From Clostridia bacterium (GTDB lineage: Bacteria; Bacillota; Clostridia; Oscillospirales; CAG-382), in NCBI GenBank assembly GCA_017561145.1, contig JAFZDO010000043.1, forward strand, positions 24,614 to 88,613: 64,000 bases of DNA. The letters run 5' to 3'. Below the pieces are notes generated by a model. It saw nothing but the letters and a program-made list of their open reading frames with translations. It was not told the origin of the DNA and ran no database searches. Of the stretch, positions 1 to 64,000 are shown piece after piece. A program made the translations under genes and the position numbers. Position 1 is the stretch's first letter. The number at the start of each line of letters is the position of its first letter.

Positions 1-306
1 CGAAACGTCGGGCGTGACGCCGCTTTGCTCGTTGTTTACGGGATGATCGGTAGATTCTTCCTTTTGGGACTCCTCAAAAGGAATCGATATTTCGGGCAGC
101 GAAAGATTGATCTCAGGCAAAGATATCTGCGGCAGACTCGAATCGTAATCGTAAGAAATGCTGAAAATACCGACCGTCGCGGTAATGACAACGGTTATTG
201 CCAATCCGAGATATATAAACGCCGAAAATCTTGCCGCTCTTTTTGCAAAAGGCTCGCGCTTGGGCTCGTCCTCAAACAAGTCCTTGTTTTCTTGGTTGTC
301 GTTCAT
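1..306 (-). CDS. N-terminal part of a SpoIIQ-like membrane protein (runs off the window)
   Basis: Reading the minus strand from an ATG at 306 gives an open frame of 102 residues that runs off the left edge. It has a charged cytoplasmic start (MNDNQENKDLFEDE), one hydrophobic segment at about residues 30-50, and then an extracytoplasmic stretch rich in Pro, Ser and Glu (LPEINLSLPEISIPFEES). An AGGGGG ribosome site lies 8 nt upstream. It follows spoIID by 59 bases on the same strand. In many Clostridia spoIID is followed by spoIIQ, whose product has one membrane segment and an M23 peptidase domain and bridges to SpoIIIAH during engulfment. The M23 domain would lie outside the window, so this call rests on context and topology only. 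It could also be another M23 or anchored envelope protein. Confidence 0.5.
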   Translation of the reverse strand, partial: MNDNQENKDLFEDEPKREPFAKRAARFSAFIYLGLAITVVITATVGIFSISYDYDSSLPQISLPEINLSLPEISIPFEESQKEESTDHPVNNEQSGVTPDVS

Positions 307-365
307 TGGTTTTCCCCCTGAATGTTTTTGTCAAACCTATTGTTTGCCTTCAGAGGAAAAATTAT

Positions 366-1208
366 TCAGATCACCTTTAAATTCAGCCTCGGAAAATAAA
401 TTTCGAGTATTTTTTTGTAATACATTCCGTCACGTGCCAATTTTTCGGCGTTGCAAAGATCAAGCCCGATCCCGTGCCCAACTCCGTAGGAAACGGCTTT
501 TATCCCGCCTTCGACCTCTTCAAAAGTAATTTCTACGCTTTTAAGCCCAAACGCCGAGGCGATCAGATCGCCGTTTATCTGCCGACCGTTAAAAATCGCA
601 AAGGAAAGCTTGTTGTTTTCGCCGTAAACGGCATAGAACTTCATCTCCTCCTTCGCTTCGGGGAAGAGGGAAAGGAGCTCGGCATCGGTGAAGCTCTTTT
701 CGGTCTTGTGCTTTTCGCATCTCTCGCCCGATGCAACGGGTACAAGATAGGCGAATTCGTCACTTTGAACCGTTCCGCTCGAGGCGCAAAGCGAAAAAAG
801 CGCGAGCGCGGGCGCTTTGTCGGTTTCGAGATACTGCCCGTTCGTTTCGCGCACGGCATTTTGCGTGCCCTCGCTTGCGGAATTACTCGGTGAAAGCTCA
901 ATACAGCAATCTCCGCTGTCGCAGCAGTCAAAGCCTGCGTGCTTGCAACCAAAGGTCGCAAAATACATCCCGATTGAGCGTGCCGCAACCGCAAACGCCT
1001 TTTTTGCCTCAAGCTCGGTAACCTCGTCCTCCCTTGCGGCAAGCACACGCAAAACGTAATCCTCGAGCTCTATATCCTTAATTCTCCCGTCGGAAAAGCA
1101 CACCGAAACGGTTAAAACGTCACTTTTTTCGATAGTCGCATCGGCAACAAACGGCATCACGGTAACTATCACCGCAAAGACAAGAAAAAGCAAAGCAAAG
1201 TTTTTCAT
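366..1208 (-). CDS. spoIID: Stage II sporulation protein D (peptidoglycan lytic transglycosylase)
   Basis: 280-residue SpoIID/LytB-family protein. In the family it cleaves denuded glycan strands at the septum and drives engulfment of the forespore together with SpoIIM and SpoIIP. Visible marks: an N-terminal membrane/signal segment (FALLFLVFAVIVTVMPF), the SpoIID entry motif LEDYVLRVLAAR with AFAVAARSIGMY, a Cys cluster (CKHAGFDCCDSGDCC) where the family binds zinc, and the closing motif GVGHGIGLDLCNAEKLA near the C-terminus. The ATG at 1208 is chosen because AAAGGA lies just upstream of it; an ATG nine codons earlier has no such site. It is shorter than the roughly 340 residues of Bacillus SpoIID. 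The partial SpoIIQ-like gene follows. A second SpoIID-domain protein is at 58462-60081; this one has the more classical context. Confidence 0.85.
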   Translation of the reverse strand: MKNFALLFLVFAVIVTVMPFVADATIEKSDVLTVSVCFSDGRIKDIELEDYVLRVLAAREDEVTELEAKKAFAVAARSIGMYFATFGCKHAGFDCCDSGDCCIELSPSNSASEGTQNAVRETNGQYLETDKAPALALFSLCASSGTVQSDEFAYLVPVASGERCEKHKTEKSFTDAELLSLFPEAKEEMKFYAVYGENNKLSFAIFNGRQINGDLIASAFGLKSVEITFEEVEGGIKAVSYGVGHGIGLDLCNAEKLARDGMYYKKILEIYFPRLNLKVI

Positions 1209-1274
1209 ATTATAACATCCTTTCGTTTGTTCCATTTATATTTGAAGGAATTTTGATTTAGAATAAAAAAAGTC

Positions 1275-1303
1275 TTGATTTTTGGAAAACGTTATGATAG
1301 AAT
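1275..1303 (+). promoter_or_regulatory. Promoter of tRNA-Val
   Basis: TTGATT at 1275-1280 and TAGAAT at 1298-1303 with a 17-nt spacer, 20 bases before the tRNA. Confidence 0.65.
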
Positions 1304-1322
1304 GATTCGGCAAACAGAATAT

Positions 1323-1399
1323 GTGGGTGTAGCTCAGTTGGTTAGAGCACTTGCTTGACATGCAAGGGGTCGTTGGTTCAAGTCCATTCATCCACACCA
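1323..1399 (+). tRNA. tRNA-Val (anticodon GAC)
   Basis: A 77-nt cloverleaf can be folded by hand. The acceptor GTGGGTG pairs along all seven positions with CATCCAC (one G-U) and is followed by A and an encoded CCA at 1397-1399. The D-arm is GCTCAGTTGGTTAGAGC. The anticodon stem CTTGC/GCAAG closes the loop TTGACAT, so the anticodon is GAC (valine). The T-loop is TTCAAGT; its stem contains one T-T mismatch. It has its own promoter and a terminator directly behind the CCA, so it is a single-tRNA transcription unit. Confidence 0.95.
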
Positions 1400-1428
1400 A
1401 AAATCCTGCACACAAGTGCGGGATTTTT
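1400..1428 (+). terminator. Rho-independent terminator of tRNA-Val
   Basis: AAAATCCTGCAC, ACAA loop, then GTGCGGGATTTTT: a stem with one unpaired base that ends in a T run immediately after the tRNA. Confidence 0.8.
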
Positions 1429-1520
1429 ACTTTTTCACTCTTCACTTTTCACTCTTCACTTTTCACTAAATCAGCAGGATTTTTGGAAAGTAATAAGTAA
1501 TAGTGAATAGTGAAGAAGTA
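1429..1520. repeat. Short TTCACT-type direct repeats
   Basis: CTTTTCACTCTTCA-like units recur at 1430-1468, and a reversed relative (AGTGAATAGTGAAG) is at 1501-1514. A similar degenerate run (TTCACTTTAAACTATTCAC) lies between gyrB and gyrA at 32084-32102. No gene is seen in 1429-1566. Confidence 0.5.
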
Positions 1521-1566
1521 CGGTAGCTTTTCGCAAATACGAAAAGCAGTTTTTATAATACAACAA

Positions 1567-1610
1567 AAAACCGATTTGATTGGGTAGACCCTTTCAAATC
1601 GGTTTTATTT
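1567..1610 (-). terminator. Terminator of the small XRE gene
   Basis: AAAACCGATTTGA at 1567-1579 pairs with TCAAATCGGTTTT at 1594-1606. On the minus strand it ends in a T run and overlaps the stop codon of the XRE gene. Confidence 0.75.
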
Positions 1611-1820
1611 ATTCGTTTCCTTTTTATCGGTGCGGTTGAGAAGATAATCAACCGAAACCTTATGAAAATCGGCAAGCTTTATAAGTATTTCGGTTGGAAT
1701 ATCAAGCTCTCCGCGCTCATAATTACTGTAAACCCGCTGACTGCAGGATAATATCTCGCCCATTTGCTTCTGTGTAAGATCGTTATCCTCGCGCAGATCG
1801 CGTATTCTTTTGTAAAGCAT
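1605..1820 (-). CDS. XRE-family helix-turn-helix repressor
   Basis: 71-residue protein made almost entirely of a lambda-repressor/Cro-type HTH: LYKRIRDLREDNDLTQKQMG, then CSQRVYSNYERGELDIPTEI and LADFHKVSVDYLLNRTDKK. The ATG at 1820 is preferred to the one five codons earlier because the run GGGGGTGA lies just before it. Such single-domain XRE proteins are usually autorepressors. Upstream are two 17-bp near-identical operator-like sites (1858-1874 and 1883-1899). The second, a perfect palindrome, fills the spacer of a promoter pointing toward the lipoprotein gene at 2029. The inferred role is to control itself and that promoter. No effector domain is present. Confidence 0.8.
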   Translation of the reverse strand: MLYKRIRDLREDNDLTQKQMGEILSCSQRVYSNYERGELDIPTEILIKLADFHKVSVDYLLNRTDKKETNK

Positions 1821-1857
1821 ATTTTTCACCCCCATAACAGTATACCTTATTATAGTT

Positions 1858-1903
1858 TAGCGGAAAATACACTATTGACATTTAGCGGAAAATCCGCTAC
1901 AAT
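1858..1903 (+). promoter_or_regulatory. Sigma-A promoter with palindromic XRE operator in its spacer
   Basis: TTGACA at 1875-1880 and TACAAT at 1898-1903, 17-nt spacer. The palindrome TAGCGGA-AAA-TCCGCTA occupies 1883-1899, overlapping the spacer and the first bases of the -10. A degenerate copy (TAGCGGAAAATACACTA) lies at 1858-1874, 25 bp upstream. On the other strand a TATAAT at 1852-1857 could start the XRE gene. Confidence 0.75.
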
Positions 1904-2028
1904 GACAAATGACGAGTCTTTTAAGCAGAGCATATCGAAGAAAAATTTTGAAATTCCCAAAAATATGTGACAAAACTGCAAAACGTTCGTCTATAGATTT
2001 GTAAACAACATACTCGGAGGAAAAAACA

Positions 2029-2661
2029 ATGAAAAAAATTATTGCCGCGTTTATTATCACCGCGCTTATGGCTTGCGCGCTCGTTTCGTGTACCGAAGAA
2101 GGCACCGAAGGCTCGGTTGCCGAAAGCAGCACCGCGCAAGAGGTTGAATCTTCTGCCGCAGACATCGAAGTGTCGGTTGCCGATGAATCGAGTGAAGCTG
2201 TTGTCGAAAGCGAAGTGGTAAGCGAAACGGTTGACGAAAGCGAAGAGTCGAACGAGGGCGAAAGGGAAGAGATCGCGGTTAAAATAAGCATGGAATATCC
2301 AACCGACGAGCTTCTTGCGGATAAGGATGCATATATATTATATGACGACCCCGATACCGATTACAGTCTTGCCGCGTTTACTACCGACACAAAGGTAACC
2401 AATTTCAGATATTTCAGCGTTGTTGCCACCGATACCTGGTCGGACGACGGCGGTCTTAAGATAAAAGAAATTCTTTATACTCTCGATGAATTCACACCCG
2501 AAATGACCTTCGTTGCGGAAGTGGTGTTCACCGACGTTTACACGTGCAGAGGAATCTCGTTCGTGGACGCAAACGGAAATACGCAGTATTACGGTTTGTA
2601 TGACAACGCAATTGACGACAGCATCGGCGTGAGCAGAAAAGATATCGCCGAAAAGGATTAA
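2029..2661 (+). CDS. Lipoprotein of unknown function
   Basis: 210 residues. The signal peptide ends in the lipobox LVSC (Cys21), so the protein should be lipidated and held on the outer face of the membrane. Residues 22-80 are a low-complexity stalk rich in Ser, Glu and Val (ESSAADIEVSVADESSEA). The globular part, about residues 85-210, matches no family that I recognise; it contains VFTDVYTCRGISFVDANGNT. CGGAGG precedes the ATG. A strong promoter with an operator for the neighbouring XRE protein lies about 125 bases upstream, which suggests co-control. The stalk resembles those of the lipoproteins at 56121 and 57006. Confidence 0.8.
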   Translation: MKKIIAAFIITALMACALVSCTEEGTEGSVAESSTAQEVESSAADIEVSVADESSEAVVESEVVSETVDESEESNEGEREEIAVKISMEYPTDELLADKDAYILYDDPDTDYSLAAFTTDTKVTNFRYFSVVATDTWSDDGGLKIKEILYTLDEFTPEMTFVAEVVFTDVYTCRGISFVDANGNTQYYGLYDNAIDDSIGVSRKDIAEKD

Positions 2662-2680
2662 ATAAATTAAATAATATAAT

Positions 2681-2720
2681 AAAACCGATTTGACGTAAAA
2701 TCAAATCGGTTTTATTTTTT
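2681..2720 (+). terminator. Terminator of the lipoprotein gene
   Basis: AAAACCGATTTGA (2681-2693), 7-nt loop, TCAAATCGGTTTT (2701-2713), then a T-rich run. The stem is the same sequence as the one at 1567-1606. Confidence 0.8.
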
Positions 2721-2800
2721 ATCGGTGCGAGCGCAAGAAGGTATCAACGCGCAGTTGAACAACCGAGAGTTGATATTTTCATCCCAAACAAGCCCGCATT
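2713..2800 (-). pseudogene. Possible remnant of a second XRE-gene 3' end
   Basis: The 14 bases TTTTTATCGGTGCG at 2716-2729 also occur at 1621-1634, where they encode the RTDKK end of the XRE protein. Both are followed by the same terminator stem. Read on the minus strand, this stretch also ends in ARTDKK-stop, but the preceding frame is not a recognisable HTH. It may be a duplicated fragment; the match is short. Confidence 0.3.
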
Positions 2801-2837
2801 TGCATCTTCCCGAACCAAAAAGTAAACAGAGCGGTTA

Positions 2838-2866
2838 TTGTCAAAACGCGCACTGTGTGTTATACT
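2838..2866 (+). promoter_or_regulatory. Promoter of the XRE-GIN gene
   Basis: TTGTCA at 2838-2843, 17-nt spacer, TATACT at 2861-2866. Confidence 0.65.
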
Positions 2867-2910
2867 TGGCTTAAAGACAGATAATTTTGTAAGGACGGGT
2901 CTTAACACGA

Positions 2911-4131
2911 ATGAGCAATTACCAAACAGAAAATATCGGCAAGATCATAGCGAAAAAGCGCAAGGAAGCAGGAATGACGCAAGAAACGCTTGCTTCACGC
3001 TTACAAATCACTCCGCAAGCGATATCAAAATGGGAAAACGGCATTGGTTTTCCGGATTTGATGCTTGTCCCTCAGATCGCGTCCGCTTTGGAAATATCAT
3101 TGTCAGAATTATTCGGAGAAGACGAACCGCAAAAAATAACCGTTCCGCAAACGTATATGAATATGAATTTGGTTTGCACCGATCAAAAAAATGCGGTTTA
3201 TTCAAACAAAGAAATTGCAAGCATAAACGACCGCTCGGTATGCTTTTCTGACGGAAGTAGTGCAGATATGGCTTCCAACACAGTAATTAACTGCGGGTCG
3301 GGAGAAATTCGTATTATAGACCTACAGGACATTATTCCGCTTGCGTTTTCCGACGATTTCGAGCACAAACAGCTTATAAAAAGCTTTAACGAAGCCCGCA
3401 CGCTCGAAATAATCAATTCTGCGGCGTGCGAGATAGAGATAATCCGCGGAAAAGATAACGAAACTGTAATAAGCGCAGAAGGAAGCAAGCGCTTTATGGA
3501 CCGATTAGAGCTTACCGAAGCTAACGGTAAACTTAAGGTACACGCACAACAATCCACTAACCACGGTACCGAGATCGGAAATTCCATAACAATTGCCGTT
3601 GGCTTTGACGTCGGAGAATCCTTGGACGTTCATATTAACGGTTGCGGTGGGTTAACCACACCGCTTTCGTTCGATTCGGCAAAGCTGACAATAAGCGGCT
3701 CGGGAAGCATCAAGGTCAAGGACCTTGATCGGTGCGAAATAATAATTTCGGGAAGCGGCGATATTGCAACAGATGACATAAGGCAATCGCTTTCGGTCAA
3801 GATAAGCGGTTCGGGATCTGTAGCCAGCGCAAATACAAAAAATGCAACTGTACGCATCGCAGGCTCCGGCGATCTTTCGGCAATGCAGCTTTACGGTAAT
3901 TTAGACATATCGGTTTCGGGAAGCGGAAGCGTTTCGTGTTCCGGCGGCGAAATAGATACTCTCAACGTAAGCATCAGAGGAAGCGGAGATCTTGCGGGTG
4001 AATGGCTGACCGTTAATAACGCTGACATATCTATGCACGGAAGCGGCACTATATCGATAGGCAGAATAAAGGGCAGATCTGTCGAGCGTTTATCAAAAGA
4101 TTGCACGCTAAACGTAAGAAAACGCGGCTGA
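2911..4131 (+). CDS. XRE HTH protein fused to a GIN-type (DUF2807/DUF4097-like) beta-helix
   Basis: 406 residues. Residues 1-70 are an XRE HTH (GKIIAKKRKEAGMTQETLAS, ITPQAISKWENGIGFP). Residues 150-385 form a repeating beta-strand domain with many Ser-Gly turns: ISGSGSIKV, ISGSGDIAT, ISGSGSVAS, IAGSGDLSA, VSGSGSVSC, IRGSGDLAG, MHGSGTISI. That pattern is typical of the GIN/DUF2807 and DUF4097 families, which in other proteins are extracytoplasmic. No signal peptide or membrane segment is visible between the halves, so the helix should be in the cytoplasm. A DNA-binding sensor or scaffold is the inference; the ligand is unknown. A weak AAGGA site precedes the ATG. Confidence 0.75.
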   Translation: MSNYQTENIGKIIAKKRKEAGMTQETLASRLQITPQAISKWENGIGFPDLMLVPQIASALEISLSELFGEDEPQKITVPQTYMNMNLVCTDQKNAVYSNKEIASINDRSVCFSDGSSADMASNTVINCGSGEIRIIDLQDIIPLAFSDDFEHKQLIKSFNEARTLEIINSAACEIEIIRGKDNETVISAEGSKRFMDRLELTEANGKLKVHAQQSTNHGTEIGNSITIAVGFDVGESLDVHINGCGGLTTPLSFDSAKLTISGSGSIKVKDLDRCEIIISGSGDIATDDIRQSLSVKISGSGSVASANTKNATVRIAGSGDLSAMQLYGNLDISVSGSGSVSCSGGEIDTLNVSIRGSGDLAGEWLTVNNADISMHGSGTISIGRIKGRSVERLSKDCTLNVRKRG

Positions 4132-4143
4132 CAAAAAGATTTT

Positions 4144-4176
4144 AACCGTTCGTGAGGTTCTCACGGGCGGTTTTGT
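4144..4176 (+). terminator. Terminator after the XRE-GIN gene
   Basis: AACCGTTCGTGAG pairs with CTCACGGGCGGTT and is followed by TTGTTG. The rest of 4177-4351 holds no gene that I can see. Confidence 0.7.
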
Positions 4177-4351
4177 TGTAAAAGAACTCCCCCCATAGCG
4201 GCGGGGTTCGATTTACACTATTGCCTATGCATATAGACAGAAAAGCTCCGATTGTGATAAAATATAAAAGCCCTGCCGATCAAAATAAAAAAGTCAAGCG
4301 GAGAGCATCTCTTGTGCCGCAACACAAAAGAGAAGAAATTCTTATTTCCTC

Positions 4352-4379
4352 TTGACAATTTTGACATTTCTCTTATAAT
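4352..4379 (+). promoter_or_regulatory. Promoter of the duplicated-domain lipoprotein
   Basis: TTGACA 4352-4357, 16-nt spacer, TATAAT 4374-4379. Confidence 0.7.
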
Positions 4380-4417
4380 ATACATAAGGTAATGTATTTA
4401 CTAAAAGGAGATTAGTT

Positions 4418-5020
4418 ATGAAGAAACTCTTGCTTGTATTTTTAGTTATGGCAATGTGCGTTTCTCTTTGTGCATGCTCGGCATCGATAGAGAAAGAAAA
4501 ATTGGTTGGCATCTGGTCCTTGGAGGACGGCACCAACGTAGTTAGCATCACCTTTAATGAAAACAACAAATTCTCGTGCGAATATAACGGCGCAAAGAGC
4601 GAAGGCTCCTACGGTCTCTTCGGTGGTGACGTATATTTGAACTTCCCCGAGGGCAAGCCTAACCCCTTCGGCGCAGATGCTCGCAGCATATTTACCTATA
4701 ACGGCGAATCCATCACTCTTGACAACCTTTCTTTGTTGAAGACCTCTATCGACAAGGATCACCTCGTCGGCGTATGGTCTGCTAAAAAGGATACCGTTGA
4801 ATACACCTTCACCTTCACCCGTGACGGCAAGTTCAAGTGCGTTGTAAAGACTGAAGGCGCAAAGGATAAGACTCTTGACGGCTCCTTCGAAATCAAGGCT
4901 GTTGAAAATAACGTTAACCTTAAGTTCTCCAGCACCAAGGCTAACCCCTTCAAGTCCACCGCTTTAGGTTATGAAGACGGCAATCTCGTTATTGAAGAGA
5001 TCACCTTTATTAAAAAGTAA
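4418..5020 (+). CDS. Lipoprotein with two lipocalin-like repeats
   Basis: 200 residues. The signal peptide has the lipobox LCAC (Cys20). The mature part is an internal duplication: one half starts at LVGIWSLEDGT (about residue 28) and the second at LVGVWSAKKDT (about 115). Each runs through a beta-rich pattern (FTFTRDGKFKC) and ends in a phrase such as LKFSSTKANPFKSTALGYED. The LxGxWS opening is seen in small bacterial lipocalin-like/DUF5640-type surface proteins. A ligand cannot be named. AAGGAG lies before the ATG, a promoter 40 bases upstream and a terminator 15 bases downstream, so it is monocistronic. Confidence 0.8.
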   Translation: MKKLLLVFLVMAMCVSLCACSASIEKEKLVGIWSLEDGTNVVSITFNENNKFSCEYNGAKSEGSYGLFGGDVYLNFPEGKPNPFGADARSIFTYNGESITLDNLSLLKTSIDKDHLVGVWSAKKDTVEYTFTFTRDGKFKCVVKTEGAKDKTLDGSFEIKAVENNVNLKFSSTKANPFKSTALGYEDGNLVIEEITFIKK

Positions 5021-5035
5021 TTAACGCAAATTTAA

Positions 5036-5062
5036 GCAGAGTGCAAACGCGCTCTGCTTTTC
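5036..5062 (+). terminator. Terminator after the lipocalin-like lipoprotein
   Basis: GCAGAG at 5036-5041 pairs with CTCTGC at 5052-5057, with extra inner pairs, followed by TTTTCG. Confidence 0.7.
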
Positions 5063-5071
5063 GTTTCTCTA

Positions 5072-5100
5072 TTGAAAAACAAAGATATGTGTGCTATAAT
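5072..5100 (+). promoter_or_regulatory. Promoter of the phosphodiesterase gene
   Basis: TTGAAA 5072-5077, 17-nt spacer, TATAAT 5095-5100. Confidence 0.7.
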
Positions 5101-5132
5101 GACAAAAAGCAGTTTTTAAAGGAGATACGGTA

Positions 5133-5897
5133 ATGAGAACGCTTGTTATTTTGGCTGACGGTATGCGCCCCGACGCGCTGCAAGGCATCGCAAAGGCAAA
5201 GGAGTTTATGACCAAATGCCGTTATACGCTTGACGGCGTTACAGTCATGCCGTCGGTTACGCTTCCTTGCCATATGTCGCTCTTTCACAGCGTTGATCCG
5301 CTTCGCCACGGCACAACGACGAATATTTATGCTCCGCAGGTGCGCCCGATAAAGGGTCTTTGCGAAAGACTTCTGGAAGCGGGCAAAAAGAGCGCGTTTT
5401 TCTATAACTGGGAGGAGCTTCGCGATCTTACAAGGCCCAATTCCTTAACAAAATCCTTTTTCGTAAAGGGAAGGGATATCGGATACGACAAGGCGGGCGA
5501 TATTATCACCGACGAGGCAATAAAATACTTAAACGAAAATTACGTTGATTTTACCTTCTTATATATGGGCTATCCCGATGCGGCAGGTCATAACTTCGGC
5601 TGGATGGGTGAGGAATATATGCAATCGCTCGACAGCTGCTTTGCAAATATGGAGCGCCTTATCGACTCGCTTCCCGACGATTATCTTGTTATCATTACCG
5701 CAGACCACGGCGGACACGGCAGAACGCACGGCACAGATATGCCCGAGGATATGACGATTCCCGTTTTCGTTTACGGCAAGGGTATCGAAGCCGGCGAAAC
5801 TCTCGGCAACGTCAGCATCAAGGATATCGCACCTACGGTCGTTAAGCTTTTGGGCGTTGAGCCCGATATCGATTGGGAAGGAAAAAGCTTTCTTTAA
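5133..5897 (+). CDS. Alkaline-phosphatase-superfamily phosphodiesterase/nucleotide pyrophosphatase
   Basis: 254 residues, cytoplasmic (no signal peptide). The two-metal core of the type I phosphodiesterase/nucleotide pyrophosphatase family is complete: LVILADGMRPD supplies the first Asp, PSVTLPCHMS the Thr nucleophile, YMGYPDAAGHNFGW an Asp/His pair, IITADHGGHG the Asp-His pair, and GRTHGTDM the last His. The family hydrolyses phosphodiesters or pyrophosphates. The exact substrate is not visible; neighbours are surface lipoproteins, not a pathway. AAGGAG is well placed before the ATG. The CBM9-like lipoprotein follows after 33 bases and may be co-transcribed. Confidence 0.85.
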   Translation: MRTLVILADGMRPDALQGIAKAKEFMTKCRYTLDGVTVMPSVTLPCHMSLFHSVDPLRHGTTTNIYAPQVRPIKGLCERLLEAGKKSAFFYNWEELRDLTRPNSLTKSFFVKGRDIGYDKAGDIITDEAIKYLNENYVDFTFLYMGYPDAAGHNFGWMGEEYMQSLDSCFANMERLIDSLPDDYLVIITADHGGHGRTHGTDMPEDMTIPVFVYGKGIEAGETLGNVSIKDIAPTVVKLLGVEPDIDWEGKSFL

Positions 5898-5930
5898 AAA
5901 TTAAAAAAATATATAAACAAGGAGACAAAA

Positions 5931-7310
5931 ATGAAAAGAATCATCGCATTTACCCTCACGCTTTTACTCGTATTCGCACTTGTAGCATGCGGCGGAGATG
6001 AAAACGAAGGCAATGAATCCTTAAGCGTTTCCGACACCTCCAAGCAGGAAGAATCCAAGACCGAATCCACCGACACTAACGAAGATTCCTCTGTAAACGC
6101 AGAAGACTCCTCCGTTGCACCCGACGAATCCTCTGTTGCTGACGAAGAAAGCAGCGAAGCAGAGGTAAGCGGCGACGAAAGCCAACCCGACGAAAGTCAG
6201 CCCGACGAAAGTCAGCCCGATGAAAGTCAACCCGATGAAGAAACCGCTCCCGAGTTCATCGCAAGCTTCGTTTCCTTCGGCAAGGTTGATACCAAGGTAA
6301 GCGCTACCTCGCAGAACGCGCTCCGTCTTACCGGTATCGACGTTGAACCTACCTTTGGCTCGATCGTGCTTTATTCCGCAGAATACGGCAAGCTCGAGAA
6401 GGAAGAGGTTTCCGACTTTGCGGTTGCTATCTTTACTTATAGCCACGAAGCATTTGAATACCTTTTGACCGAATTCTCCGAGGTTGGCGAATCCGCCTCC
6501 TTCGAAGCTCCCGAGGATGGCTTTGCGGTCGTTATCCACAAGACCCAGAGCGAGTATATCAACCGCGTAAAGGCGCTTGACAACAAGACTCCCATATTCC
6601 CCCACGGTGTACACCTTTATACCGATGCCGATTATGAGATCGACAAGGTCAAGACCGCTCCCACTATCGACGGCGTGTTCAACAAATCCGAATGGAAGGA
6701 TTACCTTATCGAAGAGGTTGATTCCTCCAATCCCAATTGGTCCTACGCTCAGTTCGAAACCAACAACTACTATGCAACCGCTTCCTACTACGTTACCTAC
6801 GACGATACCTATCTCTATCTCTGCGTTGTTGTAGACTCGCCCTATCACTATTGCCCCATTACTCAGGCAACCGCGTCCGATATGTGGCAGTACGAATGCA
6901 TTCAGGCAAAGATAAGCTCGGAAAGCCCTGCAGGCGAATACATCCTTAAAAACTTCGACCGCGCTACCAACAAGACCGCAGAAAACGACGGCGTTATCCG
7001 TAACTTCGGCTTTGCGGCAACCGACAGCGGCGAAACCGCATATTACCAGAGCGGCACCTCTTATGAAACCTTCGAGGGTCAGGTCGTTTGCACCCGTGAC
7101 GATGCAAACGCGGTAACCGTTTATGAGGTTGCAATTCCCTTTGCTTCCATCGGCGTTACTCCCGAAAAGGGCACAGAGATCGGCTTTACCTTCTCGATCA
7201 ACTCTACCAACGACGTTGACAAGGTCTGGAAGAACATCACCTACCGTAACGGCGGTGGCATTATCGGCAGAAACGACTGGACCAAGATCCCCGTTGTAAC
7301 GCTCGACTGA
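5931..7310 (+). CDS. Lipoprotein with a CBM9-like carbohydrate-binding domain
   Basis: 459 residues. The signal peptide ends in LVAC (Cys20). Residues 25-105 are a stalk of Ser, Glu and Asp that includes four tandem QPDES units, encoded by 15-bp repeats at 6181-6240. The middle part (about 106-225) is unassigned. Residues 235-459 look like a family-9 carbohydrate-binding (DOMON-related) domain: PTIDGVFNKSEWKDYL, YVTYDDTYLYLCVVVDSP, MWQYECIQAKIS, YEVAIPFASIGVTPEKGTEI and TFSINSTND, the usual succession of such domains. Probable role: holding glycan at the cell surface. A terminator follows. The long reverse-strand frame across this gene is a shadow. Confidence 0.8.
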   Translation: MKRIIAFTLTLLLVFALVACGGDENEGNESLSVSDTSKQEESKTESTDTNEDSSVNAEDSSVAPDESSVADEESSEAEVSGDESQPDESQPDESQPDESQPDEETAPEFIASFVSFGKVDTKVSATSQNALRLTGIDVEPTFGSIVLYSAEYGKLEKEEVSDFAVAIFTYSHEAFEYLLTEFSEVGESASFEAPEDGFAVVIHKTQSEYINRVKALDNKTPIFPHGVHLYTDADYEIDKVKTAPTIDGVFNKSEWKDYLIEEVDSSNPNWSYAQFETNNYYATASYYVTYDDTYLYLCVVVDSPYHYCPITQATASDMWQYECIQAKISSESPAGEYILKNFDRATNKTAENDGVIRNFGFAATDSGETAYYQSGTSYETFEGQVVCTRDDANAVTVYEVAIPFASIGVTPEKGTEIGFTFSINSTNDVDKVWKNITYRNGGGIIGRNDWTKIPVVTLD

Positions 7311-7330
7311 TAAAGAACCTAACAAAAACG

Positions 7331-7360
7331 GCGCTTCCTTTTATAGGAAGCGTCTTTTTT
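7331..7360 (+). terminator. Terminator after the CBM9-like lipoprotein
   Basis: CGCTTCCT, TTTAT loop, AGGAAGCG, then TCTTTTTT. Confidence 0.85.
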
Positions 7361-7365
7361 ATTTC

Positions 7366-7394
7366 TTGACAAGAAGGGAAACGGGGTTTATAAT
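7366..7394 (+). promoter_or_regulatory. Promoter of the anchored surface protein/CHAP pair
   Basis: TTGACA 7366-7371, exactly 17 nt, TATAAT 7389-7394. Confidence 0.85.
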
Positions 7395-7426
7395 AAACTT
7401 ATACCTAACAAAGGAGAAATATTGAA

Positions 7427-8326
7427 ATGAAAAAAGTTTTAGCATTGCTTATTTCCGCGATCCTTTTAGTTTCCCTTTTCGCTATCCCTGCATCTGCCGA
7501 TGAAGGCTCTATGTTTTGGGTCACCCACTTTAACAACGGCTCTGTTGAAGGCGCAGGCGCGATCTTCACCGACTCCGACGCAGCAGGCGCTTGGTGGCAC
7601 CACGTTGCATTCGCACCCGTTGAAGGCAAGGAAGACGTTTATGAAATAGTTGAATTCTGCATTGGCGACGGCAACGCTTACTCGCTTGCTATCCCCGAAG
7701 GCGGCTTTGTTTACGCTGTCAACACCGGCAACAACTGGCCCTCGCTTTTTGAACAAAACGGCGCTACCGGCGACGGCTCGACCGGCTTGTGGTTTGACGA
7801 TGCAGAACACGCTGCAATGCCCGACTATACAAGCGATAACTGCAGCACAGCCTTTACTATGGTCAACGACTGGTGCGTAGGCTTGACCTTCAAGATCTCC
7901 GGTCTCGACCTCGAAGGCCAAACTATCCCCACCTCCACCACCGACAAGCAGTGGTATGAGGACGATTACGTTTGCACCGCTACCATCGCTATTTATACCG
8001 GCGATGAGGATACCGAGGATCCCGCGACCTCCGAAGACGTTTCCGAAGACGTTTCCGAAGATGCTTCCACCGAAGCCTCCGAAACCGTTTCCACCGAAAC
8101 CTCTGAAGATGCTTCCACCGCAACCTCTACCGATGCTTCCGAAGAAGCCTCTGAAAACGGCGGTGCAGCCTCCGAAGACGCAGCAGCCTCTACCGATGCT
8201 TCCGAAGAACCCACTACAACCGAAGAAGGCGGCCTTTCCACCGTCGCTCTTATCGCGATTATCGCAGGTGCTGTGGTAGTTATCGGCGTTATCGTTCTTG
8301 TAGTAGTTAAGTCCAAGAAAAAATAA
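7427..8326 (+). CDS. Cell-surface protein with Ser/Thr-rich stalk and C-terminal membrane anchor
   Basis: 299 residues. A cleavable signal peptide ends at about residue 25 (FAIPASADE). A globular domain follows (about 26-185; FWVTHFNNGSVEGAGAIFTD, CIGDGNAYSLAIPEGGF) of no family that I can name. Residues 190-265 are a low-complexity stalk of Ser, Glu, Thr and Ala (SEDVSEDVSEDASTEASE). One membrane segment follows (VALIAIIAGAVVVIGVIVLVVV) with a KSKKK tail, so the globular domain is outside. The stalk DNA is a degenerate run of TCCGAAGA-like units and may vary in length between strains. The CHAP-dockerin gene starts 24 bases downstream, so the two are probably one operon; a role at the envelope is inferred. 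Confidence 0.8.
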   Translation: MKKVLALLISAILLVSLFAIPASADEGSMFWVTHFNNGSVEGAGAIFTDSDAAGAWWHHVAFAPVEGKEDVYEIVEFCIGDGNAYSLAIPEGGFVYAVNTGNNWPSLFEQNGATGDGSTGLWFDDAEHAAMPDYTSDNCSTAFTMVNDWCVGLTFKISGLDLEGQTIPTSTTDKQWYEDDYVCTATIAIYTGDEDTEDPATSEDVSEDVSEDASTEASETVSTETSEDASTATSTDASEEASENGGAASEDAAASTDASEEPTTTEEGGLSTVALIAIIAGAVVVIGVIVLVVVKSKKK

Positions 8327-8350
8327 TTGTTTAAGTATAGGATATAAAGC

Positions 8351-9568
8351 ATGAAAAAAACGCTTTTGCTCTTGCTCTGCTTTGCAATGATTCTTAGCTG
8401 TATGCCTTTTTCTGCAATCGCGGCAGAAAAGAAGGTTACTTACGTTAAGGGCTCAAATAACGTTTCCGAATCCTATAAAAAGTCTATCTATTACGAAAAA
8501 TTAATGAACGTCACTCTTACGGGTGACGGACGCCACGACGTTCTTGCGGTTGCGCTTTCTCAGCTTGGCTATCAGGAAAGCGGCACCGAAAACGATTTTG
8601 ACGGCAAGCCGAGCGGCTCGAGCAGTAACTTCACCGAATACAACTACAATATGGGTGATTTCGGTGTTGGCTACGGAGGCGGAAGCTATGCTTGGTGTGC
8701 ATCATTCGTTGCTTGGTGTCTTCTCCAGTCGGGATGTACCACCCAAAACAAGATGTCTGACTGGTGCCGTAAGCACACCGATGACAAAAATTACATCTGG
8801 CGCGAGGTTGGCTGTCCCGCATGGGCAAACTCGCTTCGCACACACGGTTATTGGCAATATTCCAAATACAACGGGAACAATTACGTTCCGCAAAGCGGCG
8901 ATCTGATATTCTTCTCCTGGGACGGCGCAAAGCACTCCGAGGACCATATCGGTATCGTTGTTTACAGCGATGGCTCGACCGTTTATACTGTCGAGGGCAA
9001 CACCGCGGATGCAACGGGATTGCAAACCGACGGCGGCGGCGTTTACTTCAAGAGCTATCCCATTACAAGCTCCTATATCAGCGGCTACGGCGTCCTACCC
9101 TACAAGACCGCAAGCGGAAACAAGGTTGATTACAGCACGAAGGAGCCGACAGGCGGCACTTATATCGCCGACCGCGCAACAGCTGTATATTTCACCTCCG
9201 ATTTCGGCGAGACTCGCGTTACGATGCCCAGATACACCGTTTTCACCGTTCTCCGCAAGGTTGACGGCGGTTTCCGCATTTCCTATAAAAACGCAAGCGG
9301 CACTACCGTAAACGGCTATATCAAGAACGTGCTCAGAGTTTTTCTTCCCATAAACTACGGCAAGCTTTTGCCGCGCGGCGACGTTGACGGTAACGGCGAG
9401 ATCGATGCGTTCGACTATATACGCGTTAAGCGCTCGATACTTAAATCGTTGGAATTTAATGAAGACGAAATGATCATTTCCGACATTAACGACGATATGA
9501 CCGTAAACCAGTTTGACTATATTCTTATCAAGCGCCACGTTTTAAAGACCTATACCATTACAAATTAA
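8351..9568 (+). CDS. Secreted CHAP-domain amidase/peptidase with C-terminal dockerin
   Basis: 405 residues. Signal peptide ends near FSAIAA (about 25). The central domain is a CHAP/NlpC-like papain fold: catalytic Cys in YAWCASFVAWCLLQSG (Cys116) and His in EDHIGIVVYS (about His199), so cleavage of peptidoglycan stem peptides or cross-bridges is the likely activity. Residues 270-330 are SH3-like. The C-terminus is a type-I dockerin duplication: GDVDGNGEIDAFDYIRVKRS and SDINDDMTVNQFDYILIKRH, each with the Ca-binding D-x-[DN] loop. A dockerin normally docks onto a cohesin; none is in the window. It is the second gene of the operon beginning at 7427. Confidence 0.85.
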   Translation: MKKTLLLLLCFAMILSCMPFSAIAAEKKVTYVKGSNNVSESYKKSIYYEKLMNVTLTGDGRHDVLAVALSQLGYQESGTENDFDGKPSGSSSNFTEYNYNMGDFGVGYGGGSYAWCASFVAWCLLQSGCTTQNKMSDWCRKHTDDKNYIWREVGCPAWANSLRTHGYWQYSKYNGNNYVPQSGDLIFFSWDGAKHSEDHIGIVVYSDGSTVYTVEGNTADATGLQTDGGGVYFKSYPITSSYISGYGVLPYKTASGNKVDYSTKEPTGGTYIADRATAVYFTSDFGETRVTMPRYTVFTVLRKVDGGFRISYKNASGTTVNGYIKNVLRVFLPINYGKLLPRGDVDGNGEIDAFDYIRVKRSILKSLEFNEDEMIISDINDDMTVNQFDYILIKRHVLKTYTITN

Positions 9569-9572
9569 CCTT

Positions 9573-9603
9573 AAAGGGCCTGCCTCTCGGCAGACCCTTT
9601 TTC
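9573..9603 (+). terminator. Terminator after the CHAP-dockerin gene
   Basis: AAGGGCCTGCC, TCTC, GGCAGACCCTT (one mismatch), then TTTCT. Confidence 0.8.
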
Positions 9604-9605
9604 TA

Positions 9606-9634
9606 TTGACTTATTGTTAATTTGCGTTTATAAT
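9606..9634 (+). promoter_or_regulatory. Promoter of the cysteine desulfurase-thiI operon
   Basis: TTGACT 9606-9611, 17-nt spacer, TATAAT 9629-9634. Confidence 0.75.
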
Positions 9635-9664
9635 TAAAGAGTATAACAATGGAGAAGATATGTA

Positions 9665-10795
9665 ATGGATCAGCTTTATTTTGACCACGCCGCAACTACG
9701 GTAGTGCTTGAAGGCGCAAGAAAAGCGGCAATAGACGCCTTTGAGGTATACGGAAACCCATCCTCGGTACATTCAATGGGCATAGCGGCAAAAAAAATAA
9801 TAGATTCTGCGCGCAAAACGGTTGCTTCTTCACTCTTTTGCAAGCCTGAGGAGATAATTTTTACAGGCGGAGGAAGCGAAAGCAACAATCAGGCTATCCT
9901 CGGGATGGCAAAGATGCGCGCAAGACGCTGTAAGCGAGTGATCACCACAGACAGCGAGCATCCGTCTGTCGGCAATCCGATAGATTCGCTCGAGGAATCG
10001 GGGTTTGAGATCGTCCGCATCTCTACAAAGGGAGGAAGGATCGATATCGAAGCGCTTGAGAGGGAATTGTCGCTCGGTGCGGCGTTTGTAAGCGTTATGC
10101 TCGTCAACAACGAAACCGGCGCGATCTATGATATCGAAAGCGTAAAACGTATAATCGATAAAAGCGGAAGCGGTGCTTTGCTTCATTGCGATGCGGTTCA
10201 GGGCTTTTTGAAGACCGATATGCGCGTTATTTCGAAATACTGCGATATGGCAAGCATTTCTGCGCACAAGATCGGCGGAATGAAGGGTGTCGGCGCGCTT
10301 TACTGCAAGCAAAGCATTATAAAAAACCTTGCCCCCTTTATTCGCGGCGGCGGTCAGGAGGGCAATCTGCGCTCGGGCACCGAAAACGTTATAGGCATCG
10401 CCGCGTTTGCCGAAGCGGTCAACGAATTCCCGAAATATAAAGAGGATATCAAAAGAGTAAGCGAATATACGCGTGAATTACTTGAAAAAAGCGAATGCAA
10501 TTTCAAGCTTAATTTACCCGAAAAAAGAGTCGATCACATACTTTCCTTGTCGATAGTCGGCGCAAAAAGCGAGGTCGTGTTGAACCTGCTTAACGGATAC
10601 GGTATTTGTATTTCGGCAGGAAGCGCCTGCTCGGCAAGAAAGGGCCGCAGCGGCACGCTTGAAGCGTTTGGGCTGCAAAGAAATGAGATCGACGGCACCG
10701 TAAGAATAAGCTTCGGTGTCGGAAATAACGAAAAGGATGCCGAATTTCTTGTGGAAAAGCTTGAGGAAGCGGCAAAAAGGTTGGTTAAAAGATGA
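9665..10795 (+). CDS. Cysteine desulfurase (NifS/IscS family), partner of ThiI
   Basis: 376-residue PLP enzyme that takes sulfur from cysteine and passes it on as a persulfide. The PLP lysine is Lys202 in SAHKIGGMKGVGALY, with DAVQ (about 176-179) before it. The catalytic Cys is Cys322 in GSACSARKG. The N-terminus YFDHAATT is typical of the family. It overlaps thiI by 4 bases (ATGA), the arrangement of the Bacillus nifZ-thiI pair, so the likely acceptor is ThiI for 4-thiouridine in tRNA. No iscU or sufU is next to it, which argues against a dedicated Fe-S role. The start is the ATG at 9665; GGAG lies upstream. Confidence 0.9.
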   Translation: MDQLYFDHAATTVVLEGARKAAIDAFEVYGNPSSVHSMGIAAKKIIDSARKTVASSLFCKPEEIIFTGGGSESNNQAILGMAKMRARRCKRVITTDSEHPSVGNPIDSLEESGFEIVRISTKGGRIDIEALERELSLGAAFVSVMLVNNETGAIYDIESVKRIIDKSGSGALLHCDAVQGFLKTDMRVISKYCDMASISAHKIGGMKGVGALYCKQSIIKNLAPFIRGGGQEGNLRSGTENVIGIAAFAEAVNEFPKYKEDIKRVSEYTRELLEKSECNFKLNLPEKRVDHILSLSIVGAKSEVVLNLLNGYGICISAGSACSARKGRSGTLEAFGLQRNEIDGTVRISFGVGNNEKDAEFLVEKLEEAAKRLVKR

Positions 10796-11961
10796 AAGAA
10801 GTAATACTTGTTAAATACGGCGAGATCGTTCTTAAGGGACTTAACCGCTCGTTTTTCAATTCGAAGCTCGAAAGCCGCGTAAGACGCGCGTTAAAGAGCG
10901 TTCAGGGCGAATTTTATTTCGATTACGCGCAATCGACGCTTTGTCTTACCCCCTCGGACGATGCCGACGTCGACCTTGCTTACGAAAAGGTTAAAAAGGT
11001 TTTCGGTATCGCAACGGTTTGCCGCGGTATCGCGTGCGAAAAGGATATGGATGACATAGCAAAGCATCTTGCCGAAAACGTAAACGAGCTTTTGGGCGAG
11101 GCGAAGACCTTTAAGTGCGAGGCGAAGCGAAGCGACAAGAAGTTTGCTCTCAAATCTCCCGAAATATGCGCAATATGCGGCGGTGTCGTGCTTGAAAACC
11201 GCCCCGATATGAAGGTCGACGTTATGAACCCCGACCGTGTTATTACCATCGAGATACGCGACCGTCAGGCGTTTATCCACGGCAACGGCGAAAAGGGCGC
11301 AGGCGGTGTGCCCGTCGGCTCGTCGGGCAGAGCGATGCTTATGCTTTCGGGCGGTATCGACAGCCCCGTTGCAGGACATATGATCGCAAAGCGCGGTGCG
11401 GCTATCGACGCGGTTTATTTCGAAACTCCCCCTTACACGGGCGAAGCGGCTGCCGAAAAGGTACGCACTCTTGCCGAAAAGCTTACCGAATATTGCGGCG
11501 AGATCTATTTGCACTCCATCTCGCTTACCGAAATTCAGGAAACGCTCGTAAGTACCTGCAAGGAAAAGCTTTTCACACTGCTTTTACGCAGATTTATGGT
11601 GCGCTGTGCCTCGAAATTGGGCGAAAAATACGGTGCCGGCTGTATTATCACGGGTGAAAGCCTCGGTCAGGTCGCAAGCCAGACGATGCAGTCGATCGGC
11701 GTTACCGATGCGGTTGCAACGTTACCCATTTTGCGTCCCTGCATCGGCTTGGATAAGGATGAGATCGTTGTACGTGCAAGAGAAATCGGCACGTTTGAAA
11801 CCTCGATACTGCCTTACGAGGATTGCTGTACCGTATTCACTCCGAAGCACCCCGACACTCGCCCCGATATGGCTGAAATTCTTGAAGAAGAAGCAAAATT
11901 GGACGTCGATGCGCTTGTTGAACGCGCAATGGCGACCGACCGTTACGAAAGGTTGGGTTAA
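10792..11961 (+). CDS. thiI: tRNA 4-thiouridine synthetase ThiI
   Basis: 389 residues. ThiI activates U8 of tRNA with ATP and inserts sulfur. Order of domains: ferredoxin-like start (LVKYGEIVLKGLNRSFF), THUMP domain (about 60-165) and a PP-loop ATP pyrophosphatase domain starting at MLMLSGGIDSPVAGHMIAKRG (about 183-203), then TGESLGQVASQTMQS, which is diagnostic. There is no C-terminal rhodanese domain, which is usual in Firmicutes; the persulfide would come directly from the cysteine desulfurase encoded just upstream with a 4-base overlap. pncC follows after 3 bases. Confidence 0.93.
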   Translation: MKEVILVKYGEIVLKGLNRSFFNSKLESRVRRALKSVQGEFYFDYAQSTLCLTPSDDADVDLAYEKVKKVFGIATVCRGIACEKDMDDIAKHLAENVNELLGEAKTFKCEAKRSDKKFALKSPEICAICGGVVLENRPDMKVDVMNPDRVITIEIRDRQAFIHGNGEKGAGGVPVGSSGRAMLMLSGGIDSPVAGHMIAKRGAAIDAVYFETPPYTGEAAAEKVRTLAEKLTEYCGEIYLHSISLTEIQETLVSTCKEKLFTLLLRRFMVRCASKLGEKYGAGCIITGESLGQVASQTMQSIGVTDAVATLPILRPCIGLDKDEIVVRAREIGTFETSILPYEDCCTVFTPKHPDTRPDMAEILEEEAKLDVDALVERAMATDRYERLG

Positions 11962-11964
11962 TTT

Positions 11965-12534
11965 ATGAAGCGTCTTATAACCTTGTTGCAAAAGCAAAAT
12001 AAAAAGATCGCCGTTGCGGAATCCTGCACGGGCGGTCTGATCACGAAGATGCTTACCGATATTTCGGGCGCAAGCTCGGTTTTCGGCTACGGCGTCACCG
12101 CTTACGCCAACGAAGCGAAGCAAAAGCTTTTGGGCGTTAAAGAGGAAACCCTTAACAATTTCGGCGCGGTTTCGGAAAACACCGTGCGCGAAATGGCTTC
12201 GGGCGTGCTTGAATTGGCAGGAGCCGACATTTCGATTGCAATTTCGGGTATCGCAGGCCCTAATAACGACGGAAGCGCAAAGCCGGTCGGCACTGTATGT
12301 ATCGCCATCGCAACGACCGAAAAATGCTATGCAACGACCTTTGTTTTTGCAGGCAAGCGAAGCGAAATAAGACGCAGAGCGGCAAAAATGGCGCTTAATA
12401 TGGCATATGATGAATTAAAGACCGAAAAAACCGAAAAGATATCAAGAAAAGAAAAGCGCACTGTCAAAAAAGAGAAGAAAACCGAAAAGAAGGCTTTGAA
12501 ATCCTTGAAAAGACAAAGCAAAAAGGCTAAATAA
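11965..12534 (+). CDS. pncC: Nicotinamide-nucleotide amidase (CinA C-terminal domain) with basic tail
   Basis: 189 residues. Residues 1-150 are the CinA C-terminal/PncC domain, which deamidates NMN to nicotinate mononucleotide. Motifs: IAVAESCTGGLITKMLTDI with the catalytic Ser, FGYGVTAYANEAKQ, FGAVSENTVREMASG and ISGIAGPNNDGSAKPVGTV. The N-terminal CinA (MoCF-like) domain is absent, so it is a stand-alone form. Residues 150-189 form an unusual Lys/Glu-rich tail (KTEKISRKEKRTVKKEKKTE) that is not part of the family fold. It sits 3 bases after thiI, and its stop overlaps the next start by one base, so it belongs to the same operon. Confidence 0.88.
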   Translation: MKRLITLLQKQNKKIAVAESCTGGLITKMLTDISGASSVFGYGVTAYANEAKQKLLGVKEETLNNFGAVSENTVREMASGVLELAGADISIAISGIAGPNNDGSAKPVGTVCIAIATTEKCYATTFVFAGKRSEIRRRAAKMALNMAYDELKTEKTEKISRKEKRTVKKEKKTEKKALKSLKRQSKKAK

Positions 12535-14366
12535 TGGAAATATCTACGACGAAAAAATTTTTATGCATACTTTTGGTGCTCTTCGCCGTTATGTCGGTTG
12601 CCGCATGTGAAAGCTCGATTTCCGAGCAAAGCGGAAGCGCTTCGGAGGATACCGTTCCCGAAAGCGTAACGCAGGCGCAGGCACTGATAAAGGAAGGCAA
12701 ATATTACGAAGCGTATGCAGCTCTTTACGCCGACAAGGATAATGAGGACGCAAAAGCTTTGCTTGATAAGTTTTTGGTCGTTCCCACCGTTACCGAACGC
12801 AAGGGCTATACCGATTACAATCTTACGCAAGAGATCGAATATAACGAGTACGGCGACAAGATTTTGGTTACGACCGTAAATCCGCTTATCAAGGGTAACG
12901 AGGACGGTACCGTAACTAAATACGAATACGTTTACGACGGAAACGGAAATATGACCAAATCGGTTATGACCATCGATAATTCCGATTCGCAGACGGTTAT
13001 TGAATATGAATACGATTCCAAGAACAACCCTATCAAGATAATCGAAGACTGGAAAACCACCGAAAACGTTTACGATGAAAACGGCAACGTTATAAAGGAA
13101 ATCGTAACCAACGACTCAGACAATATTCACGTAAGCGAATTTACCTACGACGAAAAGGGAAACCAACTCTCGGTTAAAAGCTTTACAAACGGCGAAGAAT
13201 GGGAATCGAAGGAATTTTCCTATGAATACAACGATAAAGGCGATATTATAAAAATTGCCTTGACAAATAATATTCGTCCCGAATCCTCTTATGATACCGT
13301 TTACGACTGCAACTATGACGAAAACGGCAGAATTATCAAAAAGGTCACGTCGGTCAGCGGTCAGACAATAGCAAGCAACGGCCCCGTTACCGAGGAGTTT
13401 GAATATAACGATAAGGGAGATGTCGTTAAGTTTACAAAAACGACCGCTACGTACGTTTCTGTTATCGAATATGAATACACCTATAACGAATCGGGCGATA
13501 TCGTCAAGGAACGCAGTGTAAAAAACACTTACGGCAGCTTGACTTACATCTACGATTACGATGAATTCGGTAATATGACCCTGCGTCAGAACGGCGATAA
13601 ATTTTTAAAGACCGAATATACCTATGACGAAAACGGCTTCACCGTAAAAAAGGTTACTACCAAAAGAGATCCTCAGTATTACAAAAACGACAAGGTTTAT
13701 ACCTTTGAATATACCAACGACGAGCTTGGAAACGTACTGAAGATAGTAACCAAAGAAGAAAACAACATGGAAACTGTCAGCGAATTCGTTTACGACGACG
13801 AAAGCCGTATATTAAAGGAAACGCGCACCGAAATTATCGGCGGTCAGAGCAACCTTTTTTACGTGGATGAATTTACCTACGATGACAAGGGAAATATGCT
13901 TTCCCATTATTATAAGTATCACAGCCAGGAAACCACCGTTACCTACGGATACGTTTACGATGACAAGGGCAATATCCTTGAAAAAAGCAAGAACGGACAG
14001 CCCGATATCAAATATACCTACGACGAAAACGGCAACGTGCTTAAAAACGAGCGTTACAGCAACGGAAAATATTTTCTTAACAACGAATATACCTATGATG
14101 CAAAAGGCTTTATGATCTACGGCACGAGATATGATGAGGCCGGCAAGGTTATCGGTATATGGGAAAATGTTTACGACGAAAAGTCTAACCTTTTAAAGGA
14201 AAGCGTTACACAAGGCGAGGCTTACCCCGGTGGCGATTATTCCTATGAATACACCTATGACGAGCTTGGTAACAAGCTTACCTCGTTGGAATTTGAAAAC
14301 ATCGGCAACGTCTTTTCGGCGTGCAAATACACGTATTCGGAATTTAAATATATTTACGTTGGTTAA
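12534..14366 (+). CDS. Lipoprotein with YD (RHS-like) repeats
   Basis: 610 residues. The signal peptide ends in the lipobox VAAC (Cys25). A short helical unit follows (about 45-85; IKEGKYYEAYAALYADKDNE) and then about twenty YD-type beta repeats running to the end: YEYVYDGNGNMTK, YEYDSKNNPIK, FTYDEKGNQLS, YTYDENGFTVK, YEYTYDELGNKL. YD repeats wrap into large beta shells in RHS and teneurin proteins and often bind carbohydrate. Here there is no toxin tip or RHS core, so a surface binding or scaffold role is inferred. The membrane protein at 48912 has the same plan. The start codon overlaps the pncC stop, a surprising operon position for a surface protein. Confidence 0.8.
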   Translation: MEISTTKKFLCILLVLFAVMSVAACESSISEQSGSASEDTVPESVTQAQALIKEGKYYEAYAALYADKDNEDAKALLDKFLVVPTVTERKGYTDYNLTQEIEYNEYGDKILVTTVNPLIKGNEDGTVTKYEYVYDGNGNMTKSVMTIDNSDSQTVIEYEYDSKNNPIKIIEDWKTTENVYDENGNVIKEIVTNDSDNIHVSEFTYDEKGNQLSVKSFTNGEEWESKEFSYEYNDKGDIIKIALTNNIRPESSYDTVYDCNYDENGRIIKKVTSVSGQTIASNGPVTEEFEYNDKGDVVKFTKTTATYVSVIEYEYTYNESGDIVKERSVKNTYGSLTYIYDYDEFGNMTLRQNGDKFLKTEYTYDENGFTVKKVTTKRDPQYYKNDKVYTFEYTNDELGNVLKIVTKEENNMETVSEFVYDDESRILKETRTEIIGGQSNLFYVDEFTYDDKGNMLSHYYKYHSQETTVTYGYVYDDKGNILEKSKNGQPDIKYTYDENGNVLKNERYSNGKYFLNNEYTYDAKGFMIYGTRYDEAGKVIGIWENVYDEKSNLLKESVTQGEAYPGGDYSYEYTYDELGNKLTSLEFENIGNVFSACKYTYSEFKYIYVG

Positions 14367-14370
14367 ATAA

Positions 14371-14403
14371 AAAAGGACGGAGAATTTTCCGTCCTTTGTT
14401 TTT
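14371..14403. terminator. Bidirectional terminator between the YD lipoprotein and proA
   Basis: AAAGGACGG, AGAATTTT, CCGTCCTTT, with A/T runs on both sides, between two convergent genes. Confidence 0.85.
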
Positions 14404-15629
14404 TATCTTATCTGTCCGTTGCCGTTGATGACGTATTTATAGGTCGTCATTTCGGGAAGTCCCATAGGTCCGCGCGCATGCATTTTTTGGGTAGATATAC
14501 CTATCTCCGCGCCGAATCCGAATTCTTCGCCGTCGGTAAAGCGGGTGCTTGCGTTTACATATACCGCCGCCGCATCGATGGCATTGCAGAAATACTGCGC
14601 GTTTTCGGCATTGCCTGTAATTATCGCCTCACTGTGGCCTGTACCGTGGAGATTTATGTGGTCGACCGCCTCTTTTACGTCGTGAACTATCTTTATCGCA
14701 AGGATATAATCGTTATATTCGGTGTAAAAGTCTTCTTCGGTCGCTTCGTTTACGTCGATAATCTCAAGCGTTTTTGCGTCACCGCGAAGCTCGACGTTGT
14801 CCAAACGCTCCTTAACAAGAGGAAGTATATCTTTTGCGATATTTTCGTGAACGACAAGCGTTTCCGCCGCGTTGCAAACCGAGGGGCGTTGTCTTTTTGC
14901 GTTGTCGATGATATTAAGCGCCGTTTCGATATCGGCGGATTCATCGAAAAACACGTGGCAATTGCCTGCGCCCGTTTCAATAACCGGCACGGTTGCGTTT
15001 TCAACGACCGAGCGGATAAGCGATTTGCCGCCGCGCGGGATGAGAAGGTCGATCTTGCCCTTCATTTTCATCAATTTGTTTGCCGTTTCACGGCTTGTAT
15101 CGGGAACGACTGCAACACAGCCGTTGGGAAGACCGATATTGCAAAGCGCATCCGAAAGCACCCTTGCAATGGCGAGATTCGAATCGATCGCCTCCTTGCC
15201 GCCGCGAAGGATGACCGCGTTGCCCGATTTAACGCATAACGCCGCCGCATCTACGGTAACGTTGGGACGGGCCTCGTAAATTATTGCGATAACGCCGAAG
15301 GGAACACGCTTTTTGGTTATTTCCAAGCCGTTGGGGCGAACCCATTTTTCCTGTCCGTCAAGCGGGTCGGGAAGGGCGATGACCTTTTTTACGCTTTCGG
15401 AAATCGCAACGATGCGTTCTTTTGTAAGGGTCAAACGGTCGAGCATCGAAGCCGACATACCGTTTTCCTTCGCGCGTGCGATATCACTCTCGTTTGCTTT
15501 TATAATTTCGTCCGCGCGTGCAACAAGTGCTTCCGCCATCGCCAAAAGCGCGTTATTTCTTGTTTCGGTATCGGTCGCGCCCAAAACGGTCGAAGCCGCT
15601 CTTGCGCTCGCACACATTGATTCAAGCAT
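14403..15629 (-). CDS. proA: Gamma-glutamyl phosphate reductase
   Basis: 408 residues. ProA reduces gamma-glutamyl phosphate with NADPH to glutamate semialdehyde, the second step of proline synthesis. Family marks: RVPFGVIAIIYEARPNVTVD, LCVKSGNAVILRGGKEA, the catalytic-Cys segment AKRQRPSVCNAAETLVVH, and the C-terminal STRFTDGEEFGFGAEIGIST. The ATG at 15629 is preferred because GAGGA lies 7 nt upstream; the in-frame GTG at 15647, which overlaps the proB stop, lacks a site. It lies downstream of proB in a two-gene operon and is closed by a shared terminator. Confidence 0.93.
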   Translation of the reverse strand: MLESMCASARAASTVLGATDTETRNNALLAMAEALVARADEIIKANESDIARAKENGMSASMLDRLTLTKERIVAISESVKKVIALPDPLDGQEKWVRPNGLEITKKRVPFGVIAIIYEARPNVTVDAAALCVKSGNAVILRGGKEAIDSNLAIARVLSDALCNIGLPNGCVAVVPDTSRETANKLMKMKGKIDLLIPRGGKSLIRSVVENATVPVIETGAGNCHVFFDESADIETALNIIDNAKRQRPSVCNAAETLVVHENIAKDILPLVKERLDNVELRGDAKTLEIIDVNEATEEDFYTEYNDYILAIKIVHDVKEAVDHINLHGTGHSEAIITGNAENAQYFCNAIDAAAVYVNASTRFTDGEEFGFGAEIGISTQKMHARGPMGLPEMTTYKYVINGNGQIR

Positions 15630-15646
15630 ATTATTGTCCTCAAACA

Positions 15647-16438
15647 CTATTTTTTAGCCGCGAAATAGGTGCCGACGAAATCGCCGTCGAACACGTTATA
15701 AAGAATTTCGGGGTCTGCGCCGTTGAGAATTATCATTGCGATTCCGCGCTCGGTGACGTATTTTGCGCTTTCGAGCTTGGTCGCCATACCGCCGGTACCG
15801 CGCGCAGTGCCCGCGCCGCTGCCCATTGCAAATATCTCATCGGTGACCTCGGGCACGAATTCAATAAATTTCGCGTCCTTGTTGCTTCTCGGGTCGGAAT
15901 CGTAAAGACCGTCGATGTCCGACATATTTATAAGAAGATCGGCATGGCAAAGCTTTGCAACGGTAGCCGCAAGGGTATCGTTACTGCCGATTTTTATCTG
16001 CTCGTTGGAAAGGGTATCGTTTTCGTTTACAATCGGAATAATGCCCTGCTCGAGAAGCAATTCAAAGGTAGTGCTTGCGTGGGTACGCAATTCCTTGTCG
16101 TCGATAACGCTTCTCGTAAGAAGGATCTGGGCGATGGTATGCCCGAAATCCGAAAATCTGCGTGCATACATATCGATAAGCTGGCATTGTCCGACCGCTG
16201 CCGCCGCCTGCTTTTGCTCGGTCGTAAGAGTTTTGCGGTCAAAGCCGATCTTTGCCAAGCCGCAGCTTACCGCGCCCGACGATACGAGAATTATCTGACG
16301 GCCGCTGTTATAAAGGTCGGAAAGGCAGGAAACGAGTCTTTCGACCTTGCGGATGTTGATATATCCCGAGGAATGGGTCAGTGTTGACGTGCCGACCTTA
16401 ACTACGACACGCTTAACGTTATCGGTTTTTATTTTCAT
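15647..16438 (-). CDS. proB: Glutamate 5-kinase, short form without PUA domain
   Basis: 263 residues. ProB phosphorylates glutamate at the gamma-carboxyl, the committed step of proline synthesis. It shows the amino-acid-kinase fold: VVVKVGTSTLTH, ILVSSGAVSCGLAKIG, IPIVNENDTLSNEQIKIGSN, NMSDIDGLYDSDP and GTGGMATKLESAKYVTERG. The C-terminal PUA domain of the E. coli enzyme is missing and the reading frame ends naturally after the kinase domain, as in some other bacteria. Proline feedback acts on the kinase domain itself in the family. A promoter lies upstream (16472-16500, minus) and proA follows. Confidence 0.93.
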   Translation of the reverse strand: MKIKTDNVKRVVVKVGTSTLTHSSGYINIRKVERLVSCLSDLYNSGRQIILVSSGAVSCGLAKIGFDRKTLTTEQKQAAAAVGQCQLIDMYARRFSDFGHTIAQILLTRSVIDDKELRTHASTTFELLLEQGIIPIVNENDTLSNEQIKIGSNDTLAATVAKLCHADLLINMSDIDGLYDSDPRSNKDAKFIEFVPEVTDEIFAMGSGAGTARGTGGMATKLESAKYVTERGIAMIILNGADPEILYNVFDGDFVGTYFAAKK

Positions 16439-16451
16439 GTCAAAAACCTTC

Positions 16452-16479
16452 TTTACATTTGATAATTAAGTATTATAAT
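16452..16479 (+). promoter_or_regulatory. Promoter of maf, overlapping that of proBA
   Basis: TTTACA 16452-16457, 16-nt spacer, TATAAT 16474-16479; the two divergent -10 boxes overlap. Confidence 0.55.
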
Positions 16480-16500
16480 ATAATCATAATAAAATTTCAA
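16472..16500 (-). promoter_or_regulatory. Promoter of proBA
   Basis: On the minus strand TTGAAA (16500-16495), 17-nt spacer, TATAAT (16477-16472). Confidence 0.7.
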
Positions 16501-16526
16501 GGATTTTTTGAAGAGGTGCATAATTT

Positions 16527-17111
16527 ATGTCGAAAAAGCTTATTCTTGCGTCGGCTTCTCCCCGCAGAAAGGAAATTCTGGATACAGCAGGGTTTGTGTA
16601 CGAGGTTGTCCCGTCAAACGCCGACGAGGTAATGGAGGGCGAATGTGTTTACAGCATTGCCGAATTAAACGCGCTTGCAAAGGCGAGAGAGGTTTTCGAC
16701 CGCTTTCACGACGAAAATTACGTTGTTTTGGGTGCGGATACCGTCGTTTCGGTCGACGGACGGGCGCTTGGCAAGCCGACCGATGAAAACGATGCTTTTT
16801 TGATGCTTAAATCGCTGTCGGGAAGCACTCACGAGGTGATAAGCGGCTTTGCTGTGGTTGCCGCAAAGGGATTTAACAGCGGATTTTGCATTACGAAGGT
16901 GAAATTCCGCGACCTTTCGGACGATGAGATACGCGCTTATATCCGTACTGGCGAGCCGATGGACAAGGCGGGAAGCTACGGGATCCAGGAGCGTGCCTGC
17001 CTTTTTGCCGAGTCGTTTGAGGGCGATTTTTTCAATATTATCGGGCTCCCTATCGAAAAAGCTTTTATGCTTCTGAAGGAGTTCGGAATTCTTCCCGAAT
17101 GGCAAAAATAA
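16527..17111 (+). CDS. maf: Maf-family nucleoside triphosphate pyrophosphatase
   Basis: 194 residues. Maf proteins hydrolyse non-canonical or excess dTTP/UTP to the monophosphate and influence septation when overproduced. Diagnostic motifs: the opening LILASASPRRKEILDTAG (SxSPRR substrate loop), VLGADTVVSVDGRALGKPTD with the catalytic Asp, SGSTHEVISGFAVV, and the C-terminal GSYGIQERACLF and FNIIGLPIEKAF. Length is typical. It stands alone between the proBA operon and the glycosidase gene, with no obvious mreB or minCD neighbours. Confidence 0.92.
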   Translation: MSKKLILASASPRRKEILDTAGFVYEVVPSNADEVMEGECVYSIAELNALAKAREVFDRFHDENYVVLGADTVVSVDGRALGKPTDENDAFLMLKSLSGSTHEVISGFAVVAAKGFNSGFCITKVKFRDLSDDEIRAYIRTGEPMDKAGSYGIQERACLFAESFEGDFFNIIGLPIEKAFMLLKEFGILPEWQK

Positions 17112-17145
17112 AGAAAAACTATCTTGGGTAAATAGCATAAACTTA

Positions 17146-17174
17146 TTGACATAAAGAAATCATAATTGTATAAT
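17146..17174 (+). promoter_or_regulatory. Promoter of the glycosidase-dockerin gene
   Basis: TTGACA 17146-17151, 17-nt spacer, TATAAT 17169-17174. Confidence 0.85.
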
Positions 17175-17211
17175 AAAGATACAAAAATAATTTAATAAGG
17201 AGATAAAAGTT

Positions 17212-19956
17212 ATGAAAATGACAAAGAGAATTTTCGCGCTTTTGGTTTGCGCGGTAATGCTCGCAACCTCTTGCATTTTTGTTAACGCAGGTAAGGAAGA
17301 CAAGGCAACCATCAACCTTGGCAACACCGTTAACATTAATGAAGACGTTTCTTACACCAATCTCACCCTCGTAAGCGGTCAGAACGGCAACACCGTTACC
17401 GGTGTTTCGATGGAATTTGACCCTGCTGACGGATATTTCCCTATGGCGTTTGTTAAGAACGCAGGCTCTGTAGGCCTTCTTAACAGACAGTACGATTCCG
17501 CTACCACCAAGTACGGCTATGACGTAATCGGTGCTATCAACGGCTCCTTCTTCGGTATGGACAGCGGCACTCTCGTCGGTCTTCTTATCACCAACGGTAA
17601 GGTTTCCTGCGCACACGCCGGTTATACCGATTCCGTTGTTGCATTCGGCACCGACGGCAGCATGAACATCGTTAAATCCAGCCTTGATTACAAGCTTTTC
17701 ATCAACGGCCAAGAAATCAAGAACGGTCTTTACTACATCAACAAGACCCACGGCAAGAACGGCGGCTGGACCAATAACTTCTATTATTACGACACCTCCT
17801 GCGGTACTATCACCGATACCTATGACACCAACCCCGGTTACACCGTAATCTGCGAAAAGCTCGACAACACCGACCTTATGGTAGGCTCTACTCTTAAGGG
17901 TAAGGTATTGGAGGTTCGCGAAAATTCCTCTTACGTCAGATTTGAAGAAAACGACAACGTCGTTTCCAACAAATTTGCTCTCTTCGTAAAGACCTCTTCT
18001 CCCAACGCTCAATACGTTAAGGATCTTAAAGCGGGCGACAGCATCAATATTTCTGTAAACGAAACAGTTGCAGCTTCCCGTGAAATTATAGAAAAGGCAA
18101 ACAGCGTTATCACTAACGTTGGTTGGCTCGTTAAGGACGGCGTTGACCGTACCAGAATCGATTCCACCATCGGTACTCACTCGGTAACTCTCGAAGCTCG
18201 TTGGACCGCATTCGGCACCAAGCCCGACGGCTCCTACGTATTCTTCACCACCGAAGGCGCTTCCACCGGTAGCAGCGGCTCTGTTACTCTCCGTGACGTT
18301 GCTGACTACATGATCTCGCAGGGCTGTACAAACGTTATCCGTATGGACGGCGGCGGATCGAGCGCAATGTACGTTAAGGATACCGGCAACGGTAACCCCG
18401 GCTTCGTTCAGAGCAGCTCCCGTGCAATTGCAGACTGTATTCTTATCGTTAAAAAGTCCAGCGCAGTTGACGAAGATCTCAATGCGGCACTTCAAGCAAA
18501 GATCGACGAAGCAAAGACTGCATCCAATGAAGCTATCGCCGGTCTCGTTGCAGAGGCTGAAGCACTTCTCGCTTCCGACGCTCCCGTTTCGGGCGACGTT
18601 CGCAAGATGCTCGCTGACCTTTCCGGCGCACTTTCCGGCAAGGACGAGCTTGCAGATCTCGTTGCTCAGGCAACCGGCATCTCCTATAAGGATTACAGCG
18701 AGGTTGTTCTTACCAAGCTTCGCGCGGCATACGACAACGCAGTAGCAGTTCTCGGCGCAGAAGATTCGACCATCGAACAGGTTGAAGAAGCGGCGGCTGA
18801 GCTTAAATCTCTCCTCGCGCTTTCCGGCGAAGCAACCTTGGTTGTTTCCACCGGCAAGGATTACACCACCACCGCGCCCAACAGACACGACTCCTGGGAT
18901 GACGACCAGATCCGCCTTACCGACGGCTCGAAGGGCAATGCAGACGCAGGTACCTCCAAGTACGCAGGTTGGAACAGCAACGATAAATCCAAGCCCAACG
19001 TTGTAGAGGTTACCATCGACCTCGGAGAAGCTACCGCTACCAACCAGTACACTGCTTATATGGCAGGCGGTAACTGGGGTATCAACCTTCCCAAGGGCTT
19101 CGTTTCTCTTAAGGTTTACGCTTCCAACGATAATGAAAACTTTGATCTTGTTGCAACAGCAAGCGAAGAAGATATGATTCTCACCGGCGGTACCGAATCC
19201 AACGAAAGCTGGAGCACCTACACCATCACCGCAAACGGCAAGAAGGCTGTAACCGCAAGATACATTAAGATTTCCGTTATTCACGCGGTATACGGCAACG
19301 CATTTATCTGGATGGATGAAGTAGAAGCAGGTATCACCGGTACTCCCGTAACCGACGCTATCTACGTAAACGGCTTCAATACCTCTATCACCTCCGGTAT
19401 GTGCTATATCTTCACTCCCGCTATCAGCGCTGACGGCACTGTAAGCAGAGAAAACGCAAACCACAGCTGGACCACCAACGTTGTTCTCGAAAAGACCGAC
19501 GTTGAAGGCGAATACGTTGTTATCAAGAAGTTCAAGGGCAACGGCGCTTCCACTCCCTCTGTTAAGCTCGAAGCTAACCAGATCATGATCGCGGCTCACA
19601 ACTGGGAAGAAACCGTTCCCGGCAGCCAGGCAAACGAAGCTCTTCTCGGCACCGCTAAGGTTGGCGATACCCTTAAGTTCTATGGCTTGAATATCGAAAA
19701 AGCGGCTGCAGGCATCGGCGCATACGTTAAGATCGTCGTTCCCGAAGAACCCGAATATATTCTCGGTGACGTAAACGGCAAGGACGGCATTGAAAAGTAT
19801 GACTACATCGCAGTTAAGCGTGCAGTTATGGGCACCCTTACTCTTGACGAAACTCAGCAGAAGGCTGCTGACGTAAACAAGAAGGACGGCGTTGAAAAGT
19901 ACGACTACATTCTTATCAAGCGTCACGTAATGGGCACCTTCAAGATCGAAGGCTAA
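17212..19956 (+). CDS. Secreted phosphodiester glycosidase (NAGPA domain) with discoidin and dockerin domains
   Basis: 914 residues. Signal peptide ends near residue 25. Residues 45-420 form a NAGPA/DUF2233 phosphodiester glycosidase domain: VIGAINGSFFGMDSGTLVG, EARWTAFGTKPDGSYVFFTT, and the hallmark NVIRMDGGGSSAMYV near 385. In the family this removes sugar-1-phosphate caps from glycans or wall polymers. Residues 425-545 are helical. About 545-705 is an F5/8 type C (discoidin) sugar-binding domain (VEVTIDLGEATATNQYTAYM; TARYIKISVIHAVYG). A beta domain follows, then a dockerin: GDVNGKDGIEKYDYIAVKRA and ADVNKKDGVEKYDYILIKRH. The N-terminal region (30-60) is not assigned. Own promoter and terminator. 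A 927-codon reverse-strand frame across it is a shadow. Confidence 0.85.
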   Translation: MKMTKRIFALLVCAVMLATSCIFVNAGKEDKATINLGNTVNINEDVSYTNLTLVSGQNGNTVTGVSMEFDPADGYFPMAFVKNAGSVGLLNRQYDSATTKYGYDVIGAINGSFFGMDSGTLVGLLITNGKVSCAHAGYTDSVVAFGTDGSMNIVKSSLDYKLFINGQEIKNGLYYINKTHGKNGGWTNNFYYYDTSCGTITDTYDTNPGYTVICEKLDNTDLMVGSTLKGKVLEVRENSSYVRFEENDNVVSNKFALFVKTSSPNAQYVKDLKAGDSINISVNETVAASREIIEKANSVITNVGWLVKDGVDRTRIDSTIGTHSVTLEARWTAFGTKPDGSYVFFTTEGASTGSSGSVTLRDVADYMISQGCTNVIRMDGGGSSAMYVKDTGNGNPGFVQSSSRAIADCILIVKKSSAVDEDLNAALQAKIDEAKTASNEAIAGLVAEAEALLASDAPVSGDVRKMLADLSGALSGKDELADLVAQATGISYKDYSEVVLTKLRAAYDNAVAVLGAEDSTIEQVEEAAAELKSLLALSGEATLVVSTGKDYTTTAPNRHDSWDDDQIRLTDGSKGNADAGTSKYAGWNSNDKSKPNVVEVTIDLGEATATNQYTAYMAGGNWGINLPKGFVSLKVYASNDNENFDLVATASEEDMILTGGTESNESWSTYTITANGKKAVTARYIKISVIHAVYGNAFIWMDEVEAGITGTPVTDAIYVNGFNTSITSGMCYIFTPAISADGTVSRENANHSWTTNVVLEKTDVEGEYVVIKKFKGNGASTPSVKLEANQIMIAAHNWEETVPGSQANEALLGTAKVGDTLKFYGLNIEKAAAGIGAYVKIVVPEEPEYILGDVNGKDGIEKYDYIAVKRAVMGTLTLDETQQKAADVNKKDGVEKYDYILIKRHVMGTFKIEG

Positions 19957-19965
19957 ATTGAATTA

Positions 19966-19996
19966 AAAAAGAAGGGGTTTTTCCCCTTCTTTTTTG
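19966..19996 (+). terminator. Terminator of the glycosidase gene
   Basis: AAGAAGGGG, TTTTT, CCCCTTCTT, then TTTT. Confidence 0.9.
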
Positions 19997-20007
19997 TTGC
20001 GTAAAAA

Positions 20008-20042
20008 AGAAAACCTGCAGACTCGATTCTGCAGGTTTTTTG
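20008..20042 (-). terminator. Terminator of the rpmH-jag run
   Basis: On the minus strand AAACCTGCAGA, ATCGAG, TCTGCAGGTTT followed by TCTTTTTT; it lies just beyond the jag stop. Confidence 0.85.
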
Positions 20043-20051
20043 TTACCGTTA

Positions 20052-20678
20052 TTATTTCTTTTCGGGAGAGATAACGATCTTTCTGTCTGCGCCTTCGCCG
20101 ATCGAACGGGTGGTAACTCCTTCGATGCTCTGGCAAGCAGAGTGGATGATTCTGCGTTCATACGCGTTCATCGGTTCAAGTGCGAAGCTCTTTTTATATT
20201 TAAGAACCTTTTCGCTCATTCTCTTTGCAACACCGCGAAGTGTTTCCGCACGCTTTTCACGGTAGCCCTGAACGTCAACCGTAACGCGGTAGAAGCCCTT
20301 CTTTTCGATGTTTGCGGCGAGGGTAGCAAGATATTGGAGGGAATCCAAAACGTCGCCTCTTCTGCCGATAAGGAGGCCGAGATGGTCACCGTTGATTGCA
20401 AGGTAAACGCCTTCTTCGTCCTGTTCGACGATTTCAACGGTTGCGTCGAGATTCATATTCTTAATAAGAGTTTCAACAAAATCGTATGCGCGTATAGCAG
20501 GGGTTTCTTTAAGAGTAACACTAACCTTTGCATCGCATGCGCCGATACCGAGGATGCCCTTTTTAGGTTCTTCGAGTACAACGTAATCGACCGCATCGGG
20601 AGTTACTCCCAATTCTGCACAAGCAGCGTCAACGGCAAGCTCGATCGTTTTTGCCGTTGCAACGGTTTCTTTAAGCAT
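20052..20678 (-). CDS. jag: RNA-binding protein Jag (KhpB/EloR)
   Basis: 208 residues with the full Jag plan: N-terminal Jag-N domain (1-50; KGILGIGACDAKVSV), type-II KH domain (about 75-145; LGLLIGRRGDVLDSLQYLA with the GxxG loop) and C-terminal R3H domain (about 148-205; LEPMNAYERRIIHSACQ, then TRSIGEGADRKIVI). In streptococci the orthologue pairs with KhpA and tunes cell elongation and division through RNA binding. It lies 16 bases after yidC, the conserved rpmH-rnpA-yidD-yidC-jag order near the origin. It is shorter than forms with an inserted linker. Confidence 0.93.
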   Translation of the reverse strand: MLKETVATAKTIELAVDAACAELGVTPDAVDYVVLEEPKKGILGIGACDAKVSVTLKETPAIRAYDFVETLIKNMNLDATVEIVEQDEEGVYLAINGDHLGLLIGRRGDVLDSLQYLATLAANIEKKGFYRVTVDVQGYREKRAETLRGVAKRMSEKVLKYKKSFALEPMNAYERRIIHSACQSIEGVTTRSIGEGADRKIVISPEKK

Positions 20679-20694
20679 ATATTTTTTACCTCAA

Positions 20695-22056
20695 TTATTC
20701 GTTTTCACTTTTTTCGTCGGTCGAAGAAGCAGTATCTTCGTCATCGTCTGCAGTAAGCATTTCGATACGACGAGGCTTTCTTTGTGTGGGATCGCTCGAT
20801 TTTTCGCTGTTAGAAGAGGATTTTGCAACGATCATATCGTCATAGCTGTTATCGTCCTCATCAACCTCGATAGTAATGACCTTCTTCTTCTTTTGGGTTG
20901 CCTTCATTGCCTTTTTAGCTTCGGCAATTGCTTCCTCGGTAACAACGGGAATGGGCTTAACCTTTGCAAGGAGAATGGACTGACCCATACCGAGCAAGGT
21001 TCTCCAGATCCAGTAAACACCGATGGTTGCGGGCATACTGTAAGCGAAAATAGCAGAGATAAGGGGCATACCTACTTCCATAAACAAGCCGCCGCCAACG
21101 GGATTGCCGTTTGCATCGGTCTGGTTAGCCGCACCGCTGAAGCGTCTGCTGACCTTGGTTTGGAAGAAGGAGGAGAGGAATACGAGAACGGGGACGATCA
21201 TCAGCCAAATATTCTTGCCAAAATCGGGCTCGTTAAGGAAGTTAAGACTGCCGATATTGTAAACGGGAAGGTCGTCCTTATAAGATGCGTATTTGTCAAG
21301 TATCTGCTGATAGGTAATTTCGGGATTGGTTGCGGAAGCCTTTTGGAGGAAGGAGCCGTCGACCTTTCCTTCATCGATAAGATCCTGAACGTCATCCTTA
21401 CCGCTGATGATAAGATTGGAAAGCGCCATTTCGTTTTCGCCTGCAGGCTGAACGCCGGTAGCGTAATATTCTTTATCGCTTACCTTAAAGATAAATGCTC
21501 CTTCGGGTGCTTTGTTATCTTCGGTAACCTCTGCAACACCGAGCTTTGCCTGTTCCGCCAAAATGCTGTTAACGAATTCGTTATATTCAGCTTCGGTTTC
21601 GAATTTGTCCTTAACGAGAGCTTCCTTTTGTGCTTCGTAGTATTCAACTGCAACCTTGGATTCATTTTCAATATTGAAATCCTTAATGTTGACAGCATAG
21701 GTCATAGGCTGACGAACGATCGTGAAAAGGATCATAATGATAGGAAGCTGGATAAGAAGGGGAAGACATCCTGAAAATTGGCTGTAGCCGTTTTCACGGT
21801 ACATTTCCTGAATTTCCATTGTCATCTTCTGTTGGGTCGTACGGTCGTTTCTGCCCTTGTATTTTTCACGGATAGCAATTTCCTTGGGCTTGACCTTAGC
21901 CATCTTGATCTGGCTGTTATGCTGCTTTATAGCAAGGGGGAGAAGCAGGATCATAATTGCAAGTGCAAAGAAGAACAATGCTATAACGTAATGATCGCCC
22001 GAAATGAAAAGGCAACCCTTCATGATATACGAGAAAATGTTGTAAATAAAGTCCAT
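20695..22056 (-). CDS. yidC: Membrane protein insertase YidC/Oxa1
   Basis: 453 residues. YidC inserts and folds membrane proteins with or without SecYEG. Marks: cytoplasmic loop QHNSQIKMAKVKPKEIAIRE, the conserved FSGCLPLLIQLPIIMILFTI, an extracellular loop of about 130 residues (140-270), unusually long for the Gram-positive type, then NIWLMIVPVLVFLSSFFQTK and later membrane segments around MPATIGVYWIWRTLLGMGQS. The C-terminal tail is acidic and Ser-rich. No lipobox is seen, unlike Bacillus SpoIIIJ. The ATG at 22056 is chosen because AAGGG precedes it; the frame is open five codons further upstream. Confidence 0.92.
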   Translation of the reverse strand: MDFIYNIFSYIMKGCLFISGDHYVIALFFFALAIMILLLPLAIKQHNSQIKMAKVKPKEIAIREKYKGRNDRTTQQKMTMEIQEMYRENGYSQFSGCLPLLIQLPIIMILFTIVRQPMTYAVNIKDFNIENESKVAVEYYEAQKEALVKDKFETEAEYNEFVNSILAEQAKLGVAEVTEDNKAPEGAFIFKVSDKEYYATGVQPAGENEMALSNLIISGKDDVQDLIDEGKVDGSFLQKASATNPEITYQQILDKYASYKDDLPVYNIGSLNFLNEPDFGKNIWLMIVPVLVFLSSFFQTKVSRRFSGAANQTDANGNPVGGGLFMEVGMPLISAIFAYSMPATIGVYWIWRTLLGMGQSILLAKVKPIPVVTEEAIAEAKKAMKATQKKKKVITIEVDEDDNSYDDMIVAKSSSNSEKSSDPTQRKPRRIEMLTADDDEDTASSTDEKSENE

Positions 22057-22123
22057 TTTTACCCTTCGCATCGGCGCAAAAAAATAAGCGCCTAAAAGCG
22101 AAAATTCCTTTCTGATAGATGAC

Positions 22124-22351
22124 CTACTTTTTACGTTTTTCGGGGACGGGATCGTATCCGCAATGTTTATTAAATGGATTACATCTTAATATCCTGTAAA
22201 AAGCAAGCAAAAGCCCTACGAAAATGCCGCGTTTTTCGATAGCTTCAATAGCATATGCCGAACAGGTCGGCTCGAAACGGCAACAACGGGGCTTCGACGG
22301 AGAAATGTGTTTTTGATAAAACCGTATCAGGCAAATAAAAAGTTTTTTCAT
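22124..22351 (-). CDS. yidD: Membrane protein insertion efficiency factor YidD
   Basis: 75 residues. Typical YidD: an amphipathic start ([17 protein letters not shown]), the Cys-rich [20 protein letters not shown], and [23 protein letters not shown]. It assists YidC-dependent insertion. It lies between rnpA (about 105 bases upstream) and yidC (67 bases downstream), the standard position. Confidence 0.93.
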
Positions 22352-22456
22352 ATAAAGTTCCGCATAATTTGAAATAAAGCAAGCCGTTTAAAAGGACTTT
22401 TGAACAATAAATCAAAAACAAGACGTTTTTTGCGGTATTAAAGCTTCCGATAAAAA

Positions 22457-22804
22457 TTATAAAAGTGCCGCTTTTGACAATAAAGCCTCGAGCTCGCTTA
22501 TCACCACGGAAAGATGAGCGTCGACGCAAGGCTGGCGCGCGACAATGACGATAATATGACCTTCTTTTATAAACGGATGAAAAACACGGTACGCCTCACG
22601 TATGATACGCTTGGTGCGGTTTCTCTTAACTGCGTTACCGCGGTTTTTAGATACGGTGATCCCAACTTTAACGAGGTCCTTATCGCGTCCGTTTTTAAGC
22701 ACGTAGATCGCAACATACTTGCCGGAAAAACACCTGCCTTTACGGTATGAGCGTGAGAACAGGTGATTTTCCTTTAAAGTTTGTATCCTGCGTGTTTTTT
22801 CCAT
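22457..22804 (-). CDS. rnpA: Ribonuclease P protein component
   Basis: 115 residues. The protein subunit of RNase P, which helps the RNA subunit remove 5' leaders from pre-tRNA. The RNR motif is clear: GNAVKRNRTKRIIREAYR. The N-terminus KTRRIQTLKENHLFSRSYRK and VKVGITVSKN are typical. It follows rpmH by 41 bases. The RNase P RNA gene is not in this window. Confidence 0.94.
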   Translation of the reverse strand: MEKTRRIQTLKENHLFSRSYRKGRCFSGKYVAIYVLKNGRDKDLVKVGITVSKNRGNAVKRNRTKRIIREAYRVFHPFIKEGHIIVIVARQPCVDAHLSVVISELEALLSKAALL

Positions 22805-22845
22805 AATAGAAAACCTCGTTTCAGGATAGATAATCGGGTTTAGGA

Positions 22846-22980
22846 TTAATAAGTGAGTCTTGCTCTGCCCTTAGCGCGTCTTCTCTTAAGAACCTTTCTA
22901 CCGTTAGCGGTAGCCATTCTCTTTCTGAAGCCGTGTTCTGCCTTTCTGTGTCTCTTCTTAGGCTGATATGTTCTAAGCAT
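22846..22980 (-). CDS. rpmH: 50S ribosomal protein L34
   Basis: 44 residues, below most gene-finder limits. It begins [20 protein letters not shown] and continues with [20 protein letters not shown], the highly conserved L34 sequence, ending RLTY. GGAGG lies 8 nt before the ATG at 22980. It is the first gene of the rpmH-rnpA-yidD-yidC-jag run, with a strong promoter 75-105 bases upstream and a leader of about 65 nt. Confidence 0.97.
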
Positions 22981-23054
22981 GGTGTTACACCTCCATTAAT
23001 ATTTCAACAGTAATTGATGCTCGTTGGCCGTGGTTCCGCAGAGCATAGCAACAT

Positions 23055-23084
23055 ATTATATACCAAAAAATCCTTATTTGTCAA
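23055..23084 (-). promoter_or_regulatory. Promoter of rpmH
   Basis: On the minus strand TTGACA (23084-23079), 18-nt spacer, TATAAT (23060-23055). Confidence 0.8.
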
Positions 23085-23101
23085 GTGTTTTTGGCATTTT
23101 T

Positions 23102-24652
23102 TTATGCGATGCTTCCATAAATTGCAACACAGGAAATCGACATAAAAACAGTTAAAATTATGATTCCGACACGAAGCACCAAATCAAATATTTTGTTGTT
23201 TTTTTGTCTGTGCTTCAACAAAAGCCCAATATATAGCGCACCGAAAATAACACTTATTGCGATATATCGGAAGTCCATCGTGCAAAAATGTGCGAAATCA
23301 AAGCAAAATTTTACGTAAGAAAAAATTACCGTAAGCGCGCAAACGAGTGTAAAAATAAGCTCGCTTTTGCTGTATCCGTGATTTTCTGTGCTGTTTTTGA
23401 ATGATTTAACAACGAGATAAACCGCGGAAACGACGGTCAAAACAGCAAGGATCGCCGCGGAATAGAAGAGCAGATTTGCAAAAAATCTTCCAAAATCGCT
23501 TGTAAAGCCGATGTAATATTCACCGAAAACGCTTGTTTTAAGCGCCGCAGCGGGGATATTGTATTCGTAATAATCGAAAAATTCCTTTTTGCTTTCAATA
23601 GCGCGTGCAGGGTAAACGCCTACGTCCCATATCGAGGAAATATCAAAAAGTCTTTCGGTCACACTGCGGAAGCCTATATATTGACTGTTGGTTTCGGAAA
23701 GCATCGGAACGTAGGTAATGGGAGTTCCGTGAACGATAAGATTCTTTATCTGCCACCAAAGCGCGATAGGAAAGCAGATAACGCCAAATGATGCAAACTG
23801 ACCGATAAGACCTATTTTGTTCTTATACTGCTTACCGAAAAGACGGATCGCGAAAAGCATTGCAACGCCAACCGAAATCAAGCCACCCGAAAGCTTTACA
23901 CCCATCGAAAAACCGATCGAAAGGGCAAGCAGCAGGATGGTCTTTAAATTAGGCTCGCGGTACCATTTTATCGCAAGATTTACCGAAACAAGTGCAAGGA
24001 GAAGCGATAAAACGTCGTTGTTTATACTGCCCGAAAGAATGATAAAGGTCGGGTGGAATGCCACTATCGCACAAGCGATGATCATCGGAAGACCTTTAAG
24101 GTTGAACTTTTTGAAAATGCTGTGAGAAACGAGCATAATTGCGCTTGAGCAGAAAAGCGAAAGAAGCTGAAGATTTTCCTTTGCAGCATCCAGCGCAATA
24201 CCGAGCGTTGTCTGTATATGCAAAAACAGAGCGCAGATATAATGCCAAACCGGAGGCTGATAATATTGCCAATTGATGGTGTCGGGCAATTCCTTGTGGT
24301 TATAAAAGGTCATTATATATGCCAAATGGCCGTTATTGCCGCCGACGTCGTGCTGACGGACGAGATGATCGGTTGTCTGGATATAGACCAATCTGAAGAT
24401 GAAGGCTACCGCAAAAATAAGGAAAATTACCGTTTTTTCGTCAATTTTGATATTTTTAAAGAAAAATACCGAAAGAACGCCGACAACGATAATTAATGCA
24501 AGCAAAAATAAATACTGCTCCGGCTCACGCGCAATATATCTCCATTCGGTGTAAATTTCGAAAAAAGAACAGAAAATGCAGGCAACCGTAAGCCACAAAA
24601 ACCGCTTGTCCGATAAAAGCTTATATATTCGGTTAAGGCACATAAAATACAC
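23102..24652 (-). CDS. GT-C-type multispan membrane glycosyltransferase (probable)
   Basis: 516 residues with about eleven to thirteen hydrophobic segments. An extracytoplasmic loop after the second or third segment holds RQHDVGGNNGHLAYIMTFYN, and a later loop reads NWQYYQPPVWHYICALFLHI. The early acidic/His motif (HDVGG) and the xQPPxxH pattern are those of PMT/ArnT-like GT-C enzymes, which move sugars from polyprenyl phosphates to acceptors outside the membrane. Donor and acceptor are unknown. Its place is odd: it separates rpmH from dnaA, which are adjacent in most Firmicutes. It has its own promoter in the dnaA upstream region. Codon use looks like that of its neighbours, so recent transfer is not evident. 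Confidence 0.7.
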   Translation of the reverse strand: MYFMCLNRIYKLLSDKRFLWLTVACIFCSFFEIYTEWRYIAREPEQYLFLLALIIVVGVLSVFFFKNIKIDEKTVIFLIFAVAFIFRLVYIQTTDHLVRQHDVGGNNGHLAYIMTFYNHKELPDTINWQYYQPPVWHYICALFLHIQTTLGIALDAAKENLQLLSLFCSSAIMLVSHSIFKKFNLKGLPMIIACAIVAFHPTFIILSGSINNDVLSLLLALVSVNLAIKWYREPNLKTILLLALSIGFSMGVKLSGGLISVGVAMLFAIRLFGKQYKNKIGLIGQFASFGVICFPIALWWQIKNLIVHGTPITYVPMLSETNSQYIGFRSVTERLFDISSIWDVGVYPARAIESKKEFFDYYEYNIPAAALKTSVFGEYYIGFTSDFGRFFANLLFYSAAILAVLTVVSAVYLVVKSFKNSTENHGYSKSELIFTLVCALTVIFSYVKFCFDFAHFCTMDFRYIAISVIFGALYIGLLLKHRQKNNKIFDLVLRVGIIILTVFMSISCVAIYGSIA

Positions 24653-24678
24653 CCCGATATCTTTAAATTTACATCTTG

Positions 24679-24707
24679 ATTATATTATATATTCACCTTT
24701 ATGTCAA
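24679..24707 (-). promoter_or_regulatory. Promoter of the glycosyltransferase gene
   Basis: On the minus strand TTGACA (24707-24702), 17-nt spacer, TATAAT (24684-24679). Confidence 0.8.
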
Positions 24708-24715
24708 GTTCAATA

Positions 24716-24833
24716 AAAAAAGCATATATAATAAGGAATATATATTATATATGTTACGTAACAAATATATGTAAAGGGGTTTACTTTTTTAAAAGTTTGT
24801 GTTATAATTAACCGAATAACCATATGTGGAAAA
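24716..24833 (+). promoter_or_regulatory. AT-rich dnaA upstream region with promoter and DnaA box
   Basis: 24716-24778 is almost pure A/T with TATATA runs and the palindrome GTTACGTAAC (24753-24762). TTTACT (24780-24785), 17 nt, TATAAT (24803-24808) is the likely dnaA promoter. TGTGGAAAA at 24825-24833 is a reverse-oriented DnaA box (TTTTCCACA, 8 of 9 to TTATCCACA) just past the start site, suited to autorepression. Confidence 0.7.
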
Positions 24834-24870
24834 CTATACCCTTAAATTATAAAGCAGGGAAGTGAAAAAT

Positions 24871-26193
24871 ATGACCGATAACGAATTGAAGCAAATAAAA
24901 CTTTTTGCGCTTGACGAGCTCAGAAAAAGCTTTTCTCAGCCGACGATGACTCTTTGGTTTGAACCGATGCGTGTTGTTGCCGTTGACGGCTCTTACGTTA
25001 CTATCTCTTTGCCCGCAGGAAGAAAAAGCTTTGTTTCCGAGCAATATTATCCGATACTTAAACAGGTATTTTCGAATATCATCGGTTTTGAAACCGATTT
25101 AAAGATCATTTCGGATGAGGAAGAAGCCGAGCTTATAGAGGAATTCGGCGAAAAGATCGATTCCGCGTACGATACACGCTTCAATCCTGCTTATACCTTT
25201 GAAAATTTCGTTGTCGGCGAAACGAACAAGCTTGCACATTCGGCGTCTCTCGCGGTTGCAAAGCACCCTGCACAGCTCAATAACCCCTTGTTTCTTTACG
25301 GCCCGTCGGGCTTGGGTAAAACTCACCTTTTGTTTGCGATAGTAAACGATATAAGAGCAAACCACCCCGAATCAAAGATACTTTACGTCACCGGTGAAGA
25401 ATTTACCATTGACCTTATCGAATCGCTCGCCAAAAAAACGACTATGGCGTTCCGCGATAAATACAGAACGGTTGATGTTTTGCTTGTCGACGATATTCAG
25501 TTTATCGCAGGTAAAATGGCGGTGCAGGAGGAATTCTTCCACACCTTCGATACACTTTTCAAGATGAACAAGCAAATAATTCTTGCGTCCGACTGTGCGC
25601 CCAAGGATATCGATAATCTTGAGGACAGATTAAAATCGCGCTTCGTTATGGGCTTAGTTGCCGATATTCAGCCGCCCGATTTTGAGCTTCGTATGGCGAT
25701 ATTCAAGCGCAAGGCTTTGGATTTTAATCTTGATCTTGATATGAAAATACTTTATTTCCTTGCCGATAATATCACCACAAACGTCCGTCAGATCGAGGGT
25801 GCTCTTAAAAAGCTTAAGGCTCATTCGCTTATTACCGGCGAAAAGTGCGATTACAATATGGCAAAGGAAGAGCTTACCGATTTCTTTGCGAATGCTAAAA
25901 GCGAAGAATCAATAATCGAAAAGATATTTGCTTTTGCAGAAAAGAGATACGGCGTTAAGATAGATGAAATGAAGAGCGCAAGAAGAAATGCCGAAATAAT
26001 TGCGGCAAGACATTACGCTATTTATCTTATCAGAAAAACGACGAAACTTTCGCAGAAGTCGATAGCAAAGCTTTTCAATAAAAAGGACCATACAACAGTT
26101 ATAAATTCAATAAGCTTTATCGAACGTAAGATGCAAAACGAACCCGCATTCGAGCGTGAGATAGAAAACGTTATTAACGAGCTTCACTCCTAA
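24871..26193 (+). CDS. dnaA: Chromosomal replication initiator DnaA
   Basis: 440 residues. DnaA binds boxes at oriC, forms an ATP-dependent filament and opens the duplex. Domain I is at 1-75, with a short domain II linker. Domain III is the AAA+ ATPase, with Walker A GPSGLGKT at residues 144-151 (GGVGLGKT is more usual) and Walker B VLLVDDIQFI. Domain IV ends in the box-binding helix KDHTTVINSI. The ATG at 24871 is preferred because AGGGA is 10 nt upstream; a GTG three codons earlier would be too close. A DnaA box lies over the transcription start, and the main box cluster is just downstream. Confidence 0.96.
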   Translation: MTDNELKQIKLFALDELRKSFSQPTMTLWFEPMRVVAVDGSYVTISLPAGRKSFVSEQYYPILKQVFSNIIGFETDLKIISDEEEAELIEEFGEKIDSAYDTRFNPAYTFENFVVGETNKLAHSASLAVAKHPAQLNNPLFLYGPSGLGKTHLLFAIVNDIRANHPESKILYVTGEEFTIDLIESLAKKTTMAFRDKYRTVDVLLVDDIQFIAGKMAVQEEFFHTFDTLFKMNKQIILASDCAPKDIDNLEDRLKSRFVMGLVADIQPPDFELRMAIFKRKALDFNLDLDMKILYFLADNITTNVRQIEGALKKLKAHSLITGEKCDYNMAKEELTDFFANAKSEESIIEKIFAFAEKRYGVKIDEMKSARRNAEIIAARHYAIYLIRKTTKLSQKSIAKLFNKKDHTTVINSISFIERKMQNEPAFEREIENVINELHS

Positions 26194-26428
26194 TACCGCT
26201 ACGCGCAAAACCGTTATTAATCATATTTTAAAATTATTTATTTGTAATTATTGTTGTTGTAGTCCGGGTGGATTTGTGGAAACAGGACAGACCCAAGACA
26301 GGACAAGCAATAAGAAGAAATATGCGAGTGGACAAGAAGTGATTCTGTATGTGGAAAGCTTGTTATAATATGTGGAAAGATGTTGATTTAAAAAATATTT
26401 GACATTTTTAAAGAGGAAAACAGTTAGT
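26194..26428. other. Probable oriC (DnaA-box cluster)
   Basis: Gene-free 235 bases directly after dnaA. An AT-rich stretch (26216-26255) may be the unwinding element. Three reverse-oriented boxes of core TGTGGAAA follow at 26275-26283, 26350-26358 and 26371-26379, and a weaker one (GTGGACAAG) near 26329. With the box in the dnaA promoter this resembles the two-part origins of Firmicutes. Genes run outward on both sides (minus to the left, plus to the right). Confidence 0.75.
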
Positions 26429-27478
26429 ATGTTTTGCGGAAAATGCGGAAACGAGTTGCCTAATGACGCAAAATTTTGCGGCAAGTGTGGCAATAAGATC
26501 GAAGAAAAAAAGGAAGCATTGAAGGAACCTGAAAATCTGCCGAATTATAACGAAACGGCTGATATGCCTATTTATAACGGTGAAGACGGCGGTTCACAGC
26601 TTCAACAAACTGTATATATACCTAAGGAAACAAAGCAGGAAACCTTTAAAAATGAAGAGGTCAAGGTAAAAAAGAAAAAAAGCATTGCTTTACCGTTGAT
26701 CATCTGCATTGTTGCTTTATTAATCGTTGCTTTGGGTGTTCTGGTATTCGTTTTCAAGGATGATATATTCGGTAACGATAACAGCGAAGAATCGGATACG
26801 ACAAGCGAAAATGCCGATATTTCAATCGGTAACGAAAGTGAAACGGACGTTACTGTAAGTATTGAAGAAGTAAGTGCCGAGGAAAGTGAGCCCGACGGTA
26901 TAGTGTACGGCGACAGCGGTATTTCAAACGGTCAGTGGACGCTCTCTACTGATAACGGAAATTACGAGCTTTTGTTAAAGCTTGACGGAAGTGCAATACT
27001 TAAGGTAACCAACAAGGGCGGAAGCGTTGTAAATTTCGAAAGCAGGGTAAAATTTGCAGACAAGCTCAATAACGTAAAGGATATACTTGATCTTGACGAG
27101 GGCGAAGAGCTTTCTGTTTTCACCGATTTCAGAAAAAATCAGATAGTTATAAAATACAACGATAAATTTATTATCCTCTTCCATAAAAACAGCCAAAAGA
27201 TAATGCCCGATGAAGCGCTTTCGGGATATTGGAGAAAGGGAACCGATTCGTTTTCGATCGACGAGGAATATATTACCTTAAAAGGCGATAAAAAGAGATA
27301 TCTTGCCTTTAGCGAAAAGAACTTTTACGTTTATAAAGCCTTGGAAGAATCGGAATTCGTATTTAATAGCGATATAAGCTTTGAAGGACTTTACGCCGAA
27401 TGTGTGATCGATGAAAACGGATATCTCGATCTTATTTACGGCGGCGAAAGCTACAGCAATCTCAGACACGTTGAATAA
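26429..27478 (+). CDS. Zinc-ribbon membrane protein with extracellular domain, between oriC and dnaN
   Basis: 349 residues. The N-terminus is a double-CxxC zinc ribbon (MFCGKCGNELPNDAKFCGKC) in the cytoplasm. A charged linker runs to about 95, followed by one membrane segment (IALPLIICIVALLIVALGVL), a Ser/Glu stalk (about 122-165) and a beta-rich external domain to the end (GYWRKGTDSFSIDEEYITLK). The ATG at 26429 is used because GAGGAAAA precedes it. Proteins of this plan (zinc ribbon, membrane segment, outer domain) are common in Clostridia but have no assigned role. It breaks the usual dnaA-dnaN neighbourhood and directly abuts the DnaA boxes, so its transcription may be sensitive to DnaA. 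Confidence 0.75.
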   Translation: MFCGKCGNELPNDAKFCGKCGNKIEEKKEALKEPENLPNYNETADMPIYNGEDGGSQLQQTVYIPKETKQETFKNEEVKVKKKKSIALPLIICIVALLIVALGVLVFVFKDDIFGNDNSEESDTTSENADISIGNESETDVTVSIEEVSAEESEPDGIVYGDSGISNGQWTLSTDNGNYELLLKLDGSAILKVTNKGGSVVNFESRVKFADKLNNVKDILDLDEGEELSVFTDFRKNQIVIKYNDKFIILFHKNSQKIMPDEALSGYWRKGTDSFSIDEEYITLKGDKKRYLAFSEKNFYVYKALEESEFVFNSDISFEGLYAECVIDENGYLDLIYGGESYSNLRHVE

Positions 27479-27516
27479 ATAAAAAGAGACGAACACTTAA
27501 CTAAACGAAAGGAAAA

Positions 27517-27542
27517 TTCGCACAGATCAAAATACGTGCGAA
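27517..27542 (+). promoter_or_regulatory. Hairpin overlapping the dnaN ribosome site
   Basis: TTCGCAC (27517-27523) pairs with GTGCGAA (27536-27542) around a 12-nt loop. No T run follows. Its 3' arm shares bases with AAGG (27541-27544), the only ribosome-site candidate before the dnaN ATG at 27554. Confidence 0.45.
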
Positions 27543-27553
27543 GGCGATTTCAA

Positions 27554-28672
27554 ATGAAATTTATTGCGGATAAAAAGACATTACTTTCTCTTATATTGCC
27601 TGCGGCTACCGCGGCTTCGAACAAAACCACTCTTCCTGCGCTTGAGGGCTTGCTTTTTACTCTCAAGGAAGACGTGCTTACCGTTTGCGGATACGACCTT
27701 GAAAAGGGCGTTCGCACAATGGGTAACGTTACTCCCATGCAGGAGGGCTCGGTAATCATCAACGCACAGAAGATAACGTCTATCGTTCGCAATTTTCCCG
27801 ATTGCGATATCTGTATTGAATCGGATGACAGAAATATGGTCCGCATCACCGGCGGCACCAGTGATTTTTCGATCCACGGCGTTACCGCCGAGGTATTCCC
27901 CGGATTACCCGAATTGGGCGGTGACAACGCGTTTGAGATCTCGCGTGCACTTATGAAGGACATTATCAGCAGCACCGTTTTTGCGGTTGCACAGTCGGAG
28001 GCAAGACCTATTCTTACCGGCGAGCTGTTTATGATCGAAAACAGAACTCTCACCGTTGTTGCGCTTGATAACTTCCGCCTTGCAATGCGTGAAGAAAAGA
28101 ACTGCGTATTCAAGAACGATAATAGATTTTCCTTCGTTGTACCCGGCAAGGCGCTTAACGACCTTTCGAAGCTTCTTGACGACAGCGATGAACCGCTTCG
28201 TGTTGAATTTACCGCAAAATATATTATCTTTAAAATTGACGATACCGTGTTCTTCTCTCGCTTGTTAGAGGGCGAATATCTCGATTACAGACGTGCGCTT
28301 CCCAGCTCGAACCGAATTTTTGCGACCATCAGCAGAGCAGAATTTATCGAATCTGCCGAAAGAGCAAGCTTGCTTGTGGATGAAAAGCTTCGCACTCCGT
28401 TGAGATGTAAATTCGAGGACAACAGTCTTAATATTTCGTGTAATACTCAATACGGCAGCGTAAACGATAACATAAGGATCAAAAAGGAAGGCGACGATAT
28501 CGAGATAGGCTTTAACAACCGTTATCTTTTGGACGCGTTGCGTGCCTGCAAGGATGAAAAGATCGTAGCTTCGCTTTCGACTCCCTTGATGAGCATGATG
28601 ATCGAGCCTGCCGAAAAGGATGAAAACAGCAATTATATCTATCTCGTTTTGCCTTGCAAATTGAAGGACTGA
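27554..28672 (+). CDS. dnaN: DNA polymerase III beta sliding clamp
   Basis: 372 residues, normal for the clamp. Three similar domains of about 120 residues encircle DNA and tether polymerase. Recognisable parts: MKFIADKKTLLSLILPAATA at the start, the first-domain end FPGLPELG, the hydrophobic-cleft segment VALDNFRLAMREE in domain II, and the C-terminal YIYLVLPCKLKD (usual ending near LMPMR). The ATG at 27554 is taken instead of an upstream in-frame ATG because MKF is the family start. It is followed by recF after 9 bases. Confidence 0.95.
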   Translation: MKFIADKKTLLSLILPAATAASNKTTLPALEGLLFTLKEDVLTVCGYDLEKGVRTMGNVTPMQEGSVIINAQKITSIVRNFPDCDICIESDDRNMVRITGGTSDFSIHGVTAEVFPGLPELGGDNAFEISRALMKDIISSTVFAVAQSEARPILTGELFMIENRTLTVVALDNFRLAMREEKNCVFKNDNRFSFVVPGKALNDLSKLLDDSDEPLRVEFTAKYIIFKIDDTVFFSRLLEGEYLDYRRALPSSNRIFATISRAEFIESAERASLLVDEKLRTPLRCKFEDNSLNISCNTQYGSVNDNIRIKKEGDDIEIGFNNRYLLDALRACKDEKIVASLSTPLMSMMIEPAEKDENSNYIYLVLPCKLKD

Positions 28673-28681
28673 TCTTAAAGT

Positions 28682-29761
28682 ATGCACGTAGAGCATTTAT
28701 CTTTAAAAAATTTCCGCAATGCAGTTGACAGTGAGATCGAGTTTTCAAAGGGCGTAAACGTTATATGCGGAGCAAATGCGGCAGGAAAGACGAATATTCT
28801 TGAAGCAATATTCTATTTTGCGGCAGGAAAAAGCTTCCGCAACTGCAAGGACCGCGAGCTTATTACCTTCGGAAACGATAAGGGTAATATCGCGATGCGC
28901 TTTTTCGGAAACAATGCGAAAACCAAAATGTCGGCTACCCTTTCAAAGGGGGGAAGAAGGGTTATCAAGATAGGCGAAAGCGCACCCCTTCGGATGACCG
29001 AATATATCGGAAGATTCCGCGCAGTCATCTTTACACCCGACCATTTAAGCCTTGTTAAGGGCTCACCCGAAAACAGAAGAAGGTTTTTGGATCTTGCGAT
29101 AAGCCAGTCGTTTCCGCGGTATGCATCTACTCTTTCGGAATATAACCGCGTGCTCGCACAAAAAAACGCGCTTTTAAAGCGTGGAAACGTTATTGACGAG
29201 CTTTTAGAGGTTTATAACGAAAAGCTTGCCGCTTTGGCAGGCACTATAACGGTCAACAGACGGAAATATATAAACCGCCTCGAAAGGGAAGCAAAAATGT
29301 TCCTTGCCGATATGTCGGGAGGAAAGGAAGAGCTTACCTTAAGCTATCAGACACAGGCGGGCGATTTGGAAACTCAGGAAGAAATAAAAGAAAAATATAT
29401 TTCGCTTTTTGCCGAGAAGATGCAATACGAAAAGGATCACTTTTTGGCGCACTACGGAGCGCATAAGGATGATTTTTCGGTCGTCATTAACAAAAAAAGC
29501 GCAAGAATGTATGGCTCTCAGGGTCAGCAAAGAAGCGCTGTTTTGGCATTGAAGCTTGCGGAAGGCGAGCTTTCGGCGAAGCTTACGGGCGAATATCCGG
29601 TATTTCTGCTTGACGATATACTTTCTGAGCTTGATAAGGACAGAAAGGAATATATACTTTCGCGCATTACCGACAGACAGGTAATAATTACCGGCTGTGA
29701 AAGCGAGATCTTCGATACCGAGGGTAAGATCTTCGTGCGCGAGGGAAAAATTTTTCAGTAA
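28682..29761 (+). CDS. recF: DNA replication/repair protein RecF
   Basis: 359 residues. SMC-like ATPase that loads RecA onto gapped DNA with RecO and RecR. Walker A is GANAAGKTNILEA (about 31-43), the signature segment is GSQGQQRSAVLALKLAE, and Walker B/D-loop is FLLDDILSELDKDRK. It lies directly after dnaN. The small S4-domain gene (yaaA) that stands between them in Bacillus is absent. Confidence 0.95.
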   Translation: MHVEHLSLKNFRNAVDSEIEFSKGVNVICGANAAGKTNILEAIFYFAAGKSFRNCKDRELITFGNDKGNIAMRFFGNNAKTKMSATLSKGGRRVIKIGESAPLRMTEYIGRFRAVIFTPDHLSLVKGSPENRRRFLDLAISQSFPRYASTLSEYNRVLAQKNALLKRGNVIDELLEVYNEKLAALAGTITVNRRKYINRLEREAKMFLADMSGGKEELTLSYQTQAGDLETQEEIKEKYISLFAEKMQYEKDHFLAHYGAHKDDFSVVINKKSARMYGSQGQQRSAVLALKLAEGELSAKLTGEYPVFLLDDILSELDKDRKEYILSRITDRQVIITGCESEIFDTEGKIFVREGKIFQ

Positions 29762-29778
29762 AAGATTTTTCGGAGAAA

Positions 29779-30063
29779 ATGATGAGATATCTTCAGCTTG
29801 AAAAGGGCGAAAGCATTGATAAAAACGAAATAATCGGCATTTTCGACATTGAAAGCGCAAGTATTTCTTTGGCTACGAAGGAGCTTTTCAAAAGAAAAGA
29901 GGACGAGCACGGCGTTGTGAGTGTTTCAAACGATCTGCCGAAAAGCTTTATACTCTGCGACGGAGAATATACCGACACCGTTTATATCAGCGGAATATCG
30001 GTAGACAGCATTAAAAAACGGCTTAATAACGAAATAAAGCCGTTATGGATCAAAAACATCTGA
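29779..30063 (+). CDS. remB: RemB/DUF370 family protein (YaaB)
   Basis: 94 residues. DUF370-type protein; the Bacillus homologue YaaB sits in exactly this place between recF and gyrB, and the related RemA regulates matrix genes by DNA binding. Seen here: MRYLQLEKGESIDKNEIIGI, then DIESASISLATKELFKRKE and SFILCDGEYTDTVYISGIS. The start may be either of two adjacent ATGs. The symbol rests on position and sequence pattern; DNA-binding here is inferred. Confidence 0.8.
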   Translation: MMRYLQLEKGESIDKNEIIGIFDIESASISLATKELFKRKEDEHGVVSVSNDLPKSFILCDGEYTDTVYISGISVDSIKKRLNNEIKPLWIKNI

Positions 30064-30154
30064 TTATATAAAGAATCCATCTTACCGAAGTAAAATTTCG
30101 GAAAATAAGAAAAGGAGAGCGGTTTTTTGACCGTAAAGGGTAAAGCCGCGGTGA

Positions 30155-32077
<1,923 letters not shown>

Positions 32078-32124
32078 TTTTTTCACTTTAAACTATTCAC
32101 TATTAACTTGGAGCGAAGCGAATT

Positions 32125-34668
32125 ATGGCTCACGAATACGATTACAGTAACCACGAAGAACAGGTTATTCACAATATCGGAATAGAAAACGAAATAAAAA
32201 GCTGTTACATCGACTATGCAATGAGCGTTATCGTCGGACGAGCCTTGCCCGACGTACGCGACGGTATGAAGCCGGTACACAGACGTATCCTTTACGCGAT
32301 GTATGAGGACAGATTGACCTATGACAAGCCCTTCCGTAAGTCGGCAACGACCGTCGGTAACGTGCTTGGTCGTTACCATCCTCACGGCGACGCGTCGGTT
32401 TACGATGCGATGGTGCGCTTGGGACAGGATTTCTCGATCCGCTATCCGCTTATCGATAAGCACGGTAACTTCGGTAATATCGACGGTGACCCCCCTGCGG
32501 CATACCGTTATACCGAAGCGAGAATGGCAAGAATCGCCGACGAGCTTATGGAGGATATCGAAAAGGACGTTGTCGATTTCGTTCCCAACTTCGATAATAT
32601 GCGTAAGGAGCCTGTCGTGCTTCCTTCACGCTTCCCCAACCTTTTGGTAAACGGCAGTGTCGGTATTGCGGTCGGTATGGCTACCAACATTCCCACGCAT
32701 AATATGCGCGAGGTAATCGAAGCCACCGAATATCTTATCGATAACCCCGATTGCTCGATAGTCGAGCTTATGCAGTATATCAAGGGCCCCGATTTCCCGA
32801 CCTACGGTACGATCTACGGCACAAGCGGCATCTATGAGGCCTATATGACCGGCAGAGGTAAGGTCCGCGTGCGCGCAAAAGCGCATTTTGAGGAGAAAAA
32901 CGGCAGAACGAGCATTATCGTCACCGAAATTCCTTATCAGGTCAACCGTTCGATGCTTCTTGACAGCATGGTCGAGCTTGTAAAGAACAAGCGTATCGAG
33001 GGTATTGCCGATATCCGTAACGAATCGGGTAAGGCAGGTATGCGTATCGTTATCGACATCAAAAAGGATGCGAACGCACAGATCGTTCTTAACCTTCTTT
33101 ATAAATATACCCAGATGCAGGATACCTGCGCGGTGAATATGGTTGCGCTTGTTAACGGCGTACCGAAGCTTCTTAACCTTAAGGAAGTGCTTACACACTA
33201 CCTTAACCACCGCAAGGAGGTCGTTACCCGCAGAGTAAGATTCGACCTTGCAAAGGCAGAGCACGAGGCGCACATTTTCGAGGGCTATAAGATCGCTATC
33301 GACAATATCGACGAGGTTATTTCGATAATCCGCGCAAGCGCAAGCATTGCCGATGCAAAGGCAAACCTTATGGAGCGCTTCGGACTTTCCGAGGCTCAGG
33401 CTCAGGCTATCGTTGATATGACTCTCGGTAAGCTTTCGGGCATGGAAAGACAGAAGATCGAAGACCGTTTGGCATTCCTTTACAACCTTATCAAGGAATT
33501 AAAGGAGATCCTTGCCGACGAAACCAAGATCGAGGCGATAATCAAGGAAGACCTTGAATATATCAAGAACAAATACGGCGACGAAAGACGTACCGATATC
33601 GTCGAGGCTGAAAACGATATTCTTATCGAGGACCTTATCGAGCGTGAGACCTGCGTTATCACCGCAACGCGTGCAGGCTACGTTAAGCGTTTGCCGAGTG
33701 ATACCTATCAGGCACAGCGCAGAGGCGGTAAGGGTATAACCGCAATGGGAACGAGAGAAGAGGACTTTGTGGAGGACGTTATTATCTCCCACAGCCACGA
33801 TTTCTTGCTTATGTTCTCGAATACGGGTAAGGTTTACATCAAGAAGTGCTATGAAATTCCCGAAAGCGCACGTACCGCAAAGGGCACCAACCTTGTAAAC
33901 CTTTTATCTCTCGACAACGACGAAAAGATCACGGCGATAGTTCCCGTGACCGAGTTTACCGAGGATCAAAACCTTGTTCTCGTTACTAAATTGGGCGTTG
34001 TTAAGCGTATTAACCTTATGGCGTACAAGACAAAGCGTCAGAACGGTCTTTATGCGATCACTCTTGACGAGGGCGATCAGCTGCTTTACGTTCTCCGTTC
34101 GAACGGTGACGACGATATTATCGTTGCGACAAACCGCGGTATCTCGATCCGCTTTACCGAGCATGACGTTCGTGAAATGGGCAGACACGCGCGCGGTGTT
34201 CGTGCGGTTACGCTTGACGAGGGCGATTACGTTGTCGGCGCAGGCATTATCCCCGAGGGAAGCGACGATAACGAGCTTTATATTCTTACAATTACCGAAA
34301 ACGGATTCGGTAAGCGCAGCTTTACGGGCGAATACAAGCGTCAGCACCGCGGCGGCAGAGGTCTTATCTGCCACGGCGTAAGCGCAAAGACAGGCTCGCT
34401 TGCGGGACTCAAGCTCGTTCGTGAAAACGAAGAGGTAATGCTTATTACAGACGGCGGTATTATCATCCGTACACGTATCTCCGAAATTCCGGTTTACGGC
34501 AGAAGTGCTTCGGGCGTAATCGTTATGCGTCTTGAAGAGGGCTCGACGGTTGCAAGATTTGCCGTTGTTGACCCCGAAACCGAATCGGAAAGCAAGGAAA
34601 CAGAAGAAACTCCGGTTGAAGCCGAAAACACAGCAGTTGCGGTTGAAACCGTTGGGGAGGAAAACTAA
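32125..34668 (+). CDS. gyrA: DNA gyrase subunit A
   Basis: 847 residues. DNA-cleaving subunit of gyrase. The catalytic Tyr is Tyr129 in AYRYTEARM. The quinolone region reads YHPHGDASVYDAMV (84-97): the position equal to E. coli Ser83 is Ala90, followed by Ser91, with Asp94 kept. The GyrA-box QRRGGKG (about 533-539) opens the C-terminal beta-pinwheel, which marks gyrase as opposed to topoisomerase IV. The tail is acidic (ESESKETEETPVEAENTAVA). It is followed without a gap by the phosphopantetheinyl transferase gene. Confidence 0.97.
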   Translation: MAHEYDYSNHEEQVIHNIGIENEIKSCYIDYAMSVIVGRALPDVRDGMKPVHRRILYAMYEDRLTYDKPFRKSATTVGNVLGRYHPHGDASVYDAMVRLGQDFSIRYPLIDKHGNFGNIDGDPPAAYRYTEARMARIADELMEDIEKDVVDFVPNFDNMRKEPVVLPSRFPNLLVNGSVGIAVGMATNIPTHNMREVIEATEYLIDNPDCSIVELMQYIKGPDFPTYGTIYGTSGIYEAYMTGRGKVRVRAKAHFEEKNGRTSIIVTEIPYQVNRSMLLDSMVELVKNKRIEGIADIRNESGKAGMRIVIDIKKDANAQIVLNLLYKYTQMQDTCAVNMVALVNGVPKLLNLKEVLTHYLNHRKEVVTRRVRFDLAKAEHEAHIFEGYKIAIDNIDEVISIIRASASIADAKANLMERFGLSEAQAQAIVDMTLGKLSGMERQKIEDRLAFLYNLIKELKEILADETKIEAIIKEDLEYIKNKYGDERRTDIVEAENDILIEDLIERETCVITATRAGYVKRLPSDTYQAQRRGGKGITAMGTREEDFVEDVIISHSHDFLLMFSNTGKVYIKKCYEIPESARTAKGTNLVNLLSLDNDEKITAIVPVTEFTEDQNLVLVTKLGVVKRINLMAYKTKRQNGLYAITLDEGDQLLYVLRSNGDDDIIVATNRGISIRFTEHDVREMGRHARGVRAVTLDEGDYVVGAGIIPEGSDDNELYILTITENGFGKRSFTGEYKRQHRGGRGLICHGVSAKTGSLAGLKLVRENEEVMLITDGGIIIRTRISEIPVYGRSASGVIVMRLEEGSTVARFAVVDPETESESKETEETPVEAENTAVAVETVGEEN

Positions 34669-35214
34669 ATGGCTTTAAAAACCTTTATTCTTGAAAACAG
34701 CAACACCAAAAAGAAGCGCCAGACCGACGTTCAGAACGCGGTGCGCGAATATCTTAAAAACCCTAAGGCAAAGGTGGTTTACGATGAAAAGGGCAGACCT
34801 TCGGTTGAAGGTGCCGAAAACGTGCATATTTCCATCACCTGTGCTAATAACGTAATGCTTTTGGTTATCTACGAAAAGGCGATCGGTATCGACGGCGAAT
34901 ATCTTCCCAATATTATCGCCGAAGGAAACAAGATCGACCACATGACGCTTGCGGAACGCTTCTTCTCGTATGACGAGGTAGAATATCTCCGCGACAGCGC
35001 GCGTGAAGCAGAGCGTGAAAACTTTGTTAAGATCTGGGTTCGTAAGGAAGCTTATATCAAGGCGGCAGGCAAGACGCTTTCCGATTTCCCCAACTTCTCG
35101 GTCGTTGACGGTAACCGCTTCGCGAAAAAGGTTCACGGTGTGAGCATCAAGGCGTTTGCGATCAAGTTCGAGGACTGCGAAAATTACGTTTTTGCAATCG
35201 CGGGAATAGACTGA
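34669..35214 (+). CDS. 4'-phosphopantetheinyl transferase (Sfp-like)
   Basis: 181 residues. The Sfp/AcpT-type core is visible: VHISITCANNVMLLVIYEKA leading to GIDGEYLPN (metal-binding D-x-E) and then ENFVKIWVRKEAYIKAAGKT (the W-x-x-KEA-x-x-K motif). The enzyme moves phosphopantetheine from CoA to a Ser of carrier proteins. At 181 residues it is shorter than Sfp. Its ATG follows the gyrA stop directly, with GGGGAGG inside the end of gyrA as ribosome site, so it is translated from the gyrBA message. No carrier-protein gene is nearby, so the substrate is probably the fatty-acid ACP or an unlinked carrier. Confidence 0.82.
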   Translation: MALKTFILENSNTKKKRQTDVQNAVREYLKNPKAKVVYDEKGRPSVEGAENVHISITCANNVMLLVIYEKAIGIDGEYLPNIIAEGNKIDHMTLAERFFSYDEVEYLRDSAREAERENFVKIWVRKEAYIKAAGKTLSDFPNFSVVDGNRFAKKVHGVSIKAFAIKFEDCENYVFAIAGID

Positions 35215-35458
35215 TCGCTTCGCTCTCCCCAAAAACGGCAAGCGTTTTCGGGGACCCCATTCTAACCCCAAAAACGGCAAGCGTTTTCGGGGACCCCATT
35301 CTAACCCCAAAAACGGCAAGCGTTTTCGGGGACCCCATTTCCGCGCGGCGGGGTTTGTGAGTGCCGTACATTCGCATCGTGTTTGTGCGCGCTTCGCTTG
35401 TCCAAACACGCGGCACTCTAATGTATATTTTTCAAGGCGCATGTCCTTGAAAAATATA
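35215..35458 (+). repeat. Triple 39-bp hairpin module followed by multi-hairpin element E1 (copy a)
   Basis: Three tandem 39-bp units start at 35227, 35266 and 35305, each an imperfect hairpin (CCCCAAAAACG ... CGTTTTCGGGG) followed by ACCCCAT. Then come CCGCGCGGCGGGG and a long double stem: GAGTGCCG (35359-35366) with CGGCACTC (35411-35418), and CGTGTTTG (35378-35385) with CAAACACG (35403-35410). Last is the hairpin TATTTTTCAAGG/CCTTGAAAAATA ending near 35457. No open frame of its own. Related copies are at 35642-35806, 50517-50656, 62545-62735 and 63461-63720. Confidence 0.9.
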
Positions 35459-35489
35459 GAAATCAATTATAAAAATACTTCGTATTTTG

Positions 35490-35518
35490 GAAGACTGTCG
35501 AAAGGCGGTCTTCTTTTT
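35490..35518 (+). terminator. Terminator of the gyrB-gyrA-phosphopantetheinyl transferase run
   Basis: GAAGACTGTC/GGCGGTCTTC hairpin followed by TTTTTT. Confidence 0.75.
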
Positions 35519-35543
35519 TGCGTTTGCCTTAATTGTTACCTAT

Positions 35544-35560
35544 GGGCGAGAAAGTGAATC
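35544..35560 (-). repeat. Relic of the GGCGATTCAC... short palindromic repeat
   Basis: GGGCGAGAAAGTGAATC is the reverse complement of the variant seen inside the repeat at 63736-63762 (GATTCACTTTCTCGCCC). Confidence 0.5.
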
Positions 35561-35578
35561 ACCTGTTTTGGTGACAAA

Positions 35579-35612
35579 AAAAGAAGACCGTAATTAAATA
35601 CGGTCTTCAAAA
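35579..35612 (-). terminator. Terminator of the nagA-ROK operon
   Basis: GAAGACCGT/ACGGTCTTC around AATTAAAT; on the minus strand a T run follows. The operon would be transcribed through repeat E1b before reaching it. Confidence 0.75.
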
Positions 35613-35806
35613 CACACAGTGTTTTTATAATCAAATAAACATATTTTTCAAGGACATGCGCCTTGAAAAATATACCTCAGAGCATCGCAACCTTGGACAA
35701 GCGAAGCGCGCACAAGGTTGGCGCGAGCGAACGATGCTCACAAAACCCCGCCGCGCGGGCATGGGGTCCCCGAAAACGCTTGTCGTTTTTGGGGAGAGCG
35801 AAGCGT
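35613..35806 (-). repeat. Inverted copy of the multi-hairpin element (E1b) with one hairpin module
   Basis: Reverse orientation of the 35227-35488 repeat: AAAACACACAGTGTTTT near 35613-35629, TATTTTTCAAGG stem at 35642-35673, double stem at 35680-35739 (GAGCATCG/CGATGCTC and CAACCTTG/CAAGGTTG), GC-rich CCCGCCGCGCGGG, and a module at 35761-35794. The stems differ from copy a, but every change is matched in the partner arm. Confidence 0.88.
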
Positions 35807-37183
35807 TTACTTAGTCTTGGGAAGCGATGCAGCTGCAACGGACTGACCTACGCGGCGAGCCTTTTCATCGGGAATGTGGAGCTGGATCTTCTTTGCGAGC
35901 TCGGGGAATTCCTTATCAAGAACTTCCTGAGCGCGTTCAAGAAGGATAACGCCGCCGTCGCCGGAGGTTACACGGCCCATGATGAGAACGTGCTTCATAT
36001 CATAGAATTCAGCATAGAATGCGATAGCGTAGCCGAAGTATGCACCGATGGTGTCATAGATAGCAGCAGCGCGTTCGTCGCCTTCCTTCATAAGGTTCTG
36101 AACGACCTTGAGCTTTTCAGCGGGAGAGAGCGATTCATCGAGCTCGATACCTGCAAAGGGAGCAAGCTTGATAACGCCGTCCTGCGAGAAGTACTTAACG
36201 CCGCAGCCGTAGTCGCCCGACCATTCGTCAACCATTGCGTTCTTGCAGAAGTCAACGGGAGCGAATGCGAGCTCGTTGAGCCAGCCGGTGATGTTGCCCT
36301 GAGGATCAACGTAGCCAACTGCTTCGGAGGTACCCATTGCAACGCCGAGAACCGAATCGTCCTCCAAGCTCATTGCGCCTGCAAGTGCGGTAACGTCACC
36401 GTCGTTTGCAACCTCAACGGGGATATCCTCGCCGATTTCCTTACAAACGTCGATATACATATTCTTAACCTTCTTTTCAAAGTCTTCATCGTTGACCTTG
36501 AGGAAGAGGGAAGCAACCATGATACGGTTGTCAACGTAAACGCCTGCGCTCGAGATACCGATAGCGTCAACGCGGGGCATCTTGGATGCAGCGGTCTTCA
36601 TTGCATCGAGGATGCCTTGATAGTGATAGTCGGGATCGGAGTTGATCTTGGGGAACCAAACAACCTCTTCGGAATAAACGGTTTCGCCGTCGATAACTGC
36701 GGAAACCTTTCTGTCGGATCCGCCTGCGTCAAAGCCGATACGGCAACCGTCGAGGTGACGGCCAACGGGAGCTGCGCCCGAAACGTCTTCGGGAGCTTCC
36801 TCGATAGGACAAATTACAACTTCAAAGGGGCGTTCGTAAACGCGTTCCATAAAGTGAACGTCGAAATCACGAGAGCCGCCATCGGAGTATGCTTCCTTGA
36901 TCTTGTTACCGATAACCTCGCTACCTGCGATAATTACCTTAAAGCCGCCTGCAACCCAAAGGAGAGCCTTGACCATTCTTTCAACGAAATCAAAGTTTTC
37001 TTCGTCGTGGCCGGTGCCGTCAACGAAAACGCGGGTCTTGTAGGTGGTGATATAGCCCTTGTTTCTTTCAACTGCGATAACAAGGTCCTGTCCGTTTTCC
37101 TTGGTAGCTTCGCGCATTTCGCGGCAAACTACCGAAAGAGGAGCAAATTGGGGGTCGAGTTTAGCATTAACCTTAAGCTTCAT
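35807..37183 (-). CDS. ROK-family sugar kinase-like protein next to nagA
   Basis: 458 residues. An N-terminal extension of about 165 residues (FVDGTGHDEENFDFVERMVK) precedes an ASKHA/ROK fold: phosphate-1 loop GCRIGFDAGGSDRKVSAVID, ISSAGVYVDNRI, VANDGDVTALAGAMSLEDDS and VLGVAMGTSEAVGYVDPQGN. The Cys-rich zinc motif of classical ROK repressors is not evident. It starts inside the end of nagA (11-base overlap, with GGAGG well placed), so the two work together, probably in phosphorylating or sensing N-acetylglucosamine or another amino sugar. Kinase activity is inferred; the sugar specificity is not visible. Confidence 0.78.
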   Translation of the reverse strand: MKLKVNAKLDPQFAPLSVVCREMREATKENGQDLVIAVERNKGYITTYKTRVFVDGTGHDEENFDFVERMVKALLWVAGGFKVIIAGSEVIGNKIKEAYSDGGSRDFDVHFMERVYERPFEVVICPIEEAPEDVSGAAPVGRHLDGCRIGFDAGGSDRKVSAVIDGETVYSEEVVWFPKINSDPDYHYQGILDAMKTAASKMPRVDAIGISSAGVYVDNRIMVASLFLKVNDEDFEKKVKNMYIDVCKEIGEDIPVEVANDGDVTALAGAMSLEDDSVLGVAMGTSEAVGYVDPQGNITGWLNELAFAPVDFCKNAMVDEWSGDYGCGVKYFSQDGVIKLAPFAGIELDESLSPAEKLKVVQNLMKEGDERAAAIYDTIGAYFGYAIAFYAEFYDMKHVLIMGRVTSGDGGVILLERAQEVLDKEFPELAKKIQLHIPDEKARRVGQSVAAASLPKTK

Positions 37184-38312
37184 ATTTGGTGTTACCTCCG
37201 ATGATGGTTTTTTCTACGTTAAATTCATTATCAGTGATGATGATGTCTGCATCCTTGCCAACCTCGATCGAGCCCTTCTTGTCGTCGATGCCGAGAGTGG
37301 TTGCAGGGTTGAGCGATGCGCCGTTAACGCATTCCCAAAGAGGAATAGAGGAGTTGGTGTAAACGTTCCAAACGCCCTTGTTGAGGTGGAGAACCGAGCC
37401 TGCAACGGTGCCGTCCTCGAGTCGGCAAACGATGCCGCGGTAGATGATCTTGCTTCCGCCGAGGGTATATTCGCCTTCGGGGAGACCGCCTGCAGGGAGA
37501 CAGTCGGTGATGAAGCAGAGCTTTCTGCCCTTGAGCTTGAAGAGCATATCGTAAAGAACGGGGTCAACGTGGAACGCGTCAACGATAAGCTCACAGGAAA
37601 CGTCGCTGTTGAATGCAGCAGCAACAACGCCGGGTGCACGGTGTGCAAGCGCGGTCATTGCGTTGAAAAGGTGGGTAACGTGGCGCATACCGACCTCGGT
37701 CGACTTCATAGCGGTTGCATAATCTGCGCTGGTGTGACCGATAGACATGATAACGTCGGTGTCGCGGCGGATTTCCTGAATTGCTTCAAAGTTTTCGTCT
37801 TCTTCGGGAGCGAGCGAGATGATTCTGATGATATCCGCATATTCCTTAACGAACTTTGCATCGGGCTTAAGGATGTATTTGGGGTCCTGAGCGCCCTTTT
37901 TAGCCGCGCTGATGAAGGGACCTTCGGCGTGAACGCCCAAGATGGTCGAGCCTTCCCAGGTCTTGCTTTCTTCCTTAAGTGCTCTGCAAACCTCGAGAGC
38001 CTTTTTGATGACCTTCATATCAACGGTCATGGTGGTGGGAAGATAGCCGGTTACACCGTTTGCAAGCAAGCCCTTGGAAATGGTGCGAATGCTTTCTTCT
38101 TCGCCGTCGCAAACGTCTTTTCCGAGATAACCGTGAATGTGGATATCGATAAGACCGGGAGCAACGTAGCCGCCCTTAGCGTCGATAACCTCAACACCTT
38201 CGGGGAGCTTGTCTGCCGGAACGATACCTTCGATCACATTGCTGTAAAGAAGCGCGCTTCCTTCAACAATGCGGTCCTTCAAAATGATTTTGCCGTTAAC
38301 AATAGCTTTCAT
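37173..38312 (-). CDS. nagA: N-acetylglucosamine-6-phosphate deacetylase
   Basis: 379 residues. Amidohydrolase that turns GlcNAc-6-phosphate into glucosamine-6-phosphate and acetate. Seen: GGYVAPGLIDIHIHGYLGKD (metal His58 and His60), the metal Glu in LGVHAEGPFISAAKKGAQDP, SIGHTSADYATAM and VTHLFNAMTALAHRAPG for further His ligands, and LCFITDCLPAGGLPEGEYTL with the catalytic Asp. It is the first gene of the nagA-ROK operon with its own promoter. nagB is not in the window. Confidence 0.94.
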   Translation of the reverse strand: MKAIVNGKIILKDRIVEGSALLYSNVIEGIVPADKLPEGVEVIDAKGGYVAPGLIDIHIHGYLGKDVCDGEEESIRTISKGLLANGVTGYLPTTMTVDMKVIKKALEVCRALKEESKTWEGSTILGVHAEGPFISAAKKGAQDPKYILKPDAKFVKEYADIIRIISLAPEEDENFEAIQEIRRDTDVIMSIGHTSADYATAMKSTEVGMRHVTHLFNAMTALAHRAPGVVAAAFNSDVSCELIVDAFHVDPVLYDMLFKLKGRKLCFITDCLPAGGLPEGEYTLGGSKIIYRGIVCRLEDGTVAGSVLHLNKGVWNVYTNSSIPLWECVNGASLNPATTLGIDDKKGSIEVGKDADIIITDNEFNVEKTIIGGNTKYEA

Positions 38313-38384
38313 TTTATTTCTCCTGCATTATTATTTCTTTGTTTTGCGTTTGCGGTCAAAACTACCGCATTATTCTTCAAAATA

Positions 38385-38413
38385 ATTATAGCAAATTAAT
38401 CGTTAAATTGCAA
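38385..38413 (-). promoter_or_regulatory. Promoter of nagA
   Basis: On the minus strand TTGCAA (38413-38408), 17-nt spacer, TATAAT (38390-38385). Confidence 0.65.
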
Positions 38414-38438
38414 TGGTTTTTTGTAAAAAGAATATCGA

Positions 38439-40787
38439 TTAACGGTCAATACTTTGGGCAAATCGCACCGCCGCCATCGCGTCGATGCCGAAAAAGTCGG
38501 CGCCCATCGTTTCGGCATATTCCTTTGTAAGGACTGCGCCGCCGACCATTATTTTTGTGTCGGGGCAGTGCTCACGCACAAGACGTACCGTTTCGACCAT
38601 TGCGGGGACGGTCGTGGTCATAAGCGCCGAAAGTCCCAAAAGGGCGGCGTTATGCTCCTTTACGGCTTCAAGTATTACTTGGGGCGGCACGTCCTTGCCG
38701 AGGTCGATAACCGTAAAGCCGTAGTTCGAAAGGAGGGTAACGACGATATTTTTGCCGATATCGTGGATATCGCCGTGCACCGTTGCGAAAACGACCTTCA
38801 TACCGTTTTTCCTGTCGCCTTCCGACGACATCGCCTGATTGATCGCCTTGAATGCCGATTTTGCCGCTTCGGCACCGCCAAGCAGACGGGGAAGGAATAT
38901 TTTTTTGCTTTCATAATCCTCGCCGAGCGCGTTTAACGCAGGTATAAGGTCGGATTCAATAACCTCAAGCGGCTTTTTCGTTTCAAGCGCGGCGAGTGCA
39001 AGCTCGTAAGCCTTTGCCGAAAGTCCCAAATAAACCGCATCGAAGAGGTTGAATTCCTTTTTGCTTCCCGAAACTGCCGTTTCGCCCGTGGGCTCCTTTT
39101 CATAGCTGAAGTCGGGGCAGGGCTCCTCCTGTGAAAGGACGAGCTTCATGCTTTCGCTCGACGGATTCATTATCGCGGCGGTCAACCCGCGTGACACTGC
39201 CGCGCCGAGGAAGGAGGCGTTTATCTCCTCGCGGTTGCGCATACCGAACGAGATGTTCGAAACGCCGAGTGTCGTGTAAAGTCCTCTTTCGGTCAGCCTT
39301 TGGACGCATCCAAGCGTCTTTTCACCGCTCTTTTCATCGGTTGCGACCGTCATTGTAAGCGCATCGAAAAGGAAGCGCTTTTCGTCGATCCCGAATTTCC
39401 TTGCGCGGTCGATTATTTTATCGGCAATAGCGAGTCTGCCTTCTGCCGTATCGGGGATACCGTTTTCGTCAAGCAGAAGCGCAACGCACATACCGCCGCA
39501 GTCTTTTACTATAGGAAGTATCGAGTCAAGACAATCCTCCTTGCCGTTGACCGAGTTGATTATCGGCACGCCGTTATATGCCCTCGCCGCAAGTGTCAGC
39601 GCCTTCGCATCGGCAGAATCGAGCTGAAGCGGAAGGTCGGTAACGTTTTGCACCGCAAGAACCGCCGATTTAAGCATTTCGCTTTCGTCGATTTCGGGTA
39701 TGCCGACGTTTACGTCGAGAATATCTGCATCGGATGCCTGCTGGGCAACCGCCTCGTTACATAGATAATCGAGATTTTTGTTGCGAAGCGCCTCCTTGAG
39801 CTTAGATTTGCCGGTTGGGTTCAATCGCTCGCCGACTATCGCGCATTTACTGCCGAGCGTGTACATGCGCGTGCCCGAGCAAACCGCGGGCAGAATTTTT
39901 CTCGGACGGAGAACAATGCTTTTATCCCTTGCCGCCTCGGCAACGCATTTGATATATTCGGGGCTCGTTCCGCAGCATCCGCCGACTGCGGCAACGCCGT
40001 TTTCATAAAGATTCTTGGCAAACGAGGTAAAGCGCGAAGGCGCGATATCGAAATAGGTGCTTCCGTCTTCGGCAATTTTGGGTAAGCCTACGTTTGCATT
40101 GACAATCATCGGGATGCCAAAGGATGCAAGCTCAATCGCGATAGGCTCCATCGCATCGGGGCCAAGGCCGCAGTTTACGCCGATGATATCCGCGCCTACC
40201 GACGAGAGATAGAACGCAACCGTTTGCGCGTCCGCACCGGTTAAGGTTCTGCCGTTTTCATCGAAGGTGAGCGAAACGGCGATAGGCAGACTTGTATTTT
40301 CCTTTGCGGCGGTTATCGCCGCCTTGCATTCGTAAAGATCGGAAAATGTTTCGAAGAAAATAAGGTCGGCGCCTGCTTTTTGCGCGCCGATAACGGCTCC
40401 CTTAAAGGCGTTTACCGCTTCTTCAAACGAAAAATCACCCAAAGGGGGCATCAATTTGCCTGTCGGACCGATGTCCGCGGCAACGAATATTTTACGGTCG
40501 GATTCCTCCGCCGCTTTTTTTGCAAGCGAAACGGCAAGGATTACCTCGCTTTCGCTGTCTAATCCGTAAGGTGCAAGCTTTACTGCGTTTGCGCCGAAGG
40601 AGTTTGTCGAAATAACGTCTGCGCCTGCGTTTATGTATGCACGGTGTACGTCGAGCACCGCTTCGGGGTTTATTCGGTTAAGCGTTTCGGGAAGCTGACC
40701 TGCCTTAAGTCCGCTTGCTTGGAGCATCGTGCCCATTGCGCCGTCGAAGACAAGCGCCTTTTTCCCGAAAAGTTCAAGAACACTCAT
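38439..40787 (-). CDS. metH: Cobalamin-dependent methionine synthase without reactivation domain
   Basis: 782 residues. Transfers the methyl group of methyl-THF to homocysteine through cobalamin. Domains: homocysteine-binding barrel (1-285; zinc Cys206, Cys271 and Cys272), pterin-binding barrel (about 310-570; AIVGERLNPTGKSKLKE), B12 cap (about 580-655) and B12-binding domain (663-782) with the cobalt-ligand motif DIHDIGKN (His675). The C-terminal AdoMet/flavodoxin reactivation domain of E. coli MetH is absent, as in many anaerobes, so another protein must reduce cob(II)alamin. Its start overlaps the metF stop by 4 bases. Confidence 0.93.
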   Translation of the reverse strand: MSVLELFGKKALVFDGAMGTMLQASGLKAGQLPETLNRINPEAVLDVHRAYINAGADVISTNSFGANAVKLAPYGLDSESEVILAVSLAKKAAEESDRKIFVAADIGPTGKLMPPLGDFSFEEAVNAFKGAVIGAQKAGADLIFFETFSDLYECKAAITAAKENTSLPIAVSLTFDENGRTLTGADAQTVAFYLSSVGADIIGVNCGLGPDAMEPIAIELASFGIPMIVNANVGLPKIAEDGSTYFDIAPSRFTSFAKNLYENGVAAVGGCCGTSPEYIKCVAEAARDKSIVLRPRKILPAVCSGTRMYTLGSKCAIVGERLNPTGKSKLKEALRNKNLDYLCNEAVAQQASDADILDVNVGIPEIDESEMLKSAVLAVQNVTDLPLQLDSADAKALTLAARAYNGVPIINSVNGKEDCLDSILPIVKDCGGMCVALLLDENGIPDTAEGRLAIADKIIDRARKFGIDEKRFLFDALTMTVATDEKSGEKTLGCVQRLTERGLYTTLGVSNISFGMRNREEINASFLGAAVSRGLTAAIMNPSSESMKLVLSQEEPCPDFSYEKEPTGETAVSGSKKEFNLFDAVYLGLSAKAYELALAALETKKPLEVIESDLIPALNALGEDYESKKIFLPRLLGGAEAAKSAFKAINQAMSSEGDRKNGMKVVFATVHGDIHDIGKNIVVTLLSNYGFTVIDLGKDVPPQVILEAVKEHNAALLGLSALMTTTVPAMVETVRLVREHCPDTKIMVGGAVLTKEYAETMGADFFGIDAMAAVRFAQSIDR

Positions 40788-41641
40788 TTTATAATCTCCG
40801 AAATATTCGAAAGTATCTCCGACGCAACGTCGGGCTTGTTCATTGCATAGATATGGATGTTGTTAACGCCGTTTGCGATAAGGTCGATTATCTGCTCGGT
40901 GGCGTAAATAATGCCTGCCTGACGCATCGCTTGGGGCTTTTCGCCGAAGCGCTCGACGATTTCGCGCAGTCTTCTCGGCACGGTCGTGCCCGAAAGCGAT
41001 GCGCTTCTTGCCAACTGTCTTGCGTTGGTTATCGGCATAATACCCGCAATTACGGGGATATTAATGCCCTTGCGCTGAAATTTCGTCATAAACGAATACA
41101 TGATATCGTTATCGAAGAACATTTGCGTTGTGAAAAATTCGCAACCGCTTTCCGCCTTTATCTTCAATGCGTCGATATCCGCCGAAACGCTTTTCGCCTC
41201 GGGGTGTCCCTCGGGATAGCAAGCGCCGCCGACGCAAAAATCGCCTATTTCCTTTATCGCGCTTGCAAGGTCGCTTGCGTGGGGATAGACCCTTTTCGGC
41301 TCGCGTCCGACGGGCATATCGCCGCGGAGTGCAAGGATGTTCTGAATACCGTTTGCTTTAAGCGTTTCGAGGTATGCCTTTAACGATTCCTCGTCCGAGG
41401 AAACGCAGGTCACGTGGGCAAGCGAGGCGATGCCGCAGTTTTCGACCTCCTCGGCAAGCTCGGCGGTGAATTGCGCGGTCGAGCCCGCCGCACCGTAGGT
41501 AACGGAGATAAAATCGGGCTTCAGTGCCGCCATTTCCGAAACGATCTTGCGGCTTTGCGCCAATTCCGTGCCCAATTTAGGCGGAAATATCTCGCAGGAG
41601 ACGGTTATTTCTTTCGATTTTAAGATTTCGGATATTTTCAT
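40784..41641 (-). CDS. metF: 5,10-methylenetetrahydrofolate reductase
   Basis: 285 residues. Supplies methyl-THF for the methionine synthase encoded immediately downstream. Motifs: VSCEIFPPKLGTE with the catalytic Glu, DFISVTYGAAGSTA, ALRGDMPVG, VGGACYPEGHPEA, FFTTQMFFDND, and IPVIAGIMPITNARQL. The ATG at 41641 is selected because GAGAGG stands 6 nt before it; an ATG six codons earlier has no such site. It overlaps metH by 4 bases and starts 14 bases after the methyltransferase gene. Confidence 0.94.
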   Translation of the reverse strand: MKISEILKSKEITVSCEIFPPKLGTELAQSRKIVSEMAALKPDFISVTYGAAGSTAQFTAELAEEVENCGIASLAHVTCVSSDEESLKAYLETLKANGIQNILALRGDMPVGREPKRVYPHASDLASAIKEIGDFCVGGACYPEGHPEAKSVSADIDALKIKAESGCEFFTTQMFFDNDIMYSFMTKFQRKGINIPVIAGIMPITNARQLARSASLSGTTVPRRLREIVERFGEKPQAMRQAGIIYATEQIIDLIANGVNNIHIYAMNKPDVASEILSNISEIIK

Positions 41642-41655
41642 AAAAAACCTCTCGG

Positions 41656-42384
41656 TCAAAGCTTTTTAAAAACGTAATATACCTTTTCGTTTTCGTTACA
41701 GCCGTCAAAGCCCTTACCGCCCGTGCGCGATACAAGGGCAAATCCCTCTGCACAGCTTATGATCTCCTCTTCGGAGTGGTATTTTTGTATCTGCGTTTCG
41801 CAAGCGCGCTCATAAAGCCCGTCTTCGCCTTCAAAGAAAACGTCGATTTCAAACTCGCAGATATCCTTTTTTTCGTCGAACGCGTTGCGCCATACGGCAA
41901 AAATGCCGTCTTCAAAGTCATAAACGAAGCTGTTACCGTCAAACACGTCGGTATATCTTTCGCGGGTGTTCACGTCGAAGATAAAAAGACCGCCCGCTTC
42001 AAGATAATTGCGCGCCAAAACAAAGACCTGCTTGAGGTCTTTGTTCTTAACGATATAATTCAGACAGTCAAACGAGGAATAGATCGCTTGAACCGTCCCG
42101 TAAAGCTCGAATTCGCACATATCCTGACACAAAAGAAGGGTGTTTTTGCCGTAATTGCGCTCCCGCGCGATATTGAGCATATCGGGTGAGATATCAAGCC
42201 CGATCATATCAAAGCCTCTGTCGGCAAGCAACGCGGTTATACCGCCGGTGCCGCAACCGAGGTCAAGCACTTCCTTAACTTCAATATCGGATAATTTAAA
42301 TGCTTCCTCGAGCATATCTGCATAAGGGGTATAAGCTTCGCCGTTTATGCGGTCATAAAATTCCGCCAGCGCAGCAAAACTCAT
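41656..42384 (-). CDS. Class I SAM-dependent methyltransferase
   Basis: 242 residues. Rossmann methyltransferase: motif I VLDLGCGTGGITALLADRGF, post-I MIGLDISPDMLNIARER, motif II-like LYGTVQAIYSSFDCLNYIV, and LFIFDVNTRERYTDVFDGN in the substrate region, a layout common in uncharacterised Clostridial methyltransferases. The substrate is unknown. It sits between yerC and metF (overlapping yerC by 4 bases), so it may be supplied with SAM by the methionine cycle genes behind it. Confidence 0.85.
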   Translation of the reverse strand: MSFAALAEFYDRINGEAYTPYADMLEEAFKLSDIEVKEVLDLGCGTGGITALLADRGFDMIGLDISPDMLNIARERNYGKNTLLLCQDMCEFELYGTVQAIYSSFDCLNYIVKNKDLKQVFVLARNYLEAGGLFIFDVNTRERYTDVFDGNSFVYDFEDGIFAVWRNAFDEKKDICEFEIDVFFEGEDGLYERACETQIQKYHSEEEIISCAEGFALVSRTGGKGFDGCNENEKVYYVFKKL

Positions 42385-42668
42385 TCAGAAATGCGGTCAA
42401 GAACCATCGAATAGCCGTCGCTGCCGTAACGGAGAGCGCGGTTTACACGGGTGATGGTTGCGGTGGAAAGGTGGGTTTTTTCTGCGATTTCGTTATAGGT
42501 GTTGCCGTCACGGAGCATTTCAGCGGCGGTAAGGCGCTTGCTCATTTCGGTGATTTCGCTGATGGTGCAAAGGTCGGAAAGGAAACGGTATGCTTCCTCA
42601 ACAGAGCGAACGCTTACGATTGCGGCCGCGAGCTTGTCGGTGTTGGCGTCTTTTACTTTTTCGATCAT
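42381..42668 (-). CDS. YerC/YecD TrpR-like DNA-binding protein
   Basis: 95 residues. YerC family, a TrpR-related helix-turn-helix of Firmicutes: VEEAYRFLSDLCTISEITEM, then SKRLTAAEMLRDGNTYNEIA and LSTATITRVNRALRYGSDGY as the recognition helix. No tryptophan genes are near; the target and the ligand are unknown. It is 5 bases behind the DUF4855 gene and overlaps the methyltransferase gene by 4 bases. Confidence 0.85.
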   Translation of the reverse strand: MIEKVKDANTDKLAAAIVSVRSVEEAYRFLSDLCTISEITEMSKRLTAAEMLRDGNTYNEIAEKTHLSTATITRVNRALRYGSDGYSMVLDRISE

Positions 42669-42673
42669 TTTAT

Positions 42674-44296
42674 TCAGTCCTCCAAATTAAATTCAATTTC
42701 GTTGGGGTCAAACGTACCCTTGATAAAGCGATAGGTGTCGGTATAAACCGAGTGAAGATCGGGGTCTTCGGATTTATATGCGGAATAATAAACGTCGGGA
42801 ACACCGCCCTGATAGTACATGTGTGCGGCATCCTTCATATATCCGGTAAGCGCACCTGCGGCGTAATATTTCTTTATCCTTTCGATATTCCAGGGCTGTG
42901 TGCCGCCTACCTCAAGCTCGATACACATGCCGTGCAATTTCGCAGTCGAAGCCGCATTGAAAAGACGGGAATCGGGTACGGCTTGGTTAAATGCATAGTT
43001 GGGCTGATAGCAAACGACGTCGAAGCCGAGATTTTGCCAATCGTTATAGCCCGAAGCGTGGAAATAGGGTATCCATGTCGTGATAAGACCCATATCGCGC
43101 ACGTAATCTGTGGTGTAATGCAAAAGCTCCAAGAGCTGGCTGTCGGAATAATTGATCTCCTCGGTGAACCAATAATAGCCCTTTAATTCAAGGTGCTTGT
43201 AGTTCTTTTCGACGAATCTTCTGTATTGCTCGTCGATAAGCCATTTAAGACCTGCCTTGCGGTCCTCGAGCTTTTTGAAGTTGAGGTTTTTGCCGTCTAT
43301 CTCGCCGAATTCGGTAACCTCGGTAACGGGATAGAGGATGGAAAGGTAAACGCTTACCTTGTAATCGGGCATACCCAGCTTTTCGCCGACCTCTGCCACC
43401 GCCTGCTCAAGCGCGTCCATATTGCCGTCTTTTATATATTGGGTGTCGATATAATATTGCCAGCTTTCCTTTTTCAAGGGGCGCTTGGTATATTTATCGT
43501 AAAGGAATGCGACGTAGGGGAGGAAAAGGAAGCCGTCGAAAAGGGTATCCTTGATTTCGCCGTTTTCCATATATGCAACGTGGGGAAGGAAGATATCCTT
43601 GGTGATGGGCTTCTTGCTTTCGTGGCAGAAGTAAGCCAGAAGCACGTCCTTTGCACCCAAAGCCTCGGTAGAAGCGTATTTATCGGGGAAATCGGCTTCA
43701 ATTTCGGGCTCGGCGGTTATTTCACACGCGTTTGTGATATCGGTACAGCCAAAAAGCTCAAGCTGATCGATCCAAATGTGTGAGGCCACAACAAAGCTGA
43801 ACTTTGCATATCTTGCCTTATATTTCTTTTCAAAATCGACCTTCTTGCGGATGATAGCCGCATTGCTTTCGGCATAAATTTCGGTGATCTCGCCTGCTTT
43901 TTGCCAATCGTCGCCGTTTTCGGAGAGATAGATGGCAATTCTGGGCGGTGCGCTTATGCCCGGACCGTCCTCGCGCAGAAGCGAAAGCGAAGCGCCGTCA
44001 ACCGCGCAAGCCGCGCCGAGATCATACATAATGCTTCTTGCAGAGCCTGCGGTGAAGTGGAAAAACGCTTCATCGTAGCAATTGGCCTCGGTAGCGAAAA
44101 TTCCGTCGGTAAGCTTATTGCTTTCCGCAGGTGTATTGAACCATTCGGTTTGATGAATTTTTTCTATAACTTCAAAATTTTTGATCTTCTGCTTTTTGCC
44201 CTTTATAAGATTTACACGTTCAGAGGATATCGGATAATTAATAGGAGCGGACTTATCGACTGTAAAATCGCCGTAAAAATCGATGTTTATGCTCAT
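42674..44296 (-). CDS. DUF4855 protein with discoidin-like N-terminus, no signal peptide
   Basis: 540 residues. Residues 60-195 resemble an F5/8 type C domain (RSIMYDLGAACAVDGASLSL, ARYAKFSFVVASHIWIDQLE). Residues 215-535 are a DUF4855 domain with a TIM-barrel-like feel: VLLAYFCHESKKPITKDIF, KGYYWFTEEINYSDSQLLEL, MGLITTWIPYFHASGYND, FDVVCYQPNYAFNQ and GMCIELEVGG. The acidic residues in FTEEIN and CIELEVGG may be catalytic, as in glycoside hydrolases, but that is inference. No signal peptide is visible, so this copy should be cytoplasmic, unlike the divergent paralogue at 44460. It heads the yerC-methyltransferase-metF-metH run. Confidence 0.78.
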   Translation of the reverse strand: MSINIDFYGDFTVDKSAPINYPISSERVNLIKGKKQKIKNFEVIEKIHQTEWFNTPAESNKLTDGIFATEANCYDEAFFHFTAGSARSIMYDLGAACAVDGASLSLLREDGPGISAPPRIAIYLSENGDDWQKAGEITEIYAESNAAIIRKKVDFEKKYKARYAKFSFVVASHIWIDQLELFGCTDITNACEITAEPEIEADFPDKYASTEALGAKDVLLAYFCHESKKPITKDIFLPHVAYMENGEIKDTLFDGFLFLPYVAFLYDKYTKRPLKKESWQYYIDTQYIKDGNMDALEQAVAEVGEKLGMPDYKVSVYLSILYPVTEVTEFGEIDGKNLNFKKLEDRKAGLKWLIDEQYRRFVEKNYKHLELKGYYWFTEEINYSDSQLLELLHYTTDYVRDMGLITTWIPYFHASGYNDWQNLGFDVVCYQPNYAFNQAVPDSRLFNAASTAKLHGMCIELEVGGTQPWNIERIKKYYAAGALTGYMKDAAHMYYQGGVPDVYYSAYKSEDPDLHSVYTDTYRFIKGTFDPNEIEFNLED

Positions 44297-44393
44297 AATA
44301 AAAAGACTCCTTGTTTTTCTGTTAGTGCGTTACCTTATTATATAATGAATTTTGCCGCTTTGCAAGAGTAATTTTTTAAAATAATAAAAATTC

Positions 44394-44423
44394 TTGACAG
44401 ATTCGGGTAAAAGATATTATAAT
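44394..44423 (+). promoter_or_regulatory. Promoter of the surface DUF4855 gene
   Basis: TTGACA 44394-44399, 18-nt spacer, TATAAT 44418-44423. Confidence 0.75.
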
Positions 44424-44459
44424 TTAGTTGAAAAATAAAGGTTTTCGGAGGTTTTTTCG

Positions 44460-46559
44460 ATGAAACGCTTCTGCTTTGCTTTGCTTGTGACAGCTTTTCT
44501 TTTAAATATTTTCGGCGTTTTCGCACTTGCCGACGGTGAAAATCTTGCGTTGGGCAGGGAGGTAACCGTCGAAAGCCATATTGCAAACGGTAAAAGCTAT
44601 GCCGAGATGGACCGCTTTACCTCGAAAATTCTTACCGACGGTAAATACGGCAGAGCCGACTTCGGCGATTCCGCCTGGGCGAAATTTTACCGCGCGACGG
44701 GCAGAATTTTAAAAATCGATCTTGGTGAAAATTGCACGGTCGATAAAATCGTGACGAGATTTTTGCAAAACAGCCAAGCGGGCGTCGTTGCGCCAAAGAA
44801 AATCGAGATCTTCGTTTCGCAGGACGGCAATAATTTTGCGCGCGTCGAAAACCTAAGCGGAAACGAATCGCCCTTTTTGCCCTCTCGGACGAACAACACC
44901 GAGATAGCAAAGTATGAAATGACCTTCAAGCCGACCGCGGCGAGATACGTTGCGCTCAGCTTCGACGTGACGGTAAACACCTTTATCGACGAGCTTGAAA
45001 TTTACGGAAGCCGTGGCTCGAGCCTTACTCCGCCGACCGAATTTTGCGATATTATCGAAAAGGGCAAGGGCGAATATCTCGACAGAGATGCGCTCGGCGG
45101 CGTTCACGATATAGTTTGCTTCCACGCAGGCTATTCCCCCGAAAATGAGGTACTCGTTAATAACACCAAGGATTCCTTCCTTTATTATATAGCATACCGT
45201 GACGAGAACAGAAAGGTCGTCGACACGATGTTTGACGCAGTAATGTTTTTAACCCTTCAGGGAAAATGCCCGTCGGGCGGCAACCTTACCATTACGGGCG
45301 GACAGACGGTCATGTCCGACTGGATAACGCTTCTCGATAACTATTTCCACCCCGAATTCAATCTGTTTGCGCTTGACGCGGCGACCGCCGAGATGAAAGA
45401 AACGCTTAAGCTTGATGAAAGCTATAAAACGAGCGTTTATTTGACGATTCCCTATCCGAAGATAGGCGATATTGAGTTCGGCGATTATGACGGCGATGGA
45501 AAGGTAGACAAGATAGACTGCTACCAAGCCACACTTGACGTTACGAAATGGTTTATGGACGAGGTCGACAAGCGCTTTTCCGAGGCGGATTTTAAAAACA
45601 TCGAGCTAAAGGGTTATTTTTGCAACAGCGAGGGTATTACAAGGCAAAACCACGATTTTGAGTGGGACTTTGCGCGCGATGCGGCGAAATTAATGCACGA
45701 CCGCGGACTTCAATGCGTGATGATACCCTATTATCAGGCGGTCGGCATCGACGCGAACGATGAATTTAAGTTCGATGCGATGCTTATGCAGCCGAACCTT
45801 TCCTTTAACGATTCCTTAAAGGACGATCCCGAGGGAATGATGGAGGATTTCGCCCAAACCGCAAAGCAGTTGGGGTTAGGCATTCAGATGGAAATTGCCG
45901 ACGGAGTGCGTTGGGACTTGTCGCTCGGTAAATTTTACGAGCAATATCTCGTTTCGGCATCGCAAAACGGCTTGATGACCGACACAATTCACGCATATTA
46001 TAACGGCGCGGGCCCCGGTGTGTTTTACGATTGCGCCGTTTCGGCAAACCCCGAGCTTCGTTGGTATTACGATGCGACCTATAAATTTATCAAGGGAACG
46101 CTTGATCTTCCCGCCGAAAAGGTGAGCGATAAATACACAAGCGAGCTTACCGTTACCGATAACAAGCGCGTAAGCGGCGAAACGGGTGTCAACGGCGACT
46201 GGCAGTGTACTTATAAAATGAAGAAATCGCCGAAAAACGGATATGCCAACCTTACAAACGGCTCGGGCACGTTTACCTATCTTGCCGACCGAAAATTCAG
46301 TGGTGTCGATAGCTTTACGTTCGAAATACTTTACAACGGCGAGGTCATTGCCGAAAGAACGGTCACGGTTAACGTCGACCGCGAAATACAATCCGAAAGC
46401 TCGGTCGAGGCAAGCGTTGAGGCAAGCGTTGAGGAAAGCGTTGCCGATATAGTTGAAGAAGAAAAAGCAAGCGCTTTGCCGTTTATTATCGGCGGAGCAG
46501 CTTTGATTGCGGTTGTAATTTTAGTGATTGTTATAATTATTTGGAAAAAGAGAAAATGA
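44460..46559 (+). CDS. Surface-anchored discoidin-DUF4855-Big-like protein
   Basis: 699 residues. Signal peptide (1-24, ending FALADG), discoidin-like domain (about 28-180; GRILKIDLGENCTVDKIVTR), DUF4855 domain (about 215-545; IELKGYFCNSEGITRQNHDF, RGLQCVMIPYYQAVGID, LGIQMEIADGVRWD), a Big/cadherin-like beta domain (about 555-640; LADRKFSGVDSFTFEILYNG), a stalk of Ser/Glu/Val repeats (VEASVEASVEES) and a C-terminal membrane segment with tail KKRK. Within DUF4855, residues 342-353 form a perfect EF-hand/dockerin-type calcium loop (DYDGDGKVDKID) that the cytoplasmic paralogue lacks. It is divergent from that paralogue and overlaps ybaK by 4 bases. Confidence 0.82.
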   Translation: MKRFCFALLVTAFLLNIFGVFALADGENLALGREVTVESHIANGKSYAEMDRFTSKILTDGKYGRADFGDSAWAKFYRATGRILKIDLGENCTVDKIVTRFLQNSQAGVVAPKKIEIFVSQDGNNFARVENLSGNESPFLPSRTNNTEIAKYEMTFKPTAARYVALSFDVTVNTFIDELEIYGSRGSSLTPPTEFCDIIEKGKGEYLDRDALGGVHDIVCFHAGYSPENEVLVNNTKDSFLYYIAYRDENRKVVDTMFDAVMFLTLQGKCPSGGNLTITGGQTVMSDWITLLDNYFHPEFNLFALDAATAEMKETLKLDESYKTSVYLTIPYPKIGDIEFGDYDGDGKVDKIDCYQATLDVTKWFMDEVDKRFSEADFKNIELKGYFCNSEGITRQNHDFEWDFARDAAKLMHDRGLQCVMIPYYQAVGIDANDEFKFDAMLMQPNLSFNDSLKDDPEGMMEDFAQTAKQLGLGIQMEIADGVRWDLSLGKFYEQYLVSASQNGLMTDTIHAYYNGAGPGVFYDCAVSANPELRWYYDATYKFIKGTLDLPAEKVSDKYTSELTVTDNKRVSGETGVNGDWQCTYKMKKSPKNGYANLTNGSGTFTYLADRKFSGVDSFTFEILYNGEVIAERTVTVNVDREIQSESSVEASVEASVEESVADIVEEEKASALPFIIGGAALIAVVILVIVIIIWKKRK

Positions 46560-47035
46560 AAAAAGAAGATAAAACAAATGCGATGAGGATACTCGACAGC
46601 GTAAACGCCGATTATATCGCGCACGGATACGATACGAAGGTGGCACTTTCGGGTGTCGAGATAGCAAAAAGGCTCGGATATGACGACAGCGTGGTTTTCA
46701 AAACGCTCGTTACCGTTGCTCCTTCGAAGAAGAATTACGTTTTCGTTATTCCCTCGGCGTGCGAGCTTGACTTGAAGCGCGCCGCGGCGGCGGTGGGAGA
46801 AAAATCGGTCGCGATGATAAAGCAAGCCGAGCTTTTACCGCTTACAGGCTACGTCCACGGCGGATGCTCGCCCGTTGGGATGAAAAAGCTTTTCGAAACG
46901 GTCGTGCATTTTACCGCCGAGGAAAAGGAAAGGGTCATCTTTTCGGCGGGTAAGATAGGCAGACAGGTCGAAATGAATATTTCGGAGCTTAAAAAGGCAA
47001 TACCCTTTAAATTTGCCGATATTGTGAGGAGATAG
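46556..47035 (+). CDS. ybaK: Cys-tRNA(Pro) deacylase YbaK/EbsC
   Basis: 159 residues. YbaK-type trans-editing domain that removes Cys from mischarged tRNA-Pro. Seen: TNAMRILDSVNADYIAHGYD, SVVFKTLVTVAPSKKNYVFV with the conserved Lys of the FKTL motif, SCELDLKRAAAAVGEKSVAM, and GYVHGGCSPVGMKKLF, the family signature. The ATG at 46556 overlaps the preceding stop (ATGA). It is directly followed by the cation-efflux gene. Confidence 0.9.
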   Translation: MKKEDKTNAMRILDSVNADYIAHGYDTKVALSGVEIAKRLGYDDSVVFKTLVTVAPSKKNYVFVIPSACELDLKRAAAAVGEKSVAMIKQAELLPLTGYVHGGCSPVGMKKLFETVVHFTAEEKERVIFSAGKIGRQVEMNISELKKAIPFKFADIVRR

Positions 47036-47037
47036 AG

Positions 47038-48201
47038 ATGATTCGCTTTCTTGCTTCTGTTTTTATAAAGAATAAGGATATGAAATCCGAGGAAACAAGG
47101 CGCAAATACGGACTTTTGTGCGGTGCTGTCGGAATTTTTCTGAACCTGATTTTGTTTGCGCTCAAGATCTTTGTCGGCACTCTTACCGGCTCGGTTGCCG
47201 TTACCGCCGACGCGGTAAACAACATTTCGGATGCAGGCTCCTCTCTGGTAACGATGGTCGGCTTTCGTCTTGCGGGCAAAAAGCCCGACCCCGAGCATCC
47301 GTTTGGCCACGGAAGGATCGAATATATTTCGGGACTTATCGTTGCGATGCTCATTTTCGTTATGGGCTTTGAGCTTCTTTCCTCGTCGGTCGATGCGATA
47401 ACCGACCCCAAGCCGACCGAATTAAGCGTTGCTTCGGTGGTGATACTTGCAATTTCGGTCGTTATCAAGCTTTATATGTTTTTCTACAACCGCGCTATCG
47501 GCAAAAAGATCGGCTCTGCCGCGATGGTGGCGACCGCCTCCGACTCGATAGGCGATGCGATAGCGACGCTTGCCGTTCTGATCTCGCTTGCCGTGATGCA
47601 TTTCACCGATTGGATGATCGACGGATATATCGGTATATTGGTTGCGTGCTTTATACTTTTTGCGGGATATCGCGCCGCAAAGGAGACTATCGAGCCGCTT
47701 TTGGGCATGCGCCCCGAAAAGGAGCTTGTCGACGAGCTTGAATCCCTGATCCTCTCGCATAAGCCGATAATCGGCGTGCACGATCTTATACTTCACGATT
47801 ACGGCCCCGGCAGACGTTATTTGTCGCTCCACGCCGAGGTGCCGATGGACGAGGATATCCTTTTCGTTCACGACGTGATCGATGACGTCGAGATCGAGAT
47901 ATTCAACCGCTACGGAATAGAAACGGTTATACATATGGACCCGATAAACACGCGCGACCCGCGCTTGAACGAGATAAAAAGCGCAGTTTTGGAGGTTTTG
48001 ACGCAGTTTAACGAAAATTTAAAGGCGCACGATTTCCGCATCGTCCCCGGACCGACGCACACCAACGTGGTTTTCGATATCGCAGTCCCTGCCGATTGCA
48101 AGACCGATGCCGACGTTTTAAAGCTCGCCGCATCGACCGCCGTAACCGCGCAAAATCCGCAATATCGTTGCGTTATCCGCATAGACAGAGATTATTCATA
48201 G
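47038..48201 (+). CDS. Cation diffusion facilitator (CDF) transporter
   Basis: 387 residues. Proton-coupled efflux of divalent metals (Zn, Mn, Fe or Co). Six membrane segments; the metal site is formed by TADAVNNISDAGSSL in segment 2 and TASDSIGDAIATL in segment 5. HPFGHGRIEYISG is the conserved loop after segment 2. The cytoplasmic ferredoxin-like domain follows (about 205-290; LHAEVPMDEDILFVHDVIDD) with an extra C-terminal extension of about 90 residues. The end (TAVTAQNPQYRCVI, then DRDYS) is duplicated as a fragment at 50657-50735. The gene starts 2 bases after ybaK. The metal cannot be told from sequence alone. Confidence 0.9.
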   Translation: MIRFLASVFIKNKDMKSEETRRKYGLLCGAVGIFLNLILFALKIFVGTLTGSVAVTADAVNNISDAGSSLVTMVGFRLAGKKPDPEHPFGHGRIEYISGLIVAMLIFVMGFELLSSSVDAITDPKPTELSVASVVILAISVVIKLYMFFYNRAIGKKIGSAAMVATASDSIGDAIATLAVLISLAVMHFTDWMIDGYIGILVACFILFAGYRAAKETIEPLLGMRPEKELVDELESLILSHKPIIGVHDLILHDYGPGRRYLSLHAEVPMDEDILFVHDVIDDVEIEIFNRYGIETVIHMDPINTRDPRLNEIKSAVLEVLTQFNENLKAHDFRIVPGPTHTNVVFDIAVPADCKTDADVLKLAASTAVTAQNPQYRCVIRIDRDYS

Positions 48202-48228
48202 ACGGATTGGTTTTGTAAAATATTATGC

Positions 48229-48328
48229 GAGAGAGGAGCTTTTTGAAAAAAGCCCCTCTCTCGTACTCTCTCCCCAAAAACTTTCAATATTAATTATTTA
48301 ATGATCGCAATTTGTTGCGGTCTTTTTT
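48229..48328 (+). terminator. Double hairpin after the efflux gene
   Basis: A long stem CGAGAGAGG...CCTCTCTCG at 48229-48263 without a T run, then a standard terminator GATCGCAA/TTGCGGTC followed by TTTTTT at 48303-48328. Confidence 0.7.
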
Positions 48329-48341
48329 GTTGGTTGCGTAT

Positions 48342-48480
48342 GCGGGCGATTCGTGAATCGCCCCTACGGTTTTGATTGTTATTTAAAATATTAAAATTTG
48401 TTGCGTTACTTTTATATTCACGTTTTTGTTTTGTATTTTGTAAAAAATATGATTGTAGGGGCGATTCACGAATCGCCCGC
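48342..48480. repeat. Inverted pair of the GTAGGGGCGATTCAC short palindromic repeat
   Basis: GCGGGCGATTCGTGAATCGC continued by CCCTAC at 48342-48367 and its reverse complement form at 48455-48480 enclose 87 AT-rich bases. Other copies: 48747-48772, 62761-62786 and 63736-63762 (degenerate). Palindromes of this type recur in many Firmicutes genomes. Confidence 0.85.
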
Positions 48481-48536
48481 ACGAAACAAATAAGGAAAAC
48501 GGAACATTAGGACACAAAACGGAACGATAAGAAAAG

Positions 48537-48690
48537 GCTTCCCCTCGGGGGGAAGCTGTCATCGCGGTAGAATAGCGATGACTGATGAGGGGTTTGGTAA
48601 CTTATTTAAGATAAATATAACGATGCTTCGCATCTACCCCTCATCCGTCAAAATCAAAGATTTTGACACCTTCCCCCAAGGGGGAAGGCA
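48537..48690 (+). repeat. Multi-hairpin element E2 (copy a)
   Basis: Successive stems: CTTCCCC/GGGGAAG, GTCATCGC/GCGATGAC (around GGTAGAATA), GATGAGGGGT/ACCCCTCATC enclosing GATGCTTCGCATC, CAAAATC/GATTTTG and CCTTCCCCC/GGGGGAAGG. A second copy is at 63817-64000. No open frame. Confidence 0.88.
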
Positions 48691-48857
48691 ATTCGGGACG
48701 CAACCGCATTGAATTAAAACGAGCGTTAAATATAACCGTCGCGTATGCGGGCGATTCATGAATCGCCCCTACAATATCTATTATCTTTTTCTATCAAACA
48801 ACCAAAAAGTGTAAAAGCTATTCGTATATTCTGTCAATATAAAATCACCCGAGGGTT
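48691..48857. other. Gene-free stretch with one short palindromic repeat
   Basis: Holds only the GCGGGCGATTCATGAATCGC repeat at 48747-48772; I see no gene or RNA. Confidence 0.6.
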
Positions 48858-48866
48858 TGATATAAT
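48858..48866 (+). promoter_or_regulatory. Extended -10 promoter of the YD membrane protein
   Basis: TGATATAAT (TGn plus TATAAT) with no good -35 at 17 nt. Confidence 0.5.
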
Positions 48867-48911
48867 AATTATGGGTATATGTCCCGTAAATCTTAAAAGG
48901 AGGTAGCTTTG

Positions 48912-50477
48912 ATGAACAACGAAATCAATGAAGCTGAAGTAATGCAAGACCCTATACCCGAAAAAGAAACAGGCTTTTTCACAAAGCACAAGAAGACGGT
49001 CGTGATCACCTTGATTTCACTCGTTCTTGTCGGCTGCCTTATATTTGCAACGGTTGCTTTTATCGTTCCGCCGATACGGTACGGCAACGCCTTGGACAAT
49101 ATCGAGGAGGGCAATTACAAGGAAGCTTACGTTGCGTTGAGATTGCTCGGCGATTACAAGGACTGCAAAATACTGCTTGAGAATTTTAAAGTTGTCAACG
49201 GCAGAGAAGAAACAAGGTATTACGACGCGGACGGGAACTTAAAAGGTTCGACCGTTTACGAGCGCAACTGCGATGGAGTCATCGTTCTGTCCGCAATGTA
49301 TGATAAAGACGGCAACGTTAAAGACAAATCCGAATACGTTTATGAATACGACGCCAACGGTAACGTCCTTTCGCAGACCGTCACGAGTGAAGACGGCAGT
49401 GCTGAAAAAACCGAATACGAATACGATGTCAAAGGCTGTGTCACTTGTATGCGAAATTATGGTGCTGACGGCAATCTCGAAAAAACAACCAAATACGAAT
49501 ATAATGAGCTTGGCAAAGTGACACTTGAGCTTATCACGGATGCAAGCGGCAACGTAACTGACAAATGCGTTTATGAATACGATGCAAACGGCAATATGAC
49601 GCTTGAGGAAAAAGACTTCGGTCAAGATTACTACTGTAAGAAAGTTTGGCAATACGACGAAAACGGTAACCTGACGATGGTCAAAAGCACCGATCGCGAC
49701 GGTAACGTTATTCGTCAAGAAAACTACGGTTACGATGCAAACGGCAATAAAACGTCGAAAAAAAGTATCGATGCGGACGGCAACCGTACCGAAGCGATTT
49801 GGACGTACGATGCAAACGGCAATATAACGTCAGAAAAACATATCGATGCGGACGGCAGCTGTACCGAAGAGATCCGGACGTACGATGCAAACGGCAATAT
49901 GACGTCGGAAAAATCCATCGACAAGGACGGCGACGTTGTACGCGAGTCCGCTTGGGAATATGACCAAAACGGCAACAAGATACTGGAAGAAACCGTCGAG
50001 GTCGATTCGAAAAACAAGAACTTAAAGACAGGATCAAAAACAACTTGGGAATACGACCGAGAGGGCAATCTAACTCTTCGGACCGAATACTATCGCGACG
50101 GCGGTATAAAGAATAAAAAAGCGTACGAGCATGACAGCAACGGAAAAGTTACCCTATCCGTTGAATATGATAAGGACGGCAACATTACGAGCACTACCGA
50201 GACCGAATATGATGGCGACGGAAATAAAACAAGTATAATAAGCTACGATAGAGACGGCAATATTACCGGCAGTGCCAAGGTTGAATATAACGAGTTCGGC
50301 GAAATCGTACTTGAGCAGCATTTCGACAAAAACGGTAACGCTTACTCAACATCCGAGTGTGAATATGACGAGGACGGATTTTTAACCCGTTATTACGGTC
50401 CGTACCTTGATACGTCGGGATATATTGAAATAATCTGTTCCGATCCGATAGTTTGGTATAGGCAAAAGGGCGAATAA
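48912..50477 (+). CDS. Membrane protein with external YD repeats
   Basis: 521 residues. A short cytoplasmic N-terminus, one membrane segment (about 32-53; VVITLISLVLVGCLIFATVA), a helical unit (about 60-95; IEEGNYKEAYVALRLLGDYK) that matches the one in the YD lipoprotein at 12534, and then YD-type repeats to the end (YVYEYDANGNVLSQ, WQYDENGNLTM, WEYDQNGNKILEE). Three repeats are near-identical 75-bp tandem units starting at 49731, 49806 and 49881. The ATG at 48912 has AAAGGAGG 8 nt upstream. It is flanked by repeats and by a duplicated 3' end of the upstream efflux gene, which suggests that this gene arrived with, or was moved by, a local rearrangement. A surface binding role is inferred. Confidence 0.8.
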   Translation: MNNEINEAEVMQDPIPEKETGFFTKHKKTVVITLISLVLVGCLIFATVAFIVPPIRYGNALDNIEEGNYKEAYVALRLLGDYKDCKILLENFKVVNGREETRYYDADGNLKGSTVYERNCDGVIVLSAMYDKDGNVKDKSEYVYEYDANGNVLSQTVTSEDGSAEKTEYEYDVKGCVTCMRNYGADGNLEKTTKYEYNELGKVTLELITDASGNVTDKCVYEYDANGNMTLEEKDFGQDYYCKKVWQYDENGNLTMVKSTDRDGNVIRQENYGYDANGNKTSKKSIDADGNRTEAIWTYDANGNITSEKHIDADGSCTEEIRTYDANGNMTSEKSIDKDGDVVRESAWEYDQNGNKILEETVEVDSKNKNLKTGSKTTWEYDREGNLTLRTEYYRDGGIKNKKAYEHDSNGKVTLSVEYDKDGNITSTTETEYDGDGNKTSIISYDRDGNITGSAKVEYNEFGEIVLEQHFDKNGNAYSTSECEYDEDGFLTRYYGPYLDTSGYIEIICSDPIVWYRQKGE

Positions 50478-50516
50478 ATACAAGAAAAGGGGATTCGTTT
50501 GTCGCTGACGCTTTTC

Positions 50517-50656
50517 CCCCAAAAATGCAAGCATTTTTGGGGACCCCTCGAAAAATATACCTTGGAGCATCGCGAGTGTCGAGCAAATGGGGTCCCCACA
50601 AAACAGGTTTTGTGGGGCAATAAGCGAGGCGCGAGGCGCGAGCGCACGATGCTCAC
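50517..50656 (-). repeat. Hairpin module plus degraded E1 copy carrying a second module in its loop
   Basis: Module CCCCAAAAATGC/GCATTTTTGGGG (perfect stem) at 50517-50547. It runs into half of the TTTTTCAAGG hairpin, then GAGCATCG ... CGATGCTC (outer stem of E1). Inside that stem, at 50587-50617, is an inverted module with a different stem (CCCCACAAAAC/GTTTTGTGGGG). Confidence 0.82.
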
Positions 50657-50735
50657 AAAGCTCGCCGTCTCGACCGCCGTAACCGCGCAAAATCCGCAAT
50701 ACCGTTGCGTTATTATAGACAGAGATTATTCGTGA
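50657..50735 (+). pseudogene. Duplicated 3' end of the CDF transporter gene
   Basis: About 80 bases match 48119-48200, the last 26 or so codons of the efflux gene, with a few substitutions and a 3-base deletion. The frame still ends STAVTAQNPQYRCVI plus DRDYS-stop. No start or upstream part of the gene is present. Confidence 0.88.
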
Positions 50736-50747
50736 TCTTTTCACACA

Positions 50748-50777
50748 AAAAGGAGGAACAAATCGTTCCTCCTTTCT
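50748..50777. terminator. Terminator between the fragment and the SGNH lipoprotein gene
   Basis: AAAGGAGGAAC, AAATC, GTTCCTCCTTT; usable from both sides. Confidence 0.8.
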
Positions 50778-50782
50778 TGATT

Positions 50783-52693
50783 TTATTCGGTTGTGCCGTA
50801 AACGCTGATTTCGCTTGCCCAGTTGAATTGTCCGTTGTTATAGGTCAAACGAACGTAGCGCGCGTTGATCTCTGAGCTTGCTTCGAAAAGGAAATCATAG
50901 CTTACCCAATTGCCGTTTACAATTCCTTCCGATGCCGAAGCGGTTCCGAGCTGTGTGAAGCTTTTGCCGTCTTGGGAAACCGAAATGGTGACGGTTGCGT
51001 TTTTGGGGTCTGTAATTCCCCAAGCCTCGTTTCCGTGCAGGTCGGTTTTAACGGCAACTATCTTTGCGATTTCATTCAAGTCGATTGTAACGGTGTGTCC
51101 GTCATCCTTATAACAGCCGATTGCCATATCTTCGCCCGTAACGGCAATTGTACCGTCGGTAAGCTTACCGAGAGGCTTGCCGTCCGAGCCGGTATCGGTC
51201 CATTTTTCTCCGTCGTAAAGCGAGCCGGTTGCGGTATAGATTTTGTTAAGCGCAATATTTTCATAAGTAGTGCCGTTTTCGGCGGTATATACGTTTTCGT
51301 TGTTCATCGGGTAATCGTAACCTTCTGTACAAGCAAGCTTTGCGCATTCCTTAAGCTTCTTTGCGGTGTCCTCGCTGATTTCTTCGGGGTATAAATAGCT
51401 GTTGCTGTCGATATCGATGCCGAAATATTCGATCGCCATTACGCACGCGATAAGGTAAGAGCCTGTTTTTGAGTGGTGAAGATTATCGGTGTGGTAAAGG
51501 TTGATATCCTTGTATTTTTCGGTACAGATAAGGAAGGCGTCTGCAACGGGAGCGACCTTTTCAATATTGAAGGTTTGGGCAAGTTTTGTGTAGTTTTGCT
51601 CGTGCTGATAAGCCACGTTCAAGCGGTCTTCGACGATAGTGGTATCGGAATAACGCTTATAAAGCACAACCTCTGCGCCGTTTTCCTCGAAAAGCGGCAT
51701 TAAAATATCGAGTGCGGGCTTGGATTGAGCATAGGTTACGATACTGCTGTCTTGAACGACGATATAATCGTATTTCTTTTCGGATAGGCGCTGACGAAGG
51801 AGCTTGCCGTGGGTTTCATCGTTTTCATCTGCATATTGATACAGACTCGACGCGCTTATGCAGGAATAGTTGATATCGAGCTTAATGCCCGCCGCCTCGC
51901 AGATGTTCATAAGTCTTATAGGCATATTATGAACGAAGGTGGTGCTGTTGCCGATAAAGAGGATGCTTACCTCGGTATCGTTTTCGGGATAATCGACAGC
52001 GGCTTCTGCCTTTATGCCGTATGCTTCGATTTCACTTACAAAGACGAAATTGCTTTCGCCGACGAATCTGTATTGAATATAACGCGCGGTATAGGCCTTT
52101 TCGAATTCAAGCTCGGTTGTGACCGTGTTTGCTTCGCCGTCGTCCTCGTGCGAGGTGCGGCCCGCTTTAAACCAATTTTCGCCGTCGTTGGAAAGATAGA
52201 TCCAAGCGAATTCGGGAGAGGTAACGCCCGCTGCGATAAATTTTTTCGAAACGACCGTTGCGGCAAATTTATCGACGTAATATAGCTCGCCGAGGTCGAG
52301 TGTGACAAGGAAATAGCCGTGGGAGGGATAGTAATTTCCACCCTTGTTAAATCCGATAAAGGCGGGATCTCTGTAATTCACGTCGGCAGGCGGATTAACA
52401 CCGTCAGTCAGCTCCTTGCCCGTTTCATCGGGGTAAACAATCACGTCGTTTTCGGTAAAGAGGGGCGACGTGGTATAGGCTTTGTCGAGAGCGACGTTTT
52501 TATATTCGGGATCGTTTTTAATTTCCTTCGCCGTCGGTTGTTCCTTTTCGGCTTCGGAGCTTTCGGTCTTCGCGCTTTCCGAAGCATCCGCGCCAAAGGA
52601 CTCCTCTTCGCTTTCGGAACAGCCGTTTAGAACCGTCAATGCGGTTGAAAGCATAAGAATAAAGCAAAGTAATGCTGCAACAAATTTTTTCAT
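50783..52693 (-). CDS. Lipoprotein with SGNH hydrolase core between two discoidin domains
   Basis: 636 residues. Signal peptide with the lipobox LNGC (Cys25) and a Ser/Glu stalk (26-60). First F5/8 type C-like domain about 65-230 (YFLVTLDLGELYYVDKFAAT; ARYIQYRFVGESNFVFVSEI). The SGNH/DUF4886-type hydrolase is at about 240-450: block I ILFIGNSTTFVHNMP with the nucleophile Ser, YDYIVVQDSS, and block V NLYHTDNLHHSKTGSYL with Asp and His. The second discoidin domain is about 475-636 (HTVTIDLNEIAKIVAVKTDL; NARYVRLTYNNGQFNWASEI). Likely an esterase that removes acetyl or other acyl groups from polysaccharides while held on them. Monocistronic. Confidence 0.83.
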   Translation of the reverse strand: MKKFVAALLCFILMLSTALTVLNGCSESEEESFGADASESAKTESSEAEKEQPTAKEIKNDPEYKNVALDKAYTTSPLFTENDVIVYPDETGKELTDGVNPPADVNYRDPAFIGFNKGGNYYPSHGYFLVTLDLGELYYVDKFAATVVSKKFIAAGVTSPEFAWIYLSNDGENWFKAGRTSHEDDGEANTVTTELEFEKAYTARYIQYRFVGESNFVFVSEIEAYGIKAEAAVDYPENDTEVSILFIGNSTTFVHNMPIRLMNICEAAGIKLDINYSCISASSLYQYADENDETHGKLLRQRLSEKKYDYIVVQDSSIVTYAQSKPALDILMPLFEENGAEVVLYKRYSDTTIVEDRLNVAYQHEQNYTKLAQTFNIEKVAPVADAFLICTEKYKDINLYHTDNLHHSKTGSYLIACVMAIEYFGIDIDSNSYLYPEEISEDTAKKLKECAKLACTEGYDYPMNNENVYTAENGTTYENIALNKIYTATGSLYDGEKWTDTGSDGKPLGKLTDGTIAVTGEDMAIGCYKDDGHTVTIDLNEIAKIVAVKTDLHGNEAWGITDPKNATVTISVSQDGKSFTQLGTASASEGIVNGNWVSYDFLFEASSEINARYVRLTYNNGQFNWASEISVYGTTE

Positions 52694-52805
52694 AAATACC
52701 TCGCAGAGAATTAAAATCCAAGGACAGTTTAATTGATAGCAATTATAATGTCAAGCATTTCAATTAAATAACAGGAAAACAAAATAAATTTTTTCGAAAA
52801 AGAAA

Positions 52806-52835
52806 CTGCACCGAAGGATTTGCCCAACGGTGCAG
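52806..52835 (-). terminator. Terminator of hom
   Basis: CTGCACCG/CGGTGCAG stem; on the minus strand TTTCTTTTT follows. Confidence 0.8.
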
Positions 52836-52864
52836 CGTTTGCGTTATTTTAAGTCTTTTTTTGA

Positions 52865-53914
52865 TTATTCGAAATATCTGTATTTTTTGCCGTTTTGGAG
52901 GGTGATGAACTTGCCGCCTTCGGTATCCTGAAGGAGGAAATCCTTTTCGCACTGTTCGCGGACGGTGGAAACGAAGCGGTTGCTTATAACGCGCTCGATA
53001 TCGCCGCAAACAGCAGCCGCGGTGGGAAGCGCGCCTGCGCCCTGACCGTAGAATACAACCTCGCCAACCGCAGAGCCGGTAACGCTTACAGCGTTGAAGG
53101 CTTCGGTAATAGCGTGGAAGAGGCTCTTGTTGCCGACCAAGTGGGGAGCAACGAGCAAGCGAGCCTTGTCGCCGACCTTTTCGGCAACTGCGACAAGACG
53201 GATAACACAGCCGAGCTGTTCTGCAAGCGCGATATCCTCGCTCGTAACGTTTTCGATACCCTCGATATAGGGAATATCGTTATAGGAAATATATTTGCCG
53301 AACGCAATGCCCGCAAGGATAGCGATCTTTCTTGCCGAGTCAAGGCCTGCGATATCTGCGTGGGGGTCCGCTTCTGCATAGCCCAATTCCTGCGCGGACT
53401 TCAAAGCCTCTGCAAGGCTCTTGCCCTCGCTTTGCATATGGGTGAGAATATAGTTGGTGGTACCGTTGAGGATACCCGCAACGCGCAATATATCGTCGGA
53501 TGCGAAGCATTCGTTAAGAGGCGCGATTATCGGAATACCGCCGCCGACGCTTGCCTCGTAAAGATAAACGACGCCGTTTTCACGCGCGACAGCTTCAAGC
53601 TCGCGGCCGTATTTATCAACTACCGCCTTGTTGGAGGTAACGACGTTTTTGCCTGCCTTGAGTGCGGCAAGGCTGAATTTGTAAGCAACGCCGTCGCCGC
53701 CCATCGTTTCAAGAACGATGCTGATGCTTTCGTCGTTGATGATCTTGTCGAAGTCGGTGGTGACTCTGTCGGCAAGAGGATGTCCTTCAAAGGTGCGAAG
53801 GTCGAGAATATATTTAATGTTTACGTCGCACAACGGTTTTTTGTTGCAGCGCGAGATAGCCTCGTAAACGCCGCCGCCAACCGTGCCGAAGCCGAGAATA
53901 GCAATATTTGTCAT
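52865..53914 (-). CDS. hom: Homoserine dehydrogenase, short form without ACT domain
   Basis: 349 residues. Reduces aspartate semialdehyde to homoserine for Thr and Met synthesis. Rossmann start IAILGFGTVGGGVYEAIS, ETMGGDGVAYKFSLAALKAG, KNVVTSNKAVVDKYG, YEASVGGGIPIIAPLNEC, the catalytic segment ILNGTTNYILTHM, and LGYAEADPHADIAGLDSARK. The C-terminal regulatory ACT domain of the approximately 430-residue form is missing, so Thr feedback of the usual type is unlikely. The ATG at 53914 is taken as start because the Rossmann strand follows at once. It provides homoserine, the precursor of the homocysteine used by metH in this window, but from a separate promoter. Confidence 0.93.
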   Translation of the reverse strand: MTNIAILGFGTVGGGVYEAISRCNKKPLCDVNIKYILDLRTFEGHPLADRVTTDFDKIINDESISIVLETMGGDGVAYKFSLAALKAGKNVVTSNKAVVDKYGRELEAVARENGVVYLYEASVGGGIPIIAPLNECFASDDILRVAGILNGTTNYILTHMQSEGKSLAEALKSAQELGYAEADPHADIAGLDSARKIAILAGIAFGKYISYNDIPYIEGIENVTSEDIALAEQLGCVIRLVAVAEKVGDKARLLVAPHLVGNKSLFHAITEAFNAVSVTGSAVGEVVFYGQGAGALPTAAAVCGDIERVISNRFVSTVREQCEKDFLLQDTEGGKFITLQNGKKYRYFE

Positions 53915-53946
53915 GGCAAAATACCCCATTTTTCAAAAATCACATT

Positions 53947-53975
53947 ATTCTATCACATTTTTTAACATATTTCAA
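53947..53975 (-). promoter_or_regulatory. Promoter of hom
   Basis: On the minus strand TTGAAA (53975-53970), 17-nt spacer, TAGAAT (53952-53947). No T-box or riboswitch is visible in the 33-nt leader. Confidence 0.65.
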
Positions 53976-54059
53976 GCCCCCAACAGACGAAAAAACAGTT
54001 GAAAAAGGTCGGTTTCTGTGATAATATTAAAATAGAAGCAGAATTTTGGAGGAATTTAA

Positions 54060-55949
54060 ATGTTTAAACGCGCGCTGTCGCTTGCTTTGTGCGGCATTTT
54101 CGCAATTTTATCGCTCGTTTCATGTGCATCTGCCGTGCAAGAGGATGCTGTCGGATATAATTTCGGCGACCGAATACTTTACGGCGGATCTGCGGTGGAT
54201 ACCGAAAACGGCACCGTTTTTTGTGAAGACGGGGCGGTTTATTTTTCGGACGTAGCGGGAAGCAAGACGCTTCTTTCGGATTGCGATGCGAAATATTTGA
54301 ATTACTATGAAAATAAGCTTTATTTTATAAGCGGCAACGATATCAAGCGTGCAAACGCCGATATGAGCGATATCGAAACGCTTTACAGCTTTGATTCCGA
54401 GATAAAATGCCTTTATGCGACCGACGACGGACTTTATTATCAGCGCGGAAGCAGCATTTACCTTAACGACGGAAGCGAAAAAATGCTTCTTACCCGAGAG
54501 GGAATGGAGGGCTTTGTTCCCGAAAGCAGAAACAAGATCCGTTGGGCTGAAAGAAATCCCGATTACGAATATATCGAAGAGACCGGCGACGAGGTCTGGA
54601 ACGACGGTCATGCGCTTTATATCGAATACAGCGCAACGGTCGAGAGCGATAAAGAAAACGACGTTATTTATCTTCAGCAGGAGATAGGACAAAGCCTTTC
54701 CTCCCCGAGCGAATATACCGGCCCCGTTGTTGAGGTGGGCGAAACGACTCTCCCCCTTGCCGAGCATATGCCCGGTACCTTCTTTTCGAAAAACGGGCGT
54801 GCTTGCACCTGCCATAACAACCCCACGAACTCTACTTACTGCATTCAATCGGTCGGCAATTGCAACTGCATGCGCTTCTATCCGACGGGATATAAGGAAA
54901 CCTGCGAGATCGACCTTTTGGGCGGTCAGTGCTTTGCGTTTGCAAGAATGGTATTTTGGAAATGCTTCGGATTTATCGACCATTCGATGAACGAATCGCT
55001 TTATTATTCGGTCGGCAGTCTGGGAAGCGGCGCGGTCACCGCAAAGAACGTTAAAAATCTTCTTATGAAGGCGGCACCCGGCGCGCACGTGCGCCTTGCG
55101 GCAGGACATTCGGTTTCGATCCTCACCATGGACGAGGACTTTATCGTAATCTATCACGGCAACGCGGGCGGCGACGGCGTTATCAGCCAGCCCTGTATCG
55201 TTTCGACAAGACGTTACACCTGGGAGCAGTTTGCTACCGCGGCGGCAAGGGGTATACTTTACGTGAATATGCCCTATAATTATCCCGATTCCAACGTTAT
55301 CCTTTCGAAAAAGGAGCCCGGCTTTTATAAATTAAAGGCAAACCTTAACCTCCGTGCGCAGGCGAACACCCAATCGGAATCGCTTGTCATAGTTCCCAAC
55401 GGAACGATCGTCGAGGTAAAAGAGGTCGACGGATTTTGGGGCAAGATCGAATATAACGGCGTAAGCGGCTGGATATTCCTTGAATATACGACCTATTACA
55501 CGCGTGAAACGATAACCCCTTCGGGCAACGTGTTCAAGCTCGACGGCAACGGATATCTCCGCGCGGCGGCGTGGCAGATGAATTTCGATTCCTTCTCCGA
55601 GCATTTCGACAAGCAAAGCCTTTCGGTCGTCACGCATAAGGGCGAAAACCTCGCATCGACCGACTTTATCGGCACGGGCGCAAAGGTTTCGCTTACCGTC
55701 GACGGAGTGGAGGTCGATTCGGCAACCGTTTGCCTTGCGGGCGACGTCAACCGCAACGGACGGCTCGATATCGGCGATTATATCCTCATTAAGCGTTGCG
55801 TGATGGGCACCTATACTCCCGACACGGCGCAATCTGTTTCTGCCGACGTTTCGGGCGATGATGCGATCGACGTTTTCGATTATATCACGCTCAGACGTTA
55901 TTTCCTCGAGGATGATATCACCCTTTTTGAAAGCTTTTTAAGTAAATAG
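54060..55949 (+). CDS. Lipoprotein with cysteine-peptidase-like domain, SH3b and dockerin
   Basis: 629 residues. Signal peptide with the lipobox LVSC (Cys21). Residues 30-230 look like repeated short beta strands (DUF5050/propeller style: DIKRANADMSDIETLYSFDS). Residues 235-420 hold a papain-like domain with Cys291 in GGQCFAFARMVFWKCFG and His350 in RLAAGHSVSILTMDEDFI, close to CHAP/NlpC enzymes; a preceding Cys-rich part (CTCHNNPTNSTYC) is unusual. An SH3b domain (about 425-480; KANLNLRAQANTQSESLVIV; GWIFLEY) follows, and the end is a dockerin (GDVNRNGRLDIGDYILIKRC; ADVSGDDAIDVFDYITLRRY). Probably acts on peptidoglycan. It carries both a lipid anchor and a dockerin, an odd pairing. Confidence 0.78.
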   Translation: MFKRALSLALCGIFAILSLVSCASAVQEDAVGYNFGDRILYGGSAVDTENGTVFCEDGAVYFSDVAGSKTLLSDCDAKYLNYYENKLYFISGNDIKRANADMSDIETLYSFDSEIKCLYATDDGLYYQRGSSIYLNDGSEKMLLTREGMEGFVPESRNKIRWAERNPDYEYIEETGDEVWNDGHALYIEYSATVESDKENDVIYLQQEIGQSLSSPSEYTGPVVEVGETTLPLAEHMPGTFFSKNGRACTCHNNPTNSTYCIQSVGNCNCMRFYPTGYKETCEIDLLGGQCFAFARMVFWKCFGFIDHSMNESLYYSVGSLGSGAVTAKNVKNLLMKAAPGAHVRLAAGHSVSILTMDEDFIVIYHGNAGGDGVISQPCIVSTRRYTWEQFATAAARGILYVNMPYNYPDSNVILSKKEPGFYKLKANLNLRAQANTQSESLVIVPNGTIVEVKEVDGFWGKIEYNGVSGWIFLEYTTYYTRETITPSGNVFKLDGNGYLRAAAWQMNFDSFSEHFDKQSLSVVTHKGENLASTDFIGTGAKVSLTVDGVEVDSATVCLAGDVNRNGRLDIGDYILIKRCVMGTYTPDTAQSVSADVSGDDAIDVFDYITLRRYFLEDDITLFESFLSK

Positions 55950-55964
55950 CCTAATCAAACGAAA

Positions 55965-56001
55965 AAGAACCGCGTAAGTATTGATCCTTGCGCGGTTTTT
56001 T
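55965..56001 (+). terminator. Terminator after the dockerin lipoprotein
   Basis: ACCGCGTAAG/CTTGCGCGGT followed by TTTTT. Confidence 0.85.
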
Positions 56002-56041
56002 GTGATTTGTGACGAAAAGGTTCGGCAATGTAACGAAAATC

Positions 56042-56087
56042 GGGGGGGGGGGGGGGGTTGACAGCCGACCGTTAAAAGGAGTACAAT
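56042..56087 (+). promoter_or_regulatory. 16-G tract abutting the promoter of the first tandem lipoprotein
   Basis: Sixteen consecutive G at 56042-56057 run directly into TTGACA (56058-56063). TACAAT is at 56082-56087, spacer 18. The sister promoter at 56944 has CGGGGCGGTGTG in place of the tract and a spacer of 17. Confidence 0.85.
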
Positions 56088-56120
56088 ATCGACGGTAATA
56101 TTATATAAGGAGGAAAATTT

Positions 56121-56828
56121 ATGAAAAAACTGACAGTATTGATTTTAATTTTTTCGTTGGCATTGGCTTGCCTTGTCTCCTGCGCCGAAACAGAAAACGA
56201 AGGCTCGGTTGATACTCCTGTCGAATCGTCGGTTGTAACCGAATCGGAATCATCGACTGTAACCGAATCGGAAACCGTGACCGAATCGTCCTTGACGGTT
56301 GAAGAAAGCGGCGAAGAAGAAAATTCCGAGCAAAGTGAAGAAGAATCAATAGAAATCCCCGATTTTAATACAGCTAAAGTATTTTATGCTCATGATTGTA
56401 TCGGCCCCAATCCGGACGGCTCCGTTGAAATGAACGATATGAACAATAGTCTTGGAAACAAATCGGAATACGGATTTCATAAGACTTATCACAATTACGC
56501 TTGGAATCCCTATTTTAAAGATTCGGAAGAAGCCAAAACTTCGTATATGTATGTTGTTGTTATTTTGTATTCCTCCGATGAAAACGTACCGAAAGAACCC
56601 TTGAACAAATTTCTTGAAGCGTACGGATATATCGAAGACGAAGAAAAGACCGCCGCGCTTGTAGAGGTTGAAGGAGTCGCACAGGCAACCGTCGGTTATT
56701 TACCTTGTATCATGAGGTCGCTGTTAGCCGGCGATTGCGAGGCAAATAACTATAACATTTATTATTCGTGGCTCAGTAAAAGCTGTCTTGGTGAGGATTG
56801 CGAATACTACGCGCCGCCGCTCAAGTAA
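56121..56828 (+). CDS. Tandem lipoprotein A (shared N-terminus, unique C-terminus)
   Basis: 235 residues. Signal peptide MKKLTVLILIFSLALACLVS with the lipobox LVSC (Cys21), then a Ser/Glu/Thr-rich stalk (22-80). Up to IEIP (about residue 80) it is almost identical to the next gene, with one 3-codon length difference. From there to the end the two proteins share nothing that I can see. The unique part (about 81-235) has FYAHDCIGPNPDGSVEMNDM, an acidic helix, and several Cys near the end (YLPCIMRSLLAGDCEANNYN; CLGEDCEYY); no family recognised. GGAGG precedes the ATG. A G tract next to the -35 may vary expression. Confidence 0.8.
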   Translation: MKKLTVLILIFSLALACLVSCAETENEGSVDTPVESSVVTESESSTVTESETVTESSLTVEESGEEENSEQSEEESIEIPDFNTAKVFYAHDCIGPNPDGSVEMNDMNNSLGNKSEYGFHKTYHNYAWNPYFKDSEEAKTSYMYVVVILYSSDENVPKEPLNKFLEAYGYIEDEEKTAALVEVEGVAQATVGYLPCIMRSLLAGDCEANNYNIYYSWLSKSCLGEDCEYYAPPLK

Positions 56829-56856
56829 GGCGCTTGACAAGTAGATTATCACACAA

Positions 56857-56893
56857 AAACCGCAGGGGGCATTACGCTTCCCGCGGTTTTTTG
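56857..56893 (+). terminator. Terminator between the tandem lipoproteins
   Basis: AACCGC/GCGGTT stem with extra GGG/CCC pairs, then TTTT. Confidence 0.7.
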
Positions 56894-56943
56894 TGATTTG
56901 CGACAAAACGGTTCGGTAACGTGACGAAAATCGGGGCGGTGTG

Positions 56944-56972
56944 TTGACAGCCACCTTTAAAAGGAGTACAAT
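56944..56972 (+). promoter_or_regulatory. Promoter of the second tandem lipoprotein
   Basis: TTGACA 56944-56949, 17-nt spacer, TACAAT 56967-56972. From the -10 through the ATG the sequence is the same as at 56082-56123. Confidence 0.8.
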
Positions 56973-57005
56973 ATCGACGGTAATATTATATAAGGAGGAA
57001 AATTT

Positions 57006-57710
57006 ATGAAAAAACTGACAGTATTGATTTTAATTTTTTCGTTGGCATTGGCTTGCCTTGTCTCCTGCTCCGAAACAGAAAACGAAGGCTCGGTTGATAC
57101 TCCCGACGAATCGTCGGTTGTAACCGAATCGGAAGCTGTAACCGAATCGGAAACCGTGACCGAATCGTCCTTGACGGTTGAAGAAAGCAGCGAAGAAGAA
57201 AATTCCGAGCAAAGTGAAGAAGAATCGATAGAAATCCCCGAAATAATCCGTGATTTTACTGTGTCAAAAGCTCCATTAGTATTCGATGAAAGCAGGGTAT
57301 ATGAAAAAGCGGTTTCTGACGGAAACAAGCTTCCCGTGGTATATAAATTCGACACAAGAGAGGAGCTTGACAGCTTCAAATCGGAATACGACGATCTGTT
57401 TCATTTTAAAAATCCGTCCGCGTGTGGCTTTAACGAAGCGACCGTTAAATATGACGATGCGTTTTTTGAAAATAACACCTTGATAGTAATATACCTGGAA
57501 TCACCAAGCTATGCTGATAAATATACTGTGGGAGAGATATATAACGATCTGTCCACTGTTCGCATTCAGGTCGTACTGACAGACTTGGGATGGGACCAGG
57601 GTATGGGTGGTAAGTTTATTACGGTCGCCATGCCCGACGCGTTGATGAAGAACGTAAATACTTATATCGCCGAGATTGCATTTGCTGAACATCTACCGCA
57701 GCCTAATTAA
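57006..57710 (+). CDS. Tandem lipoprotein B (shared N-terminus, unique C-terminus)
   Basis: 234 residues. Same signal peptide, lipobox (Cys21) and Ser/Glu/Val stalk as the gene before it; the small differences are in the stalk (SEAVTESE against SESSTVTESE). The C-terminal part (about 83-234) is different: APLVFDESRVYEKAVSDGNK, LPVVYKFDTREELDSFKSEY, FFENNTLIVIYLESPSYADK and YNDLSTVRIQVVLTDLGWDQ, a mixed alpha-beta pattern with no family that I can name. Own promoter and terminator. The close match upstream, with a sharp break at IEIP, suggests duplication followed by replacement of the C-terminal domain, or fusion of a shared export cassette to a new domain. Confidence 0.8.
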   Translation: MKKLTVLILIFSLALACLVSCSETENEGSVDTPDESSVVTESEAVTESETVTESSLTVEESSEEENSEQSEEESIEIPEIIRDFTVSKAPLVFDESRVYEKAVSDGNKLPVVYKFDTREELDSFKSEYDDLFHFKNPSACGFNEATVKYDDAFFENNTLIVIYLESPSYADKYTVGEIYNDLSTVRIQVVLTDLGWDQGMGGKFITVAMPDALMKNVNTYIAEIAFAEHLPQPN

Positions 57711-57717
57711 CGAAAAA

Positions 57718-57753
57718 GAACCGCGTGGGGGTAACGCCCTTACGCGGTTTTTT
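57718..57753 (+). terminator. Terminator after tandem lipoprotein B
   Basis: ACCGCGT/ACGCGGT around GGGGGTAACGCCCTT, followed by TTTTT. Confidence 0.8.
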
Positions 57754-57885
57754 GCGTTTTTACAACATATTGTGGGGCGGTAAGGTCTGCCGCCCTCTCT
57801 GTGGGACTTGACAAGGTGTGTTATAATATTAATCGGAAGTACCTGCGCTTTTGCAAAAACGGCGTTTTTGTGGGGGCAAAAAAGG

Positions 57886-57931
57886 TATTTTCGGGTATTG
57901 CGGCGCATATTTTTAAGTATATTTTCGGGTA
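57886..57931 (+). promoter_or_regulatory. Twelve-base direct repeat upstream of the small secreted-protein gene
   Basis: TATTTTCGGGTA at 57886-57897 and 57920-57931, 34 bp apart. A TATAAT at 57941-57946 lies only 20 bases before the start and lacks a good -35. Could be regulator sites; unproven. Confidence 0.35.
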
Positions 57932-57965
57932 CGTGTGCCGTATAATGAATTAAGGAGAAATATAA

Positions 57966-58475
57966 GTGAAAAATTTTAAAATATTTTTCGTAGTGGCTTG
58001 TGTTTTGCTTTTGACCGTTACGGGCGCTTTTGCGATAAGCGGCGCGGCGGAAAAGAGCGAAAGGGCTTTGTCGGAGGATTCGATTCCTGAGGGCACGTTT
58101 CTCGTCGACGTCGGATATCTTATGCAGTTCGGGGAAGAGCTTAAGCAGGAGATCTTAAACGAGATCGCGGCTAACGGCGGAAGCGTTACGGTTGAAAGCA
58201 TCTATAAGGATATTTCGCTTACCTCCGGACAGACGCTTATCCTTTCGCCCGAGACAGAGATCATCTATCGCGGCGGCGGCGCGGTCGCCATTACCTCGTC
58301 GAACGGTCAAGCACAGGGCTTGACGGATATGTCGGCATCCAAGGAGATCTTTTCGGGCAAGGCGCTTGAATACGGTCATATTTACTTTGCAAGCGCGAGC
58401 GATTCCAAAAAGGCGATACTTGTCACCGGCGACAAGGCATATTTTACCGTAAGAGGAGATTATGATATTGGTTAA
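57966..58475 (+). CDS. Small secreted/membrane protein upstream of a SpoIID-like gene
   Basis: 169 residues, GTG start with AAGGAG upstream. A signal or membrane segment is at 5-24 (FFVVACVLLLTVTGAFAISG). The rest is beta-rich with EEL and GG turns: FLVDVGYLMQFGEELKQEIL, TLILSPETEIIYRGGGAVAI, KALEYGHIYFASASDSKKAI. I do not recognise the family. It overlaps the SpoIID-like gene by 14 bases and the pair probably works together outside the membrane. Confidence 0.7.
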   Translation: MKNFKIFFVVACVLLLTVTGAFAISGAAEKSERALSEDSIPEGTFLVDVGYLMQFGEELKQEILNEIAANGGSVTVESIYKDISLTSGQTLILSPETEIIYRGGGAVAITSSNGQAQGLTDMSASKEIFSGKALEYGHIYFASASDSKKAILVTGDKAYFTVRGDYDIG

Positions 58476-60081
58476 GAAACGCATAACGGCATTTGCTCTG
58501 GCGCTTACCTTTTGCGTCGGCGCGGCGGTCATGCCAAGCTCTGCTGTGGCAAAGACAACCGAATATAACGAGCCCTTGGTTTGTGTCGGCATGTACGTTA
58601 ACCTTAACTCGCTCGACACAAGACGTGCGTTTTCGATAAACCGCTCCGAAAGCGGATTTGATATCGGATTTTCGAACGGCGACAACGGATTTGTAAAAGC
58701 CTTCTCGCTTTCTGCCAATGCGCTCGTTTTGCTTCCGATGAGAAACGCGAAATACGAAAACGGCAAGGTAACCTTCGACGAAAACGGAAATATCGGCGGA
58801 TACAGTGCAATTCTCGGCAGATTTACAAGCTATCAGACGGCATATAACACCGCAAAGGCAAAGGGCGGCTTTGTTGCCATTGTCGACGGCGGATATGAAG
58901 CGCGCGCTTATGCATCCAATACCGAGGCAGAAGCAAAAAAGGCTTCGGGCGGCAGAAGCGTTGTTGCCCCCGTGAGCAACGGTATTTACGCGCTTGACGA
59001 AAGTGGTAGTATTCTTTTCTCCTTCGAGGCGCAAAAGCTTAAATTAGCGCTCCGCGCGCAAAACGGCGGTGCGGTCGAGATCCCGATGCGTTACCGTACG
59101 GGCAGCACGACTTATTATGAATACCGCGGATTTTTCGAGTACAAGATTCAGGACAACAAGCTTTTTATGCTTAACTATATCGGTCTTGAGGAATATACAA
59201 GATGCGTAATGGCAAACGAGATAGGCACGAATTTCTCGAAGGAAACGAGAAAGGCGTTTGCCGTGCTTGCGCGCACCGTTGCCGTTTATGCAAAGCACAG
59301 CGGCAAGGGCTTTGACGTTTGCGCAAACTCGGCTTGCTGTCAGGTTTATCACGGCATTTACCGTATGAGCGAGGAAAACAACGCGCTCGTTGAATCCACG
59401 CGCGGACTTATCTGCACCTACAAGGGCGCGCCGATAACCGTGCTTTACCACAATTCCAACGGCGGCGCAAGCTGTTCATCGGTTGCCGCTTGGGGCGGTG
59501 ACGAGGTGCCTTACCTTAAAACCGTTTTTCAGGAGGAATACGACGACGGCGATAAATGGACTCATAACTTTACAAAGGAAGAGTTCTTTGAATATATCAC
59601 CTCGCGCAGAACCTTCTCGTCGCTTACCGACGAAAACCTTACCGTGACCATCCATTCGACCGACCCTTACGGCTCGAGCTATATTACCGCGCTTTCGATA
59701 ACCGACGGCAACGGAAATACCGTGCTTGTCGAAACGAGCGAGGACGTTCGTTCGGCTTGCGGCTTTACGAGCGCAAACTTTACCGTTGAATACAATACCG
59801 AGGCATACGTTCTCACTGCGGACGGCAAGGTCGAAAAGAAAAAGATAGACGGCGTTCTTACCAAAGACGGTGTCGTTGGCTTTGACAGCTTCGCAGACAG
59901 CTATAAGACCACGGGCGGAAGCACTCTTTCGCCGCAGAGCATCACCGTTAACGGTGCGGGCGTCGGCCACGGCGTCGGTTTTTCGGCAACCGGCAGCGAA
60001 AAGCTTTCGAAGGACGGCTATAGCTATAAATATATCCTTTCCTTCTTCTTTAACGGAACCGATCTTACCTATGCGAAATAA
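58462..60081 (+). CDS. SpoIID/LytB-domain secreted protein
   Basis: 539 residues, longer than SpoIID. Signal peptide ends near SSAVAKT (about 30). Residues 35-205 are a novel-looking N-terminal part with a SPOR-like stretch (GRFTSYQTAYNTAKAKGGFV). The SpoIID domain follows: YRGFFEYKI, LEEYTRCVMANEIGTNFSKE, TRKAFAVLARTVAVYAKHSG, FDVCANSACCQVYHGI, VLYHNSNGGASCSS, and the closing VNGAGVGHGVGFSATGSEKL. It should cleave or bind glycan strands. This is the second SpoIID-type gene in the window; its length and partner gene fit a LytB/amidase-enhancer-like role better than the core sporulation protein. Terminator at 60085. Confidence 0.83.
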   Translation: MILVKKRITAFALALTFCVGAAVMPSSAVAKTTEYNEPLVCVGMYVNLNSLDTRRAFSINRSESGFDIGFSNGDNGFVKAFSLSANALVLLPMRNAKYENGKVTFDENGNIGGYSAILGRFTSYQTAYNTAKAKGGFVAIVDGGYEARAYASNTEAEAKKASGGRSVVAPVSNGIYALDESGSILFSFEAQKLKLALRAQNGGAVEIPMRYRTGSTTYYEYRGFFEYKIQDNKLFMLNYIGLEEYTRCVMANEIGTNFSKETRKAFAVLARTVAVYAKHSGKGFDVCANSACCQVYHGIYRMSEENNALVESTRGLICTYKGAPITVLYHNSNGGASCSSVAAWGGDEVPYLKTVFQEEYDDGDKWTHNFTKEEFFEYITSRRTFSSLTDENLTVTIHSTDPYGSSYITALSITDGNGNTVLVETSEDVRSACGFTSANFTVEYNTEAYVLTADGKVEKKKIDGVLTKDGVVGFDSFADSYKTTGGSTLSPQSITVNGAGVGHGVGFSATGSEKLSKDGYSYKYILSFFFNGTDLTYAK

Positions 60082-60084
60082 TAA

Positions 60085-60120
60085 AAAGGACCGCAAATAA
60101 AAAAGCGGTCCTCTTTTTTT
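60085..60120 (+). terminator. Terminator of the SpoIID-like gene
   Basis: AAAGGACCGC/GCGGTCCTCTTT around AAATAAAAAA, then TTTT. Confidence 0.85.
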
Positions 60121-60172
60121 CTCAATCGACGGTTGAGCTTGTGGATTTTAAGTAGAACCGAAAATATTTTTA

Positions 60173-60202
60173 TTGACAAATTTTTCTTTAATGTAGTAAA
60201 AT
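60173..60202 (+). promoter_or_regulatory. Promoter of the ABC transporter gene
   Basis: TTGACA 60173-60178, 18-nt spacer, TAAAAT 60197-60202. Confidence 0.6.
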
Positions 60203-60238
60203 AAAAACGATAAATTAAGAAAGTAAAAGGTTATTGCT

Positions 60239-62536
60239 TTGAAAAAGATCTTGATCGACAAAATACCCGGCTCGGTAAATAGCTTTTTTGCAAGCGAGGG
60301 CGTGGCTGAAGGCGACGTTTTGTTGGCGTTGCGAAGTGATCTCAGGATCGATGCAAGCCGCGGCGATTGCTTTGTTATGCTTACCGAAAAAAGCTTTTAT
60401 ATCGCCGAGGGTATAATTGAGTTCACCGCATTAAACCGTACCGCTTTGGGCGATACGCAAAGAAGCGAAAAATTCGTTGTTTCGAGCTTCAGAAAATTCG
60501 ACCTTGCGGATATAAGCGAGCCCAAGGCGGAGCAGCTTATCTCGACGGGCAGAGTCGTTTGCGATATCGAGAACGAATCGACGCTTCTTTTTAACTTCTC
60601 GTCCGCCTGCAAGCACGGCGTTTCGGTCTTCTGCCGCGCTGTTTGCGACCTTAAAAAGGACGGAAAGCTCAATTTTGCGCTTTACGAGGAAGAGGCTTAC
60701 GAAAAGCACGTTTGCCCCAAATGCGGAAGACGTTATCCCGACGAGGAATTGAAGATCTGCCCGAACTGTATGGACAAGGCACGTCTTGTAAAACGTCTTG
60801 CGACACTCTTTTTCCGTTACAAGCGCTCGATATTTATGGTTCTTCTTTCCTTTGCGCTCATCGCGGGGCTCGGTGTCGTCACCCCTTATATCGGCAACGA
60901 AATGCTTTACGACGACGTTTTGGCAAACGAAGGCTCGACAGGATTTGACGTTCTTTATATCGTCTTGCTTATAATCGGCGTAAGGATCGCATCGCTGCTT
61001 GTAAATTTGCTTTCGGGCGCAATAAGCTCGACGGTTGCGGCAAACGTCACCTATGACCTTAAAAAGATGATATTCGGCACGATAAGCAATCTTTCGATGG
61101 GCTTTTTCACGAACCGACAGACCGGCGGTCTTATGACACAGGTAAACAGCGACAGCTTGACCCTTTATTGGTTCTTCTGCGACGGCTTTCCTTATCTTGT
61201 GTTGAACGTCGTTCAGCTCGTCGTTATTATGGGCGTAATGCTTTCGCAAAATCTGGTGCTTGCGCTTTACACCTTTGTGACTATCCCGCTTTTCTTTGTC
61301 GGATTTAAGCTTATCTTCAACGTTTTTGATAAATTGCACGCCAAAAGCTATTCGAAGCGCCGTTCCTTCAACAGCTTGGTTTCCGACGTTTTGAACGGTA
61401 TGCGCGTTGTTAAATCCTTCTCGCGCGAGGATGAGGAGTTAAGCCGCTTCAGCAAGCGCAACCGCGACCTTGCAGAGGCGAGAAACGAGATCCAGACCTT
61501 CTCGGCAAGGATCTTCCCGTTTTTGCACTATCTTCTCCGCATCGGCTCCTACGTTGTTTGGGGTATCGGCGGTTGGCAGGTAATGAATGCGACGGGCGAT
61601 ATGAGCTACGGACGTCTTATGGCGTTTATCGGCTATTTTTCGTTGATCTTCGGCCCGATCGAGCAGCTTGCCGACGTTTCCAACTGGTGGAGCGAAACCT
61701 TAAACGCTATCCAGCGTCTTTTCGAAATACGCGACGCTCAGCCCGAGGTGCGCGAGGCGGAAAATGCAATTTCCCCCGAGGAATGCAAGGGCGAGGTCGA
61801 ATTCCGCAACGTAAGCTTTTCCTACGTTGAAAACCGCAAGGTCATCGATGACGTAAGCTTCGATATCCCTGCAGGCAGTACGTTAGGCATCGTCGGTCAG
61901 ACCGGCGCCGGAAAGAGTACGCTTGCAAACCTTCTTACCCGTCTTTACGACGTAAAGGAGGGCGGAATTTATATCGACGGAGTCAACATAAAGGACCTTC
62001 CCTTTAAATATCTGCGCGACAATATCGCAATAGTTTCCCAAGAAACCTATCTTTTCCGCGGAAGCATTCTCGACAATATCCGCTATGCCTGCCCCGAGGC
62101 GACGAGAGAACAGGTAATTGCCGCGGCGAAAACCGCTTCGGCACACGATTTTATCGTTAAATATCCCGATGGCTACGATACCGAGATAGGATTTGGCAAA
62201 AAAGACCTTTCGGGCGGTGAAAAGCAACGCGTTTCGATTGCGCGTGCGCTCCTCCGCGACCCGAAGATATTGATTCTTGACGAGGCGACCGCCGCAATGG
62301 ATACCCAGACCGAGCGCAATATTCAAGCCGCGCTCGACCGTCTTACCAAAAACCGCACGACCGTCATTATCGCGCACAGACTTTCGACCCTGCGCGATGC
62401 CGACAAGCTTATCGCTATCGAAAACGGACGCGTTGCCGAAAGCGGTACGGCGGAGGAATTGTTAAAGCAAAAGGGCGTTTACTATAAGCTTTACAAGCTT
62501 CAGGCAGAAGCATTAAAGACGGTGGGAATAGAGTAA
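60239..62536 (+). CDS. ABC exporter (fused membrane and ATPase domains) with zinc-ribbon N-terminal extension
   Basis: 765 residues, TTG start with AAAGG 8 nt upstream. Residues 1-155 are an extra soluble domain (ALRSDLRIDASRGDCFVMLT), followed by a four-Cys zinc ribbon at about 159-180 (CPKCGRRYPDEELKICPNC). Then a six-segment exporter membrane domain (about 195-480) and an ATPase domain: Walker A GQTGAGKST, Q-loop IVSQETYLF, signature LSGGEKQRVSIARALL, Walker B ILILDEATAAMD and the switch His in IIAHRLST. It is a half-transporter that should dimerise. The partner DUF1854 gene is 348 bases downstream; in my recollection such exporter-DUF1854 pairs recur in bacteria, including next to cyanophycin genes. 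Substrate unknown. Confidence 0.85.
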   Translation: MKKILIDKIPGSVNSFFASEGVAEGDVLLALRSDLRIDASRGDCFVMLTEKSFYIAEGIIEFTALNRTALGDTQRSEKFVVSSFRKFDLADISEPKAEQLISTGRVVCDIENESTLLFNFSSACKHGVSVFCRAVCDLKKDGKLNFALYEEEAYEKHVCPKCGRRYPDEELKICPNCMDKARLVKRLATLFFRYKRSIFMVLLSFALIAGLGVVTPYIGNEMLYDDVLANEGSTGFDVLYIVLLIIGVRIASLLVNLLSGAISSTVAANVTYDLKKMIFGTISNLSMGFFTNRQTGGLMTQVNSDSLTLYWFFCDGFPYLVLNVVQLVVIMGVMLSQNLVLALYTFVTIPLFFVGFKLIFNVFDKLHAKSYSKRRSFNSLVSDVLNGMRVVKSFSREDEELSRFSKRNRDLAEARNEIQTFSARIFPFLHYLLRIGSYVVWGIGGWQVMNATGDMSYGRLMAFIGYFSLIFGPIEQLADVSNWWSETLNAIQRLFEIRDAQPEVREAENAISPEECKGEVEFRNVSFSYVENRKVIDDVSFDIPAGSTLGIVGQTGAGKSTLANLLTRLYDVKEGGIYIDGVNIKDLPFKYLRDNIAIVSQETYLFRGSILDNIRYACPEATREQVIAAAKTASAHDFIVKYPDGYDTEIGFGKKDLSGGEKQRVSIARALLRDPKILILDEATAAMDTQTERNIQAALDRLTKNRTTVIIAHRLSTLRDADKLIAIENGRVAESGTAEELLKQKGVYYKLYKLQAEALKTVGIE

Positions 62537-62735
62537 CGCTACGCTCTCCCCAAAAAATCTAAAGATTTTTTAGGGACCCCATGCCCGCGCGGCGGGGTTT
62601 TGTGAGTGCCGTGCGCTCGCGCCGTGTTTGTGCGCGCCTTCGGCTTGTCCAAACACGCGGCACTCTAAGGTATATTTTTCAAGGCGCATGTCCTTGAAAA
62701 ATATGTTTATTCAATTATAAAAACACTGCGTGTTT
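62537..62735 (+). repeat. Hairpin module plus E1 copy d inside the ABC-DUF1854 gap
   Basis: Module CCCCAAAAAATCT/AGATTTTTTAGGG at 62548-62580, GC-rich CCCGCGCGGCGGGG, the double stem GAGTGCCG/CGGCACTC and CGTGTTTG/CAAACACG, the TATTTTTCAAGG/CCTTGAAAAATA hairpin, and AAAACACTGCGTGTTTT (62718-62734). Confidence 0.88.
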
Positions 62736-62884
62736 TGAATTGACGTATCAACCGCACACCGTAGGGGCGATTCACGAATCGCCCGCCGGTAACAAATAAG
62801 ACTAACGTATCAACCACGCGGAGAGAGGGAAACGACAACACACATCCTTCACCGCGGGGGTGTGTAAAAGGAAAGTGAAAAAAT
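62736..62884. repeat. Short palindromic repeat and spacer before the DUF1854 gene
   Basis: GTAGGGGCGATTCACGAATC plus GCCCGC at 62761-62786. The remaining bases up to 62884 hold no gene; a GGAA/GTG-rich leader precedes the ATG. Confidence 0.75.
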
Positions 62885-63460
62885 ATGGCAAACGAAATAA
62901 AAAACGATAACTTTCTCGATCTTGCGGAAATAACCTATCTTACTGCCGAAAATTCGCGCTTTTACCGCACGAAAAACGGATTTCCCGCGTTGGAGGCGGT
63001 GCTTCCGAAATTCGGTGACGATTTGGAATCGAATGCCGACAAGACACCCGTTAAGCAGGACCTCGGCAGAGTGTTTTTCCACCGTTGCTTCCCGTTTGAA
63101 ACGCCCGACGAATATATTTCGGTGCTTAATAAGGACGGCAGGGAATATGCGATGATACGCAATCTTTCCGAAATGCCCGATGAAGCGCAGGAGATAATCC
63201 GCGCAGAGCTCGACAGAAAATACCTTTGCCCGACCGTTACCAAAATCAAGTCGCTTAAGGAAAAGCTCGGCTATTCCTTCTGGGAGGTCGAAACCGACAA
63301 GGGCGATATGAGCTTTTCGATGCACGATACCTATCGCAACATCGCGCGCGTTGGCGACGGAATGCTTATTATCAACGACGTTGACGGCAACCGTTACCGC
63401 ATTGACGACGTAGCGGCACTTGACAGAAAGAGCTTTAAGAAGATAGAGCTGTATCTATAG
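62885..63460 (+). CDS. DUF1854 protein, partner of the ABC exporter
   Basis: 191 residues, no signal peptide. The DUF1854 pattern is well kept: FFHRCFPFETPDEYISVLNK, DGREYAMIRNLSEMPDEAQE, LDRKYLCPTVTKIKSLKEKL, SFWEVETDKGDMSFSMHDTY and IINDVDGNRYRIDDVAALDR. DUF1854 genes are generally found beside a fused ABC exporter, and here that exporter is the gene upstream, separated only by a repeat cluster. The function is unknown; a cytoplasmic accessory or regulatory subunit is the inference. Confidence 0.82.
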   Translation: MANEIKNDNFLDLAEITYLTAENSRFYRTKNGFPALEAVLPKFGDDLESNADKTPVKQDLGRVFFHRCFPFETPDEYISVLNKDGREYAMIRNLSEMPDEAQEIIRAELDRKYLCPTVTKIKSLKEKLGYSFWEVETDKGDMSFSMHDTYRNIARVGDGMLIINDVDGNRYRIDDVAALDRKSFKKIELYL

Positions 63461-63735
63461 CCCCAAAAATGCAAGCATTTTCGGGGACCCCGTAGTCGCT
63501 AACGCTCTCGACATCGCTTCGCTCTCCCCAAAAATGCAAGCAGTTTTAGGGACCCCATACCCGCGCGGCGGGGGTTTTGTGAGTGCCGTACATTCGCATC
63601 GTGTTTGTGCGCGCTTCGCTTGTCCAAACACGCGGCACTCTAAGGTATATTTTTCAAGGCGCATGTCCTTGAAAAATATGTTTGTTTGATTATAAAAGCA
63701 CTGCGTGTTTTGAATTGACGTTTTTATTACACACC
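63461..63735 (+). repeat. Two hairpin modules plus E1 copy e
   Basis: Modules at 63461-63491 (CCCCAAAAATGC/GCATTTTCGGGG) and 63536-63556 onward (CCCCAAAAATGC with AGTTTTAGGG), then GCGCGGCGGGGG, the double stem identical in form to copy a, the TATTTTTCAAGG hairpin near 63648-63678, and a GCACTGCGTGTTTT hairpin. Confidence 0.88.
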
Positions 63736-64000
63736 GTAGGGGCGATTCACTTTCTCGCCCGCACGAAACAAATACGGCAAACGCAACCGTAGGATATAAA
63801 CGGAACGCTTGAGAATAGGCTTCCCCTTGATATGGGGTCCCCGAAAACGCTTGCCGTTTTTGGGGCATAAGGGAAGCTGTCAGTGCGGTAGAATAGCACT
63901 GACTGATGAGGGGTTCGTTAACTTATTTAAAGATAAATATAACGATGCTTCGCATCTACCCCTCATCCGTCAAAATCAAAGATTTTGCCACCTTCCCCCA
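63736..64000 (+). repeat. Short palindromic repeat and E2 copy b interrupted by a hairpin module (truncated by window end)
   Basis: A degenerate short repeat at 63736-63762, about 55 bases matching those at 48481-48536, then E2 from 63817. Its first hairpin (CTTCCCCTT ... AAGGGAAG) contains an inverted module at 63832-63865. GTCAGTGC/GCACTGAC replaces the GTCATCGC/GCGATGAC stem of copy a. The element runs to the end of the window. Confidence 0.88.

Follow-up and report, generated by a model that had tools for sequence, protein, structure and literature searches.

What keeps the two arms of a hairpin complementary while their letters change from one copy to the next? A 64,000-nucleotide stretch of a Clostridia MAG, here called the window, raises this question, as an earlier note made from its letters alone had described in it a repeat, E1, with paired stem changes around a fixed loop, and had attributed these either to selection on the hairpin, as RNA or as extruded single-stranded DNA, or to a copying process that repairs both arms. 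E1 is a non-coding, chromosomal multi-hairpin repeat of about 150–245 bp. We favor, with moderate confidence, the reading that it is a mobile palindromic DNA repeat, probably copied and remodelled by replication template switching, which would make its arms match. The unit is a chain of hairpins in the order H0-H1-H2-H3, and its features in the window are the following:

35215–35227 (+): copy a H0, TCGCTTCGCTCTC, adjoining the TGA stop (35212–35214) of the upstream gene
35227–35343 (+): copy a H1 region, a tandem array of three hairpin-forming 39-nt units, CCCCAAAAACGGCAAGCGTTTTCGGGGACCCCATTCTAA, of which the third is 90% alike
35341–35358 (+): copy a small G+C hairpin and T-run (CCGCGCGGCGGGGTTTGT), preceding the outer stem
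35359–35418 (+): copy a H2, with outer stem, mini-hairpin bulge, inner stem and loop TGCGCGCTTCGCTTGTC; with H3, 110.2 bits in cmsearch
35424–35458 (+): copy a H3, TATATTTTTCAAGG-CGCATGT-CCTTGAAAAATATA
35640–35739 (−): copy b H2 and H3, in the opposite orientation to copy a; 111.3 bits
35742–35805 (−): copy b H0, H1 and small G+C hairpin, directly 3' of the stop of a gene (35807–37183, −) that we take, from its protein, to encode a ROK-type kinase
50532–50654 (−): copy c, decayed, with the copy-b outer stem; E = 1.8e-5
62537–62705 (+): copy d, H0 to H3, adjoining a stop codon upstream; 118.2 bits
63515–63680 (+): copy e, H0 to H3; 111.4 bits

H0 (CGCTTCGCTCTC) and H1, a terminator-like hairpin often followed by T, both belong to the unit and had been overlooked in the earlier note; with them, copies a and b extend over about 35215–35805. 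Of eight H0 pattern matches in the window, five are followed by the H1 hairpin, and these five all lie in copies a, b, d, or e. H2 consists of an outer stem, a TCGC mini-hairpin, an inner stem, and a TGCGC..TTGTC loop with an apical stem. The mini-hairpin, likewise overlooked, is the 11-nt 5' bulge of H2 and itself covaries (AT-TCGC-AT, GC-TCGC-GC, GT-TCGC-AC). In most copies the H3 loop is C[G/A]CATGT, usually with a T-rich tail beyond. H2 and H3 loops (TGCGC..TTGTC and GCGCATGTC) have a common motif, as if one factor bound both, and the minimal H2 loops are TGCATAAATGTC (loci L131 and L056).

H2 of copy a reads GAGTGCCG-TACATTCGCAT-CGTGTTTG-TGCGCGCTTCGCTTGTC-CAAACACG-CGGCACTC (35359–35418, +) and that of copy b GAGCATCG-TTCGCTCGCGC-CAACCTTG-(copy-a loop)-CAAGGTTG-CGATGCTC (35739–35680, −). 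The architecture common to both is as had been claimed, with three paired changes in the outer stem and four in the inner stem, seven in all, and no broken pair. The 17-nt apical loop is indeed unchanged, with three exact occurrences in the window (copies a, b, and e) against 0.32 matches in shuffles allowing up to 3 mismatches; copy d carries a 19-nt variant. Copies d (62604–62705) and e (63581–63680) keep the copy-a stems, as the earlier note had also stated, and the flanking hairpin TATTTTTCAAGG is present in copies a, b, d, and e (shuffles 0.00); at this AT-rich position other E1 copies have alternative stems. Copy c bears out the description in its outer stem, which is that of copy b, but its interior belongs to another subtype with an inserted CCCC..GGGG hairpin, and its H3 is truncated.

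A covariance model (R1) built from alignment A1 of 27 E1 copies recovered four full copies and the decayed copy c in the window, as well as two weaker matches (E 0.02 and 0.1) on the opposite strand that overlap H3 of copies d and e. At E up to 0.001, R1 had 27 matches in the window's genome (G000; 1.55 Mb, 45 contigs, 68% complete) and 234 in total in 13 of the 24 genomes of the genus, with 1–39 per carrying genome, indicating one family and not chance look-alikes. A family-wide scan gave matches in 18 of 63 genomes; outside the genus, E1 was found in four of seven genomes of g2 (25, 18, 8, and 1 matches) and in one of four of g9. The copies read in G036 (g2), G021, and G001 keep the TCGC bulge, AAGG linker, and third hairpin around a different interior. 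They form a second subtype (L048 and L062 in G036, L077 and L090 in G021, L078 in G001) with the interior TCGCGCC..GACACTC or TAGGCACTC, and with the mini-hairpin, linker, and third hairpin of the main subtype. A scan of named genomes with an E1 19-mer returned 34 stretches, other phyla among them; the Clostridia stretches come from the herbivore-gut MAGs RGIG7278, RGIG7271, RGIG6318, and RGIG4136, and the element was read directly in the last two. Viral contigs had no match to two exact E1 patterns, phage and plasmid records had none to copy d, and a literature search of open-licence papers found no published description of the family.

Stem covariation is the usual proof of real RNA structure. 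Searching R1 over 100 of 180 sequence sources, some of the others overlapping these, gave 131 matches, from which we obtained 126 distinct aligned rows (127 copies are distinct when flanks are considered). Double changes occur in 29 of 32 stem pairs, 95.8% of cells pair, and the covariation score is 0.589 versus 0.182 in shuffles, also exceeding slid controls, so that the paired stem changes first seen in two copies extend to the family. We then considered which pairs occur, leaving two special ones out. One terminates H3 and is T.G in 75 rows. The other, at columns 200/265 of H3, lies two pairs below the one that closes the loop; of its 126 rows, 79 have A facing C and 40 have A-T, a conserved mismatch in a stem that is perfect elsewhere. 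In the remaining 3588 cells, 97.5% are Watson-Crick, 23 (0.6%) are G.T, 32 (0.9%) are A.C, and 35 are other, the G.T and A.C counts being statistically alike (two-sided p = 0.28); with the special pairs included, G.T rises to 98 and A.C to 112. RNase P RNA of the same genus, taken from 23 of 24 genomes (G022, a fragment only, was left out), has instead 232 G.U (11.6%) and 5 A.C (0.2%) in 2001 cells, and 58 and 4, respectively, among varying pairs (Fisher p = 9e-10 versus E1). Given that the seed copies came from a search that permitted G.T and barred A.C, and that covariance models favor G.U over A.C, any such bias should oppose the observed rarity of G.T. H1 was kept out of this comparison because the search for that hairpin demanded Watson-Crick pairs. 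Near-strict Watson-Crick pairing with G.T about as rare as A.C therefore suggests that E1 stems are matched by a DNA-level process and not by RNA function. The leftover mismatches look like raw, unselected point mutation.

Selection as RNA, which would make E1 a structured RNA gene or a regulatory RNA, thus appears very improbable among the options of the earlier note; copying with repair of both arms agrees with the spectrum. Covariation far above shuffles and slid controls would agree with an RNA, as would the core loop columns (such as TCGC, TGCGC, TTGTC, and AGG), which are at least 92% conserved, and a −10-like motif in the tail: 86 of 127 copies have ATTGTA, ATTATA, or a near form (TAYAAT on the other strand) no more than 35 nt from H3, compared with 107 of 2524 random stretches that include coding DNA. 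However, G.U is no commoner than A.C, unlike in RNase P RNA; no Rfam family reaches its gathering score in the window save a tRNA at 1323–1396; and close species differ by the swapping, nesting, and truncation of whole hairpins. A DUF3800-associated RNA was rejected (RF02969 at 23.7 bits versus a cut-off of 44.2; PF12686 in 0 of 24 genus genomes), and plant miRNA matches obtained by cmscan at a relaxed threshold, over the long inverted repeat formed by copies a and b, fall far below gathering. We also dropped the minus strand as the functional strand, which A.C mismatches had suggested, since outside columns 200/265 A.C is about as frequent as G.T.

The genomic placement of E1 raises another explanation. 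A same-strand frame of at least 120 codons ends within 260 nt upstream of 99 of 127 copies, and the stop codon lies 40–59 nt before the outer stem in 37 of 127, so that H0 often begins almost at the stop; an opposite-strand frame follows on the other side of 56 of 127 copies, without a distance peak. Judging from this position, transcription may end at those E1 copies that lie behind stop codons. Ordinary concerted evolution would then hold that intrinsic-terminator hairpins are selected and homogenised by gene conversion, the long duplications described below being unrelated tandem duplications. Consistent with it are the copies behind stops, a T-rich run after H1 in 57 of the 90 copies in which the hairpin was found, several flank matches that are arrays or multi-copy gene ends, and the dominance of a few stem types in some genomes: in G000, 17 of 20 copies have one of three outer stems, and in G011 one inner stem occurs in 12 of 20. 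Outer, inner, and H3 stems are combined in 17 ways among those 20 G000 copies, and G004 is more diverse, with 13 outer-stem types in 20 copies. We regard concerted evolution as improbable: terminator selection works at the RNA level and would tolerate G.U; outer arms separated by about 45–60 nt change jointly around a rare interior that stays largely the same (L012 versus L165:1494); and the eight clear duplications bracket the E1 ends with no second E1 within 450 nt.

Comparison of close relatives revealed how E1 turns over at fixed sites. The kinase protein beside copies a and b is 99% identical between G000 and G005, and the gap in G005 that matches that of the two copies contained no E1 landmarks on reading. 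At seven other G000/G005 sites, with both flanks 87–98% identical, the hairpins differ. L120 and L131 have identical H3 and tail and differ in everything before (H1 and H2), L135 and L020 agree in H1 and H2 and differ in H3, and L130 and L123 agree in H2 save one base and an inserted hairpin. In 40 orthologous-site copy pairs with both flanks matched, which overlap and hence lack independence, both sides had changed in 333 stem pairs and neither in 766, compared with 28 that changed in one base only and 4 that changed on both sides without Watson-Crick pairing. L012 (G000) and L165:1494 (G004) have a nearly identical rare apical loop and tail with outer stems that differ on both arms. Hairpins were also found inserted inside other hairpins. 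Much of this reassortment could have come from ordinary gene conversion, acting on contiguous hairpins or on a whole H2. Inverted H3 loops were considered as template-switch footprints and discarded, the ATGCG loop in three G004 copies being too short to count.

The mobility proposed in the earlier note is supported by flank duplications and an insertion. Left and right flanks match, by a score and position test, in 20 of 122 testable copies (five of 127 were left out because a flank was too short), compared with 44 of 2130 pairs of different loci in one genome (p = 3e-11), 47 of 12678 cross-genome pairs, and 5 of 981 in a smaller sampled control. Eight of the 20 are clear target duplications of 31–117 bp, defined by no other E1 within 450 nt and a match reaching at most 5 nt into H3 (L089, L143, L139:2052, L165:650, L094, L165:1494, L012, and L178:6553); L012 and L165:1494 may be one old insertion. 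The ends are alike in most insertions, with H0 at the left and H3 plus the T-rich tail at the right. The 12 other matches comprise arrays (three in L158, two in L146, and L072), gene ends that are multi-copy in G012 (L149 and L150), L164, whose match extends 18 nt into H3 and where an older E1 copy may have been present before, and matches in, or running into, repeat modules (L178:7164, L139:5087, and L135); L149, L150, L072, L146, and L164 were ruled out as clear duplications on these grounds. Before dnaE in G012, E1 separates the intact gene from a 117-bp duplicate of intergenic DNA plus the first codons, whereas the 230 nt before dnaE in 11 other genus genomes contain no intact E1, with apparent remnants in G004 and G020. 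At L089, the duplicated segment extends into a new 15-bp palindrome at the junction, with the arm GAAAGAACAGCGC in both segment copies and its complement at the junction only, as expected if the copying strand folded back. This is the one clear footprint of the kind; a second candidate at L139 (10 nt) was too weak. DNA transposons and MITEs leave short target duplications of fixed length. E1 resembles them in inserting with a target duplication, in eight clear cases with an empty site in relatives at dnaE only, but its duplications are long and variable. It agrees with the broader class of mobile palindromic repeats, that is, dispersed palindromes gained or lost between close relatives.

Template switching would bring the matched arms, hairpin swaps, duplications, and fold-back footprint under one process. 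Within a hairpin, the nascent strand would fold back or switch to the opposite arm and copy it, and a change in one arm would thereby pass to the other as its exact complement. Between copies, the strand would jump to another E1, exchanging hairpins or carrying E1 to a new place, and would leave a duplicated target segment upon rejoining the original template 30–120 bases back. Core loops would stay fixed if loop-changed copies stop propagating. Perfect and compensated stems have been described as products of template switching (PMC8794818). A stronger form of this reading seems less likely than not: E1 would spread without a gene or dedicated enzyme of its own, its hairpins seeding template switching by the replication machinery. 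A single process would then write both arms, exchange hairpins between copies, and paste E1 into new places with 30–120 bp target duplications. Several findings weigh against template switching: insertion ends are more orderly than random switching would give, the conserved core loops and the H2/H3 motif (GCGC..TGTC) look protein-recognised, the conserved H3 A.C mismatch survives arm copying, 12 of the 20 flank matches are not clear and the footprint is one case, and G004 has its diversity of stem types.

The likeness of the ends and the conservation of the loops would also be compatible with a dedicated hairpin enzyme. The integron integrase and the REP transposase recognise hairpins of single-stranded or cruciform DNA, and the main rival explanation makes E1 the non-autonomous transposon of a putative enzyme of this kind, which would read the loops of single-stranded or cruciform hairpins and make widely staggered cuts that yield long duplications, palindromy alone mattering for the stems. 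The likeness of ends in most of the eight clear insertions, conservation concentrated in unpaired columns (82% versus 71% in paired ones, over all columns) and in core loops, the GCGC..TGTC loop common to H2 and H3, the H3 A.C mismatch, and the confinement of E1 to part of one genus plus relatives all point in this direction. We still consider it somewhat unlikely, since an enzyme alone leaves G.T as rare as A.C, and paired changes at fixed sites, unexplained; a strand-specific binder should accept G.T on its own strand. The candidate families also failed to track E1. The earlier note had suggested looking for a Y1 (REP-type) transposase, IS200/IS605, or a reverse transcriptase, but the Y1 family PF01797 was found in one of 13 carriers versus four of 11 non-carriers, and the reverse transcriptase family PF00078 in four of 13 versus two of 11, both being absent from G000 and G011. 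Gaps in MAGs weaken single gene absences, yet G011, with 26 E1 matches, is 97% complete. DUF3800 (PF12686) was over cut-off in 0 of 24 genus genomes, with one weak match in G021. Thus, of the three protein families covered, none tracks E1, and a retroelement and a RAYT-associated REP element were both rejected. The REP tag is missing as well: none of the 127 copies carries GTAG or CGTC 8 nt or less from its outer 5' arm, or GTAG/CTAC at that distance from its H3 end. A loss of SbcCD was considered as a condition that might permit E1, but it does not discriminate, the curated SbcD cut-off being passed by 0 of 24 genus genomes, carriers and non-carriers alike; partial matches lie in frames mostly of 376–408 aa (G023 at most 2 bits from the cut-off), which possibly encode a divergent SbcD-like nuclease.

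Several known systems resemble E1 in part. BOX and bcr1 are modular bacterial repeats that are intergenic, multi-copy, and structured, and E1, compared with their usual description, is alike in all these respects. Integron attC sites lie in one orientation after stop codons, fold as single strands, and have variable stems; relative to this general picture, E1 also follows stop codons, is foldable, and varies in its stems, but it sits at ordinary housekeeping loci. REP and other GTAG- or CGTC-tagged repeats are palindromes lying 3' of genes, with subfamilies that carry alternative but complementary residues in their stems; GT pairing is frequent in them, and mobility has been proposed (PMC3733652). 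E1 shares with them its many palindromes 3' of coding regions, stem subfamilies, and mobility, and differs in having several hairpins, almost no G.T, an outer stem that lacks these tags, and long variable target duplications; the window's genome also had no Y1 transposase match. Mitochondrial repetitive or double hairpin-forming elements are non-coding, invade intergenic regions, differ greatly between close relatives, and have no known adaptive function (PMC2800124). E1 is similarly non-coding, intergenic, and divergent between close relatives; however, those elements are organellar, and constant loops with covarying stems and 31–117 bp duplications are absent from the available part of their description (PMC2800124). 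Template-switch mutations produce perfect stems and paired multi-base changes in one event in RNA genes, whereas in E1 the mechanism would drive a whole family and its spread (PMC8794818). E1 combines very strong covariation with a pair spectrum lacking G.U preference, which points to a DNA-level cause, and the ratio of G.U to A.C offers a simple, usable filter for covarying repeats. Given that species with 87–98% identical flanks differ in same-site hairpins, E1 also lets the origin, perfection, and spread of palindromes be studied, with up to 39 copies per genome as replicates.

Other arrangements were observed alongside these. L158 (G011:C1) is a tandem array of five E1 units, and L146 (G012:C25) has two, each with a copy of a gene end. 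In G012, E1 lies at similar ends of genes at L140, L149, L150, L151, L153, and L146, with flanking sequence common between loci; the neighboring genes are presumably dockerin-type, as named by reading. Hairpins of the CCCC..GGGGACCCC type, as in the copy a H1 units, are also inserted inside E1 hairpins of L002, L007, L020, and L123. Between copies a and b, two facing terminator-like hairpins (35489–35514, +, and 35583–35608, −) have an inverted CGGTCTTCTTTTTT in common. A separate, partly palindromic (GATTCACGAATCGCCC) repeat, GTAGGGGCGATTCAC, occurs in the window at about 62760–62790 and 63735–63765 and at L020 and L135, and recurs across this genome and in G005.
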